Shown in pieces: positions 1-64,000 of a DNA stretch of 64,000 bases (position 1 is its first letter; every line of letters starts with the position of its first letter). The notes below the pieces were generated by a model, which searched no databases, was not told the DNA's origin, and worked only from the letters and a program-made list of their open reading frames with translations. The stretch comes from Agarophyton chilense (lineage: Eukaryota > Rhodophyta > Florideophyceae > Gracilariales > Gracilariaceae), in contig JARGXX010000026.1 in NCBI GenBank assembly GCA_030374765.1, forward strand, positions 124,001 to 188,000, in the 5' to 3' direction. The position numbers and the translations under genes are program-made.

Positions 1-2470
1 CAGCCGAATTTGGGCTGCGCGGGGCGGTTGCCTTGGGCAAACCACTGTGGTTGATTTTTTTGAGTTGTTATTTGTTATGCTTTATGTTTGATTTTGTTTC
101 GGCGCGCAACTCTTCGTCGCACATTCGCAAGCTGTGAGTGGTGGGTGACCTGCCGACGGTCAGCACCGGCGGCGGAACTGCGTGCAAGGTAGTTATAGTT
201 GTCAATGACGGTCGGCGAGGACCATACTAAATTGTTAAGGCTGACTACCTTCATTTGTTTTTCTTCTTTTACTTTCGTTTCCTTCTCGTCTTTTGCTTTC
301 TTTTCCATTTCCTTTTCATAACCTGTGCTCACTTTGTGAAAAGGGAGATCCTTCAATTGAAGCCCCCCCATTTCCTTATTCCTGAAAGAAGTGACCAATG
401 ATAGATCAAAATTGATTCTCGTCATGAACTATCTAGGGTATTTCTTATACAGCATCCCTGGTGAGTAAAGCTTAAGAATATCTTCACGGGAAAGAGTGTT
501 ATGACATCTTCTTACCGCTCCCACCGCTTGTCGCTGTCTTATTTTGTTATCAAGTGCAGAAATAATGCCTGTTCTCTTGTCGTCAAATACCTGACCGTTG
601 AAGAAGTTGAAATCCTAACCCCACTCCAGAGCGAAGGCTTTCTGAATTCCTGTCACATATCCTTTAAGTGTGCTGGGCGCTAATTCGTCGTCCGGTCGTT
701 TGTATTTACACTGTGCGATGTATTCTACTATTTCGTTATTCACCCTTTGCAAGTACGAAGTGAACCATTGATCACATTCCACAGCAATCGAAGCGCCGTT
801 GTACTTTGGGCAAAGATGAAGTCGTGTCAGTCTAGTTTCCAGCTCTGCGAGATTTCTACGTCTCTAGCGCCATGTATTTCGATCCTCAAGAGATTGCAGC
901 AAATCGGCTCGTAGCATTTCTTAATGTTTCACGTAAAACGTTGCTAACAGTTGAATACTTTTTACTGTAGCTTTCTAGGTGTTGTCGGGAACGTGGTGGC
1001 CAAGCAAAGCAACAGCTCAAAAAGAGAGACCATCAGGACAGTGTGTTTCTGCGAGAGTGTTGTAGGTTTTTTCCTCGGGGATTTAGTACTCTTTGCATCT
1101 GTTGATTGCATTGCTGGCAATTACTTCTTCGACGTGAACAGGAGAGTGACAACTGACACGTCGAACAAACTGGTCTCGTGAGAGAGATGTAGATGAGGAG
1201 AGCGGATTACAAAAGAAGTTCTCATCAAAAATGGTGTGCGTAGACATTCCTTCGAAAACCATACCATGCATAAAGCATTTTGTAAAGGCATTGCACTGAA
1301 AGAATGCAGCATTAGGTTTCGACGTCATTGTTTGACAACAATGTTTAGTTCTGCTTCTAGTTCCAGTTCCATCAGTGAGATAATCTCGTTATGTTGAAAA
1401 TATCATGCAGATGCCGTGGCACTCCATAGCAAAATTGATGCCTCGCCTACGGGTCAGCCACATTTGTGCTGTGTGGTCCCTCGATATCGGAACTCGATTT
1501 GCAACACAACCCCTACATACTATTAAATACTCTGTCTATGTTGCCATCCACCTTCGAAGTACGCAATACTAGATTACTAAACAAGATAATAATTTTTGAC
1601 GAGTTTTTCTAGATCACGTGGGACCCAAAATATTTAATTATTGATATACTTGCTCCTCCTTCAGTTTGCTTCACCAAAACTAAATTGTTTTAGAGAACAA
1701 GTGTAAGCTATTTTTACCAGGGTTTTGAACCTTTTCGTCGATGATAAGGATGAATGGTTTTATGTCTGTCGAAGACTCAAAAGCTTTACCGCCTTACGTT
1801 AGAAATTTTAAATCCTCTCCCAATTTCGGCTACTTTTTAAGAAAAATTTTGGCCTCATATAAGGTCAATTTGGTTTAATGTGGGGTCAATTCTTTGGACG
1901 CATGGGCTCTCTAGTTCTTACCGCCCAGAAACGGCTTTAATTGTAAAAAAGTTCGGTTTGGAATCCGTTTTTCTTTAGACCATAACTATGAGCCAATCTA
2001 TTCATTACTCTTTTTCCTGAGCCAATCATGTTCATCTCAATGAGACAAAGAAAGATGTGGCCACTTTTGAACTAGGGAGCAGTAGTAATCAGTAAAAACT
2101 TTATCGAAAATAGTCTCTTTTACAACACTCTAACGAGGCAGCAGCGAAAGGTTACGCGGTAGACAACGACCAATTGTGCTAAAAACTGACATACCTTGAA
2201 GCCGACGGTAGAACAAAGGACAAGAACGGAATACCCTCCGATGATGGGGTGAGATCATCAAGAAACCGACACCCGAAGTTGAGATAAAGAACATTTTATC
2301 CGAAGGACAACGCAAAAATCAAAAGAGAAAGGTATGATCACATTTAATCTTTCTTTGATGTCGTTATAGAACTCGGAAAAAAGCATGCAGGACTTTTCGA
2401 AGACCCTAAGCAAAGTTGATGCATGGATGAAACCGCCGTAGATGCCATACGGGGTCAATCAATCAAGGCG
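1..2470. other. AT-rich intergenic DNA, no gene supported
   Basis: Only short open frames of about 60-115 codons occur here, on both strands, with no recognisable domain or codon pattern. I see no RNA gene. The stretch resembles decayed repeat DNA like the rest of the left flank. Confidence 0.5.
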
Positions 2471-2479
2471 TATGGTCCT

Positions 2480-3120
2480 TCTGATTCAAAGCATGGTGGT
2501 TACTGAGTCGCCCAAAAGACACAAGGTGTAGACAAGCAAATAAGAGCCGTACTTGTCTGCTCTACTTCGGGTCTGAAAGCTCCTCCTTCCTATATTGTGG
2601 CTGGAAATAAACTCATGAAGCAATAGGTTTCACCTCTCCCTGCCGTATACAAAAACAGTTCAACCCATGGTCTCCCTTTACAGAAGCCAAAATGGATGCC
2701 GAATGACGAGATGGTGAAGTAAATGTGGTCAGGGTCTATGACGAGTGAGATACTGGAGGTATTCATGACGCATGTAAACAACTTCGTGCGGAAGCACGTA
2801 CCTGGAAAGAATATCTATTCGTTGCCAATAGACGGGCATTCATCTCAAAATGAGATAAGATGGGTGATGAAATGTGAAAAAAACGAATTTATTTGTGTTA
2901 TGAAGACGGTAAATACATCCCAAATACCCCAGCCTTATGAAAGGGGCATCAACAAAACTTTCAAAATGTCTATTTGATTTCTCCGAGACAAACTAAATCG
3001 TTCTGCTTTCGAAGGAAATCCAAACGCCACAATTCAATTTAGACTGTGCAGCATTCGCAGATTTTGCGATAACAGTGCCCAGAATTAAGGCTTCTTTCGA
3101 GAACACTCGCTTGTTTCCCT
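2480..3120 (+). pseudogene. remnant of a pogo/Jerky-like DDE transposase
   Basis: A segment around 2723-2977 reads as the central-to-C-terminal catalytic part of a DDE superfamily endonuclease of the pogo/Jerky type. The visible landmarks are a conserved strand ending in DGHSSQNEI, which holds a catalytic Asp, followed by NTSQIPQPYERGINKTF. This resembles the family pattern of Asn-Thr-Thr/Ser-His, Gln-Pro and a conserved Asn-Lys-Thr-Phe. Upstream, in shifted frames, PPSYIVAGNKL fits the preceding block of the same family. The reading changes frame several times and contains stops, so it is dead. No terminal inverted repeats were found. Recognition is by eye; a profile search would settle it. 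Confidence 0.55.
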
Positions 3121-3700
3121 TTGACCCTTCGTTTGAAAAACAATTCCGGAAACTCGAACAGAAATAGTTCCAAAGTTCGCTGCCAAAATCAGCATCTATG
3201 ACAGAGATAGTTTCTTTTTTGTAGAGAATAAAAATAGACTCCGAAGTTCTGCGAAAGGCGCAGTCAATTTTTGATAGCCTAGAGAAGGTGGCCTTCGAAG
3301 TGAAGCATTTGACCACACAGTTTCAGAGCGCAGATACAGTCGCCAATATTTTTCAACCGACAATTTTACCTCCGCATATAGAAAGGGAGCTCTTGAATGG
3401 AGTACACATGATGTTTACCTCGACTCGTACGACTGTGGAGCACCGGCAGAATACAAAATCGTAGACGATATCATTCGAAAACGGCAGAAAAGATGAACCC
3501 AGAAACAAGTTAAGGATCGGCTCACTAAGGTTGAGGTGCTGAAACGACCGTCCAAGAATGACAAAAGGGTGACAGATATAAATCATTCCAGACAAAAAAG
3601 AGACAGAAATGTTAATGCTAAGAACTGACCTTAAGGAAAAGAGAGACACTGCGTTTCGTAAGCGAGTTATTCGGACCACTATTTGAAAAAATAAGAAGTC

Positions 3701-3751
3701 CCTTCACCGGAAATTAGCCTTCACCGGAAATTAGCCTTCACCGAAAATTAG
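3701..3751. repeat. 17-bp tandem repeat, three copies
   Basis: The unit CCTTCACCGGAAATTAG occurs three times head to tail at 3701, 3718 and 3735. The third copy has one G-to-A change. It lies in non-coding DNA and no function is evident. Confidence 0.9.
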
Positions 3752-3759
3752 CTCTATTG

Positions 3760-4628
3760 AGCATTGAAAAGCGCTCGCACATCTTTTGTGGTGCGAGTGC
3801 GGTAGCAAACGTAGTAGCGGCACTAGTAGTGGAGGTTTTCGCTGCTCTTTAATGTGCAAAACCAACCTTGCGGCGGTGTACTAGGACGCCAAGATGGCGA
3901 GCAATAACGCTAGGTTTAACGGCATAAATGTCAAGTGCACGAGACCGGCGTCAGTGCCAAATGGAAGAGGATGCGAGTCTAAAGCCCAGCCCTTGCGCGA
4001 TACCAACAGCGATAGAAATAGTGACCGCAATACCAATTTTGTTTGCGTATCGAGCGTTATCAAACACGAAGCAGTTGGAGTTGACGAAATCTTAAGCCAC
4101 GAACGCACGCAATGAACTATTGACTCTGGAGGCCTTCCAATTATTACGCAAACGCCTTCCATTTCTCGATTTTCTTCTAAAAACAATTCTCTCGGAGTGA
4201 CATGCGCGACATATTCTCTGCGTTTCTAACCAAGGCAAACGCTGTATAAAGAAGCCCTCTCCGCGGAAACATACGATTTAGCTTTGTTGTGTTTGTAATA
4301 TATCTGTTCGCAGTATTAAGCAGCTTGAAGCGCATCAAGGAGGCCAATGTCATCCGTGCAAGCTTCGCCAGGCCAGCTATACCCGTGAAGACACTCACTG
4401 CTGCGTTTGCAGCATTTCGATTACTGGAGGTCAAGGCCTCAGGCCTCATCTCCATAGTCGCCGTCATTTTTCTACTCTTAGAAAAGCAAAACAATCCGAT
4501 TTGAGTAAAAAGTGCTTCGTTATTTGTGTTACCTGTTTCAAAAAGAAAATATTTTATCGATCAAACTACTTTATCTTTACGCGAGAGTTAAATTACACTC
4601 AATCTAGATAATATTCATGCATTGAGAT
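3760..4628. other. no gene supported
   Basis: Overlapping open frames of 70-105 codons exist on both strands (about 3881-4504), but none shows a known domain and none is clearly better than its antisense shadow. The stretch is left unassigned. Confidence 0.4.
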
Positions 4629-5427
4629 ATGGTTAATACTAGACCCAAAGCATCTGCAAGGGACCACTCGAATACCTCTGGTGATCAACCGTCTGCTTCA
4701 ACTGCACCATTCCAAACCCCAGTCAACAGTAGGCTTTTATTTCCTACTGTAGGATCCCCTATTCCTTCTTCAATATTTGCTGCTAATTTCATAGCGTCTC
4801 CGCCTGTTGGTAACATATCTGGTGGTGCAAGTAATGTGCTTGGAACTTCTGTCATGATCCGTCATTCATTTCAGAAGAGTCTGTTGGAAACTATTTGTAG
4901 TTGATTGGGCGACTTACAGGGAAGTACTGAGACTCAGCTTCTGAATCTCATCAGAAACTATTCACCTGGTATATTATTCAATCACCAAGGATCATCCAAT
5001 GTGGCTCTGTTCAGGTCAATTTCTCGTCTTCTACAGAAACAAGGTGCTGATTTGGCCCAGAATCAGTCAAGCCAAACCATTAACAGTCTTGCATTCACGA
5101 TCTACGTCAAGAACGAAGATCTTGTCGTTGCTGAGGAATCAATTTACGCTTCAAGAGCTTCTTTGACCTCTGTCCCATTTTTTGAACAAACAACTGTCTC
5201 TCAAGTCACCCAGAAAGTTGAGGACTTCATTATAACTGCAAATAACCATTATAATATGTCTTCAAAAACAATCAGAGAAAGTAGTCACAACGTAGATCTT
5301 TCCAAGATCTCATACAATCTGGCAATGTTTTTCAAAGACATGAACTTATAGAGCAACGCCCAGTCAGAGGATACTTGAAGATGCAACTCATAGAATAAGG
5401 ATTGAACCCTCCGAGGGTTATGATTAT
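4629..5427 (+). pseudogene. gag-like retroelement remnant
   Basis: An open frame starts with ATG at 4629 (MVNTRPKASARDHS) with a Ser/Thr/Pro-rich, basic N-terminus. It is interrupted by an in-frame TGA at 4902-4904 and continues in the same frame to a TAG at 5349. A further shifted frame (LEDATHRIRIEPSEG) reaches about 5427. The hydrophilic start and the helical character of the second half resemble a retrotransposon capsid polyprotein, but I cannot identify the family. It is unlike the gag proteins of the other elements in the window. A similar AT-rich coding-like piece resumes at about 6280-6470, after a GC-rich block, suggesting one gene split by an insertion. Confidence 0.4.
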
Positions 5428-5441
5428 GATCCCCTCTAAGG

Positions 5442-6262
5442 TGTGCTGAGGTGGCACTGTTTTCTGGTTAGAATTCGCCTATAAGGGAAAATTCGGATGG
5501 CCCATGGTTGGATTGGCCTCGTGATACACGTGGCTTAATTTTGGCACCGAATTTCGGATATTTGTAGAACGTTGGACTTTTGGGCCCTGACAGTGGGATC
5601 TCCACGTGTATGGCCCTGAGCAGGTGTGCACTACTGTAGAGTTTAGTTAGTGGGCCCTACTTAGGGAGATGAGATCTGACAGTCCGAAGCTCAGAGTAAA
5701 TGGTAACCAAGGTTGGTCTTCGATACCTTTAGAGGTTCTTCGTCGCCATCGTTTCGGCCTTACAACCCGGAACAGGCTCTTGTTAGCAACGCCTGCGTAG
5801 GGACACGACTCCACTTGGAGAGTGCCCACGTTTGGGTTCCGTGCAACCACCCCCTTGGGACCGCTCAGACGACCTGCGTGCACGATACCCCGTGGGGGTT
5901 CTGCTTACTTGTTGCGTGCTTTTTGTGTTTCCTTTCGAGGACAGGTTTTTGCCCCTGTATTGGGTTTCTTTTGTTGTTTCGCCCCTTTTCTGGTTCTCGG
6001 GTCCGGTGCCTGTTAGTGCCCGACCCTCGCCCCGTTTTTCCTCTTCGCCGGATATTCCCCCATTCTTTGGGATACCCATACCCATTCCCGATCCAACGGT
6101 TTCTACCCCTCACCTCCGTCGGTACTGCCGGAATCCCCCGTGGGAGTTACACCCCACACTACGGGTGGAACGGAGGGCTCTGTCTCTGAGTCTGCCTCCC
6201 CCCAGGGAGCAAGGCTTCGAACACCTTGAGAGCACTTCCCGTCGCCGGGTTTTGCTCCACAG
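5442..6262 (+). repeat. LTR-like GC-rich block interrupting gag-like DNA
   Basis: This pyrimidine-rich block is compositionally unlike its AT-rich flanks. It begins TGTGCTGAGG and ends GCTCCACA, so it has TG...CA ends like an LTR. Short stretches (for example around 5950) resemble the family B LTR read in its sense orientation. No clear target duplication was found and the boundaries are approximate. It could be a solo LTR of a relative of family B, or an unrelated insert. Confidence 0.3.
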
Positions 6263-6279
6263 AACTCTTAGTTTTCCGA

Positions 6280-6470
6280 GGCCATTGAAGATTCTTGGAA
6301 ATATTTTTAGAAAGAATATCGTATTAGAGTATTACATGGTACCTGGTTACAAACATGTCCAGCCTATGCATAATATTCTAAAAGATAATGCAAAACGTTT
6401 CTTTAATGATCACGTCGTTCAAAAGGCCCAATCTCGCGCTGATGCTACCAACCTTGTTGAAGCACAATGG
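6280..6470 (+). pseudogene. continuation of the gag-like remnant
   Basis: An AT-rich open stretch reads NIFRKNIVLEYYMVPGY and onwards without stops until just before family A gag sequence begins. It has no recognised domain. Composition and frame openness match the 4629-5427 remnant, so it may be that gene's distal part beyond the inserted block. Confidence 0.3.
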
Positions 6471-7523
6471 TCCCTAAGGTAATGGAGTCTGAATTATTCA
6501 TAGAATCCCTCCAACAGGCCGTCCAAGGAGAACACACCAGCCAAGCAGGCAATGCGGTCCCTAGGACCACTCCACAAGTCAACAATCCGGTTTCCATATG
6601 GCGACTCCCTACCAAACCCCCAGGAGTGGCGGTATGATCCGCCCCTCGCTGGGAACCCCATCAGGGAAATCCAATGGAAAGACAATCTAAGAGCACAAGA
6701 AAAGCTTTAGGTCCCGAAGAGAGACAGATTGCTTAGGTCCCCATTCCGCTGGAAAGAAACAAAGTAAGCGCTGGAGAAAGAAGAACACACAGATTAAAAG
6801 AAGAAACCATTCGGACACGAGTGGATCCGATTCGGACCAAACCGAAACGACCGACTCGGAAATGGATGAGGCTACCGTTCGAGGCCTTAAACCAGTTATA
6901 ACAACTAACGAACTGTTCCTTAAGGTTCTAGACTACCGGAATTACCGAGTGGCCAACAGGTCTCCGAAGCATTCTAGTTCTGTGAGTAGAAGAGTCGCCC
7001 AACGAGCCAAACGGATGCAACGAACCATTACGGACAAGTTCTCGGGTTCCGATACTATTTCTGTCCTTGGGTTTCCTATTTTGTTCCGTACGGCCTGTGA
7101 TCAGAACGATGTCCACGAGAGCGCCGCTCTGTACGTTTTCCAATTCCTCTTCACAGGATATGCGCGTGACCGAGTGGTTTCGAAGATATCTGGCACAATA
7201 GACCTCGTGGATGCTCAAGACCGTGAGCTCCTCAGGTCATAGTTTCAGTTTGTTCATTTTCTCTTGGGAATATGCCACGGATGAGGTTGTAATGGATGCC
7301 CACCAGAAGTGATACCTTTTAGGCAGAGCTCAAGCATGACAGAATCGGCTTCGCAGACGACCTGTAAAAGAAGGCTTGCCGTTATGGAAACCTATTTTCC
7401 GAAGGAAGGCTTTAAAGTCACTTCATCACGGGACTACTCCATGCCATTCGGACCATTCGGACACATACCCGTAATTACCACACGGAAAAACAAGAATACT
7501 TATTTCGACGACTCGCCACCTAT
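6470..7523 (+). pseudogene. gag: family A Ty3/gypsy gag fragment, plus strand
   Basis: The translated sequence closely follows the family A gag on the minus strand at 41021-42154. Shared blocks include MESELFI near the start, VLDYRNY, RRVAQ.AKRMQ, FRTACDQN, ARDRVVSKISGT and DLVDAQDRELLRS. The longest intact piece is 6862-7242. The fragment is broken by stops and frameshifts both upstream and downstream of that piece. Gag forms the nucleocapsid shell in which reverse transcription occurs. The fragment ends abruptly at 7523, where an LTR of the same family begins in the opposite orientation. This copy was therefore interrupted by a later insertion, or joined to it by rearrangement. Confidence 0.8.
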
Positions 7524-7966
7524 TGTAAAGCAATGATTGGTGGGTCAACGTACTAGTCTCAACCTGAGGTAACGTAGTAGAGCGGGTCCTAAGTTCCGTA
7601 TCCTTGACGGCGGCACTCCCGGAGTACTTGTTGCAATGGGCGGGCGCCTATTGCGTAGTCCTACATATCGGAGCTACGGAAACGACCGTTTGAAGACCAA
7701 TTGGGTAAAGTAATGTACCAAAGGGGATAATTTAGTATCCTAGCGATGCCTACCTGATTCTAAGGGAGAACTGTCACTCGAACCAAGTAAATATCAATAG
7801 AGAGGCGCTGGGATCTATCTCGCACTGTAAAGCTATCCTATGACACTAAAAAAATAATATATATCTAAATATGTCCAGCTGAGGTCGGCCAGTCCACGTG
7901 GCGTCTGTATGATACCTCAGGCTCTGGCGGCTTACACTACTCAACCGTAATCTTTGTTGCTTTACA
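7524..7966 (-). repeat. 3' LTR of a minus-strand family A element
   Basis: This 443-bp block begins TGTAAAGC and ends GCTTTACA. It aligns along its whole length, with many substitutions, to the LTR at 42690-43134 in the same orientation. The sequence immediately right of it is a polypyrimidine stretch, the complement of a polypurine tract, as expected next to the 3' LTR of an element transcribed leftward. Confidence 0.8.
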
Positions 7967-7980
7967 TATCTCCCTCCTTA
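7967..7980 (-). other. polypurine tract of family A
   Basis: On the minus strand this reads TAAGGAGGGAGATA directly against the LTR. That is the position and composition of the plus-strand primer of an LTR retrotransposon. The equivalent site in family B is at 27841-27852. Confidence 0.7.
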
Positions 7981-8169
7981 GGATTCGACCGTCGCGGCGA
8001 AGTCTGAATTGCCTCACACCTCCCTTGGAGTCTGGCCGTCATTGGGCTTATAGGTGAAACCCAATCTCGCCTGCAGGGTCAGAGCCTCGTCATCATCAGC
8101 ACCCTAATGGCATGGAAACGAGTGGTTCCGTGTCCGACATGTCGAAGTCCCATGACCAATTCGGGGGAC

Positions 8170-10330
8170 GTTAGTGCCTACTTGCTCTCGTTAACCTTCG
8201 GCGCGACGGAGCATTGCATCGCCACCATTCTAAGGGTATGAGTGCGTTTGAGCTGACCATTGGCGTCAGGTTGGCAATTAACTTGGCTAATGTACTGTAC
8301 GTCCACCGGGGAGGGGGGTTCATCGCTGCTTCCTATATTCCCCTCTATTCCTTTGGCGACCCTACGCACGTCGTCTACCGTGAACCACGGGGCGCGCTTC
8401 GTCCATCCGGGTCCGCATCGGTCTTCCCGCCCGACTTGGTTCCATGATACCTTCTTCCCGTCGTTGTATTCCTCCATCGATCGCGCGCGATGCCGAACTC
8501 GCCTTATAAGCCCGTCGTCTGCGCCATTCTCCCTTCGGACTTTGTCACTTCCGACGGTTCTCCTATTCATTTGGCGACGGACCAATCTGTGGGCAGCGAC
8601 GTCATGGCTTTGAAAAACTAAGCGGGGAGCTCTTCGGGATACCAAGTGGCGCATGAGCGCCCCGGGGACCGTTACGACCATACAATGGGACGAAATCCAC
8701 GGGCAGTGCGTCATGATATTCTGGCGACCTCTGTTGAAGAATACCAGAGGTTTGGTCACGAGTATCTCGATGCCTGGAGGTTCGCTAAGATCCCCGAGTT
8801 CCGGAGGGGCAAAAAGACCGCGCGCAACGTCTCGTCTTATAACCGTTGGTTGCGTTGTCCTATGGATCCACTTTTGGCGACACGCTGTCGAACCCTCAAC
8901 CAAGCGGACATTCCATATGTCCGTTGTGACGAGGAAGCCGAGTACCAGTTCAGTGTGAACAAACTCCTTTAGGACACATAAGAGGACTTCATATCGCCTC
9001 ACGTGGGATTTCTTCCGGCGGGTCACAACCTCTTGGCGCTCATACGCTTCAAACCGCCGTATGACAGCCCGTTTTTGATGTCCAATAGGGTTTGTTGGAA
9101 CGAGATGCATGAGCCCGATGGTTGTTTGCGTCAATCCCTGGAGTTCTTTTTTCTGTTGACCTCAGAAGGAGTTTCACGACATGAGCGCAAACAAACGTTG
9201 TCCACTATACCTACCGCTTCTCCGCGTAGATGAGAATGAATGGGCTCTCTACTGGCTTATCTCACCTCTTCTTTTGGTTCCCAAGCTGTCCGTACTGGCG
9301 TATCATTCGCCCCAACTTATGGGTGATGACAATGACCGAAGGTTTTGGTTTTCCTGGCAGGGACTCTTCGTTGAGTTTGGCTTGATGTCCTTTATGACCT
9401 TCCTGGGCACCGCGAAGTACGAAGTCCGTTGTAACTTACTTTCCGATGATCGGAGGGTATGGCGGTACGATCACATAGCCAGTCGTAGAGGTCATCTAAT
9501 CCCGCTTCCGGACATCATGTTCGGTTTCCTTAGAAACCTCGGCATCCAGAATATCGTCCGTGGGATCCATTTCGCCGTAGAGAAGGTCCAGACCCTTTTG
9601 GACCATGTCTTGAAGGTGGAGTAGAGCAGGACTCCCGGGTTCCTTTGGTATGATCACTATACCGACTCGTTCATATCGATTCCGCTACATTTACAGGGTC
9701 GGGATGAGACTCGTGCCTATCCCGCCAAGCCTTTGAGGAATCAAGCATCGGACATTCCGAGGCGTCATGTACCTGACTATTATCCGAAGGCCATTGGGTT
9801 TGATCCGCTGCAATTCGAGCCAGATTTGGAAACCACGCCATTGGTTCCTGCTGGTATGTCCGATGGAGAGTCCTTCGGTGAAGATCCCTTCATCCTACCC
9901 GTGGAGGATGCCAATCCTCCGATCTAGTTTAATGTTGTGTTGCCAACCGCCTCCCCTGTTTCAGCTTCTTCAGGGGCTGCTCCTCAGGATGAACTCTCAT
10001 ATGAGCCGCCCGTCGCCGAAGTGGACATCCCTCCTGGAGAGGATACTGTCGCACTATTCTTGTACATGATGCAATGGCTCAGATGTCCACTGTAGGCGTC
10101 GAAATCGCTCCGCCCTCTCCATTGCCGCATTGGCCCCACTTCGGTCACGGTTGCAGCCGCGGATCTCCGTCATGTCAGCCATACCGTTGGTATTACTGCT
10201 TCCATGGATATTGCGACAGTCCTGAAAAAACTTGCTCCTGGGCGCATCGCTCGGCGCGCTGCGCTTCGAATGTCCAACACGGTCAAGATCTGAAGATCTC
10301 TATGGTCAATCACCTGCAGTAAAATGCACA
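8170..10330 (+). pseudogene. decayed antisense gene of gypsy family A
   Basis: This region lies between the 3' LTR (7524-7966) and the minus-strand integrase/chromodomain end (10828), and its coding signal is on the opposite strand to pol. Pieces in shifting frames (about 8646-8972, 9003-9233, 9181-9624, 9733-9927 and 9928-10095) run in the same order as the family B antisense protein encoded at 27876-29813. Shared landmarks are NLLALIRF here against NFLALIRF in family B, a hydrophobic central segment, and RRHVPDYYPKAIGFD against PRHIPEGHPIGFVD. No known domain is recognised. The gene is degenerate, with frameshifts near 9230 and stops after 9624 and 9927. A 318-codon minus-strand frame overlaps it, but I judge that frame to be a codon-structure shadow. 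Confidence 0.6.
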
Positions 10331-10827
10331 AATGATGTCCCAGAGGGTTTCTGCCGACATGGATGCCAGATATGTTCAAATTTGAGCGACTGGGAGGATT
10401 TCGTGGGCGACAATAGTTCCTCAGGGGAATCTCTACCGAAGAAGCAGCCTCAGCTTGCTGGCGCCGGTCCCGTTTGAACAGTAGCCTCCTCGGGTAATCC
10501 TAGCCCCAATTTTTCTCCTGCAGGTTCCAATGAGAACGGCAGGTTTAATCTTGCGCAGCCCCAGCGAGTCCTTTTGGGGTTCGTAGGGCTTTTGGGAACC
10601 TTGAAGTCATGGCGAGGGCTGTTAGGTCTCTCCTTGTTAGTCATATAAAGTAGTGTTTTTTCATTCCTCCAGTCGATCCTGTATTACTCAAACATGCGTG
10701 CCTCCGGAAGGCGTCCGAACCTTGAGAGCTTCTCAGGTCTTTTTCAGGTGTCGCCTGAGAACTGAAGTTGTTCCCTGATACGAGAGCTACGGCGGGTCGT
10801 CGTGTCGGGAGGCGTATCCAGATGCGT

Positions 10828-11829
10828 TTAGGGAGGCGTTTTGGTATTATTCGGGCCAATGGTTGCCCCTTCCTGAAGGCTGCGCTCCGTGCTGCTGATT
10901 TTGCGCCAATAGCGTGCCACAAACTTAGCAGGGAGAGTTTGAGGCTTTTGCCAAGTGTATTCCTTGAGAGTATAGCCAAACCAATGGACGCGATAGTGCA
11001 GTATCCCATCTTCTCTGCGACCGGCGGAGATGATTCGTTGAATAACTTTTTCCTGTTGGTGTTTCTCCTCCGGAAAGAGAGTGTGGTTTAGAAGGCCGAA
11101 TTCATTGGAGTTGGTTGGGAGAGATGGGTCATCGTCATCGGCATTGCCTAATGCGTCCATGAGGATAGTCGGGTCCGCGTATATTGCCTTGGGAGCCGTG
11201 GGGACCTGAGCGTCGACCTGAGGTCGTAGCGATTTCGTTGGGCTAGAGGGCTGGGACTTTGGTGATTCAGGAGAGCTGGGGGCTCGAGTCATGCGATAAA
11301 TAGACACGATGTCCTGCATGCCGTCAATTAGTAACGTAACTGTGTGTTGATTGGCCATAAGGACTTTACATGGTTCCGTCGAGCGGGGTAGGAGTTTCCA
11401 CGTAATGTAATTGAGGTCATCACTGCTTTTTGGTGGCCGGTCCAGGTACACTAAGTCTCCTTTCATAAAGTTAGGTTTGTTCCAGACGGCTTTGTTGAAA
11501 TTGACCTTGTAGCTAAGTCGGTCTTTGGGCAGTAGAGCTGTAGCTGCATGGATAATGCTGTTGATGCGTCGGCGGGCGTAGCGCTTTGCCTGAGTACGAT
11601 TCATTCTTTCGGTTATTTCTTGGGTTATAATGGACTACTGAAGGTCAATAGCTATCGACGGTGGCGATTTCGTTAGCGTAAAATCAAAAGGTATTGTCCC
11701 CGTGAAAGCGTTTACTTGCGTGTTGTAGGCATAAACCAGTATCTCAAGGTAGTCGTCCCAGTCCAATTGGTGCTCCAATAAATAGTGTGCCAATCGGTCC
11801 AGAGGGTATGGTTTAACACGGAGAAGCAA
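10828..11829 (-). pseudogene. pol: family A pol C-terminus: integrase end and chromodomain
   Basis: One minus-strand frame reads first through the distal integrase core (VYAYNTQVNAFTGTIPFDF, resembling the AYNTQ..T...PF block of gypsy integrases). It then covers a basic GPY/F-like segment (LVYLDRPPKSSDD ... WKLLPRSTEPCKVL) and a C-terminal chromodomain near the end (VIQRIISAGRRED ... YRVHWFGY ... YTWQ). Chromodomains of chromovirus integrases bind modified histone tails and guide integration to heterochromatin. An in-frame TAG at 11635-11637 breaks the frame. The upstream half of the integrase, with its catalytic DDE residues, is missing: sequence to the right is unrelated and begins with a CACTA motif at 11839. 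Confidence 0.75.
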
Positions 11830-11919
11830 CTAAATGTTCACTAGATGTTAGGTAGATGTCCAAATGACGTACAAGTGTTATTTTGGACGTTCTACAGATA
11901 TATATACGATGTTCAAAAT

Positions 11920-14190
11920 ATTGCAACTCAGCATATGGCCTGACACACCAATTTCCGCATGATATTGCATCGGATTAATTGATGCCCTGTTGGTTTTATT
12001 TGGATATTGTTTGTACAACTTGGTTATATGTTTGTGACCTTATTGCTATACTGTACTTTTCAACTCGAAAAATTCACGCTGTCGCCTTAATTTTTCGCCG
12101 TTTGTATGTCACCCGATCTCAAATAATTCAAGTCTGAGAGGTGTGACAGTTTTAAGTCCCGATTTCTTGCGGCCACCTGGCTTCTTCTATCCTTCGCTGA
12201 GCTACTGCTCTCCATGCGCACGAGCACAACGCCTCACGCCACCCCACACTCGCCGAGCCCCCCGCCATACAATCGCTTCTCCCCATCCACAAGCTGTTAG
12301 CTCCAAATGAAATCGATTGGATGCTTCGAAAGTGTTTATTTCTGGACACTCGCGAGAAAATAAAAATGAATCACGCATGGTCGTCCAAATGTGTACCGAC
12401 AAAATAGGAGTTACAAATGAATCGCTTTTATTCACGATTGACAAACATATTAAGGCTTTTGCATAGTGGGGCAGCCGCCAGGGGCGTGAAGGATAAATGT
12501 ACGAGCCTTTAACACCTCTGGAAAGTAAAGGTCATGCCACAGCACATATGCCATCACCATAGAATTCATGCTTCTCCCATAATGTTTTATATTTAAATGA
12601 AGAACGACTATTGTCCACGACAATGGAAAACAAGAAAGAAGCGGAAAAGATCTGACCCAAGGAGTGTGGTGTACGATCAACATGATATGAAGCGTTATAT
12701 TCGAACATACTGTCAAGGATAGACTCCGCTGATAGACAGACGTGGTTGAAAGCAGCACACAAACACATTCACCAAGACATGGAATCCACAAACTTCAGCA
12801 AAGAAGAGACGGAAGTCATTTTACCAACCACAACCACCGCCATCTCCGCCACCATCGTCTCCCTGTTAGAAAAAGTCGCTGAATCCATGGGGGTGTCTTG
12901 TTCAGTAAAACTCACCAAGGGTGCAGATTGTTCCACAGGTTTATCCTGAGGGGCTTATGAATCTATATTCAGAGTCTGTGCAGAGCGTTCGACGGGTTTA
13001 TCTTGTTTAGTTGGGGATTCTGCCGTCCCGCTTGTGCAGAATCCTGTATGGGCTTGTCACGATGGATCGTAGAGTCTCTGTCGGCAGCTGGTAAGGGTAA
13101 GGGGCTTTCAATGATATACTGAGGCAGTATCCTCGGGACAACAATAGCTACCGGCGCGTCCTCGGACCTACACCACCGTCGCTAAGCATCATTCAGCGGC
13201 TCACGCTGCGGCAGCATGGACAAATACCAAGCAACGAACGATCCGAGGCGCCTTTCGTTTCTATGCCGCAGTAAAAGTCGAAAACACAACGCCAAACTAC
13301 AAAAAAAGAATGACGAACACGAAATACGTCAACAACACCAATGTCACCAACACACGCGACCTTTTTGAACGACGATACAGCAGAATCGGTTCGTAAAACG
13401 AGCGAGCATACGCGGCGCTTGGCGACAGTCGTTTGTCAGCGCTCACATGCGTAAGCAGAGCACCCGCAGAGACGGGTGCATTTCTAACATAGATCGGATG
13501 CAATAGCAGTGGCGTGCTCACGGTTACTACAAAAACGAGAAGCCGGCAGCACTCAATGGGGCATTGCTCTAACGCCTTATTGGGACTTCTAAAGAGTCGC
13601 TGCCTCTACTTGAAGATTTGAAGAGCGCAACGCACTCCAAAACCGCAGCGAGTAAAATGGGCTCGTCCGACAGTGGCATGTGACTGTCCCCACTCACTGC
13701 ATGCAATGCACGTGCAAGTGGGCGCGCATTTTAAACGTGGCACGTGTGGAACGATGCTTCGCAGGGAATTCGTACGTCACGTGCGGGGATGCGTTCCATA
13801 CAAAAACAGATATTCGCATCCTTGGCAAATTGGTGCGTCACCACAACAGTTTGCACTTCGCTTCTAACAAGCGCTTCGTCATGGCGCCCCACGATGCATG
13901 TCATATCCGCCGTAGCGGTTATGTTAGTTGTCGTGGTTGTCTCGTTTCGCTGTTGCGGTCGCTATCGCTGTTGCTTAATCATCGCGTACAGCATCGTAGT
14001 CCACGCTGCCGCGGCGACGCTGGGTGCGTGCCGTGTTCAAGATGACTTCTTCCAAACACTCGTCGCTCCGACATATAATCAGCTAAGTCAGTCCCGTATT
14101 CCTCACTTTCATTGTGACAGCCGTCGGACTATCATTATTGATATCTTCTCCTGCCTTTGTTCTATTTCCCCACGCTCCACCGTCCGAAAA
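11920..14190. other. no gene supported
   Basis: Only short, unrelated open frames occur on both strands, for example around 12202-12791 and 13680-14217. None shows a domain. This is probably internal, decayed CACTA-element or older repeat DNA. Confidence 0.4.
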
Positions 14191-15160
14191 CTCAGCCGTT
14201 GTTCTGTTTCAAGGTGAGTTGAAGTCATTTCAACGTGCGTTGAAAACCTGGCATCATAATGATCTGCTCGATTTGGTCGATGAGGTGCTGATCTTCGTCA
14301 ATGGTGCCAAATTATTGTCTCAGCATCTGGTTCTTACAGATAATAACATTCCACGTTTCTTCGGTATTCCACCAATAAAGAGTTGCAAAGTCACCTCAGC
14401 AAAGAATCTTCCTTTGGAGTTTCATATCACGTATGGTACGTGCCGCGCATTCCGTATATGTGCTGCTGCTTGAGAAGGATTGGGTTTTAATGGGTTTAAT
14501 GGGTAACACTGCCAATATCAATTCGCGACTGTTGTACTCGAAGCAGCTCTTGAAATCTCACTTCGCCAACGTCGCCCGCTTCAGACATCTTCATAATCCT
14601 GGAATTCCGTTAGATGTACTCGTCATGCATTACGGTAGAGAGCAGTCCATTCTTACCATACAGAAGAATCTGGTTTTCCATGTCCATCACTGGCAGCCCC
14701 ATCCACCGTTCATGTTCCCTGGTCAAGGTCGAATTACGGAGTGTCCTGAGCCACCTGTACTATCGAACAATCATCAAGACGCCATTTATTTTCCTTTCTC
14801 TGAATACTGCCAATGAACGAATAATCCATACTTGTTTCGAAAAACATGGTTCATCGATAACGTCTTAAATGAGTTTGAGAAACGCTACAAAATGAACTTG
14901 CTCATTGTGGACCTTCCTGGAGTTTCAGTATTATACCAATTTGTGTTCGTACGCTCGGGCTGACAAGAACTTCACAGTTGCTTTGGGAACAGGTCTATTC
15001 CGTCATTTTGAACGACAGGAACATAAACACGTCAATACATTTCGGGATGCACACTCTCGTCTCACCGTTGACTTCAGAGGACTGAGAGGCCAATTATAGA
15101 AAAACGAATCCTCCTTCAAAGATCTTGGAGGCGTGCACTATTACCCAGACAGTCCATCCC
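14190..15160 (+). pseudogene. broken glycosyltransferase-like gene fragment
   Basis: Three reading frames in succession give a plausible single ancestral protein of about 300 residues. The first (about 14200-14430) contains SFQRALKTWHHNDLLDLVDE and LIFVNGAK. The second (about 14450-14880) contains YVLLLEKDWVL, an in-frame TGA at 14814, then NPYLFRKTWFIDNVLNEFEK. The third (from about 14905) contains KNFTVALGTGLFRHFERQ. The order and style (an opening helix with a Val-Asp-Glu strand, a central LEKDW motif, a late GLFRH motif) recall a conserved glycosyltransferase-like family of algae and protists. I know that family only loosely and name no enzyme activity. At least two frameshifts and one stop make it non-functional. 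It lies inside the CACTA-like element and may be captured host sequence. Confidence 0.4.
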
Positions 15161-15400
15161 CGCTAACATCGACGGAATGATATCCAGTTCAATTTGTGCG
15201 TAAGTACCAATGGACTGGTATTTAGATTGGTACCGTTAATTTTCAGCGATCCATTATTGACAAAGTATACAAACGGTTACTTAACGTGCACAGAGTGTTG
15301 ACAAACTGCGAACATAATTCAACTCACATAAGAGACAAGAAGGGCAGCCCAGAATCTTAGCGATCAGCTAACCAGTATCCATCACGAGGTCGAAGAAGCG

Positions 15401-16145
15401 ATGCTCGTCATGCGGCCGGAACAGCCTCATGAAATTACAACACCTTCGTACGAGCTTGTTAGACATTGGTCGAGCTCGGTCGGGCGAGGACGGATACCAT
15501 TCCGACGAGATTTCAAAATGTATCTGGCTGCCATCCTGAATTGGTTGTCTCACGAGTACGCAAAACTTGTGTACACTACCATGCAGATTGCAGATGAGCT
15601 CAGAAAGGATATGAGTGCCAGAGAAAATTAAACCGTGTTCGAATACACCGCACGGAAGGAGCTCCGTACGAGATGGCTTGGCCCGGATAACTATGATTTG
15701 GTGCACGAGCTGCGACAGTGGAAAGAATGGTTGGAAAGGGCCTCGTGGCCTGAAAACTCACCACAAGAGGGTTTGGAAGACTATAATCCATTGACCCTGT
15801 ACAATATGTTTATGATGAGGCATGCAGCGCGCACAAATCACTGGAATACCACAAACGTTTTATTTCTGGACGCTATGAACAACTAGAACCCGAAGGTCAT
15901 GGAAAGTAAAAACGATCATATCCTTCGCGTTCATATGTTTGAAAAATTGCTCATGACGCACTTTGACTAAACACCGAGCACTGAATTACATGGATTTGAG
16001 TACTCAGAATTCAATCAGTACTGCAACATAGAAAACATGACCGAGCGACATAATTTGAAAGTCAGCAAAGGAGGAATCCTTCGCCGTTCGTAATTCTTCC
16101 TGGAATTCAGCAAAGCTCTGACGACAACTCTTCGCGAAGATAAAA
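15401..16145 (+). pseudogene. unknown protein gene, interrupted by stops
   Basis: A single frame stays protein-like over about 245 codons but is cut by stops at 15629, 15884, about 15967 and about 16090. It includes an amphipathic segment (YDLVHELRQWKEWLERASWP), NPLTLYNMFMMRHAAR and, later, LHGFEYSEFNQYC. I do not recognise the family. The constant frame across four nonsense codons suggests a once-functional gene that decayed by point mutation. It directly follows the glycosyltransferase-like fragment on the same strand, so it may belong to the same captured block. Confidence 0.4.
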
Positions 16146-16149
16146 AAGG

Positions 16150-18566
16150 TGTAGAATACTTTCTCTTTCATCGTTTATCAGGTTCCGTAGAATGTGGATG
16201 GGTTTAGCTACAACTGGGGGTGCTCGGACAATTTTGCAAAGGATCATGATCGCGATACCATGCAGGAACATCAATGTCACAATTTCGCTATCTTTGACTA
16301 GGTCGCGAGGCACGCTGTAGCCGGTGAAGAGGTGGCGTAGAAGGGAATATATATTATCCAGTGAATCGAAGGTCAGTGCGAGACTTGATAAAAAAGCTAT
16401 ATCCAGCATCACGTCTCAAAAGCGACCTTCGGTTTTCGTATATAGTAGACACAAGTGCATACTCCGACTATCGAACAGGACCCTATATCTGTTCTCCTGA
16501 CACTGACTGAAGTTGGGAACGAGTCTTGGTTTTGAATAGAAAGCAGTTGGAACTCAAGCGCTTCTACGTGCAGATGTAGTTTATATACTGTACGAAATCC
16601 TTTAAGCTGATATTGCTACAATAACAATCGGTTTGCAGGTAGCGATGGAGCTGGAATTGCAATTTCATTCAACTGAACGTGACCGAATGAGCTAGACCTC
16701 AAAATTCCTTTTCACCTGTTCGTCTACGGCTTGAGCGCACGGCACTTTTGGAAATTCTGATTCAAGAACATCAAAGGTCGTAAATGAAAACTGAAGTCGT
16801 GGTTGCACACCTATTTTCAGGACAAAAATTGACGCTACATCTGGGAGCTTCATATCTTGTGACTGCTAAGTGCTTTTGAAATCGCAGACCCGGGTTAATG
16901 AATATTGTAGATCACTACTGGTTTATATTTCCGATCAAGGCACAATCTCGACGACTCACGCTGCCCCCGATACGACAAATACAAGGATTGGACACAGGAT
17001 AGGTTATTAGAAAGTGTCCAGGGAGGGTGTTGGCATACCTCGTGAGAGAACGTTTCTTGCAAAGATAACCCTCTACTTTAGGTAGGCATTACAATGGAAT
17101 ACCTCTCGAAAGAGAGAGGAAAAGGGATCCCGCGTGGAGCCACGAGACGGTGGCTGCAGTCTTGGCTTGCGCTTATGAACGTACCTGTACACATATGCTC
17201 CCGACAACGCGTGCGTTGTGCGCCACGTTACTAATCGTAACTTACGATATGTGTGTGCTGCTGATGTGTAACATAAGCGCTGTAACGGCTCATTTTGTTA
17301 ATCGCTCAGCTGTGCCTGATTTCTGACTCCACCGCCGTTCTTACAGCGTTTCGGAGTCAACTCCAACGCAGCCGAACATAAAACGCCACCAGTTGTACAC
17401 GAAGATGCGTCAAGGCGTCTTTTGAGTCACACATGTTCTTTAAGAATTCCTGAATCTGATGGACAGAAGCAACCGCGGGGACAATTATGTGACGCAGATT
17501 GCTGCGCTGCTGTTTCGCGGATCAAAGTTACCGCCGTACCCTTCGTACGACTTTAGAATACCACGTCTTTCATTTTCCCATTTCTGCGTGGGTTGGACCT
17601 TGTGTGAGCTGCGCGTCAAAGCTGATTGCAAAAAAGCACCCATATACATCGCAAACCGTGATTACGAAAACCTGGATGGCTTTCAACCCACACCGCCTCG
17701 CAGCCACAACACCGACCTTTCGCAGCTCGGCTTACACCCACTGCTGCACCGCCATGAAACACCAACGCCGAATCGCCACACCATGCCCCAACGCCAACAC
17801 GCCACACCGCCAACTGATCGCACCACCGTCAAGTCCCAATGCCCGACTCTCGCATCTCTAACATGCCACACCTTCTCACCTCCACACATTCGCTCCGCTT
17901 TCAAACCGCGACTCCTATCCTACGCACTAGCGTACTGCCTTCGACCACACCGCCGAAACGCTGCAGCGTTTTTCCGCCACACTGTCGATACACCAAATTG
18001 CCGAAAAGTCGCAACGACTCACCGTCCTCGACGTCGAACACCGACATGCATCAACACCGCGATGAAGGCGACCTAAGACATTGATATTCAACCGGGCCAG
18101 AACGCGGCACCTAATCACCAACGTACGGCCTCATCCTCCCAATACTATCAATTCCCGATACCGACACGCTGCACCACACCGGTAGGTTGCAACGCCTAAA
18201 TCGCAACATCGAAACAATGAAAAGCCTGTCAAAGTCCGCATCTCTAAACCCATTTTTTATTCCCTGCAAATGGCAGCTATAAAGTGCCAGAGATGCATAG
18301 ACACTGAAGAGGAGACTGTCGCATACTTGCAAAGGTAGGCCCCTTGAGGAGTGAAACATATAAATTCCGCGGGGTTTGATTTGTAACATCGTCGTTAGGG
18401 CTCCGTGGCACCCCATCGTTGCGGCAATGCAATACTGTAAGACTATTACATTCCATCCAGAAATCAAATCAACATGCCTTTGCGATGCCAGTTTGCCACA
18501 ATTCTGCATGACGCATACTGTGAAGCTGTTTCTCATGATGACTTACGCGGACAGGACTAATGCAGA
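16150..18566. other. no gene supported
   Basis: A plus-strand frame of 205 codons at 17459-18076 is open, but its second half is C-rich and low in complexity, and overlapping frames on both strands are equally open. I treat it as chance. Nothing else is recognised. Confidence 0.4.
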
Positions 18567-18568
18567 TA

Positions 18569-19868
18569 TAGTCTGTTTCAAAATCATATCCCTCGCGCAA
18601 ATTTTCCAAAAATCGACGTTTTGGCTACAGTAAAACTAACAAAATCAGTGTGAAAAAATTTTCAAGTAAAAAAACTGTTTCAAAATCATAACCTTTATTG
18701 CATCCTTTTTATTCTAACGCGAGTTCAGTAGTTTATTTTTGCTCCTCTAGCCTGTATAACACTTATACAACGCTTTGGCATTGATTCTATAAAAGGATTG
18801 ATAGCATTACAGTCAATATTTTCCCAGCAATCTTTGATACAATTTTTCAGATCAAAAACTGTATCAAATTGCCTTCCTTGCCCATAAACCATTCGGGCCA
18901 ACATTCCCCAAATGTTTTCGATAGGGTTGAGGTCAGGAGAGCGCGCAGGCCATTCCATAACCGACATATTTAGACTATTGAACCACTGTTTCATAGAATT
19001 AGACTTATGCACAGGTGCATTATCTTGCTGAAAAATGAATTCTTCTCCGTGCATACAGTATGCAAAAGGTAAAAGATAGTTTTCTAGAACCTCAGCATAC
19101 TTCTCAGAGTTCATTGTAGTTTCAACAAAAGCCATATCAGTTGCTCCTTTCGTAGAGATACCAGCCCAAACCATTACTGATGCACCTCCTGAATGCCTAG
19201 TCACAAATTACTTCTTTTCTTTTCGTAGATCATGCCAATAAAATTTAAAGCAATCTGGACCATCAAGGTTAAACTTTTTTTCGTCTGAAAAGATAACATT
19301 ATTCCATTCCGTTTTCCAATAAGCCTTTTGAGCACACCATTCAACTCGATTTTTCTTGTGATTATCTTTTAAAAAAAAAGTTTTCCTCATTTTTGTGTAC
19401 TTGAACAAATTTTGACGATTGACTTCACGTCATATTGTAGATCTTGATAGACGCAAATTTAGATTTTTGACAATTTTTTCCCAAGATGAAGTGTTGCGGC
19501 ATAGTTCTCCCTTAATTCCACGCTTATCGGCCGGGGATAGTGCCGTAGGACGGCCGGTTGAACGCTTTTTTCCGTATGTAGCGGGGTTTTTGATGAAGTT
19601 GCTGATTGTTTTTGTGCTGCGCTTGAGTTTTCGGGCTATATCTGCTGGAATCATACCCTGACCTACTAATTCCATGATTTCCAGCTGTTCAGAGCGTGTC
19701 AGAGGTGCGCCACGAGCCATAATTGAGCGAATGATTGTATAAAGGATATACTTTTGAAACAGTGTTATTGACTTAGTGGTTTTTATTTGTTGTGAAATGT
19801 GCTCTACAGTACGTGAAATGCCTTTTTGGCGCAGTTTTTGTAAAGGGATATGTTTTTGAAACGCACTG
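18569..19868 (-). mobile_element. Tc1-family DNA transposon, 1.3 kb, complete
   Basis: A TA dinucleotide flanks each end (18567-18568 and 19869-19870). The ends start TAGTCTGTTTC on the left and, inverted, CAGTGCGTTTC on the right. Each end holds two related motifs about 100 bp apart: an outer one containing GTTTCAAAA-N-CATATCCC and an inner one (CTGTTTCAAAATCATAACC on the left). This is the IR/DR arrangement known from some Tc1-like elements. A transposase gene fills the interior on the minus strand. The element sits within the larger CACTA-like segment. Confidence 0.85.
18725..19720 (-). pseudogene. Tc1-type transposase, two in-frame stops
   Basis: The 332-codon frame is the usual length for a Tc1 transposase. 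The N-terminus (MARGAPLTRSEQLEIMEL ... PADIARKLKRS ... RSTGRP) is a paired-like helix-turn-helix DNA-binding region with a GRP-type linker. The catalytic triad is visible: Asp in FSDEKKFN, Asp in QQDNAPVH, and Glu in DLNPIENIWG. There are 34 residues between the second Asp and the Glu, that is, DD34E. The enzyme would cut at the inverted repeats and insert at TA. A TGA at 19430-19432 and a TAA at 19208-19210 interrupt the otherwise single frame, so this copy cannot make full-length protein without readthrough. Few lesions suggest fairly recent activity. Confidence 0.85.
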
Positions 19869-19870
19869 TA

Positions 19871-20180
19871 TCATAATTATAGTGTACATTGCGACAAAAT
19901 TGGATGAATAATGGGGATCTAGTTACGAATCATTCCATAACGTTCTGTGAGACAATATCTGGAAAATACGAAATGCATGTAGGCGTATAGGTAAGTGTGA
20001 AAATGAACTATATCCATTGTGACACATATCCAACGTGGAGTATGAAGCAGTTCTAGAAACTCTTCGTGAGCCTACTTCTGCCATGAATATAACGCCTTCC
20101 TCTTGATTTTCCATTTGCTCCTCTCACCCTCGGGTGCACCATACGATAACGAATTCGATTTCACCTCGCCCGCGAGAATC
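19871..20180. other. short spacer, nothing recognised
   Basis: This is the right flank of the Tc1 element. It has no open frame of note and no repeat beyond the TA duplication. Confidence 0.4.
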
Positions 20181-20183
20181 TAT

Positions 20184-21079
20184 GTCATGTACCTCGAGGG
20201 GCATAGGATAAAGTCCTCAAGGACGGTGTTGGACGCTGTAAGCCTATCCGTCAATTCGTTACGTTCGACAGGGCGGAAGCGAGTTGCTGTGCGTTGGATA
20301 GGAGCTGGTGCTGGATTTATCTCATCTTCATCTGCAAGCAGTGTATCCTCTTCCAAGGTTGACGAAATAGATATTTGAAAACGGACATTTTCGTCATTCG
20401 TACATGGAGAAACGTCTTCCGTTTGCGATACTGTTCCAGTGCGAGTTTGAAAGTGCTGACTTCCTTCTTGTGTTGCTAACTGTTGATCTAAACGATCATT
20501 CGAGCCATCAATTTCGGACTAGCGTGCAGTTTCTGGGACAAAGCAGGGAACAACACGCTGAGGTTGGCGCCTAATCTCGGCGGTCCCACCACATATATTA
20601 CCAGTGGCGTAGTTTGAAACATCTTCATCATCACCGTGTGTTTGTTTGGCATGTTGGTGGTTACTTCCTAGCACGGAAAGAGGGGTAATGTTCGGTAGCA
20701 GCTGGCGGGCAGGTACAGGCCCCAAAGGCGTCGTGGAATTTCTCCTACTTCTTGGACCAGTGTACTTCCGGTCGCGCCTAAATGATTCTTGTATGAGAAT
20801 ACTCACAGCCCACTGTCTCTCTACTTTGCGAAGGACCCTGTAGTGCTTTTCTATCTTCGTGTGCAGTTCAACCAAAATGGTAGGGTGTGTTATTGTAAAA
20901 CGGCGATACGTAATTGTACCGTTCTCAGTCACTTTTCGAATGTCGTTCAAATGCTCTCGTATGCTGCGCATTGCAGACCGGATGAATTCCTCGCTGAGTG
21001 GGCCTTGGGGATCATACACTGTACCATTTAAAGCAGCCACGTTGCCGTTGAAAATCGTTCTCATTTTCTTCTGGGACAC
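20184..21079 (-). pseudogene. unknown gene divergent to the CACTA-like transposase
   Basis: A minus-strand frame runs about 298 codons from 21079 to a TAG at about 20184, with one internal TAG at 20519-20521. The N-terminal half is helical and charged (FIRSAMRSIREHLNDIRKV ... HTKIEKHYRVLRKVERQW). The C-terminal half is Ser/Thr/Asp-rich and probably disordered. No domain is recognised. It is transcribed divergently from the Tnp2-type transposase across a 400-bp gap. CACTA elements often carry a second DNA-binding gene (TnpA-type) beside the transposase, so a similar role is possible but unproven. Confidence 0.45.
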
Positions 21080-21477
21080 ATGACCTTGGACTCTCGGCTT
21101 ATCTGGACGGCGCTACTCCAGTATAGTAGGGATCGCAATGCAATGCTCCGGAAATGAATTGTTCTCAGTGGCGGTGCTTTGCTTCTGATCGTTGGTTTGC
21201 AAATAGTTACGACATTGCTGCTTGGTAACTACGAAATCAGAATATGGAATATAGGAAAGCCAAGAGAGAGAACAGATATCGTTGGAGGCCAAGATGGAAG
21301 AAAGAAAGAAACTTGGGATGGAATGTGATGCAGGGGAGGGGAGAATTAGAGACGGAGTTTTCATCGCTGTTTTGTACGAATAGTGATGCAATACAGTTTC
21401 ATTTTGTGATGGCGGGAAATGAAGGACGCGAGAAATGAAAAGAAAAGCACAATTACTGGGGAGAAAAGGGTACTAGT

Positions 21478-24400
21478 GTGTGCAAGGTTTCTCATTCCCA
21501 ACAGTTGTCTGCTCTGATGGGTCACCAAAAACGTGAAAGGAAGAGACCAGCCTCACAGTCAATTGACTCAATACAGCGCCAGATTCGGGATGAAGAGCAA
21601 GAGGTGACTGCATCTACTAAGTCGGAGTACAACAGCTATGGATCGCAGAACTTAAGAAAGGTTATGGCTCGACTCTGCGGTACATTGACGACTCGCGTTT
21701 CCAAACACGACGTACAATTCAAATAATGTCGTTCAGATCCGAAATGAAAGAACCTCCACTGGTTTACCAAGAGCCATCAAACGCCTGTTGACGGGAGCAC
21801 AACAAGCTCAATCTGCACAGTTTTCGAAGGGTTGGGAAGAGGAAGAAGTAAAGCACAGCCAGTTTAGTGATGCACACATAGCAACTCTCCAAGAGAGTGA
21901 TAGAAGAGTTTTCCAAGGACAACGAGCGGTAGCTGCTCATTCAGAGCGAGTGTCCCGCCATACATATGACGTTCACGAACGAAGCAAACGCAACTTACAA
22001 TCTGATGTAACGAATGCATTTTCAATTACTTGCAGAACCCGTTCGTCCTCTGCTCAACCTGATGTGGGAGAGAACTTGTTCGGGATGCCCAACCTGAATG
22101 AATATGGGAAAGACGTCGAGAGAAGGCGGATTGGAGAGGTTCTCCACACTATTGAAAGAGGTTTTTTATCGCAAATCCAGGCAGCATCTCTTCTTCAAAC
22201 TGATGTTGTTTGGTCTAAATTCAACTATGATGTACTTGTCCGGTATGTAGTACATAGATCTGGTGTAAGAAATCAGTTTGGCTTTATGTGTTCCTCGGAA
22301 CACGCTCCGCTTTACAGAATCCAAGAGTATGGGACGTGTCCTTCGCAGTCATGTGATAAGACGGTGTCTGAAAGTCACAAGTACTGGTAGATGACTGTTT
22401 CCAAGCAGGTATCCGCGCTTTTCAGAAAATAATATCTCGATCGAATACTGAAAGAAGGGATGTGAGGAAACGTGGGAAGCCATTGCCGTTAGAGATGAAA
22501 CCCATGGATCACTTCATGACTATTACTGTGGTAATTACTTCAAAGAAAAGTTTGGGGGTTTGATGAAAACATGGAAAGCAAACGAAGAACTCCATGTCGT
22601 TTTTACGTTCTCATCGGCCGGGTTTGAAGTATTTCGAGGTCGCAGACTCAGCAGGTCGACATGGCCGCTCGTTTTTATCGTGCGTAATATAGATACAATG
22701 ATAAGATTTAAGGCCTCCAACAGTATCTCCGCAGGTTTTGTGCCAGGTTCTCATGATCAAGATGAATTTGACAGATTTCTGTCACGTACCGTAGATGACT
22801 TCAAAGAGTTTGAGTCTGGAATTAAAATTCTGTGCGCGGACGGAAGATCGAGGACACCACACGGAAATTTGATGTCTTTATCAGCTGACTGGCCTGCTCC
22901 CAGTAAGCCAATTGGGATAAAGGGGCGCAACGCAGTGCATTCCTGTCGGAGGAGTATGAAGCGAAAAAAGAGATCAGTTCCAGCTGGAAACAGGTTGTGG
23001 ATGCTTCCAGAAGATGGAAACCATCTTCGTTAACAGTATAGTTCAGGATAGCTTGACTGAGAGTGAAGCATGTGGATTGAGAGAGAATGTCCTGCACTTC
23101 GAACAGCAGCAGATATGGAGAATATCTGTAGGACACTTGAGAGCAGATTAAGAAGTTCTGGGACGTGTATGGAGGGAACTGGAGTTCTTCGAATGCCTCT
23201 CCTGTCTACCCTGTCTGTTGTCATCATAAAATGCTCTCCGTATGACCCAATGCATCTTTGGCTATTGGGCTGGGTCAAAAATTGGGTATCTTTGTTTATC
23301 GGCTCATACAAGAAGTGTATATCATCTCGGTACCCGTTTGTGCTGCAGCCTCCTGTTTTGGGTGTAATAAATGAAGCTCTAGGGCATGGGGCGGCAGGAA
23401 TTCCAGCGCACTGGGGACGACCACCGGAGTCATTTCGCTTTATCGGAGGGTACAAGGCAAAAAACTACCTAAGCCTCGCATTGTATTACGCACCACTTCT
23501 CTTCGGTATCTTTAGAGAGAACAGAAGATTAGTTCAACTATGGGCTGCTACGTCCACCGTAACCGATATATTGGTGGATACCTCTCCCACAACTGAAGAT
23601 GTCGTGCACCTTCGCCAAGCACTTCAGGTTGCACACACATTGTTTGTAAGGGGTTTCTACAGCACGCCAGCGCATGAGTTTGGGCTGACGCCTACTACTC
23701 ACGCTGTCCCGCATATACCTCAAATGATTCAGGAGTGTGGGTCGCTGAGAAATGTATCACAGTTCATGGTTGAAAGGCTTGCAGGGAAGCTGGGCGACAT
23801 AGCAAAGTCTCGTCACCGTCTGGAGTCGAATCGGTTCCATAAGACTCACATGACATTTTCACTGCGCATATTGGACGGTGGCGTCGCGAGGTCATTAACC
23901 AATCCTCATCTGGGAATAAATTTCAAGGAAGCAGCATACGAAGTTAACAATCCTGCGGTAAGCAGAGGTTCAAGTGTGGCATGAGAAGTTCAAGGCGTGC
24001 ATAAAGATGCAAGCAGTACTACTGGGGGAGCAGATGAAAGGTTAAATCCGGAGGTTTCGCTTTTCAGGAACACCATGTCATCATAATGGGGTGGCGCTGA
24101 AGACTGCAGTTTTGGATTTTGTTCGAAAAGAGCTCTCTCACGAGTGCTATGATGTTTGTCTGAAATATTTAAAGCATATTGAAAATTATGAATATCTTAG
24201 GGGGATAGCTCTCTAAGAGTTAAAAAGCGAGCAGAGTTTGAACGGCGAAGACGAAATGAAACGTTCAGAGCAAGACAGTGTTGTTGGATGGCGTCCAAGA
24301 TTGAAGCAACCCCCAGAGGTGATCGAGTTGAGACAGATGAAAACTTTTATGGAGTCTACTACGGCTGCGTTGAGGACATATTCGAAGCGACTATTGAGTA

Positions 24401-24569
24401 TCGCACTCAAGCAGAGGTGACCAGTCGGAAATTGGAGTATCGCCTTGTCGCAGTCCAGTGGCAGTATGGGCTTCAACAGAACTCTGTAAATGATGTCCCA
24501 TCCGTGTCAATTCGAACTAGGGTGCGACGCGGAAGTATTCGCGACACGAAACGACAATATAATTTATGA
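21478..24569 (+). pseudogene. decayed Tnp2-type (CACTA/Plavaka-like) transposase
   Basis: Successive plus-strand pieces (21478-21726, 21788-22390, 22560-23033, 23070-23984, 24288-24569) together resemble one large transposase of the Tnp2 class. Landmarks in order are a Cys-containing segment (YGTCPSQSCDKT), then WPLVFIVRNIDTMIRFK followed by GFVPGSHDQDEFDRFL. Next come MSLSADWPAPSKPIGIKG and the YDPMHLWLLGWVKNW motif, which matches the DPMH..LG pattern of the family. A C-terminal region follows with HAVPHIPQMIQECG and VERLAGKL. Frame changes near 22400, 23020 and 23160 and several stops make it dead. The enzyme would excise and integrate the surrounding element. Confidence 0.6.
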
Positions 24570-25334
24570 GATGTAGTTCTCATGTAGTTGCATTTATGGA
24601 CTCTGGGGAGCGGAGGCATTTTCGAGATCCCATGCCTCGTCGCATATCAACTGGAATTGAGATTCCTGGGGGCCTACATCAGTAGTGACTGTTATGTCAA
24701 TTAGTATCAGAACGTGATTTAATGTTACGTGGTACAGAAATGCGGTGTCACCTCTTTCTAAAAAATATCCGCGTGACATTTGAAATGTGCTGAATGATTC
24801 GTATAGAAAGAAATCAAAAGATAAAAAATGTACAGAGAACCCCATTGATTTCGAAAAAGCATAGAGGTTTGTAGAAATATCTTGAACATCTCCTGATCAT
24901 CAGAAATTAAGTAAAAACCCCTTTAAAACGAACATCACTTGAACATCACCCGGTCCATCAACTGTATAAAATCTGAAAGTATTTTGTGAATCCGAATATA
25001 CGTCAGACGGACATCTTTCGGACATCATACGTGTATCGCAAACGTCCCTAAAACCCCCCGTAAAGGTAGAATCTCTTGCGCATCATAAGAACATCCAAGA
25101 GACATCTCGATGTGTCTCTGGGGAAGCGTTTGGCCTTGGCCATTGGTTTACGGGTGGTATGCCGTTGTGGTTACATGTTTGATACCTAAGGAAGCACAAA
25201 CGTGCGAAAAGATTTTGACACAAAATGGCTGCCATTATTCGTTAGGTGGAAGAGTGGCTTGCCATAGGAATATATCTAATGGGACAAAAATGATGTGGGG
25301 ACATCTGTGGCTGTTTTTTTCCTAGAGTTAGGCC
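24570..25334. repeat. right subterminal repeats of the CACTA-like element
   Basis: Between 24880 and 25110 the motif GAACATC or GGACATC and its complement GATGT recur at least eight times in both orientations, with a further pair at 25293-25305. The left end of the proposed element has the same motif inverted. Beyond 25309 the sequence runs into the truncated family A integrase. No gene is supported here. Confidence 0.5.
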
Positions 25335-26913
25335 TCAGGTAAGTTTGGTAAACCTATCGGTTATTACCAAGATAAGCCGTTTCTCATGGAACGACTTCGG
25401 CAATGGTCCAAGTAAATCCATTGCGACGAATTCCATAGGGCCTGCGGAGGGGAAAAGTTTCAATTTGGCCTGATGGTTGGCGCGAGACCCTCGGATTTTC
25501 GCGCATGAAGAGCAGTTCCGTGCGGTTTTCCATAGGTCCTGCGACATTAGTGGCCAGTAGAAGAACTTCTTTGGGGTCTGGTACATACGTCGGCCTCCAG
25601 GATGAAGAGCCAAGCAAGGGAATTGGGCGAGGTATAGGAATCGAGCCCTTAATGAACTTGGTACTATCCGTTGGAGGGCGCCATTCAGTGATGCGCGGCG
25701 ACAAAATTGTCCGAAACGGTCGTAGTCAAATAAGCATCCAGGGGTTCCTACTAATTGGGCCTCTTCCTTACAGTACTTGTCTTCGACCGGCGTCTGTAGG
25801 AGCTCCTCCATTGTTATAGGTAGACGCTCTTTTTTCTCTGGGGTTATTCCATAAACCTGAGGTGGTGTCGAATTGGGTGAAACTGTCTCCCAGTCCAATA
25901 AGTAGACTTCATGCTTCTTTACCTCAGGATCATTCACTTTGAACGTACCCCTAAGGTAATCCGTTTCCGTATCATCCTGAGTTCCATCATCTGTGAAGGG
26001 AGTAGGAATGAGGTCGTCCAATGGCGTGTCATCAGTTCCGTCGGTAATGATTCGCGAGAGGGCATCCGCTGCCTGGTGCTTGATGCCTGGGCTATAGGTT
26101 ATCTCGTAGTCATATTCGGAGAGTCTGAGGCGCCACCTAGCGAGGCGACTCGATGCATCGGTCATATTGAGTAACCAGCAGAGTGAATCATGGTCTGTCC
26201 TGATGGTAAACCTGCTTCCCTCGAGGTACGGACGGAGTTTCAATACAGAACATACTATGGATAGACATTCCTTTTCGGTCGTACTGTAGTTTCGCTCCGT
26301 GCTGGCGAGCGTTCTGCTCCAGTAGCCAATAGGTCGATGGTTCTTCGGTGACCCCTGTTCCTGTTGCAGGGCACAACCCACTTGGACATCAGATGCATCT
26401 GTGTCAAGGACGAAAGGCCTCTTGGTCTTTTGGTAAAGCCAATATGGGTGGGTTCAGCAATTTATCCTTGAGGGTCTGAATTGCCTCGTACTGGTCGTTG
26501 GTAAGGCCTTCGAACTCCGAAGAGATTCCTTTCTTCAACATCGCGTTGAGAGGGGCAGAGATCTTTGCAAACCCTTGGACAACCCGTCGGTAAGCGTTGC
26601 ACAAGCCCACGAAGGATCGTAGTTCTGTGTGGGTCCTAGGAGACTTGGCCCGGCGAATCGCATTTGTGGTCCGTTTGGCTACACTTAACTTTTCTGGGAG
26701 GACGGCGTGACCAAGATAGTCTACTGAGGCCTGGAAGAAAGCTCATTCGCGGAGTTTCAGTTTTACTCCAGCGTCCTGTAGTATTGTTCGCACCTTCTTC
26801 ACGTGGCGAAGGTGTTCCTTTACGGTACGTGAGAAGATTATAACGTTATCCAAATAGACCAGGGCGAACTTCCATATGACTCTGGACAGTATAATGTCCA
26901 TTACCCGTTAGGT
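25335..26913 (-). pseudogene. pol: family A pol, distal part: RT thumb, RNase H, integrase N-terminus
   Basis: This continues the reverse transcriptase split at 38949 by element B. It contains YLDN in the catalytic loop (VYLDNVIIFS, where YLDD or YVDD is usual), then the RNase H region (LDTDASD, YWSRTL, STTEKECLSIV, RTDHDSLCWLL, ADALSR). It ends with the integrase HHCC zinc finger (LHPGGRRM ... CSSCAKIRG) and the start of the integrase core (EFVAMDLLGPLP, first catalytic Asp). The frame is damaged: TAA just after the insertion point, TGA near 26740, and a frameshift near 26425. It stops abruptly at 25335, before the remaining integrase residues. The matching C-terminal part may be the piece at 10828-11829. 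Confidence 0.8.
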
Positions 26914-26918
26914 AGTGG
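26914..26918. other. target-site duplication of element B, left copy
   Basis: AGTGG directly precedes the left LTR and is repeated directly after the right LTR at 38949-38953. A 5-bp duplication is normal for Ty3/gypsy integration. It identifies the insertion point in the family A reverse transcriptase. Confidence 0.9.
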
Positions 26919-27840
26919 TGTATTGCAACGCCAAGGGCGGCGGAAACACACGAAGATGTCCGAGTCTTCCTCCAAGGAGGGTAGCACGGCGACGGAGCCT
27001 CTCCGGAGTGAACACGACTAAGTCGAGGTGTAAGGCCGAGGTTCACCGGCACGGCAAGCGGGGAGAGTGCGGGATGCTAGAAGGGAGCAGACCAGGTATG
27101 AGCTGTATTCCACGGGAGTGGGCAAGTGTCGAGATCGAGTAATGCACCCACAGGAGTGGCGGTAAACCCGGTAAGCCGGCGCACGGCACACGCTCGAGCG
27201 GCACGAATAACCAACCACAAAGCAGAAGGGGGAGCTACCACGAGAGTGGCCAAGTGATAAAGGGGGGACCACCCAGTGGGGGCGATCGGGGGCATGGGCC
27301 ACGAGAGCCAAAAGAAATATGTAGCAAACCCAATACTGGGGCGAGAATACGGCAGTGGTATGAAAGATATACACGCTAACAGCGGTGAGTCTCCTGTTGA
27401 CGCAGGGTGGATAAGTCTACCGTTAGTAACGCGGCTTCACCTCCGTATAGTGTGGAAGACTCGCGAAAGCGGAAAAAGACTTAGAGCCAAGAACCCTGGT
27501 TGGGGAGGTTTACTGAGTGTCAGGGCGAGATTGCCCTGGCACTATATAGTGTAGAATACTGTAAAGAGCTCCCTAACCTAGTGTAATAAAGCTAAATAAA
27601 TAGAGAAATATCCAGCTATGCTGTGCCAACCTGTCCTGGGCCACCCTTGGTACACGTGGGTAAGTCACACCCGAATCGGGGCCACGGCGCACGGCCGCCG
27701 GTGCACTTCGCGTACAACGCGTATACACCTGGCTACGCCAGCCCGCTAGTAGCGGTATTACTCATAGATCTCACAAGTATCGCCCGAGGCGGAAAAACAA
27801 CCAAGTCCTGGAAAACGGCCCTCACGAGGGTTGCACTTCA
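26919..27840 (-). repeat. 3' LTR of element B
   Basis: This 922-bp repeat has TG...CA ends (TGTATTGCAACG ... GCACTTCA on the plus strand) and pairs with 38027-38948 at identical length. It contains the palindrome CACTATATAGTG at 27540-27551. Open frames inside the LTR on both strands are conserved only because the LTRs are copies, and they are not annotated as genes. Confidence 0.92.
27540..27551. promoter_or_regulatory. palindromic TATA element in the LTR
   Basis: The perfect palindrome CACTATATAGTG is present in both LTRs (also 38648-38659) in an otherwise GC-rich LTR. It could serve as a TATA box in both directions: leftward for genomic RNA from the 5' LTR, and rightward for the antisense gene that starts about 325 bp downstream of this copy. 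The promoter role is inferred. Confidence 0.4.
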
Positions 27841-27852
27841 TATCCCCCTCCT
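27841..27852 (-). other. polypurine tract of element B
   Basis: On the minus strand this reads AGGAGGGGGATA, directly next to the 3' LTR. It is the expected plus-strand primer and closely resembles the family A tract at 7967-7980. Confidence 0.8.
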
Positions 27853-27875
27853 GATGCGCGAGTACGACATCCGCG

Positions 27876-29813
27876 ATGGTGGGCGACGCGCCGAGACGAA
27901 TGCATAAGAGTGCAACCAGCTCGCTGGGATCCACTTCATCCGATGCCAACAAACGCAGTGCGGCAAAACTCCAGTCTCCTGGCAACAACCGTTCTCAACG
28001 TTCCATCTCAACCGAATCCGCATCCTTGCGTGCCAGTCCTCCGATTCCTCGGCATCGTCTTTCGCTTCGCCGGTCTCCTCTTCCGGTCATCCGGCCTCTT
28101 CGCTCACCGATGAGCAACCAAAACAATCAACCCAACCGTCTCCCTGCGGGGTACTTCTCCGGCTTCCGGTCCGCTGCGCTTCCGCAAAGCGCGTCATCGG
28201 CTGCGCCGCAGATTCCTATCGCGAACGCGGCTGCTGCTCCGTACGGAATGTTCCCCCCGAGAGGGTGGCCGCCATACGACATGCTTGTCGGGCGCCATCC
28301 TGGGCATCATGCGTCCGTTCTCCGGCTTGCGCCGTGGTTCCACCCGATGGCAGTGTTAAACGAAGCGCTCATAGCGATGTACACCGATGGAAACGGGATG
28401 CTTCCGGGCGATATTCCGGCCGTGGCGACAACTTCGTTGGATTGGCGACGCCGCGTAGCGGTTCCGGTCCACGCTGTGGCACGCCGGGGTAGTGAAGCCT
28501 CGGCTTCCGCTCATGCGGCCTTCGTCCTTCTTGGCCATCAACGGCTTCGCCGGGCTCCTTTCGAATATCCCATCCCCGATGGTCTCGGCACCGACATTCG
28601 GCTTTACCGCACTCAAGGTGAGATTGGTTACGTCGGCCGCCTGGCGGGTTTGGAAACACTCTCGTGGAGGGGCATCCCGATAGCACGGCAAGAGGCCATG
28701 TGCTGGACGCGACCGACTATCCGGGCAGAATTCTGCTACATGCGTCGACTTGCGCGGGCCAACTTCCTCGCCCTGATCCGCTTCGAGCGTCGAGCACGAT
28801 CCCGATTCGGGTATTTGGTCCCGTATCAGAACGTGGAGATCGAACGCCTTCGCGTGGCCGACCGACGGGGTCGCTATGTCCTCATTCCACCGTGGTGGTC
28901 GAACCTCGAGGCCTGCCGGGGCTGTTACCTCGAGCTGCCACCAGTCATCACGTAGTACGGTTCGTCCCTCATCGAGGATCCCGAGTCCGGACTGTGGTCC
29001 GTCGTGATTACCGAATGGGCAGTCCGCGCGGCGGTGTTCATTCTCTGGGAGGTGTATGACCAGTACAGACTGTGGTTCCTCCCGTTCCGGTTGAGGTCCG
29101 CGATTCGAAGCCTGGACCTGAGCATCCCACTTGGTGGAGTAACCAACGCCGAAGAAGTGGCGGGTCTTCTCGATTACATCGACCAGTTGGACTGGACCAC
29201 CGTTCCGATTGAACAAAGCGGGCGCACCGTGGGTAGCCGGGGTCAGGACCTGTCACCAGGAAGGCGTACTCCCTTGGGAGGTGATTTCGTATACTTTGAC
29301 CGTCGGGAAGGGCACGAAATCACCGCGGAGGAAGCGAACGAACTCCGGTTTGCACCACGCCATATCCCCGAGGGGCATCCGATCGGTTTCGTGGACGCGG
29401 ATGAATATTACCAAGTCTACGACGGCGACGATCCAATAGTGGACAACGAACCCCACGACGGGGAAGCGTACGCCGAGGCGGAGGTCGAGAAATCCGAAGC
29501 GGAAGGTCCCTATAACGCGGGGACGCCAGCCACGCCTTACGTGGATTTGGATAACCCCGCAGGGGCTGGGTCAGAGTACGCGGTAGCTGGACCACCTTCG
29601 GTTCCACCGGCGAATCTCCCAAGTGGTGCGGCGTTCGCCCCAGGCGATGCGAGCTCCGCTCCGGCGGGTCAAGCGGCCGTGATCTCCCAGTTCCTGCGAC
29701 AGGTGCGGCTGGGGACCAACGCAGCGAGTGGCGATGTTGCCGCGATGCGCGAGGCCTTTATCACCCGCCTCCAGGGAGGTAACCAACCCGGGGGCGGTGA
29801 GCCGAACCCGTGA
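27876..29813 (+). pseudogene. antisense gene of element B, one TAG
   Basis: A plus-strand frame of 646 codons runs opposite to gag-pol between the 3' LTR and the end of pol. Only a TAG at 28953-28955 interrupts it. The first start is ATG at 27876. The N-terminus (about 85 residues) is Ser/Arg-rich and disordered. A Pro/Ala-rich stretch follows, then a globular region with NFLALIRFERR, a hydrophobic segment (WAVRAAVFILWEVYDQY), PRHIPEGHPIGFVD, an acidic stretch and an Ala/Pro-rich tail with a final helix. No known domain is recognised. The gene is not a shadow of pol, because pol ends at 29950. A related, more decayed gene lies at the same place and orientation in family A, so the protein has been kept through the divergence of two element families. 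Confidence 0.65.
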
Positions 29814-29949
29814 CGGGGCACGCGATCCCGATGGGGAGTTTTCCCTTGTGACTTAGAGTAGTATCCCGAGTGCTCGGTATTCCATCGATAGCTTCGAATA
29901 AAAACCAAGTGACTTGTGTAACCCAAAACCTTCCTTCACTAGCCTGTTC

Positions 29950-32900
29950 TCAAGCAAACCTACTTCTCTTTTCTCTTCCACCGAGGTGGGTGTTATCCCA
30001 CCTGGGCTTTAACAACCGATGCCGGGATTCCCGTCCGCGTTCTACGGTGAATGACACCACCTTCGAACGTTGGAGATGTTCCATCGGCTCATCCGAATCC
30101 CATTCGGGCCCCAAACCGTACCAACGGACAAGGTATTGAATATAACCATCCGGATGGTATGAGTGCTCCACTATGTGGTCGACCACGAACTCCTTCTCGT
30201 AGACTTCCCGCCCTTGCGGTGTACGCGTCACCGGACCAAACCGGGGTACGTCCGCAGGTGCGTGTGGGCTACTGTGCCCTTCCCCCGAGGGGTCCATGGG
30301 TTGGCATTGCCTTTCCATGCCCTGGGTAGGGGATCGAACCGGGTTCCGGGTTGCCTTGGCCGCTTGGCGGGTTGCTTCGGCCAAGGCGTCATGACGAAGA
30401 GCGTCAGTTCGACGGCTTCGGCCGGAGGACTTCCCGTGGGGCAATTCTCCCAGTTTTTGGGTCGGAATGCTTTCCGAAGGTTCTCGTGTAGAGGCCACCC
30501 TTCGGGGGAACGCGGACTCATCCCGAGGCTGGGTTTCGCGGTCGCGTTCCGCGAGTCGTCGGGGTGAAATCCGTCGCGACGGTGCTGGACTTGACGCGGG
30601 AGGCGGTTTCATCACGGGGCGTTGTGCCTTGCCGGGTGAGCCGCCTTGGGCGTTGATTGGCGTATCTCCTGAGCCGGGTGTCGTCTGGTCACGTGACACG
30701 TCCGGCTGATGGCTGGGAGTACTCTGCGCCGTGCTGCGTTCCGCCTCCTCACGTGATGGCGTGTGCAACGGCGCTGCCGGTATGTCTGCTCGCTTGGGCG
30801 ACGAAGTACCGCGATGGGCGTGCAACTACGGGTCAACTGTGCCTTCCTCACCAACGGGCGGCGAAGTGCACAGCGAGGAACCCCTGCGGGGAGCGAGTTC
30901 GTCCTCAACTATCCCTTTCGAGGGTTCAACTTCACTCGGCGACGAGGTGCTTCCGTCCTTGACGGGCACATTCTCCGGGGTGACCGGTGCGCCTTCGACA
31001 ACGCTTTCGGGGTCAACCGAGACACTCGGAGTGCGTCCGCCACTGCGCGCGGGTTCTGAACCAGCATCAAGCGTGCTGGGTGTGAATCTCCCGTCTGCAA
31101 CGGTGTGCTTGCCCGGCTTAGCCGGTGTGTCCTGCCGTACAGTACGAGGGACCACTTCCGATCGATTTGGCCTAGAGGGGCCTGCAAGGGCGTGCTCTAA
31201 GTTTTCCAGCGTGGCTGGTGTCGACGAACCGTGACCCACGGGCTGCGTGTCAACGCTCGACGGCATAGCCGGTCCAGTATCGCGAGGGCGAACAGCATCC
31301 TGCGACAATTTCGGTTTCGCTTCGGCGAGAGGGTTTCCACTACGTGGTGCGTCCTGTCGAGTAGAGTCCCCGTGGGGAGTGCGATCAGACGCAGATGCGG
31401 TGGTGCTTCCCATAGAGGGTTCAGCAACGGCTGTAGCGCGCAAATGCGGAGATGGCATGTCGGTAGACGGGACGTCCGGATCACCGTTGTTCTTGCTGGT
31501 GTGTCCAGGAGTCCGTGCACCACGGTTGTCATGACGCGACGAAGCGGTTTCCGTCTCTCGACGAGAGTTATGAGCCTCCTCCCCCTCCTGAGACGGAGCG
31601 GCATGGGCAGTGGTTGAAACGCCCAACGGGCGGGGGTAGACACCGCGCCGTGGCGTGAGAGAAGAGAGGCCATTCTGGCCTTGGTCCGATAAGATCGGCA
31701 AGTCAGAGAGTCCCCGGGTAGGGTGTGGTAACGCAGAAGGTCTGGAAACCACGGCAGTGGGCTGAGCCACTGTTGTGTGCCGAGCACCATCATCCTCAGA
31801 GAGGGATTGTTGACCCATTTCGGTTACTTCCAACGTCGGTGGCAGGGCGATTTCAACGCGGTCGCGGGAGATCCGCTCATGAGCGTCGACAATTTCCACC
31901 ACGATGGTGTCGTCTTTCACCGAAATGACCTTGTAAGGACCGTCCGCGACGGAAGAAAGCTTGTGCTTCTTTTCCTTTTCAGGGTTCCAGTTCTCCTTAC
32001 GGTCGAAGACGAAGTCACCGGCTTTCATTGGCGGGGCCTTACCGCGTACGCGAGAGTCGAAATCACGCTTGTAAGCGGCTTGGGCACGAGCCATCGAGCT
32101 TCGGGCGACCGGGATCAGCTTCGTAAGCCACTCTTTCCACCTGTTGCGATAATCCTTCACGGAAGGGAACGCATCCAGCGTGGGCTTGGGTTCTAACGCG
32201 ACGGCGGGCGGAGGGCGAGACAAGACCAGTTCGAATGGAGTCAAGACCGTAGTACGGTGTACCTGCGTATTGTACGCGAACGTCAAGGCGTCGGTATATA
32301 AATCCCATGTCTTTGGGTTGTCGGCCCCGTAAGAACGGAGAGACGCTAATAGCGTTCGGTTAAACCGCTCCACTTGCCCATTACACTGGGGGTGATAAGT
32401 CGTTGTGAACAGGTTCTTGATGTCAAGATTCCTGCACACGTCCTCGAAGAATTGCGATGCGAACTGTTTTCCGTTATCGGATAGAAGATTAACCGGCGGG
32501 CCGTAGACGAATACCCAATGGGTTACAAATGCTTGTGCAACCGTGAAAGCGGATATCTTCCGTAGAGGTACGGTCCGAACGAGTTTTGAGAAACGATCCG
32601 TGATAACGAGTAAAAACTTATGTCCACGTCGTGTGGTGAGGAGCTTACCGAGTATGTCAATGGCGACAAACTCGAGAGGAGCCCGTGCCGGGAATAGTTT
32701 CAACTTCGTTGAGTACTTGCGAAGTTTCACCCGATTCTTAGCACATTCGGTACAAAACCGCACCGTTGCGTAGCAATCCACCGCCATGGCGGGCCAGTAG
32801 ATATTCCTTCGCAAAGTGAGGTAGAGCTTCCGTCCACCGGCGTGTCCACCAAGTTTCACATAGTGCGATAGATGCAAAACTCTAGACTGTATAGTATGCG

Positions 32901-35698
32901 GCACCACGACTTGTGGGGATGACTGAACCGTCCTGACGAGGTATCCAAGATCGTTCACCTCGAAAGGGAGTTGTGCACCGCCATTAAGCCAGGCGCGAAT
33001 CTTCGTACAGAAGGGGTCACCCTGCTGTTCTCTGACCATCTCCTCCGATGGTATCGGCACAAAATTACCCGGCGGGGGTTTCTCTGAATCGTCCGAGACG
33101 AGCAATGCGTCAATATCATCATTTGATTCCGGGCTTTCGTTCCATTTATCGTGTAACCAATCCGGGTCCCCCGGTGTTCAATCTTCTACGACGAAGCAAG
33201 GCATATCCTCGTCATCGACGGCTAGAGCTTCCCCATTCGTGGGTAAACGCGAGAGCGCGTCCGCTTGCGCGTTCTGAGTGCCCTTCTTGTAGATCACTTC
33301 AAAATCATATTCCGCGAGGCGGAGTCTCCAACGCATTAAGCGACCTGACGGCTCCGAGATGGTCATGAGCCATCGTCGGGACGAGTGATCCGTGTAAACG
33401 GTAAAGTGCACACCCATGAGGTAGGGGCGGAGTGTAGAGAGGGCCCACACAACTGCGAGGCACTCCTTCTCCGACACGGAGTAGTTCCGCTCGTGGACAT
33501 TGAGCGAGCGTGACCAGTACCCAATGGGTTTGCGTTTTCCTTCGTGAGTAGTTTGAAAGAGCGCACAGCCTACCTGGTAGTCGCTAGAGTCCGTGTCCAC
33601 GGAAAACGGTAGTCCGGGTTTCGGTAACGATAGAATCGGTGCTGATGTGACAGCCTCCCTAAGGGAGTTAAAAGCATCCGTCTGGGCCGACGTAAAGGGG
33701 TCCAGTTTAGGTGGTTGACCTTTCCGCAGAAGCGCGTTCAAGGGGGCCGCGATGTCAGCGATGTTAGGGATAAACCGTCGGTAGACGTTGACCAATCCTA
33801 GAAAGGAGCGCAGTTCCGTCTGGGTAGCGGGTTCTTTCGCCTTGCGAAGGGACCTCACTCGAGCTTCCTCGATCATTACACGTCCAGGACGGATAATGTG
33901 CCCGAGATACTTGACAATATCGGTAAAGAACTCACATTTCCTCAGTTTGAGGGTTATTCCAGCATCACGTAGCGTGGTCATTATGTCCCTGACATGGGTG
34001 AGCTGGTCATCCAGATTGTCTGAGAATACAATGATATCGTCCAAATAGACGAGGCAAGTACGCCACTTAAAGCGGGCCAACAAAATGTCGATAGCACGCT
34101 GAAAGGTAGCGGGAGCATTGGTTAGACCAAAAAGGCATCCGTTCGAAACGGTAGAGTCCCGAGTGACAGACAAACGCAGTCTTATCTTGGTCCTCCTCCC
34201 TAACGGGAACCTGCCAATATCCCCAATTGGCGTCCAAAGCCGTGAACACGGTAGCAGTGCCGAGAGAGTCGATGTACTCATCCATTCGTGGGATCGGATA
34301 CTCGTCCTTGACGGTAACATCATTCAAGCGACGGTAGTCGATGCAAAAGCGCCAGGACCCATCGGGTTTCGGAGCCAGTACCACTGGGAATGCCCACGGC
34401 GACTGAGCCGGTTCGATCACTCCAGCTCGGAGCATTTTGTCCACTTGGAACTGTTTCTCTTCTCGAGCCTTGGGGCCTGCCCTGTAAGGGTGTTGAGCCA
34501 CCGGTCGGGTGTTCGGCAATAAATCTATCCGGTGTTCCGTTGTATTTATCTCACCAAGAGAGCCATCCCACATTGTGGTAAACTCCCGTAACATCTCACG
34601 CAGACTTTCACGGTGGGACTCCGGTACATGACCGAGGTCGAGTTCCTCGAGTTCTTTCACGGGGTCTACCCGGTCGTAACTCGTCGGAACGGGCTTCTTT
34701 TCTGTTTCGGCAGGTTGTGATTCCGAATCATTCGGTGATTGGACGGCAGCTTCCTCCCCCTCCTTAGAGGGAACGAGACCGAGGACTTCGGCAGCGGTCA
34801 GCCTAGTGGAGACCATCGCGGTGGGGTGAGGCATTACCGATCCAATAACTTGGTTTTTCACCAGTGACTGGGGGGTGGAGCCCAGATTGGCAACGAGCAC
34901 GGTGAACGGCTTGTCTGGGACAATCTGCGTGACTCCATTCGCCACGGCGAGTTGATATCCATCGTACAGAGATGAGAGAGGCTGAATGACTCGTAAACCG
35001 TGTTGACGGGAAGTGACACGCACCCATACTTGGGACTCTGGCGGGATTCGGACAGACGCAGCCACGCGGAGCTTGGTAGACTCCCGAGAAGCGGGTGGAG
35101 GTTCCTGCGCGGCAGGGAGCGGTACGTGCTTCTTGGAGGCACGCCGCAGCGGACGACGGACAATCGGGACCGACGAGCCGTCTTCCATCTCAACACGCTT
35201 TAAGCGGGGCCTTATGGCGTCAACGAATCTGTCACAGAAGTCACATCCCAAGATGATGGGGGCAGCCAATTTCCGGCATACAATAAAGTCGAGTTTCACC
35301 ACGAGGGAGCCCAAGCGAACAACGAGAGCGACGGTCCCAACCGTTGACAACGGGTTGTTATTCGCGTCCGCGACGTCGGGCGCCACGCCAAGGCGGATCT
35401 GAGACCGCAAGGGCGGGGGCAGCAGCGACTCCACGATGAAATTCGGACCAGCACCTGTGTCCAAAACAGTAAGGACTCGAACCATAAACTGGTTAGAAAG
35501 GCCAAGGTCGGCATACACCTTGTAATTGCGCTTGGCCATTACTAAGACTCTATCCGGGAGCCGGCGGTTAAGAACACGTTTCCCCGGTCGACGTAGAACA
35601 CCAAAGTGTTCAGAGTCCACGTCTGAGACAGCCTGTTTCCTCGTGAGGATTGTGACCGGGGAGCGAGGCGGGGACGCCTCGGGCGTCGTCAACCTCAC
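29950..35698 (-). pseudogene. pol: element B pol: protease, RT, RNase H, integrase, chromodomain
   Basis: Read leftward from about 35698. The aspartic protease has LDTGAGPNFIV. The reverse transcriptase has FCIDYRRLNDVT and the catalytic YLDDIIVFS. RNase H has VDTDSSDYQVG, SVSEKECLAVVWAL and YTDHSS. The integrase has an HHCC finger, then catalytic Asp in EFVAIDILG, Asp in LLSDNGKQF and Glu in NGQVERFNRT. A Pro/Ser-rich region of several hundred residues follows. Last is a chromodomain (YEKEFVVDHIVEH ... YLVRWYGL ... EWDSDEP) that would read histone marks. Lesions: one extra base in an A5 run (34129-34133; T5 on the coding strand) shifts frame in the RT at RMPF; TGA at 33178-33180; TAG at 30826-30828. 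Otherwise the coding sequence is nearly intact. Pol is in a different frame from gag. Confidence 0.88.
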
Positions 35699-35817
35699 TG
35701 TTGGGGACGCCTCTCCCGAAGGGGAGACTCCCGAAATCAGTTTTCCTGAGTCCCATCCACCTGGGGCGGGGCCTCAGAATCCTGAACCACTAGAAATGGG
35801 GCTCCAGCGGCGGGATT

Positions 35818-37866
35818 TTAAGGAACGGGGCGGTGTTCGGGAGCCTGCTCGGCAGGGTAAAGCAACGCATTGCGCGGTTTCGCCTCCGGAATACTCCGTG
35901 GAACATCGATCTTCGCTCGAAGATACGTCGTCATCGGAACAATCCGCTTTTCCACTGGGGTCAACGCCTCATAATTACCGATTACTGGGGCTACTTCCCT
36001 CATGGTGAGGATACAGTCCGGTGAAATGTGACCGTGTTTGTAGCATATGTGGCATATGAGTCCTGGGCGTGAGGGCTGCAAACCGGAGCGAGCATCCGTG
36101 AACTTCACCGCTTGGCGGGTATCCTTCCATCCAGGGCGACTCTGTCGGAGCGCACCGTTTGAATACGGGATGCGAGGTCCGTGAACACGGGGAGAGTCTG
36201 CGTACAGCAGGGGTCCATCCTGGGCCGTGTCATATGAGTCGTCCGTCGTAGACGGTATTTCGGTTGTCGGGACCGAATGGATATCGCTTCGGGCGAAGTG
36301 TACGTTGTCGTACTCCTGTTGGGGGCTCTCAATCGCAACCAGCGATAGGGATGGCGACTTCGTTTCCATCACCAACGCCTTGGCGGTTCGCAACCTGTGT
36401 CCGGGGGCACGAGCTCTTAAAGCGTCACCTTCCGCTTGCGCATGTTGGACCAACTCCAGATACGTGGTCTTCCTTCGGTCTTCCCGGTAACGGGCCACGA
36501 GTGTTCGGATAGCGGGGTCTAGTCCATCAATGACCATGTTGCAGCGCTCTCCGGCGGAGTGTACGTTCCCACTACGGTGGAAAGCCTTGTTAAGGCGCAC
36601 CGAGAATTCGGTTTCCGTTTCTCCAGACTTCTGGCGCGTATCGCGAAGAGCGAGAATGGCCGACTGAATCGCGTGATTAGTGGCGTAGGACCTCAAGAGG
36701 TATTGTACTGCTTCTGGCCAGCAGGTTACCCCTCCTTCGGAGGCTCTAGACGAACCTCTTACAGAGTTGTATTGATCCTCGGCGAGGCCTTTCATAAAGT
36801 ACGGGAGTGCAATAAACGCCTGTCCTTCGGTCATACCGAGAATATCCGCTTCGGCGACGAACCTCGCAAGAAAATCCAACACCAAAATGGGGTCTTCTCC
36901 AGAAAAGCTCTGGTTCCTGAGGGACAGTTGCATACGCTTTATGCAATCATTCACTCTACCCGTGCCACGGGGCGTGCGATCCAAAGAGGAGTTCTCTAGC
37001 CGACAGTATCGGTAAGAAACCAACTTCTTGTACAGAGGGTTGGTGCATTTCAGCTCCTTCAACCCGGAGTGTTTCCTTCCCTTCTCGCGGGCGCGGATCA
37101 CACCTTGGGTGGCAGACGACCGTTTAGAACGGGATGAACGCCTGCGATGGCCATCGTCAGAAGACGAATCTGACGAGTCCGACCCATTTGAATGGTGAGA
37201 GCCACGCGACGACCGTGAGGAGTTCGACGAGTCCGAGTCATCGCTGTCACGCTTTCCACGCCGACGGCGGGTATCGTCCCTTTTCCTCTCGTGTTTCGCT
37301 TGGTGCGACACAGCAACCGGCTTCTCCGGGACGTCTTCCATCAAGATGGTTTGCTCTAACGTCTGGAGACGGGCGCTAACACGATTGAATCGCGTCTCGA
37401 CACCTTCCACGTAAGCGGCGGGACCACCAAATCATTCCAACAGGGTGTTGACGTCCGCCCGCAACAAGCCGAGGTCGTCAACCACTTCCTTCATAGAAGA
37501 GCCATCACACCTGGAACGCAGGGCCTCGAACTCTTCCACGAAGGCCTTGTGCGCTTCCCGCATTACGCGGATCTGCTGCCTCACACTTGAGTTGGTGTCG
37601 ATGTGGAACTCGTTTTTCTGGGCCTTTTCGTCGGCAGGAGCCGGGTCATCCACGGCAGGGGCCGGTCCAGCACCAGAATTGGGTCCATTCTTCGATGCCT
37701 TAGGCGGTAGCTTGTTGTTCTTGGAGGAGTTCGACCCCTTACTCTTGCCTTTCGGAGCGGCTTGAGGTAACGGCGGGGAAACCCTTCCAGGGTCCGCAGG
37801 CACCACCTCATTGACGGAACGGATCCGCGTGATCGCGGGTTCCGCTTCCGACGGTAGTCGTGACAT
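35818..37866 (-). pseudogene. gag: element B gag with zinc knuckle, one TGA
   Basis: The likely start is MSRLPSEAEPAITRI at 37866. The first part is Pro/Lys-rich and ends in a helical stretch. A TGA at 37432-37434 interrupts the frame after LLE, and the same frame resumes (GGPAAYVEGVETRFNRV) to 35818. The second part has a coiled coil, an RS/DS-rich basic stretch, and a capsid-like helical region (LNKAFHRSGNVHSAGERC). It ends with a CCHC zinc knuckle, CHICYKHGHISPDC, which binds the RNA genome. The length is typical of gypsy gag. Whether the TGA is a simple mutation or a readthrough site is unknown. I favour mutation, because host genes here use TGA as stop. Confidence 0.82.
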
Positions 37867-38007
37867 GGTTGTAGCGTTGACCACTAAGAATAGGACAACA
37901 AAAGCTTCCACCAAGTGGGTCCAAACCAAGAAATTGGAAAGCAAATCTCAACGAGAGAAGACAGCACAGCAATGTGAAAAACAACCAAACCAGGTCCCCC
38001 TAGCCTT

Positions 38008-38023
38008 CTAAGTCGGGAGACCA
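38008..38023 (-). other. primer-binding site of element B
   Basis: Three bases inside the 5' LTR, the minus strand reads TGGTCTCCCGACTTAG. It begins with TGG, the complement of the tRNA CCA end. The site would pair with the 3' end of a tRNA that primes minus-strand DNA. Family A has the same site with one change at 42671-42686. Confidence 0.75.
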
Positions 38024-38026
38024 GTT

Positions 38027-38948
38027 TGTAGTGCAACGCCAAGGGCGGCGAAAACACACGAAGATGTCCGAGTCTTCCTCCAAGGAGTGTAGCACGGCGA
38101 CGGAGCCTCTCCGGAGTGAACACGACTAAGTCGGGGTGTAAGGCCGAGGTTCACTGGCACGGCAAGCGGGGAGAGTGCGGGATGCTAGAAGGGAGCAGAC
38201 CAGGTATGAGCTGTATTCCACGGGAGTGGGCAAGTCTCGAGATCGAGTAATGCACCCACAGGAGTGGCGGTAAACCCGGTAAGCCGGCGCGCGGCACACG
38301 CGCGAGCGGCACGAATAACCAACCACAAAGCAAAAGGGGGAGCTACCACGAGAGTGGGTAAGCGATAAAGGGGGGACCACCCAGTGGGGGCGATCGGGGG
38401 CATGGGCCACGAGAGACAAAAGAAATATGTAGCAAACCCAATACTGGGGCGAGAACACGGCAGTGGTATGAAAGATATACACGCTAACAGCGGTGAGTCT
38501 CCTGTTGACGCAGGGTGGATAAGTCTACCGTTAGTAACGCCGCTTCACCTCCGTAGAGTGTGGAAGACTCGCGAAAGCGGAAAAAGACTTAGGGCCAAGA
38601 ACCCTGGTTGGGGAGGTTTACTGAGTGTCAGGGCGAGATCGCCCTGGCACTATATAGTGTAGAATAATGTAAAGAGCTCCCTAACCTAGTGTAATAAAGC
38701 TAAATAAATAGAGAAATATCCAGCTATGCTGTGCCAACCTGTCCTGGGCCACCCTTGGTACACGTGGGTAAGTCACACCCGAATCGGGGCCACGGCGCAC
38801 GGCCGCCGGTGCACTTCGCGTACAACGCGTATACACCTGGCTACGCCAGCCCGCTAGTAGCGGTATTACTCATAGATCTCACAAGTATCGCCCGAGGCGG
38901 AAGAACAACCAAGTCCTGGAAAACGGCCCTCACGAGGGTTGCACTTCA
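38027..38948 (-). repeat. 5' LTR of element B
   Basis: This 922-bp repeat pairs with 26919-27840 and has the same TG...CA ends. It is followed by the second AGTGG target copy at 38949-38953. It carries the promoter for leftward genomic RNA, with the palindromic TATA-like site at 38648-38659. Confidence 0.92.
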
Positions 38949-40301
38949 AGTGGCTGGTGCATTCTTCAAACCAAAGGGCATGCGAGTGAATCTGAACAGA
39001 CCTTCATGTGTTGTAAAGGTTGTCAGCGCTCTCGCGTCTTCGGCCAAAGGGATTTGCCAGTATTCAGAGTTAGCGTCCAGTGTGGTAAATACGACAGCTT
39101 CGCCTAAGGAATCCAGACAGTCTTCCATGCGGGGTATCCGGTATGAGTCCCTCTTGGTTACTGCGTTCAGCTTTCTGTAGTCGACACAGACCCTGACGGA
39201 GCCATCTTTCTTCGCCAAGAGGACAAGGGGACTTTCCCATTCGGATTGGTTTAGAGGCGCCGGCTCTATGACTTGAGCTTTGCGCATCTTTTCCATCTGG
39301 TCGTCGACAATTTCCCTACCTTTAAGGTCGGTACGGTATGGGTGCTGGAACTGTGGTCTAGCGTCATCCTGCCGTTCAATGAGATATGTAGTGACTCTGA
39401 TTGTGCCCAATCTACCTGACCACATGGCCTGGTATTCCCTGAGGGGATCAATTACCTGGGGCCTGTAGGATTCGAATTCTGCGCCAATAGCGACCGTCCC
39501 CTCCCAAGGGTTGACGTCCTCGTCGAAAGTTGTAGTTGAAAAGTTATACGATTGGGCCTCCATAATGGCCACAAAGGTAGGTAGAGTGATGCCAATCACT
39601 GTACCTTTAGGGAACCGTACGTGCCTATCTCGGAAGTTGCTGACCGTGACCAAGAAGGATCTGTTGGGGCGAATGTCGACTACTCCATTGGCCATTAAGG
39701 TGAGGTGCTTCAGAACTGTTTTCGGGAGGTTTTGAATCGCCACGAGACCTGAGGACTGGGAATGGACCGATACGGTGATCTAGGTCATCGAGGGTATCGT
39801 TATGGCTTTCGAGAATCGAACCTTATTGGACCTAGTATCTTCTAAGATAATTGCTCGTCTGAAGTCAGCGTCTGGCCCTGGGGCGGAAGCAGTTATGGAG
39901 ATGGATGGTGTGGGGTAGAACGCGGCTCTCCTAAGGCCTGGGAAAATGGCCTTGATGTGTCGATCGATAAAGGAGGTCCCTAGGATTGCCTCAGCGCCCA
40001 AGTTAGGACATAAAAAAACCCACGTGCGGACTTTGAATTGTTCTACCTGGAGGTAAAGTGATAATATCCCTTTAATGTCCATTTGTCTACGTGATGCACC
40101 GGTAATCCTCGGGGTCTTCTTTGCCTGAGCGAAATCTTGCCACCCCAGTGGGAGCAGATTGGAATGGACCAAGTTGGGACCAGGGCCTGTGTCCAACACA
40201 GCTGTGGTAACTCGAGAGTTGTTGGAATGAAGTCCTACGGTTGCTCGAACTATATAGTTCTCTTTCCTAAGGATACAGACGGGATCGTTACTGTGTTCCA
40301 A
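38949..40301 (-). pseudogene. pol: family A pol, proximal part: protease and RT fingers/palm
   Basis: The frame encodes an aspartic protease (LDTGPGPNLV, then AILGTSFIDRH). After a TAG at 39780-39782 it continues with the first half of a gypsy reverse transcriptase (WESPLVLLAKKDGSVRVCVD, YRKLNAV, IPRMEDCLDSLG, FTTLDANSEYWQIPL, FRFTRMPFGLKNAPAT). It is cut exactly after NAPAT by insertion of element B, and the remainder continues at 26913. Pol performs maturation, reverse transcription and integration. This copy is dead because of the nonsense codons and the 12-kb insertion. Confidence 0.88.
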
Positions 40302-40429
40302 TTGTGGTTCATCCTGAGTGATCCATTGTGGGTGGTTTGTATTGGAAGGTGCGGAGCTCTTTGGCTCATGACCGTCTAATTGGGTGAGGCAGGGACTTAA
40401 AGAGGGAGGATTTGCCTCGCGTCGTCCCT

Positions 40430-42154
40430 CTAGGAGTTTTCCGATGGCGTTTCCGTTTCTTCCTGAGGATGGGGTTCCTCTTCGGGGTCGTCCGTGGAGC
40501 CTACAATGGTATGGACCTGTGGGGCTTTGATCGGAGTATCCAGAAGCGTAGAATAGCGTGAGCTTTCAGGCGTCCCTGTGGTTCGTTGCTGTGCCCTGTT
40601 AAAGATTTCTGCGGATCTTTGCACCTTGTAATTTTCTTCCCTTAAGGATAGATGATGTTTGCGTGCGTACTCAGGCAGATACCTCGTACATTCTCAGTGT
40701 TGGACCATGGAACGGCAGAGGAAGCAAACCCTTGGTGAGCGAACAAAATCATCTTTGCGGGGTGAAAAGGGGGAATAATTGGGTGTCGGTGGTCCAGTGG
40801 TCGCTGTAGTTCCATGGGGGGTATATGATGTAGGCCCAGACGGAGGGGCACTGAAATTACCCGCGAGGATATCTCCAGAGTTGGCATAATGGTGTGAGGA
40901 ATCCGTGTCCGATTCCATGGAGCTAACCAAATAGGCTTGGTTTGGTTTTCGCAATGGAGTTGCGTGTCCTCCGGATATATGAGCATTGTGCCTGGAAGTC
41001 CTGTAGGTTTTGCCATAACCTTAGGTATACGGGAAGAGCTGTCGGAAGCAGTATTGTAGGTTTTCCGTGTGGTAATTACGGACATGGGTCCGAATGACAG
41101 GGAGTAATACCGTGATGAAATGACGTTTGAGCCGTTCTTCGGAGAATAGGTTCCCACATTGGTAAGCCTTCTTCCATAGGTCGTCTGCGAAAGCCGATTC
41201 GGTCATATTGGAGCTCTGCCTGAAGGATATTACGTCCTGGTGGGCATCCATTCTATATTCATCCGTGGAATAGGTTCCCAAGAGGTAATTAACAACCTGA
41301 GGATATGACCTGAGGAGCTCACGGTCTTGAGCATCCACGAGGTCAGTTGTGCCAGATATCTTCGAGACCACTCGGTCACGCGCCTGTACTGTGAGGAAGA
41401 GTTTGAAAAGGTGCAGAGCGGCGCCTTCGTGGACACCGTTCTGATCGCAGGCCGTACGGAACAAACTGAGAGACCTAAGGACAGCAATGGGATCGGAACA
41501 CGAGAAATTGTCCGTAATGGTTAGTTGCATCCGTTTGGCCCATTGTGCGACTCTGCGAGCCACCGAACCAGAATATTTCGCGGACCTGTCGGTCAGCCAG
41601 TAATTCCGGTAGTCTAGAACCTTAAGAATAAGTTCTTTAGCTGGTTTCAGTGGTGTGAGGCCTCGAACGGCAGCGTCACCCACTTCCGAGTCGGTCGTTT
41701 CGGTTGAGTCCGAATCGGAATCAATCGTGTTCGAACGGTCCCTTTTTTTACTCTTTCTGTTCTTCTTTCTCCTGCGGTGACTTCGTTTCTTTCCAGCGGG
41801 ATGGGGACCTAACGGATCGATCTCTCTATCAGATCCGATGGAGCCCTGAGGTCGCTGTACCTCATATTGTCCTTTGGGCCGAGCAATCTGTCTCTCGTTT
41901 AGACGCGGAGCCTCTTTTCTGTCTTTAGATTGTCTTTCCATTGGATTTTCCTGATGGGGTTCCCGGCGAGAGGCGGGTTGTACCGCCACTCCTGGGGGTT
42001 CGGTAGAGGGTTGCCATATGGAAACTGGATGGTTGACTTGTGGAGTGATCCTAAGGACCGCATTGCCTGACTGGCTGGTGACTGCTGCTTGAACAGCCTG
42101 TAGGACGGAGTCTATGAATAACTCAGACTCCATAATCTTGGGGACTATTCGCAT
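40430..42154 (-). pseudogene. gag: family A gag, stops at 41021 and 40694
   Basis: One frame starts at ATG 42154 (MRIVPKIMESELFI). It covers a basic/acidic linker (KKRSHRRRKKNRKSKKR, then a run of Asp/Ser/Thr) and a helical capsid-like region (RRVAQWAKRMQLTI, FRTACDQNGVHEGAAL). After a TAA at 41021 it reads on to a Cys/His cluster (CFLCRSMVQH, TGA at 40694, then EC), which is a likely degenerate zinc knuckle, and ends near 40430. The constant frame across two stops shows decay by point mutation. A second copy of this gag lies on the plus strand at 6470-7523. Confidence 0.8.
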
Positions 42155-42670
42155 AATGAGGTACTCCGTATGGTCAGCGATCGCCGTAGCGAGTCACACG
42201 TCCATAATGGAATTTACATGGGCTGAGCATAGCTCACTGAGACGGGGCCAGAGAAGGTCGGCGAGCCCCGCGGGCATGTTCTCTATAATTCCTTCCAGCT
42301 GGGGGGTTATCCTTGGGGTGTCCCTGGTTTAGAGGTGGTCCTGGTGAGGCGTTCTCGTTAACGCGCTTCCAGCGCAGGTTCTCGGCGAATCCTTTCAGGG
42401 TTGTCCAAGGGGGTCAGTACTTCTTGCAGCTGGCTTCTAGTGCTCCTGTAATCGCTAACAGTATCAACATAAGGGTCATGCGACATTTTCGGCAGTATAA
42501 TCTCAACTTGTCCTGCCGTAGGAGTCCTATGGTTTTGTTGGTTGGGTCTGTTCCCTGCATACAGAATGGCGGTTGCTTCTGTACTTCTGGTCCGTTGTGG
42601 AATTAAACCAAAGGCTAAAATCCGTGTAATTCTTCATTGCAGAGGTCGGCTCAATTATTACTAAGGGATT
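42155..42670 (-). other. 5' leader of family A element
   Basis: This untranslated leader lies between the primer-binding site and the gag start, with no open frame of note. It would carry packaging and dimerisation signals in an active element, but none can be identified from sequence alone. Confidence 0.5.
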
Positions 42671-42686
42671 CTAAGTCGGAAGACCA
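42671..42686 (-). other. primer-binding site of family A element
   Basis: The minus strand reads TGGTCTTCCGACTTAG, three bases inside the 5' LTR. It differs from the element B site by one base, so both families probably use the same primer tRNA. Confidence 0.75.
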
Positions 42687-42689
42687 AAA

Positions 42690-43134
42690 TGTAACACAAT
42701 GAATGGTGGATCAGCGTACTGGTCTCAAACGGGGATAGCGTGATAGATCGGGTCCTAAGGTTCTTATCTTTGACGGCGGCACTCCCATAGTACTTGGTGC
42801 AATGGGATGCGGTTTACTGCGTAGTTTCACAGGTCGGAGCTACGGAAACGATGGCTCGAAGACCTAATTATGGAACGAATGTACCAAAGGGGATCACTCA
42901 GTATTTAAATGGTGCTTGCTCTATTCTAAAGGTAAAGCGTCACTCTACACAAGTAAATATCAATGATCAGGCGCTAAGATATCCCTTGTACTGTACATCT
43001 ATTCTATCACAACTAAATAAAACAAATAAATTCTCAAAATATGTCCAGCTGAGATCGGGCAGTCTACTTGACGTCTGTAGAATAACTTGGGCTTTTGCGG
43101 CTTCAAGGACTCAAACATAATAATTGCTCCTTCA
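42690..43134 (-). repeat. 5' LTR of family A element
   Basis: This block begins TGTAACACAATG and ends near CTCCTTCA on the plus strand, about 445 bp. It aligns with 7524-7966 across its length but with many substitutions. The right boundary is uncertain by two bases. No target duplication could be assigned, because the far LTR of this insertion is not certain. Confidence 0.8.
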
Positions 43135-44860
43135 CAAAAGTCTGCAAAACAACTAACATATCAAAATTTGTTTGTTCAGAATGCAAAAAAGTACAATGAT
43201 ATGGATGTTTATATATACCACAGTGGAACCGGTCGTGATTGTTTTTTAGATCACTTGCGTGATATCCATCACATTTACTACAGATTTTTGTCAACAAAAT
43301 TAGTTTTTATGAGTGAACATGCGTTTGTAGCTGGTTGAGAGACTTTTGTTAAAATTGTAAGCAAAAGTTCAAATGAACGTGAGCACCCTACTAATTCAAT
43401 CCGAGTTATTCGATTGGGTAAATAGTTTGTGTTGTTTGTTCTGTTGAAGCGGACAAAAATATGTGTTTAGACAAAAATAGTTTTAGGGTTTTGTAAAGCT
43501 TCCGTAAGAGTTTTCCAGAGTTAAATTTAGATCAGCGAGCTTGGAACTCTGTGTTTATCAGTCTCCGAGTGGTCGAGAAACGTTTGAAGTGGTGCTATTG
43601 AAGATAATTATCTAGAGAATGTAGTTAAGAGCAGGTGAAACATGATTAGATAATTAAGGATCTACTTTAAAAATAGAATACGGCGCTGTAGTATGAAAAA
43701 CAGAATTTTTTACAAATTCTTTGGAAAAGATAATTGGTCTCGTATGAGACCAAGGTGGACTCATGTAAGAATGGATCGGGCGTTTAGACAGTAGAAATGT
43801 AAGAAAAAGAAGAAAATATTGATGGTACCACACAAACAGCTGAGATTGGCAAATGGGGGATGCTCGCGCACTTGGTACCCGATGGGGCACTTTGCTCAAT
43901 AGCTCATACTATGTAAAATCGGCTAGATATTCCTAAAGCGAGGGAGTCATGGGTTGCATAGGCAGGAACGGGGACAAAGGCATGCAGGAAAGACTAAAAG
44001 GACGGGTGGGTTAGGGAGGGAGAAAACGTACTCGGCGAGGACAAAGGCATACCAGCAGAGGTGAGGTTGGGGACGGCCTCTGCCGGGTGTGTTATGACGT
44101 TGACTTGCACAGCGTGCACGTGTCAGACGTGTATATTTTCATTACAAAAAACGTTTCGGTGTTCAGTAGGATGAAAAGTATTGGTTGAAGTTTTGATTAC
44201 CAAGATGATAAAAAGTTTTGGTGTATTCTGTTTTCGTGGTGTGAGTAATGGGTTTTCATTGATTAGGGTGAAATTTTTGTGTTTTGGGTCTTTTTGTTGC
44301 CGTTTAATTTTTAATGCAGTACAGTAACGTATGGCTAAATATAAGTGGATGAAGCTACAAACGCACAGAGAAAAAGGAAAAACATGAGGGTGTTTTATTA
44401 TAATTAAAAAGGCAATGCTGCTATACATAGACTGTTGTAAATATAAAAAAGAGTGGTTTGGATGTAGAAATATTGAAGAAATGAAGTGGCGTGCACGCAG
44501 TTGTGGTTTAAACGTTATCGAGAATGTATGGAGAGTTGAGGTGAGAGCCATTAAGAGGTTGGTTGGTATAGGGTACCATGAATGAAATGGCACTTGAGAG
44601 CATCACTGAGTGTATTGGTGATGTAGTTGCAAATGCACACTCGGCTAACACGTATCGATACTTGTAGATAGAGGAAGGCAACAATAGGTTAGGCAGTGAT
44701 ATGTGACGTGGTGGTAGTGTTGTGGCAGCAAAACACACATGATACGTTTGGGTCACGTGTTATGACCAAGCGTCGGCGGCGCAGTGGCGGCGGTGATCTC
44801 CGGGCGCGGCGGGGCGCGGCGCCACGTGGGGGGGCGCGGCGGCGCCTCGCGCTCGATGGC
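43135..44860. other. AT-rich spacer, no gene supported
   Basis: Open frames of up to 156 codons occur (for example 44123-44593, minus strand), but they are low in complexity and match nothing I know. The upstream region of the protease gene begins here. An alternating GA tract at 44866-44890 follows. Confidence 0.45.
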
Positions 44861-44865
44861 TACTT

Positions 44866-44890
44866 GAGAGAGAGAGAGAGAGAGAGAGAG
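44866..44890. repeat. GA dinucleotide tract
   Basis: About 25 bp of alternating GA lie 52 bp upstream of the protease start codon. It is either a simple microsatellite or a GAGA-type promoter element. Confidence 0.85.
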
Positions 44891-44941
44891 CGACGGCGAA
44901 GGAAGAAGAGGGGGGGAGGGGTGTGGGATGAGGCCGCAACG

Positions 44942-46405
44942 ATGACGATGGCGTTGGTGGTGACGGTGGTGCTGGTGGCGCTGGCGACGGCGGGGCGCGT
45001 GGGGCGTGCACAGCACTCGTGCCCGGTGGTGCTGCAGACGACGGGGACGACGACGGGGACGACGACGGAGAAGACGACGGGGAAGGCGACGCGTCGCGTG
45101 ATCGGCGGGCAGCCGTCGGCAAGCGACGACGCGGCGTACCACGCGGCGCTGACTTGCGCGACGGAGGAAGGGCGCGTGCGCGCGTGCACGGCCAGTCGCA
45201 TTTCGCGCGAGTGGCTGCTCACGGCGGCGCACTGCAACGTGAGCGCGTCGTCGTGCACGGCGTGGCTCAGCGCGCCGGCGCTCTTCTCCGGCGTGGCGGC
45301 GCGCATTGTGGCCGTGCACTCGCACCCAAACTACACGACGCCGTCGGCGCGGCGCTTCGACGTGGCGGCCGTGCGCGTGGAGGCGCCGCGCTCGGAACGC
45401 GCCGCGCCTTCCGTGGCGCTGCTCAACTCGCGCCGCGCGCTGCCCATCGACCACTCGTTTGTGCGCGTGTCCGGGTACGGCCGCACCACGCGCCCCCGCC
45501 TCCTCCGCCGCCGCCGCCGCCTCCGCCGCCGCCGCCTCAAGTCGCCGCCGCTGGGCGCGCTGCGCTTCGTCGACATCCCCGTCGTGCCGTTTGCGAGCTG
45601 CCGCGCCGCGTACGCGCGCGTGCCGCACGTGGGCGCGCTGGCCGCCGCGCGCCAGCTGTGCGCGGGCTACGCCGCCGGCGGCTGCGACGCGTGCGCCGGC
45701 GACTCCGGCGCCCCGCTGGTGCAGTACGACCGCCGCGGCCGCGCCGTGCAGGTGGCGCTGGTCAGCGCCGCGTACGGCTGCGCCCTCGCCGACTTTCCCG
45801 GCATCAACGCCCGCGTCGACGCCGTCTTGCCGTGGCTGCGCTCCGTGGGCGCCCGCTTCTCCGTCGGCGTCCCGCTGCAGCGCCTTGCTGCTGCTGCTGC
45901 TGCTGCTGCCGCCGCCGCCCCGCCGCTGTCGCTGTCGCCGTCGCGCTCGCCGTCGCCGCTGCCGCCCGCCCCCTTCCCGCAGCTCACCCCGCCTGTCTCT
46001 TCTGCTTCTGCTTCTGCTTCTGCTTCTGCTTCTTCCTCTTCTTCGTCGCCGTCGCCCGCAGAGTCCACGCCCCCTTCGCCGCCGCCCGCAGAGTCCACGC
46101 CCCCTTCGCCGCCGCCCGCAGAGTCCACGTCCCCCTCGCCGCCGCCCCCCTCGCCGCCGCCCGCAGAGTTGACGCCCCCCTCGCCGCCGCCCCCCTCGCC
46201 GCCGCCCCCCTCGCCGCCGCCCCCCTCGCCGCCGCCCCCTCCGCCTGACTCGGGCACGGAGACGGAAAAGGCGCCGCCGCCGCCGCCGCCGCCGCCCGCT
46301 GCGCGCCGCATGGCGACGTCGACCGTGGCGGGCGTGGCGGCCGGCGCCGGCGCGCTGGCCGCCGTGCTGGGCGTGGCGCTGCTGCTGCTACGCCCGGCCG
46401 CCTGA
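44942..46405 (+). CDS. membrane-anchored trypsin-like serine protease
   Basis: 487 residues, single exon. I chose the ATG at 44942 because it opens a clear signal peptide (MALVVTVVLVALATAG); the longer upstream frame is low in complexity. A Thr-rich propeptide ends at Arg52 before VIGG, the expected activation site. The S1 triad is His97 (LLTAAHC), Asp140 (RRFDVAAVRV) and Ser255 (GDSGAPLV). Asp249, six before the Ser, predicts cleavage after Lys/Arg. An Arg-rich insert (186-199) lies in a surface loop. The C-terminal third has an Ala run and a Pro/Ser stalk of repeated ESTPPSPPPA-type units. It ends with a hydrophobic segment (AAVLGVALLLL) without a cytoplasmic tail, which suggests a membrane or GPI anchor. 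The protein is probably exposed on the cell surface. It is very GC-rich, so antisense shadow frames are long. Confidence 0.85.
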   Translation: MTMALVVTVVLVALATAGRVGRAQHSCPVVLQTTGTTTGTTTEKTTGKATRRVIGGQPSASDDAAYHAALTCATEEGRVRACTASRISREWLLTAAHCNVSASSCTAWLSAPALFSGVAARIVAVHSHPNYTTPSARRFDVAAVRVEAPRSERAAPSVALLNSRRALPIDHSFVRVSGYGRTTRPRLLRRRRRLRRRRLKSPPLGALRFVDIPVVPFASCRAAYARVPHVGALAAARQLCAGYAAGGCDACAGDSGAPLVQYDRRGRAVQVALVSAAYGCALADFPGINARVDAVLPWLRSVGARFSVGVPLQRLAAAAAAAAAAAPPLSLSPSRSPSPLPPAPFPQLTPPVSSASASASASASSSSSSPSPAESTPPSPPPAESTPPSPPPAESTSPSPPPPSPPPAELTPPSPPPPSPPPPSPPPPSPPPPPPDSGTETEKAPPPPPPPPAARRMATSTVAGVAAGAGALAAVLGVALLLLRPAA

Positions 46406-46527
46406 CACTGTCTTCTCGTGCCGCTCATACTCCCACACGCGTACGCCGCCCTCGCCCTCACCCTTGCCCGCCGCCGTCGCGCCGCGTCGCGTCCGCGCCC
46501 CCTAACGCTTCACCACCACCCGCCCGT
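46406..46527. other. short intergenic region
   Basis: Only about 120 bp separate the protease stop codon (TGA) from the next start on the same strand. This is tight packing, typical of a compact gene island. No signal was identified. Confidence 0.5.
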
Positions 46528-48579
46528 ATGTCGCCGTCGTCGCCGCCGCCGTCGCCGCCGCCGTCGCCGCCGCGCCACGCGCCGTTCGCGCAACTGGCCA
46601 ACGCGCAGCTGCGCGAGCTGCGCGCAGCGCACGCCACCGCGCTCACAACGGGCGCGCACCTCGCGGTGACGCGCTGCGAGCGCGCCGCACGCACGCTACG
46701 TCGCGCCGTCGTCGTGCATGCCGCCGTCGCGCACATTCTCTCGCTACGTGCCGCGTCGCGCGAGGCGCGCGTCGTCGTCGATGTCGACGTCGATGTCGAC
46801 GTCGACGTCGACGTCGACGTCGACGTCGACACCCCACTGCATTTGCACCGTTGGTTGCGACGCTTGTGGGCGGCGTTGCGCGCGCGCGACTTGCGCGCGT
46901 TGAACACGCTTGTCGACGCCGCGCGCGCCGTTCTCGATGCCGCGCTGCTGCGCCGCCGCGACGCCTTCGCGCCCTTGCCGGAGCGTGAGCCGCATGCGCC
47001 GCCGCTGCGTCGCGATGCGCCCCGACGCCATCACCACCACCCCGATCACGTCCATGTCGACCACCACCACCACCACGATGACCACTGCCAGCCCGTTCCC
47101 CGCCGTCGCCGCCGCCGCCGCTGCCGCCGCCGCTTCTGCTGCCGCATTTCGTGCGCCGACCTGTCCAACCGCCACCGCGTCGCCCTCTGGCTCTACGCGC
47201 TCATGGTGGCCGGCGCCGTCGCCGCCGTCGCCGCCGTCACCATCCAGTTCGTGCGCCAGGCGCTGGCGCCCGCCTCCTTCATCCGTTCCTCGCAGAGCGC
47301 ACAGCTCCCGGCCCCCGTCATCACCGTGTGTCTGAGCCAGCGCGGCGTGCCCTTCTCGCGCCTGCAGATGTTCGACTTTGTCGACTCGCAGCAGCGCAAC
47401 TTTAACGGCACCGTGCCCGAGCTCGACTTCAGCTCGCAGCGCATCCGCCCCTTCAAGGACGTCGTCGAGCGCTTTTGGGACAACCCGGCCGACGAAGACT
47501 GCCCCCGCGTCGTTGGCGACTACTTCCCCTTCCCGCTGCGCACCCTCAACGCCATTGCCGCCGGCCGCGCCTCCACCCGCTGCCGCCAGTGCTACCGCGT
47601 CGGAAGCAAGCACCGCACCGTCGTCAACGACACCGCCTTTGAGAAGAGCGCCGTGCTCAACATGTACACCGACAACTACTTTTTGCAGTGCATGAAGAGC
47701 CAGGCCGGCCTCGACGACGACAGCCTCGAGTTTCTGCACTCGCTCATCCACCAAAACCTCCCCGACATGCTCCGTCTCGGCATTCTGTCCGCTGCAAACC
47801 GCTCGCTGCCACAGCTCGCCGTGCGCGACGTGCGCCGAATCAGCTGGCAGCAGGCGTGCAACATCTTCTACTTTGCGTACTTTCCGAAAAAGCTCAACCG
47901 CGTTGATCCCACCGTCGACGTGCGCTACAGCTACGACGGCCGCCGCTGGAGTCGCACCGGCCGCGGCCCGTACTTTGAGCCCAAGGTGCAGCACAACTTC
48001 TTGCCGGAGGAGTCGTTGCAGATGTTTGTGAGCACCAACTCCACCACGCGCCCCGGCCATCTTGCGCCGCAGCACGACGTCATTCTCATCGGCCCGGACA
48101 CGCAGACGTTTGCCACCTTCCGCCCCATCGTCGTGTACGGCACCGATCGCTACGACATCAGCTCGTCCACGTCTGCGCTGCGCACGGACCGCGTGGTGCC
48201 GCGCTTTGGCTACTGGTTGCGCTACAAGATTTTCTACAACTACAACCGCTTTGTCGTGGACGAATACTACCGCGAGTCCACGTACCCCGCGGGGCAGTGG
48301 CTTGTGGACCTTACCGGCTACGCGTCGCTGTTCACGGGCGCCAGCGTGTTTTCGCTGCTGTTGCTGCCGCTGTTGCGCGCTGTGCGCCGCCGCGAGAAGG
48401 CGCGCCTGCTCAGGAGCCGCCCGGAGGTGTATGTGTGGCGGCGCGCGCGCCTGCAGGACGGCGTGTCGGCCGATGGACTGTTGGTGTCGCCCGACGACTC
48501 CGACTTGGACTCCGACTCCGACTACGATGCGTTTGGCACGCGCATTGGCTCCGTCTTGCTGCCGGGCTTCAACGTGTGA
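46528..48579 (+). CDS. DEG/ENaC-like two-pass channel protein
   Basis: 683 residues, single exon. The N-terminal 215 residues are probably cytoplasmic: a Pro/Ser start, a Val-Asp dipeptide run (about 82-101), a His-rich patch (167-187) and an Arg-rich stretch. TM1 spans about 218-241. Just after it, LPAPVITVCLSQRG matches the post-TM1 signature of degenerin/epithelial sodium channels (FPAVT.C). A loop of about 350 residues follows, with several Cys and N-glycosylation sequons. TM2 begins near Trp591 and contains LFTGASVFSLLLL. Gly604-Ala605-Ser606 fits the G-x-S selectivity-filter motif. A basic then acidic tail closes the protein. The topology and both signatures fit a trimeric cation channel subunit. 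The loop has fewer cysteines than animal members, so ion selectivity and gating cannot be predicted. Confidence 0.65.
   Translation: MSPSSPPPSPPPSPPRHAPFAQLANAQLRELRAAHATALTTGAHLAVTRCERAARTLRRAVVVHAAVAHILSLRAASREARVVVDVDVDVDVDVDVDVDVDTPLHLHRWLRRLWAALRARDLRALNTLVDAARAVLDAALLRRRDAFAPLPEREPHAPPLRRDAPRRHHHHPDHVHVDHHHHHDDHCQPVPRRRRRRRCRRRFCCRISCADLSNRHRVALWLYALMVAGAVAAVAAVTIQFVRQALAPASFIRSSQSAQLPAPVITVCLSQRGVPFSRLQMFDFVDSQQRNFNGTVPELDFSSQRIRPFKDVVERFWDNPADEDCPRVVGDYFPFPLRTLNAIAAGRASTRCRQCYRVGSKHRTVVNDTAFEKSAVLNMYTDNYFLQCMKSQAGLDDDSLEFLHSLIHQNLPDMLRLGILSAANRSLPQLAVRDVRRISWQQACNIFYFAYFPKKLNRVDPTVDVRYSYDGRRWSRTGRGPYFEPKVQHNFLPEESLQMFVSTNSTTRPGHLAPQHDVILIGPDTQTFATFRPIVVYGTDRYDISSSTSALRTDRVVPRFGYWLRYKIFYNYNRFVVDEYYRESTYPAGQWLVDLTGYASLFTGASVFSLLLLPLLRAVRRREKARLLRSRPEVYVWRRARLQDGVSADGLLVSPDDSDLDSDSDYDAFGTRIGSVLLPGFNV
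46779..46830. repeat. GTCGAC/GTCGAT in-frame microsatellite
   Basis: Tandem 6-bp units encode the Val-Asp repeat in the N-terminus of the channel-like protein. A length change by whole units would keep the frame, so copy number may vary among individuals. Confidence 0.85.
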
Positions 48580-49150
48580 TGTACTACTGTGTGTGGTGTG
48601 TGGTGTGTGGACGGGGACGATGTGGGGGTGGATGTGAATAATTCTGTTGTATGACTGTGGAGACGTGTCTGTGTGTGTGCGTGAGCAGTTTGTTGTTGTT
48701 GCGACACATGTAGTTGAAGTTACATATGTACACTTTCCATGTAGCAGTAGCTAGGCGGCCAATGCGTTGTTGGCGCCCCTCGGTACAAAGATAGCACTTA
48801 ACTGTTATATATACAGTATATATAATGGACACACATGCATGTACGCTCTCCGTTGGTTGGAAGAGCGCACAATGAATTTGGACTTGTGGTGGTGGTGGAT
48901 GAGCACTCATACTGCGCGAAGGGCAGGATTTATTGAACAAAGTGTGTGATTGAGCTCGGGCGCGGTGCCTCCCGTTGGCGTTGTTTGTCTGCCGGCCAAA
49001 CAGACGGTGTGACACATTGGCGCCACAAGCTCAAGAAGACGGGGGGGGTGTTGCGTTCGTTACAAACTGCGGGGCAAAACAGCACGCGGAAGACAGTTGC
49101 TGTTTCTGGGTGCTTGTGTATTGTATGATAATGAGCGAGAGGGCGCGCGG

Positions 49151-49190
49151 CGCGCGGAAGCGCGTGGAAGCGCGTGGAAGCGCGTGGAAG
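49151..49190. repeat. 10-bp tandem repeat
   Basis: The unit CGCGTGGAAG is repeated three times exactly, after a first copy with one difference. It is non-coding. Confidence 0.85.
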
Positions 49191-49257
49191 GAGGCGGCGC
49201 CTGGCAGGATGCGCCTGGCCAGGGCGCGACGCTTGGAGGAAGGAAGCGGCGCTTGGG

Positions 49258-49340
49258 GAACAAGGCGGCGCGGCGGGAACAAGGCGGCGCGGCGGGAACA
49301 AGGCGGCGCGGTGGGAACAAGGCGGCGCGAGGAACAAGGC
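49258..49340. repeat. 19-bp tandem repeat
   Basis: The unit GAACAAGGCGGCGCGGCGG occurs three times (the third with one change), followed by a shortened copy and a partial copy. This is a minisatellite in the spacer between convergent genes. Confidence 0.85.
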
Positions 49341-49951
49341 ACGCGCGCCACAGCGGCCTCGAGAGGGCGCGCGCAGTGCGCAGCGCGCCGTTTTCCGATT
49401 TCCAATCTCACGTAATGTGAACGTAACACAGAAAAGTAGCGTTGATGAAACGTCATGCGGAGAAGAGAGCAATCTCATCGCGTGCTCCCCCGCCACGCCG
49501 ACGCGCGCACAATCTCTATCTACGCACGAGCGCAGTTTGTTCACACCGTGCCGCGCGCGCGCATACAGCGACGCGACAGTCTGTGGCGACGCCATCGCTC
49601 CGCCCTCCTCGGCCTTCCTCGGCCTTCCTCGGCCTTCCTCCTCCGCCCTGCGCTGTGCGGTAAGCAACAACAAACTCTATTTCGAGTGCTTTATGTACAC
49701 GAGTGGGGGGGGGGGGGGAGCTTTTCTTCTCTAGCGACTTTAAGTCGTGTGCACGCAGCCACGCAGCATCATCTACTTGTATCTATCTATCAGAGCGTTC
49801 AACAACGGCAGTGCAAATTAGTTCTAAACATGTACAAAGAAGAGAGAGAGACGGAAGAGGCGCGCACGTTGACGCGACGTGACGCACATTAACCGCCCCG
49901 TCCCACGTATCACCGCACTTGCTGCCGCTGAGTAAAAACGGACGCCGCAAA

Positions 49952-51340
49952 TTACCTCACAAACGTCACCGTCACTTCGGCCATCTCGCCATCGGCGCTG
50001 GCGCCAATCGTTACGGGCCGGTTCACCGGCACGTCATCCCAGTACGCCGGGATAGCGTCCGACGTGCGAAACATAAAGTACGGCGCCGACCGCGCCGTAT
50101 GTACAACTTCGCCATCCACGTAGAACTGCACCTCGTCCACGTTGCGCGTCACTTTGGCCTCCACGCCCACGCGCTTGTACACGCTTATGTCCACAATCGT
50201 GTCGTGCTTGAGCGCCCGGCTGGGAATGTTATCCGCCCAAAACAGCAGCGACTCAAACACACCGTCGCCAAACTGCTTCATCCTAGCGTAGCTTCTTCCG
50301 GCGTTCTCGTCGCCGGACGCGGTAGACGTGGCATGCGGCGAAAGCTCCAACGCCTCCGCGGACACAGGCTGAGGCACACCGGACCGCGCCCCGCTCAGCG
50401 GCACAATCTGCACGTCGGCGCATTGGTAGTACTCCTCGGCAAAGTACTCTGGTCCGCCGCACGGCTGCTTGTTACGTGTGACGCCGCCGCGCGCATCGCC
50501 CTGACCGGGGCACTGCTGCCAGTCGGGCCGATCCGGCCCGTCAAAGTAGTCGAGCACGCCGGGCGGGTTGCAATCGTTGGCGGCGGCCCAGTACCATTGC
50601 AGCACACAATGCTCGCAGAAAAAGTTGCTTGGCAGCTGGAACGTGGCGTACTCGGGCGGGTAGTAATCGTAGCCAAGCGCCGAGTTTGTGGTACACGGCA
50701 TGTACCATCGGCCAGGGTAGTTGCGATCAATGGGGCCGCAGTGCATGGAAGTGCCCGAGTCGCACTCCGGGTTAACGGCGCGGTTCAGCTGCGTACAAGC
50801 AGAGGACACGAAGCATTCCTTAGAAATGTCGCCGCCAGGGCATTTGGAAACGTCGCACAGATGCGCCTCGATGAAGCCGTTGTGGTGCGCAATGAGAGAG
50901 AGCCCAATGCCAATGGTGGCGCCCTGGCGGTAGCGCGCCACAAGCTGCGCGCCGTGGTAGAATTCACCGCCGATGAGGTGGTGCTGCGGCCCGGCGACAG
51001 TGTCGCCGCACACGCCTGCGCGCCACACAAAGTTGGGGTCATACGGATCGTAGGGGTACCAGCCGCGCGAGCCAGCGGCCTGCTTCTGCGAGTCCTCTCC
51101 GACGCCCTCCAAGTCGTTCTTGACGCCGGCGGGGAAGTGCGGGTAGAAATCGCGCGGCGCGTCGGGGTCGATGGTGCTGGGGATGTAGCGCGACTGCTGC
51201 AGCGCACCGCGCTGTCGCGGCAGCACCATGGCGCCGTGTGCGCGTACGCCAGACGAAAGGGCGAGCGCAAACGCCAAGGCGATTGGCAACAGACGACGTA
51301 GCAACGACGCGACAACAAAAACAACAGAAGCACACATCAT
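49952..51340 (-). CDS. secreted AA15-like lytic polysaccharide monooxygenase
   Basis: 462 residues, single exon, start at ATG 51340. A signal peptide (LLPIALAFALALSSGVRA) ends just before His35, so the mature protein starts HGAMVLPRQRG. An N-terminal His is the first ligand of the copper histidine brace. His153 in LIAHHNGF is the expected second ligand. Cys-rich motifs (FFCEHCVLQWYWAAANDC, then EEYYQCADVQI with a candidate axial Tyr) match the AA15 pattern of insects, oomycetes and algae. These enzymes cut chitin or cellulose oxidatively. After about residue 320 a second domain ends in an Ig-like beta sandwich (DEVQFYVDGEVVHTARSAPY ... VTVTFV), perhaps for substrate binding. The substrate cannot be told from sequence. 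The gene lies convergent with the channel gene. Confidence 0.82.
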   Translation of the reverse strand: MMCASVVFVVASLLRRLLPIALAFALALSSGVRAHGAMVLPRQRGALQQSRYIPSTIDPDAPRDFYPHFPAGVKNDLEGVGEDSQKQAAGSRGWYPYDPYDPNFVWRAGVCGDTVAGPQHHLIGGEFYHGAQLVARYRQGATIGIGLSLIAHHNGFIEAHLCDVSKCPGGDISKECFVSSACTQLNRAVNPECDSGTSMHCGPIDRNYPGRWYMPCTTNSALGYDYYPPEYATFQLPSNFFCEHCVLQWYWAAANDCNPPGVLDYFDGPDRPDWQQCPGQGDARGGVTRNKQPCGGPEYFAEEYYQCADVQIVPLSGARSGVPQPVSAEALELSPHATSTASGDENAGRSYARMKQFGDGVFESLLFWADNIPSRALKHDTIVDISVYKRVGVEAKVTRNVDEVQFYVDGEVVHTARSAPYFMFRTSDAIPAYWDDVPVNRPVTIGASADGEMAEVTVTFVR

Positions 51341-52920
51341 GACGGGCAGTGGAACGAGAGCAGAAAGACACACGCAGCGGCGTTGGGAATCGCAAAAACG
51401 GTGGTGGCGACGCCGGCGGTGCGACTGTCCTTTTGTAGGCGCGACGCGATGGCGGAGAGCGCGTGCTCTTCTTCTCTGCGCGCTGGGCGCTGAGCGATGC
51501 AAAGCAGCTCAGAGCAGGCGCGTGACGGCGTTGCAACGCGCACGTGACGCTGCGCAAACGACTGCCAGCGCGCCACGCACGCGCCACGCACGCGCCACGC
51601 ACGCGCCACGCACGAGTCGCGTGACGCTGCACTAAGCGCGCGGCGGCCGGCAGCGAGCGATGCGGCACGTGGGCGCGTGCCACGCGCCCACGTGTTGTCA
51701 GCCGCTTCGCTGCGTGTGAGTCGTGTACACGTCGTGTGGAATGATATATTGTGGAACACGTACTACTACTCAAGACTCTTTGACTCAAGAGTGCACTTTA
51801 CCATTGCTGGAAAAACTAAAAATGTTGCCCAATTTGCATCTTATTGATTGCCCACCACCAACCAGGACGGTCTGCCGTCTCGCCACATGCCGCATGGTGC
51901 CATCCTCGCGCACCCCTGCGCTTGCACTTGCACCGCTTGTTCAGCTTTGTGCGTCTCGCTGCGCTTCCCAACTTCCACATGTGCTCCTCCCACCCCTTTA
52001 CGCTTTTCTTCTCGTTCTCGCCTACCTTCGCGTGTTGCCTCGCAACCTCCCCCGAAAAGTATCTCACCCCTCGAATGCTCTTCACTGTCAGGTCACAGCC
52101 CAGCAGCACCACTTCGGAGTGCTTCATCGTCATCAATGGCTCCCCCCCCCAGATGCGTCTGCGAACGACTGACGCGCTCCTTTTTAACTTAGAACATTCG
52201 CAATTCCACCCGTCACCAACAGCATGTCGAGCGACGTTTCAATTACTGTGCTTGCCCTCCTCCTTGTCAACGCGTCACCATGCCACACCGTACGCCGCAT
52301 CGTCTGTTCTGGCCCCACTCGTCCAAGTGCCAACGCGTGCAATTCGAATGCTGTAACGCCTTGTGCGCGCATCACCCCGAGTCTTCTGAAGCGCTTCTCA
52401 GAGAATAAAGCTGCAACCATGTCCAGTGCCACGCCGTTTCGGTGTTTCCCAATTGGTGACATGAGCAAAAATCGAGCAGGGATGCGACAAAATTACAATC
52501 CAATAGTTTCGCCAACATCCAACCCCACCACAATTTTGGATTCGAACTTCACTTGTATGTCACCACGAACAAAGAGCGCCGTGGGCCCTCATGTTTGTCC
52601 CAAAAACCGTATAGACCTGAGCTCGCAAAAAGTGAGAATCGAGCACATGCATCAAAAGTGCGTCGCTGTGGGTTGCAAAAATGCGAATGTGTTGTGGCCA
52701 CTGCGAACGTGACCACGCTACTCAATTCGAAGAGACTAGCTGAGGCTGTGGGGATGTGCTTTCAGAGCAGAACCACAGTACAAAAGAGGGGCGACCGAGA
52801 ACCGCACAAGGAACAAATGCCTGGTCGCAAGCTTCGTTCAGTATTATCTACCATCTACACAACGAAGTTTGCCTTTCTTACAGGTCATATCAACGTGCCG
52901 CGTTTTTGTGTGTGGATACA
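51341..52920. other. intergenic region, no gene firmly supported
   Basis: The promoter region of the oxygenase gene lies at the left, with an 11-bp minisatellite at 51571-51614. Frames on both strands between 51800 and 52900 (for example minus-strand 51816-52136 and 52184-52468) are open but show no domain. A short exon of the next gene is possible: a pyrimidine-rich stretch ending TTACAG lies just before 52885. Confidence 0.4.
51571..51614. repeat. 11-bp tandem repeat upstream of the oxygenase gene
   Basis: The unit CGCCACGCACG is repeated four times exactly. It begins about 230 bp upstream of the oxygenase start codon, so it could overlap the promoter, but a regulatory role is not shown. 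Confidence 0.88.
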
Positions 52921-53427
52921 ATGGAAGCTTTTCTTTCCAAAAGTAAGAGTGAGATGAGCACCTCCGAAATCACCGCTACCTTTGGGATGGACGAATGCCA
53001 GTTAGGACGTGATATCCGCACAACCTTTCTCGGAGATCCGTTTTGCTTTGAATCCAAATCGGCGGACGATTGTCTTGACGGAACAAATGGAGAAGACTTT
53101 GACCTGTACGGCGCAATTCGAAGGTTGAAACAGTCGGACGAGAAGAAAAAACTTGCACTACAAAAGAGAATAGAGCGCTCCCAACACTTGAAGGGAGAAT
53201 ACGGAGTGTTTGGCGAAGACGGCGTCTTGGAAAGCAAAACAAACACTCCCAACAGAATGGGACGCAAAATGTTGGAAGCTCGGGTGAAATCTCTGAAGCG
53301 TGAAAGCAAAGAACTTGAAAAATTGCGGCGCCACCAAAGCAAGCGTTCCGCCCGGTGGACAGCGCTTTCCGCAATGAACAAAGTGAGTGGTGTGTACAAA
53401 GCTGTTAGAAGGCATTTGTCTTGGTAA
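52921..53427 (+). CDS. small basic coiled-coil hypothetical protein
   Basis: 168 residues from the ATG at 52921 (MEAFLSKSKSEMS); the frame is also open upstream, so the start is not certain. The C-terminal two thirds are strongly charged and helical (AIRRLKQSDEKKKLALQKRI, then MLEARVKSLKRESKELEKL), consistent with a coiled coil, ending in a basic stretch. I do not recognise a family. Codon composition is intermediate between the GC-rich neighbours and the AT-rich repeats. A possible 3' splice site upstream would allow an additional N-terminal exon. It could be a real short gene or an ancient repeat remnant. Confidence 0.5.
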   Translation: MEAFLSKSKSEMSTSEITATFGMDECQLGRDIRTTFLGDPFCFESKSADDCLDGTNGEDFDLYGAIRRLKQSDEKKKLALQKRIERSQHLKGEYGVFGEDGVLESKTNTPNRMGRKMLEARVKSLKRESKELEKLRRHQSKRSARWTALSAMNKVSGVYKAVRRHLSW

Positions 53428-54678
53428 GCATCAATCACTTGGAAGATCAGATCCGTATGCGAGTCTCGCCATTTCTCAAAACCGGTGGACTATTTTCAGC
53501 GCTCACCGAAAGCATTTCATACTCATCACTACACGTCTGCAACCTACTCCCTCTAGTCACTCTTCTCTGCTCCTCTTCTTCTTCTCTTCTCGTGTACACG
53601 TCTCCGCGTTTGCCGGCGAACTGTGGCAACCCGCTGCGCTTCGCTCCTTTTTCAAAGCCGCCTCCTCCGCAGCTGGTTTGTGGCAACTCCGCCCCTTCGA
53701 TGCCCCGCCCGGGGCACATCCCTTTACATACCTTCGTTGCTCACTCGTCATGCAATACATGTGCTACCTGCGTATTGTGCAAGGTCTTCCAATTTTGATT
53801 GACTGTGGGTTTGATAGCTTCCAGAGGACTTGTCGTTGTGACAGCTCACATCATTTTGCATTTGCAGCGCTCTGATACTCTTCCCTTCATCCTTCTATCT
53901 GCCTTCTCCAACTGAAACGGAGACACCAACGTCTTCCGTGTACCGCTCGCCCCCGCGGAAGGGTTCACACTCGGTGGCAAAAGGCTGTATGCTCTTTCAG
54001 GAACAAGCCAATTCAACAGAAACTTTCTTTGCCGAACGAACGGTCCTTTCAGCCGGGAAGTGGGTTCATTGCGATCGAGAACGATAGTGATATGTCGAGG
54101 AACGACGAAGAGAAATTACTTCCGGATGAATGAACAGCGAGATGCAGACAGCATGATGTAGGGCATCGGATAGGCTGAGCACCAGGCGATGTACGAAAAA
54201 AAAGAAAGCGAGCCAAAGCAACCCCGCAATCTCGCAACGGTTCTCGCCCCAGCGTTACTCAGCTCGCCGTTTCTTTCCTACTTGTTCCGCCCAGAATCGC
54301 TGCCCCAGTACAGTTACAGCTCGCACGAGTACACTACCGTACAGCAGCTGTTTGCCGGTGAAGAGGTCTCATCGCCAGGACATAATGCCTTTTAAAATCT
54401 TCCCCGTTCAACATATTCGCTGCAGAAAGCTTCTTCCGCCAACACACATTTAAACATCATGAACAAATAAAAAGCGATTTCTAGCAAAAGTTACATATTC
54501 CACATTTTGGGAGTCCGTGTTATCCTCTACTTGGGCGGCATGGCCGTCCATGCAGTGATCAAGTCCTCACCTCAACAAAAACCATAGAAACTGCCGCGGT
54601 GATGCATACCGTTTGGGAGTTAGAATTTGCAGACCTCGCTCATTGCTACAGTATTACTCGCAACACACTGCCCACGGC
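53428..54678. other. no gene supported
   Basis: Pyrimidine-rich stretches (about 53560-53600) and several short open frames are seen, none with a domain. The 3' end of the carotenoid-oxygenase gene lies at the right border. Confidence 0.45.
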
Positions 54679-56120
54679 CTACGCATTTCGCACGTGGCTG
54701 TGCAGCCCGGATGGTACTGCAACCGGGAGCTCAGCTCGGGCAATCTCACAAACCTGCCGCGCGTCCAGCACAACGAGTATCGAACGCCGATCCACCGTAT
54801 CCAGCGCCACCCCGATTAGGCATCCGTCATCCTCAGCCTTCCCAGACGGGTCCCCAACAAACTGCATTTCCCCCATAATGCACCCAGGCATTCGGAATAC
54901 CCGACGCTCTCCCGTCTGTAAATCATACTTTTGCAATAGACCGGCCATAACGCCTTCCGAGCTCTTCGTTGTATACAGGAATCGGTTCTCGCGCTTCTGA
55001 GCTGCCACCACCGGAAAGTCCCCACTATCTTCAACTAACATTTCGCTCGCTGCGCGTGCGTCCACTTCACCTGCTCCAGTGACAGCACTGACTCTAAGCA
55101 GCCTAAATCGCTTGATATAGAAGTTTGGAAGGATGCCTTTGTTCTTAACGGAGTCCATATCAAAGGAAAGAATCTCTTCGGCGCTCAAAGCACGAGGTCG
55201 TCGCCCCTCTCAAACGCGGTGACGCCGTGCATCGACGAGAAGTTCTCGTGCGAATATGTTCGCGCAATACTACCGCTCTTTCTGGACACCACCACAAACT
55301 TCACATCCTCATCAACCATCTCAATCGCATTGCCAATAGACAAAGACAACAAGAAGGGAAAAAACTTGATACGAATTGGCGCCATTATCACAATGATGTA
55401 GTTTTCAGTGAAACACGCCGAGTGCATATGACACGAATGATCTCGGATTGTTGCCAAAATGTACGTCTGACCCGACTTCTTGGTGCAAAACACATTATAT
55501 TCCGTCATGCCAGGTTTGTATGACCAGACTACATTGAAGTACTCACCCGAATCATAATCAATCATACCATGCGCCATGCTCGCAGGTCCGTCCAGTTTTG
55601 GGTGCAACTCTGAAAACCGAAACTGGCGCAATGGCTTAAGCGTCTCAGGGTGTACCGCTTGTGCGGCGGCAACATCAGTGCGTGAACACAAGCCCTTCCC
55701 TGGAATGTCCTCAACCAAGACGACGTAGTTGACGTAAGGAAGCTGAATGTCTGCATCCCAAGCCGGCACGCGCCAGTCGAATACTTGCTCCAAAATGGTC
55801 TTTTTATTTCTATCTGTGCGGAAGGATCTGTACCGCTAACCCGGTGTCTGACGGATAGCATTGAGAAGGCGGGGGCTATTGATTCGGGACCTAAAAGTCA
55901 GGGTCGAGTCTTGAACGTTGAACCGAAACGAGGCCAGCATGCTTACGCCGTCGAACAAATGCTCTACCTTCCATACTGAGCCGTCGCTGTGACGCTCTTC
56001 GAAACGGGCAGGACCCACCTTGTAGTACACTTTGTTGTCAAGATAGCACGGAAGATCACCCGAAACCTTGATGCACTGCGCCGCGGGAGAATCGTCAAAG
56101 TTTCTGAATGCGATGGAGGG
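54679..56120 (-). pseudogene. carotenoid cleavage oxygenase, two lesions
   Basis: The minus strand encodes nearly all of a carotenoid cleavage dioxygenase/RPE65-family enzyme, which splits carotenoids with a four-His iron centre. From the N-terminus: VYYKVGPARFEERHSDGS and VEHLFDGVSMLASFRF (family block with HxFDG). Next are LDGPASMAHGMIDYDSGEYF, DHSCHMHSACFTENYIIVIM, SSMHGVTAFERGDDLV and EDDGCLIGVALD. It ends with ARAELPVAVPSGLHSHV, which has the final His. All four His positions appear present. The frame has a TAG at 55836-55838 and a one-base shift at about 55186, and upstream of about 56120 it is closed. It is either a young pseudogene or has sequence errors. The 5' end may involve another exon. 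Confidence 0.75.
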
Positions 56121-56127
56121 GGGTCTG

Positions 56128-56677
56128 TCTCTGTGTGCAAGTCAGCTTCAAATACGGTTGAAACCGAAGTGGGCATAGCTGTGTCCACATCAGCTTTTCT
56201 GCTTCTGGCCGCCATTGTCGTGTAGAAGCGTGGCTGGCGTATGGTTTCGACATCATGTTGAGAAGAAAGCACCGGGGCCTTCTGTCGGGCGAACCAAGGC
56301 TGTTGGGGAAAGATCCAGGCCGGGACCGCTTGATTGTGGGAACCCATTTCCATCTCAACGCAAGTGGAGCTGTTCTCGGGCAATGTGGGTTCAGACGGCG
56401 TAGCAATTACAGAAAAGCGCGTGTAGACTTGTCAAGAGATCTGCTGCCGACTGCATTGGATTAACATGTACCTTGTGAAGACAAGTAGCGGTAAGCTGAC
56501 GCAGGGAAGATATTATCTTTTCGTAGCGATATTATCTTGTGTCTGCGTTGACCAAATAGATACTACAGTATTAGCCAATCCAGACGGCCCGTTTAGTTTG
56601 GGCGAGTGAGGTCGACACAAGCCAATCAAAAGTCCCCGCTCGAACATATGTACGGGCATCATTGATATCTTGCATGT
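56128..56677. other. spacer before the copia element
   Basis: No convincing gene. Minus-strand frames at 56095-56406 could contain the start of the carotenoid-oxygenase gene, but they show no family motif. Confidence 0.4.
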
Positions 56678-56682
56678 GTAAT

Positions 56683-56890
56683 TATGGGAAGCAGTCGTAC
56701 GCAGAGCGAGAGGGCTGTTGGTCTGGTGTCTAGTATGCACTCGCAACGCGCGGTGGAATCGAGGAAGGTGGAACGGGCACAAGGTGTCCCCTCTTGCTCC
56801 TCTGTCCCCAGTGTCTCGGGGTGGAGCAAGAGTGAGGTTTAGTATGCAGCGCCGACGGCATTGTGCCATGTGCCAATCGTGTATTGCACA
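56683..56890 (-). repeat. 3' LTR of the copia element
   Basis: 208 bp, from TATGGGAAGC to GTATTGCACA on the plus strand; it pairs with 63511-63718. In element orientation it begins TGTGCAATAC. A purine-rich tract (GGCGGGGAG on the minus strand) abuts it at 56891-56899 as the likely plus-strand primer. Confidence 0.9.
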
Positions 56891-57197
56891 CTCCCCGCCT
56901 ACGCGCGATACAATAATTTTTGATTTTTTGGAGTGCGGCCAAATGCTCAACAACTCCCATTTTGACCCTAAGCGCGATATTTTTGGCGCATCTTCCTCGC
57001 GGGCCAGTTATTTCCAAAAAGATCTCCCCTGTGTGCCTTCAGCGTTTTGCGAGTACCCTTACATTTCCCTCTGAGAACCGTGCACGCGCCAAAACGCCAG
57101 ATTTGCAACGTCACTGTTGCCATCTAAAAGTGTGAAACCTTGACGCGAATCTCGATGTGTCACCTCTTTCCAGACAGCGTGGACGACTTCTGCTGAG
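56891..57197 (+). promoter_or_regulatory. probable promoter region of the antisense copia gene
   Basis: About 300 bp between the 3' LTR and the start of the antisense gene. It has no open frame of its own and includes an AT-rich stretch near 56905-56925. That it drives rightward transcription is inferred only from position. Confidence 0.3.
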
Positions 57198-57276
57198 ATG
57201 AATCCATCGATGGCTCGCACTAAGCAGACGGCTCGCAAATCTGTTGGCGGAAAACCCCCATGGCGCAAGCTTGCAG

Positions 57277-57362
57277 GTAAAGAGGCAAGAATTACAAGGG
57301 AGACACATCTTGACCAATACCTTAACAAGAATATTGTTAAGCTTCTCTGTTTCAAACCGCAG
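57277..57362 (+). other. predicted intron 1 of the antisense copia gene
   Basis: 86 nt, beginning GTAAAG and ending CCGCAG. CCTTAAC resembles a branch point and a pyrimidine-rich stretch precedes the AG. Its removal joins frame 0 to frame 2 without a stop and preserves the H3-like context (WRKLA then ARREKI). Confidence 0.6.
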
Positions 57363-57664
57363 CGCGGCGTGAAAAAATCTACGCAACCACTTTCGAGGGC
57401 AGCAACAACCTCGTGCGGTTTAGCGAAAACGAATCAATCGTTCTGCTCGGGCGCAGGATAACTCATTTTTTCCGGCAGTATCGTGGCATGCAATTTGAAG
57501 GGTTGATGCTGTTCCGATTGGGTCTTACAGAGACTTTGGATGACGAAGACAATCCCGATACCAGTATTGAGTATAACGATTGCATGATCGAGAAGGTATG
57601 GTTGTCGAGAGGAGGTCGTGGTGAGATTAAGGACCATTTCTATGCTCTGGATCATGGCACTAAC

Positions 57665-57708
57665 GTAGTGTGCCCCATCGATATGCATACTTTCTGAATC
57701 GAGTACAG
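57665..57708 (+). other. predicted intron 2 of the antisense copia gene
   Basis: 44 nt, beginning GTAGTG and ending GTACAG. Its removal in phase 0 joins two open frames (ALDHGTN to SAVGGNASR) and removes an in-frame TGA. It is unusually short, so the exact sites are less certain than for intron 1. Confidence 0.5.
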
Positions 57709-58577
57709 TCGGCAGTTGGAGGTAATGCGTCGAGAATTAGGGTTACGTATGATGGCACAGGAGCAGAGGGAACCTTCCATTGGGGAGGTAAGGACCGGTA
57801 TAAAGCGATCAAGAGCATTATAGCTACTTGCAGCGCAAAGCCATTTCAAAGGCTCACCGTGCTCCAACCCGAAGCGCGGATGCCGTCGTCGGGCGTCCGA
57901 AGTTTCCATCTCCGTCATACGTCGATGCAGTTTCGCGACGAGACGTTTCTGTGCCTTGAAGCTTCTTTAAGTAATTCGTTAGCTCTAACCATTGGGTCCG
58001 AGAAGGCTGCTTTGTGTTGGGCGTATCTCGTCGATCGCGTTAGGAAGAACGCAGACGATAATGAGATGTACTTGAACGCCGTTGCAGGTCTTGGGTTTGG
58101 TGATATTCTTTAGCTTGAATATTGGAACCAGAAGGCGCGAAGGAAGGTCCGAGGGAAGTTTCGGGACCTCAAGGATATGCAGAGGTTTGTTCGGGAAAAG
58201 ACCCGTGTTATTAGCCTCGATTACCTTCGCGATGGGACTGGACGCCGAGAAGAGAACTTCGATTTGGATAACTTCCGCGATAGCGGAAACGTCTTCCTTG
58301 CCAGTCTTCAGGCGATTGACGGATACCTGCATGCGATTTGCATAGATGGGGGGCGCAACATGAGTATTGATCCAATGGAGAAGTATCACATGGATCTCAC
58401 TCAGGTTGCTCTCGAGTCCTGTGTTGGGTCAGACCGTTCTTTCAGTCACATTGCGGACTGTCGCGTAGTGCGCTTGCTCCCAGGGAGGAAGGATGGGAAA
58501 CGCGCTCGCCGCGGGAAGAAACGTCGTCACCAAGAAGGTTCTTAAACCAGGGTTTGAAATCTTTGCCATATTTGATC

Positions 58578-61500
58578 CTAAGCCTTAGGGTTCCATGCCC
58601 CTAGATGGTGGCCCATAGTAGATATGATACCTTGGCTGAGTATGCCTTGAACCATAGCTTGGTTCAATTGAGAAAATGAATGATGATTGCTCTTTGTTAA
58701 CGCGTCGGCTAAGTTGAGACTTCCCGCTATCCAACGCATGGAGGATATGTCTCCAGCTTCGAAAGAGTCACGGAGGCGCGACACGGTGGGGCGCAATCGG
58801 TAGTCTCGGCATTCGTGAAGGGTAGTGATGGTTGAGTACAAACCAAATGAGTCGACGTAAAGTACGAGTGAACCGAAATCCGATGCAAAAACTTCCATGC
58901 ATTCCCTAAGTAGTATGGATCTGTCTGCGGATTCTGCTGCCGCAAGAATTTCAGCACCAATTGAACTAAATGATATGCGTCCTTGCTTCGCGCTATGCCT
59001 GTCGACGATGTGGTAGGGAACGTTCTCACCTTGGGAGAAGGCGATGCCACTGATGTAGCCAGTTTGGCGGTAGGATGATTTTTTCCAGTGCTGGCGTCAG
59101 AGAACGTCACTATGTGGCAAGCGTTCATGTTATCCGATACCATCGCAGATCTTGGAGCCATGTACTTCACGATCGGACGTAGCTTTAAGACGAGGTTGAG
59201 GTTCTGGTTTGCTTGCAGAAGATGCCTAACGCGCATCTCTGGGAACAGCTGCTGCATGAAGCTGGCAGCGTACGCGGCTTGAGGCAGCACACCATGGTTG
59301 AGGTAGTTGAGTTTTCCAGCAAGAGACTGGATTTCTAGGACTTCTTGTTGGGTGCATAGATCCTCGGACTGCTTCCTCCTATCCATCGAGATCAGAATGG
59401 GGGCGAGCTTTTCCATAAACTCTGCCATGGAGATCTCGATCGAGAAGTCTTCATATTGCCGAATCCAAAGGCGGCTTAAGATAATCTCGTTCTTAAAGAG
59501 TGCTCTGCCAACCTTGAAGCGAGCTGAGAGAGCCTTGGAGAATTTGTTCATCTCACTCTTTGATCCAGCAAGGAGAAGATCGTCCACCAATTTGGCCAGG
59601 AGTAGAGATATACATCCATGGTCGTCCGACAATATGAACATCTGTGGAATACCAGGGACAGTACGGAATCCGTAGTCGCACAACCATTCCTCGATGCATA
59701 GCTGCCAGAGACGACCGGACTCTACTAGGCCATATGCTGGCTTGAGTAGCTTCCATACTTCGTCTACGAACTGTGTCCATCCCTTTGGAGGCCGCATGTA
59801 TATATCTCGTTTGAGGTCGCCTGATTGCAGATACGCTCTAGAGATGTTAATGCTTCCAAGGGTGAGGTGTAGTAAAGTTGCTAGGGAAAGCAGAAGTCTG
59901 ATGCAGGTGAATAGAGCCGTAGAGGAGTCAGATCGAATTTTATCCTTTTGGGAATCCCGATTTCCATGTGGTACCAGACGGCACTTGAGCTTGACCTTAC
60001 CATTCTCTATATCGAACTTCGTCACGAAGAAGTGATGGGAGGATATGATATTTGCATTTCGCGGGAGTCCTTTGATGGAGATCGGCTTGTATGCCTTGGC
60101 TTCAGAGTAGTTTCTTTTCTCTGCTTCGATGGCCATGTCGATTATCCATCGCGGGGCGAACTATAGCTTAGCTTCTGTGGCTGGTTGGACTCCAATGATC
60201 ATCTTGATCTGCTCGAGAATTCTTTGCTCCGAAGACAAAAAATTTTCGCCGATTGTAGGGAACCTAAGCGAGGTGTCGCCAACATCTCTGCCGAGTTGAG
60301 GGTTCCCGACATCCATTGAGGGTGCGTTCACAGCCGTTGTGTCTTCCTTCGACGCGAATAAGGATGAACAGAACGGATGCAGAGACCACAAATTTGGTTC
60401 GTCCGATATGTTTAGGTCGAAACTCAAAGGGTCTTCTGTGTTTTGCACAGGGAAGTCTGTAATTTCTTCATATTGGAGGGGCGGAAGAGAAGAACGATCG
60501 GTATCATTCCTTTCTTCAGGGACTGGGATCGGTTCTTCTTGGGCGTTAGTGTCCGGGAAGGACGAGTATCCAAGCTCCTGTTTGTCCAGTTCCTGTAGAA
60601 GGGATGAACGTGGGACTAACCTTATGTCCTCGTAGGCGATCTGATGCTTCGGTCCCTGGAGATTTTTGCTCGAAGAGACCGATACTATACGGTCAGTAGT
60701 AGTGACCACGAATGCCTTGTACCAGGAACCATGTTTTCCAACTCTCTTAAAGACATGTACCGGAGTGGTTGGTGCCAGAAGGTGTTTTGATAAAGGATAC
60801 GATGGCTTGGTACGAAGTAATGTGTGTACGGCACTCCTGGAAACTTGTTCGTGGTAGGAAGAAAAGAGCTTCTCTGGTAGCATCTGCTTGGGTAACCCAG
60901 AAACAGAAGGAGTGTAGCCGTGAACAAGCTCGAAGCTGCTGACTGACTTGTTACCATATAGCACATTCTTCAGGAATGTGGCTTTGGAGAGGATCTCAAA
61001 GTCCGTGCAATATACTTGACGAGTTTCCCTTAGATGAGGTTCGTCGAGGAGGAGCGTTTGGACAAATATACGGATTGTCTCGTGGCTCGATTCAACGCTT
61101 CCAATTTTGTTGTGGCGTCTACCAGGCCGCGGTTCGAATGAAATCTGATTCTCGGCACACAATCGCTGAATGGAGTCGTTATTGAACTCTGGGTCTCCTG
61201 ATAATTCTGATGGAGGCCCAAAGACATCAAACCAATGAACAACAATCATGCGAGCGGTATCAGTCATATCCCTTGAAGCCATCAAGACAGTAACGGAGAG
61301 ACCAGTTGATATATCCTTCATATGCAGAATGGGGAGGTTTCCAAACTCGCGTATGAATAGGAAATCCACTTGAAGGTGCTCGTTGAACTCACCCAGTATT
61401 CTCTTGAGTGATATCTTTCGAGAGTGTAACGGGCGGCCAGACCTTTTGCATGAAGTGCAAGATTTGTAGGCCTGTTCGAGCTCACCAGCAAGTGTTCAAT

Positions 61501-62155
61501 TTAGTATCCCGCCTCGACTGCCAAGCTTTTTCATGTCCTTGGTGGAGAGATGGGACTGGCAGTGAAGCTTTGTCGCGAAGCGGCGGGCATGGGTCCGATC
61601 CATGCCGTTCTTTCCAGATAGTTTGGCGATCGGATTAGAATTCCTAGAGAGAAAGGAAGAATGAGAAGAGAAGAAGGATTTGAACGAAGTCGTTATTGAA
61701 GGGACGACGAAAAGGTGTGTTCGGCGGTCATTTTCTTCTCCTGGGACGTACATTGACAGAACTGCGTCGTCCCGAGAGATTCCGACCGAAGCGGGCACTA
61801 TGAGCGTGTTGTCCGAACCCATGAGGTCCGAACGTGACACTACGTCGTTCCCTAGTAGCAGACGACCGTCTCCTTCCGTAATGTAGAACTTTATGTCTGC
61901 TTCCACATCGTTGAGTCCTTTGATCTTTAAGCTCCAAATTCCAAAGACGAGTTTCGGATTTGAACATTCTGGACCAAAACCGTGATAAAAGGGGTCACAG
62001 TCGAGGTATTTAACGTGAAATTGGATAGCCATTGCGATTGATAGTGCAGCGGCAGATTCGATGCCCCCCACACTACGGGGGAAACCAATGTCAATGATGG
62101 GGTTAAGATCTCTCGTACCGCTAACCACATCAGAAGGCGCCCCAATCCATGACTT
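58578..62155 (-). pseudogene. pol: copia pol: protease, integrase, RT, RNase H
   Basis: Read leftward. The protease region has IIDIGFPRSVGG (family D-T/S-G, here Ile) and the flap-like LLLGNDVV. The pre-integrase zinc region (HCQSH ... SCTSC) follows. The integrase core has Asp in LQVDFLF, Asp in ELSGDPEF and Glu in GSVESSHETIR. After an acidic linker comes an RVT_2-type reverse transcriptase (KLKCRLVPHG, SINISRAYLQSGDLKRDIYM, KPAYGL). Its catalytic loop reads LVDD, not the usual YVDD. RNase H ends with LVLYVDSFGLYSTIT and WIAGSLNLADALTK. Lesions: TGA at 61496-61498, TAG at 60161-60163, and a frameshift at a T6 run (59079-59084) in RNase H. Pol overlaps the end of gag in another frame. Confidence 0.87.
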
Positions 62156-63483
62156 TAAGCATGATTGCGTTTCGATGGGGCGGCGCCTGGCGTAAAATCC
62201 GCGTTAGGTCCACGGTTTCGTTCTCTGGAGGCATCTTTTCTGGGATGTCTTCCTCCACGACGAGGAACTTTGGACCTACCGTCTGAATCGTTGCGTTGGC
62301 GTTCGAGCTTCCTCTTCTTTGTCAAAAATGAGGGACTTGGGAACAAGTCATTGCCCGCCATGTGCTCTGTATCACCACAATCGAAACAGAAAGACGACTT
62401 TCCACCTTTTCCGGCCTTAACATCGGTGCGTTTCCTCTTCGCATTGCCCGGTTTGAACGATGCGGTTGATGCAATTCCCTCGTTCCTGTGTCCCAAGCGA
62501 GTTAGTACGCTCTGGTTGGATTGGGAAATCGCAAATAAAGCAGTTTGAACTTTCTGAACCATGATGTTTTCAAGGTCTTCCCTTTTATAATGAGCAGCAG
62601 AGCTCAAAGGGTAAAAGAAAGATTCCGTATGACTGTAACGCCGTCATCCAGGTTTAGACGGCATCTGCGGGAGGGTTGAAGGAGCTTGTTGATAGAAGGA
62701 GTTTGGGCTGGTCTTTGAGTGAGTGTCTGTAATATGTCCCTCGAACTCAACGACCGCTTCATTGATCCTTCTTTTGGTTACCAAAAGCTTTGCCTTCGTC
62801 ATATTGTGATTATCGCGCCTCGAAATCTTAAGGTGAGGCCTCGATAGCATTTCACGGAGGTTGTTTACAGACTCCTGAAACTTCACAAGATTGATGTGGT
62901 GCTGGGTATCCCCAGTATAACTATCACTTCTCAAGCGAGCTTCGGTGAGAGAGCTGAGTTGTAGTTTGGCATTAGTCAACGTCTCCTCACTCAAGGATGC
63001 CTGGTTGAGTAGCGTTATTGCCAGAACTTCTCCGACCTGAAACGAGGATGAGAGTCCACCGTGCATGAGATGATCGGCATCCAAGCCGCGGAAACGTGAT
63101 ACTAAGCTAGCCAGAGGCTCATCCTTACGACGACGGCAGTTTGTAACACGATTGAAGGAAGAAATCAACCGAGAAACAACAGCAATTGGAGGGTCGACTG
63201 CGACAAGTTCAACGATTTCGCATACTGCTTTCACTTGGTCTTCTTGCATGTAATCAACAATTCCTTTTTCTTGGGCTTCGTCGACCACGGATTTCTGAGC
63301 ACTAGGTAGAGCTCTGTCGTACAGCTGTAAACCTAGAGTCGCAAAGATTGTTTGGTAACCACGATCGGTGCCCTTCTTGGCAGCCGTAGAAATAGTATCC
63401 ACCCATCGACAAACGTTGCGGCGCCATTCTTGTTGATCTTTGGTCGGATCAAACTTTGGCGGGTCTGTCAGATTGAAAGACAT
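62155..63483 (-). pseudogene. gag: copia gag, one TGA
   Basis: It starts at ATG 63483 (MSFNLTDPPKFDPTKD), 27 bp inside the 5' LTR. A helical capsid-like region follows (DQQEWRRNVCRWVDTI ... RRKDEPLASLVSRFRGLDAD). A TGA at 62644-62646 interrupts after MPSKPG, and the same frame resumes with REDLENIMVQKVQTAL. A nucleocapsid-type zinc knuckle (CFDCGDTEHMAGND) has lost its last Cys (Asp instead). The tail is very basic. Gag would package the RNA genome. The TGA and the lost zinc ligand point to decay. Confidence 0.82.
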
Positions 63484-63492
63484 AACAGCTCC

Positions 63493-63510
63493 TGCCTCTG
63501 GGCCCATAAC
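63493..63510 (-). other. putative primer-binding site of the copia element
   Basis: Just inside the 5' LTR the minus strand reads GTTATGGGCCCAGAGGCA. A TGG start four bases from the LTR would pair with a tRNA CCA end. It does not resemble the plant-type initiator-Met site, so the primer tRNA is unknown. Confidence 0.4.
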
Positions 63511-63718
63511 TATGGGAAGCAGTCGTATGCAGAGCGAGAGGGCTGTTGGTCTGCTGTCTAGTATGCACTCGCAACGCGCGGTGGAACCGAGGAAGGTGGA
63601 ACGGGCACAAGGTGTCCCCTCTTGCTCCTCTGTCCCCAGTGTCTCGGGGTGGAGCAAGAGTAATGTTTAGTATGCAGCGCCGGCGGCATTGTGCCAGGTG
63701 GCTTTCGTGTATTGCACA
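63511..63718 (-). repeat. 5' LTR of the copia element
   Basis: 208 bp, paired with 56683-56890. It is followed by the target copy GTAAT at 63719-63723. It carries the promoter for leftward genomic RNA. Confidence 0.9.
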
Positions 63719-63723
63719 GTAAT

Positions 63724-64000
63724 CTTGTCTGTAGCTTATCCTTTTTGATTGTCAAACTGCACAAGATTGGCTCGTACACCGGCTACACAGCAACCAATGG
63801 ATCCGTGAAGGGCAGATAGTTGTCTTTTGGCCTTCGGAGATGTTTCCGAAGTTCATAGATGCGCTGTGTAGGGAGTCTCTATCACAAGCAACCATACTCG
63901 GCAAAAGAGGTCTAACCCGTGCTCAATATTGAGCTCCTGGATTATTGACGTGCCTTTTCATAGGGATACTAAGGGACCTTTGGGCTAAAAGTGACATGCC
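63724..64000. other. right flank, nothing recognised
   Basis: Less than 300 bp of unremarkable DNA beyond the copia target duplication. Confidence 0.5.

Follow-up and report, generated by a model that had tools for sequence, protein, structure and literature searches.

The window, a stretch of 64,000 nucleotides of Agarophyton chilense DNA, contains an LTR element of about 7.04 kb that spans positions ~56677 to ~63718. Its direct repeats are 212 bp long, 95% identical and 6828 apart. By its RVT_2-type reverse transcriptase (RT) and its direct LTRs, the element is a Ty1/copia LTR retrotransposon, and 60 relatives of its RT were found at E ≤ 1e-20, of which 57 contain PF07727. The features of the element are:

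56677..56890, - strand: 3' LTR (in gag-pol sense), direct repeat, outer edge set by eye
57144-57461, 57341-57697, 57664-58113 and 58114-58545, + strand: stop-to-stop pieces of the antisense accessory gene (aORF) in the window
57198..57200, + strand: in-frame upstream ATG, present in 2/21 copies, not conserved
57210..57290, + strand: H3-tail segment, Met plus the residues matching histone H3 1-26
57210..58545, + strand: aORF, ~450 codons in the family, broken in the window copy
58581..59096, - strand: last pol segment, RNase H by position only, without Pfam match
58730..60160, - strand: reverse transcriptase, RVT_2 (PF07727), E 1.6e-23, cutoff passed
60164..61495, - strand: integrase region, assigned by eye, without rve match in Pfam
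62647..63666, - strand: gag-like ORF, assigned by position, without Pfam match
63507..63718, - strand: 5' LTR, differing from the 3' LTR at 11/212 sites

The aORF does not overlap pol, which ends at about 58581; it occupies the space between pol and the 3' LTR, converging on pol. In this placement, in its presence in most copies and in its conservation as a protein, it fits the antisense aORF-3R class. The ORF upstream of the RT (60164-61495) is integrase-like by eye only, with no rve match. Near its end there is a weak, sub-cutoff match to a Tudor domain (PF18336, E 8.5e-4, - strand), and a Tudor-like stretch was found in most copies of the copia family. We set this match aside, as it does not reach the cutoff and none of the 8 related pol proteins scanned (out of 60 found) shows it. 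No matching 5-bp flanks that would mark a target-site duplication were seen by eye, the LTR edges being uncertain and the insertion old.

An earlier note on this DNA had described an antisense gene that opens with a histone H3 tail inside a complete copia element. The tail, its antisense orientation and the copia element all stood, but the gene is not intact in the window copy. On the + strand the sequence from 57210, ATG GCT CGC ACT AAG CAG ACG GCT CGC AAA TCT, encodes MARTKQTARKS, and the Met of the tail is therefore at 57210 and not at 57198, where the gene had been said to start. The first in-frame ATG, at 57198 and 12 bases upstream of the tail, was rejected as a start codon because only two of the 21 aligned copies (the window copy and L032) have it; at this position 14 copies have GTG, four TTG and one GTT. 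A TTCTGCTCAG-like stretch that resembles a splice acceptor lies upstream of the tail ATG in many copies (57165-57209 in the window), and the antisense gene might have a spliced leader.

The first 57 codons were read in each of 36 distinct copies, comprising the 21 aligned copies minus the near-identical L026, L027, L029 and L030, plus 19 others (L046, L058-L068 and L070-L076). The parallel to H3 noticed beyond residue 10 (VGGKPPWRKLA) held, but the match runs to residue 26, not 22. At residues 1-10, 289 of 360 cells were identical to H3; the count was 323/576 for residues 11-26 and 5/504 for residues 27-40, so that the match ends sharply at Arg26. Exact MARTKQTARK was present in 10/36 copies, and 30/36 had three or fewer mismatches in ARTKQTARKS. 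Further along, K23 was kept in 31 copies and K14 in 23, while K18 (Arg in 23) and K27 (Ile in 24) were kept in none of the 36; nearly every copy differs from H3 at T11, K18 and T22, and changes at G13, A15 and R17 are frequent. The tail of L046, which has the family LTR upstream, is 69% identical to H3 over 32 residues, compared with 59-78% over 27-31 residues in other copies.

A profile search of PDB sequences with alignment A2 (E ≤ 10) returned histone H3 or its variants as all of the best 60 of 131 matches (best E 2.5e-4), covering residues 1 to ~30. The remainder of the protein was confirmed not to be a histone fold: PF00125 matched none of the four window pieces or three relatives, and copies of the copia family were absent from the 13 genome matches of PF00125. 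When the genome was searched with a host H3 protein (E ≤ 10), 40 places were found. Divided by coordinates, these were six pieces of H3 genes or variants, seven pieces of an H3-fragment repeat and 27 tails of the copia family (best E 4e-5, weakest 1.1). A chance match, which had been thought very unlikely, is thus excluded by 27 of the 40 matches being tails of one family. Two diverged H3-type genes were also seen, L012 (C88:2165565; 55% identical) and L013 (C96:452655; 65%), each over about 115 residues; they may perhaps be a centromeric H3 and another variant.

The window copy had been interpreted as a gene with an intron and a 402-codon spliced product. Comparison of copies did not bear this out: the GT at 57277-57278 is found in the window copy alone, with GC in 20/21 copies, and the intron and its product were rejected because the splice donor is unique to that copy (1/21). 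The supposed intron is mostly read through as coding in the 20 other copies (L022-L041). About 95 bases past the supposed donor, the window copy has a one-base gap, followed by a stop and other frame breaks, and the 402-codon product is a bypass of this one-base deletion. Without an intron, the original frame ran uninterrupted through a protein of ~450 amino acids, a length pieced together from L022, which is open for 377 codons from the tail ATG and ends early, and from the C-termini of L023, L025 and L041. All 21 copies that were read over the whole gene are broken, with a stop before the family C-terminus, which counts against the functional reading proposed below.

The gene region gave 43 DNA matches in the 79.76-Mb genome, and the L022 protein gave 111, with pieces counted apart. 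All 36 of the distinct copies read over the start have the tail or decayed remains of it. Outside the 36 are at least three places that match from residues 1-7 (C80:2262719, C21:375238 and C21:374900) and places where the L022 match begins at residues 14-20 or later. Neither the ORF nor the tail is therefore confined to the window copy, and a stray H3 fragment in a single copy was not borne out. In L037, a gag-like stretch upstream of position 1214 is in frame, on the same strand and directly before the H3 tail; the LTR matches of this copy are inverted relative to the tail, indicating a rearranged element. A protein search with L022 gave no match among 4594 candidates, and a search of IMG/VR with an H3-tail DNA pattern gave none. 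The copia version was not found by the protein database searches (L022, A2), a further point against that functional reading.

LTR pairs measured in 10 copies, among them the near-identical duplicates L027-L030, differed by 5-21%. The youngest had differences of 5.2% (window copy), 5.3% and 5.9%, the oldest up to 21%, and no difference below 5% was seen among the 10. The copia family is old and now decayed, and no live copy was seen among the copies examined. Five near-identical element copies (L026-L030, on contigs C82 twice, C14, C81 and C106) were spread by DNA duplication or assembly repetition rather than by recent transposition, because the four measurable ones have LTR differences of ~21%.

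Purifying selection on the tail, put forward as a check in the earlier note, was found on internal branches, which we took as elements that still moved; terminal branches were near neutral. For codons 30-377 in 17 distinct copies, internal branches had N111:S142 and terminal branches N862:S310 (Fisher p 5.5e-19), the terminal N/S of 2.78 being close to the neutral expectation of 2.82. Over 375 codons, internal N/S was 0.78 in the frame of the gene; the two remaining frames on that strand gave 5.4 and 3.9. The opposite strand gave 3.9, 4.4 and 0.97; the last value, from the frame whose third codon positions coincide with those of the gene, weighs against specificity for the gene frame. An RT control (12/17 copies with at least 900 aligned bases) gave internal N105:S65 and terminal N565:S208, so that selection on the RT appears weaker than on the aORF, which likewise tells against the favoured interpretation.

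Within the tail, codons 1-29 on the 17-copy tree had internal N11:S14 and terminal N67:S24 (p 0.008), while the internal changes in codons 1-10 were only N2:S3, a small count that stands on the other side. With 36 copies, codons 1-11 had internal N9:S14 versus terminal N79:S20 (p 2.3e-4), and codons 12-29 had internal N39:S23; the difference between codons 1-11 and 12-56 on internal branches gave p 0.04. A tree built without the tail gave a similar result for codons 1-11 (internal N7:S13 versus terminal N81:S26, p 9e-4). Among 40 bootstrap trees, p was below 0.05 in 31; the nine that did not reach this level count against selection on the tail. In codons 1-11 the internal N/S had a bootstrap median of 0.64, ranging from 0.24 to 1.44; in codons 12-29 the median was 1.7. 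On the old branches, then, the aORF was under purifying selection, most strongly in the tail, and the young branches look neutral.

Residues A1, K4 and K9 are central for H3 readers and writers. Internal replacements over 41 trees were rarest at A1 (0), K4 (2), Met (7) and K9 (10), followed by S10 (17), T6 (28), A7 (31), Q5 (36), R8 (37), R2 (57) and T3 (70). The first ten residues therefore stayed H3-like as long as the family was mobile, most strictly at A1, K4 and K9, where few internal replacements occurred. Replacements do exist in codons 1-11 at R2, T3, Q5, T6, A7 and R8, which speaks against strict conservation of the tail; R2 and T3 are under looser constraint, although the counts are small and the trees uncertain.

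The body of the protein has no Pfam family in the window pieces or three relatives; three stray matches (E 0.09-0.33) occurred in single rows, and a sub-cutoff match to DUF5551 (E 0.0046) runs across the window tail piece. Profile comparison of the body with PDB sequences gave no convincing match (best E 0.19). The C-terminus is strongly basic and NLS-like. A Cys motif is common to the copia and gypsy versions (CLEASLSNALAL / CIQAAICNGLDL), as are a His (DGYLHAICID / GVIHSLVID) and an Asp (IIDP / ILDC). By eye, in rows chosen as open pieces, the Cys was present in 11/11 in-frame rows, the His in 9/12 and the Asp in 10/11. We take the order Cys...His...Asp to be that of papain-like peptidases, and the body looks like a papain-type cysteine peptidase, which we offer as a lead only. 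This idea comes from the motif, since neither AlphaFold2 model gave a usable fold (mean pLDDT 37 and 33), and that failure counts against it.

The gypsy version was recognized through matches of the L022 protein to four better-preserved places (C4, C3, C92 and C135) at 24-26% identity, with the homologues on C4 and C92 open over 471 codons. The C4 homologue belongs to a different element, where it is placed downstream of pol in antisense orientation; the - strand ORFs of this element encode, in order, an aspartyl protease with RVT_1 (E 1.8e-34), RNase H (PF17917, E 2.8e-39), an integrase zinc-binding domain and rve. This element is of the Ty3/gypsy type, because integrase follows RT; its LTRs were not found in the pieces examined. 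Among 6944 protein candidates, profile A2 (E ≤ 0.01) gave a single match, P0001, a transcript-derived ORF from EukProt (GEZJ01002355.1) that is 98% identical to the gypsy version. P0001 begins MRVSQ, one residue before the end of the H3 match, where the alignment is weak. Because a homologue occurs in gypsy and P0001 starts near the end of the H3 match, an accessory protein of two retroelement superfamilies probably gained its H3 tail in copia. The simplest history is thus probably an accessory protein common to gypsy and copia, to which the H3 tail was added in the copia branch.

Taken together, the data describe a histone-tail sequence that sits in a non-histone protein and was kept by selection, which is one mark of a histone mimic. 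A tail maintained in this way suggests that a mobile element imitated host chromatin, and histone mimicry appears to be the best reading of the tail and a reasonable one. We consider it rather probable that this is an old copia aORF with a tail derived from an H3 gene, whose protein served as a decoy for the host H3 K4/K9 machinery or as a chromatin tether. Transcription from the 3' side of the element would yield the aORF protein. The initiator Met is usually trimmed before Ala at a protein start; the mature protein would for this reason begin ARTKQTARKS, as H3 does, and removal of Met would expose the H3-like N-terminus. Within the nucleus, the tail could become a ligand or a substrate of host readers and writers of H3 K4/K9. 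This might draw host factors away from the element, as an anti-silencing decoy, or might anchor the protein to chromatin, perhaps together with the integration complex. We infer that the protein was expressed, lost its Met, entered the nucleus and was bound there, and that this had an effect. A more specific form, which we hold tentatively, would have a dedicated H3-tail mimic with an exposed H3 1-26 segment on a putative nuclear, cysteine-peptidase-like body shared with gypsy, acting as a decoy or tether for the H3K4/K9 machinery and either escaping silencing or steering integration.

It is also possible, if unlikely, that the captured H3 segment serves only as a basic segment for nuclear import or nucleic-acid binding, with charge under selection rather than H3 identity. 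The tail is very basic, as is the C-terminus, and some plant antisense aORF proteins are nuclear (PMC7264820). Yet the non-basic residues were kept about as often in the 36 copies (A1 33, T3 28, Q5 30, T6 27, A7 26) as the basic ones (R2 28, K4 32, R8 29, K9 28), and charge alone therefore explains less than mimicry. A strong basic cluster, moreover, already exists at the C-terminus. The internal replacements are fewest at A1 and K4, yet most numerous at R2 and T3, and the numbers are small.

As to the origin of the tail, it was most likely captured from a histone H3 gene, as we infer from the comparison of copies. L046 and L059 branch first on the midpoint-rooted tree and are the only two of the 36 copies with Thr11 as in H3, a point for descent from H3 rather than convergence. 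No more than 9 of 22 codons of the tail are identical to those of any of the three host H3 genes, and in 21 copies the 200 bases that precede the ATG gave no match to the leaders of these genes at E ≤ 0.01. There is consequently no direct DNA trace of capture, which counts against it; since the codons point to none of the three host genes, any capture must be old. The same grounds led us to reject a recently copied host H3 gene, promoter included, as the origin. A separate dispersed repeat, seen in seven copies, carries the leader, exon 1 (to about residue 42) and an apparent intron start of an H3-like gene (L047-L053: C113:929228, C7:762505, C77:409302, C31:409077, C75:632900, C75:728939 and C7:651292). 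These copies are broken by frameshifts or stops, and some are cut on the 5' side and joined to other sequence. They were rejected as the source of the tail, having no match to the window copy, L034 or L036 at E ≤ 1e-3.

Spread of this repeat shows that H3 gene starts do get mobilized in this genome, and so lends something to the proposal that the 5' end of an H3 gene, with its start codon and perhaps its promoter, was fused in frame as a passenger and gave the gene only a start. We judge this distinctly improbable: the unmatched upstream bases stand against it, as does the constraint on codons 1-11, where a passenger should have decayed, and residues 1-10 are more constrained than residues 11-28. 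Less probable still is that a basic N-terminus became H3-like stepwise. The low codon identity is compatible with such convergence, and the gypsy copies L042 and L043 have a loosely similar open stretch further upstream (MAVTRQRVRAQ...; L044 likewise, L045 shifted there). However, the match spans 26 residues and ends sharply, the first-branching L046 and L059 are H3-like at Thr11 where 34/36 copies are not, and the transcript-derived P0001 lacks the upstream stretch. A chance ORF or stray histone pseudogene in the window copy, which by itself is broken and odd-looking, is refuted by dozens of copies, frame-specific selection and the gypsy homologue.

Capture followed by mimicry, the reading we prefer, can be set against known systems. 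The earlier note knew of no described antisense gene of this kind; this holds for the tail only, antisense ORFs being known from Grande, RIRE2 and Retand (PMC7264820). Plant aORF-3R genes between pol and the 3' LTR include Grande gene23, RIRE2 and Retand ORF4, and such ORFs form a known class without known function (PMC7264820, PMC11963269). Likeness to the plant genes lies in place and direction relative to gag-pol, presence in most copies and, for some, a nuclear protein. Of 104 Retand antisense ORFs, 72 encode known domains, most often Transposase_28 (57) (PMC11963269). The copia aORF differs from Retand in its H3 tail at the start, its lack of a Pfam match and its relatives in both copia and gypsy. 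The word 'histone' does not occur in PMC7264820 or PMC11963269, the papers on plant aORFs.

Viral histone mimics listed in one review include influenza NS1 (ARSK), SARS-CoV-2 ORF8 (ARKS), HDV S-HDAg and CpBV-H4, and share with the aORF a histone sequence match in a parasite protein; those of NS1, ORF8 and adenovirus VII are short motifs of 4-5 residues, C-terminal in NS1 (PMC10208167). The copia aORF, unlike these, has ~26 H3 residues at the N-terminus of a non-histone retrotransposon protein. CpBV-H4 is a viral histone. Compared with histone H3 itself, the aORF protein is alike at residues 1-26, has no histone fold and has an unrelated body. LTR elements of bdelloid rotifers have captured extra ORFs common to diverse retroelement types, a likeness to the present case; those described are env, a GDSL esterase/lipase and a DEDDy exonuclease, and 'histone' does not occur there (PMC5408684). 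No retroelement gene of this kind was present in the titles and abstract openings among the matches listed from the openly licensed literature. The aORF therefore combines a known place for accessory genes with a known viral strategy, a combination without record in the parts of the literature covered by these searches.

Retroelements are silenced in large part by way of marks on the H3 tail. Histone mimicry has been described for viruses (PMC10208167), and an element with its own selected H3 tail would be direct evidence that transposons, too, use such mimicry in their arms race with chromatin. If the reading is correct, this would be the first retrotransposon known to make an N-terminal H3-tail mimic. 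Mimicry would also offer, for the first time, a function that can be tested for the antisense ORFs that lie between pol and the 3' LTR, in a genome where relatives of the aORF occur in two retroelement superfamilies.
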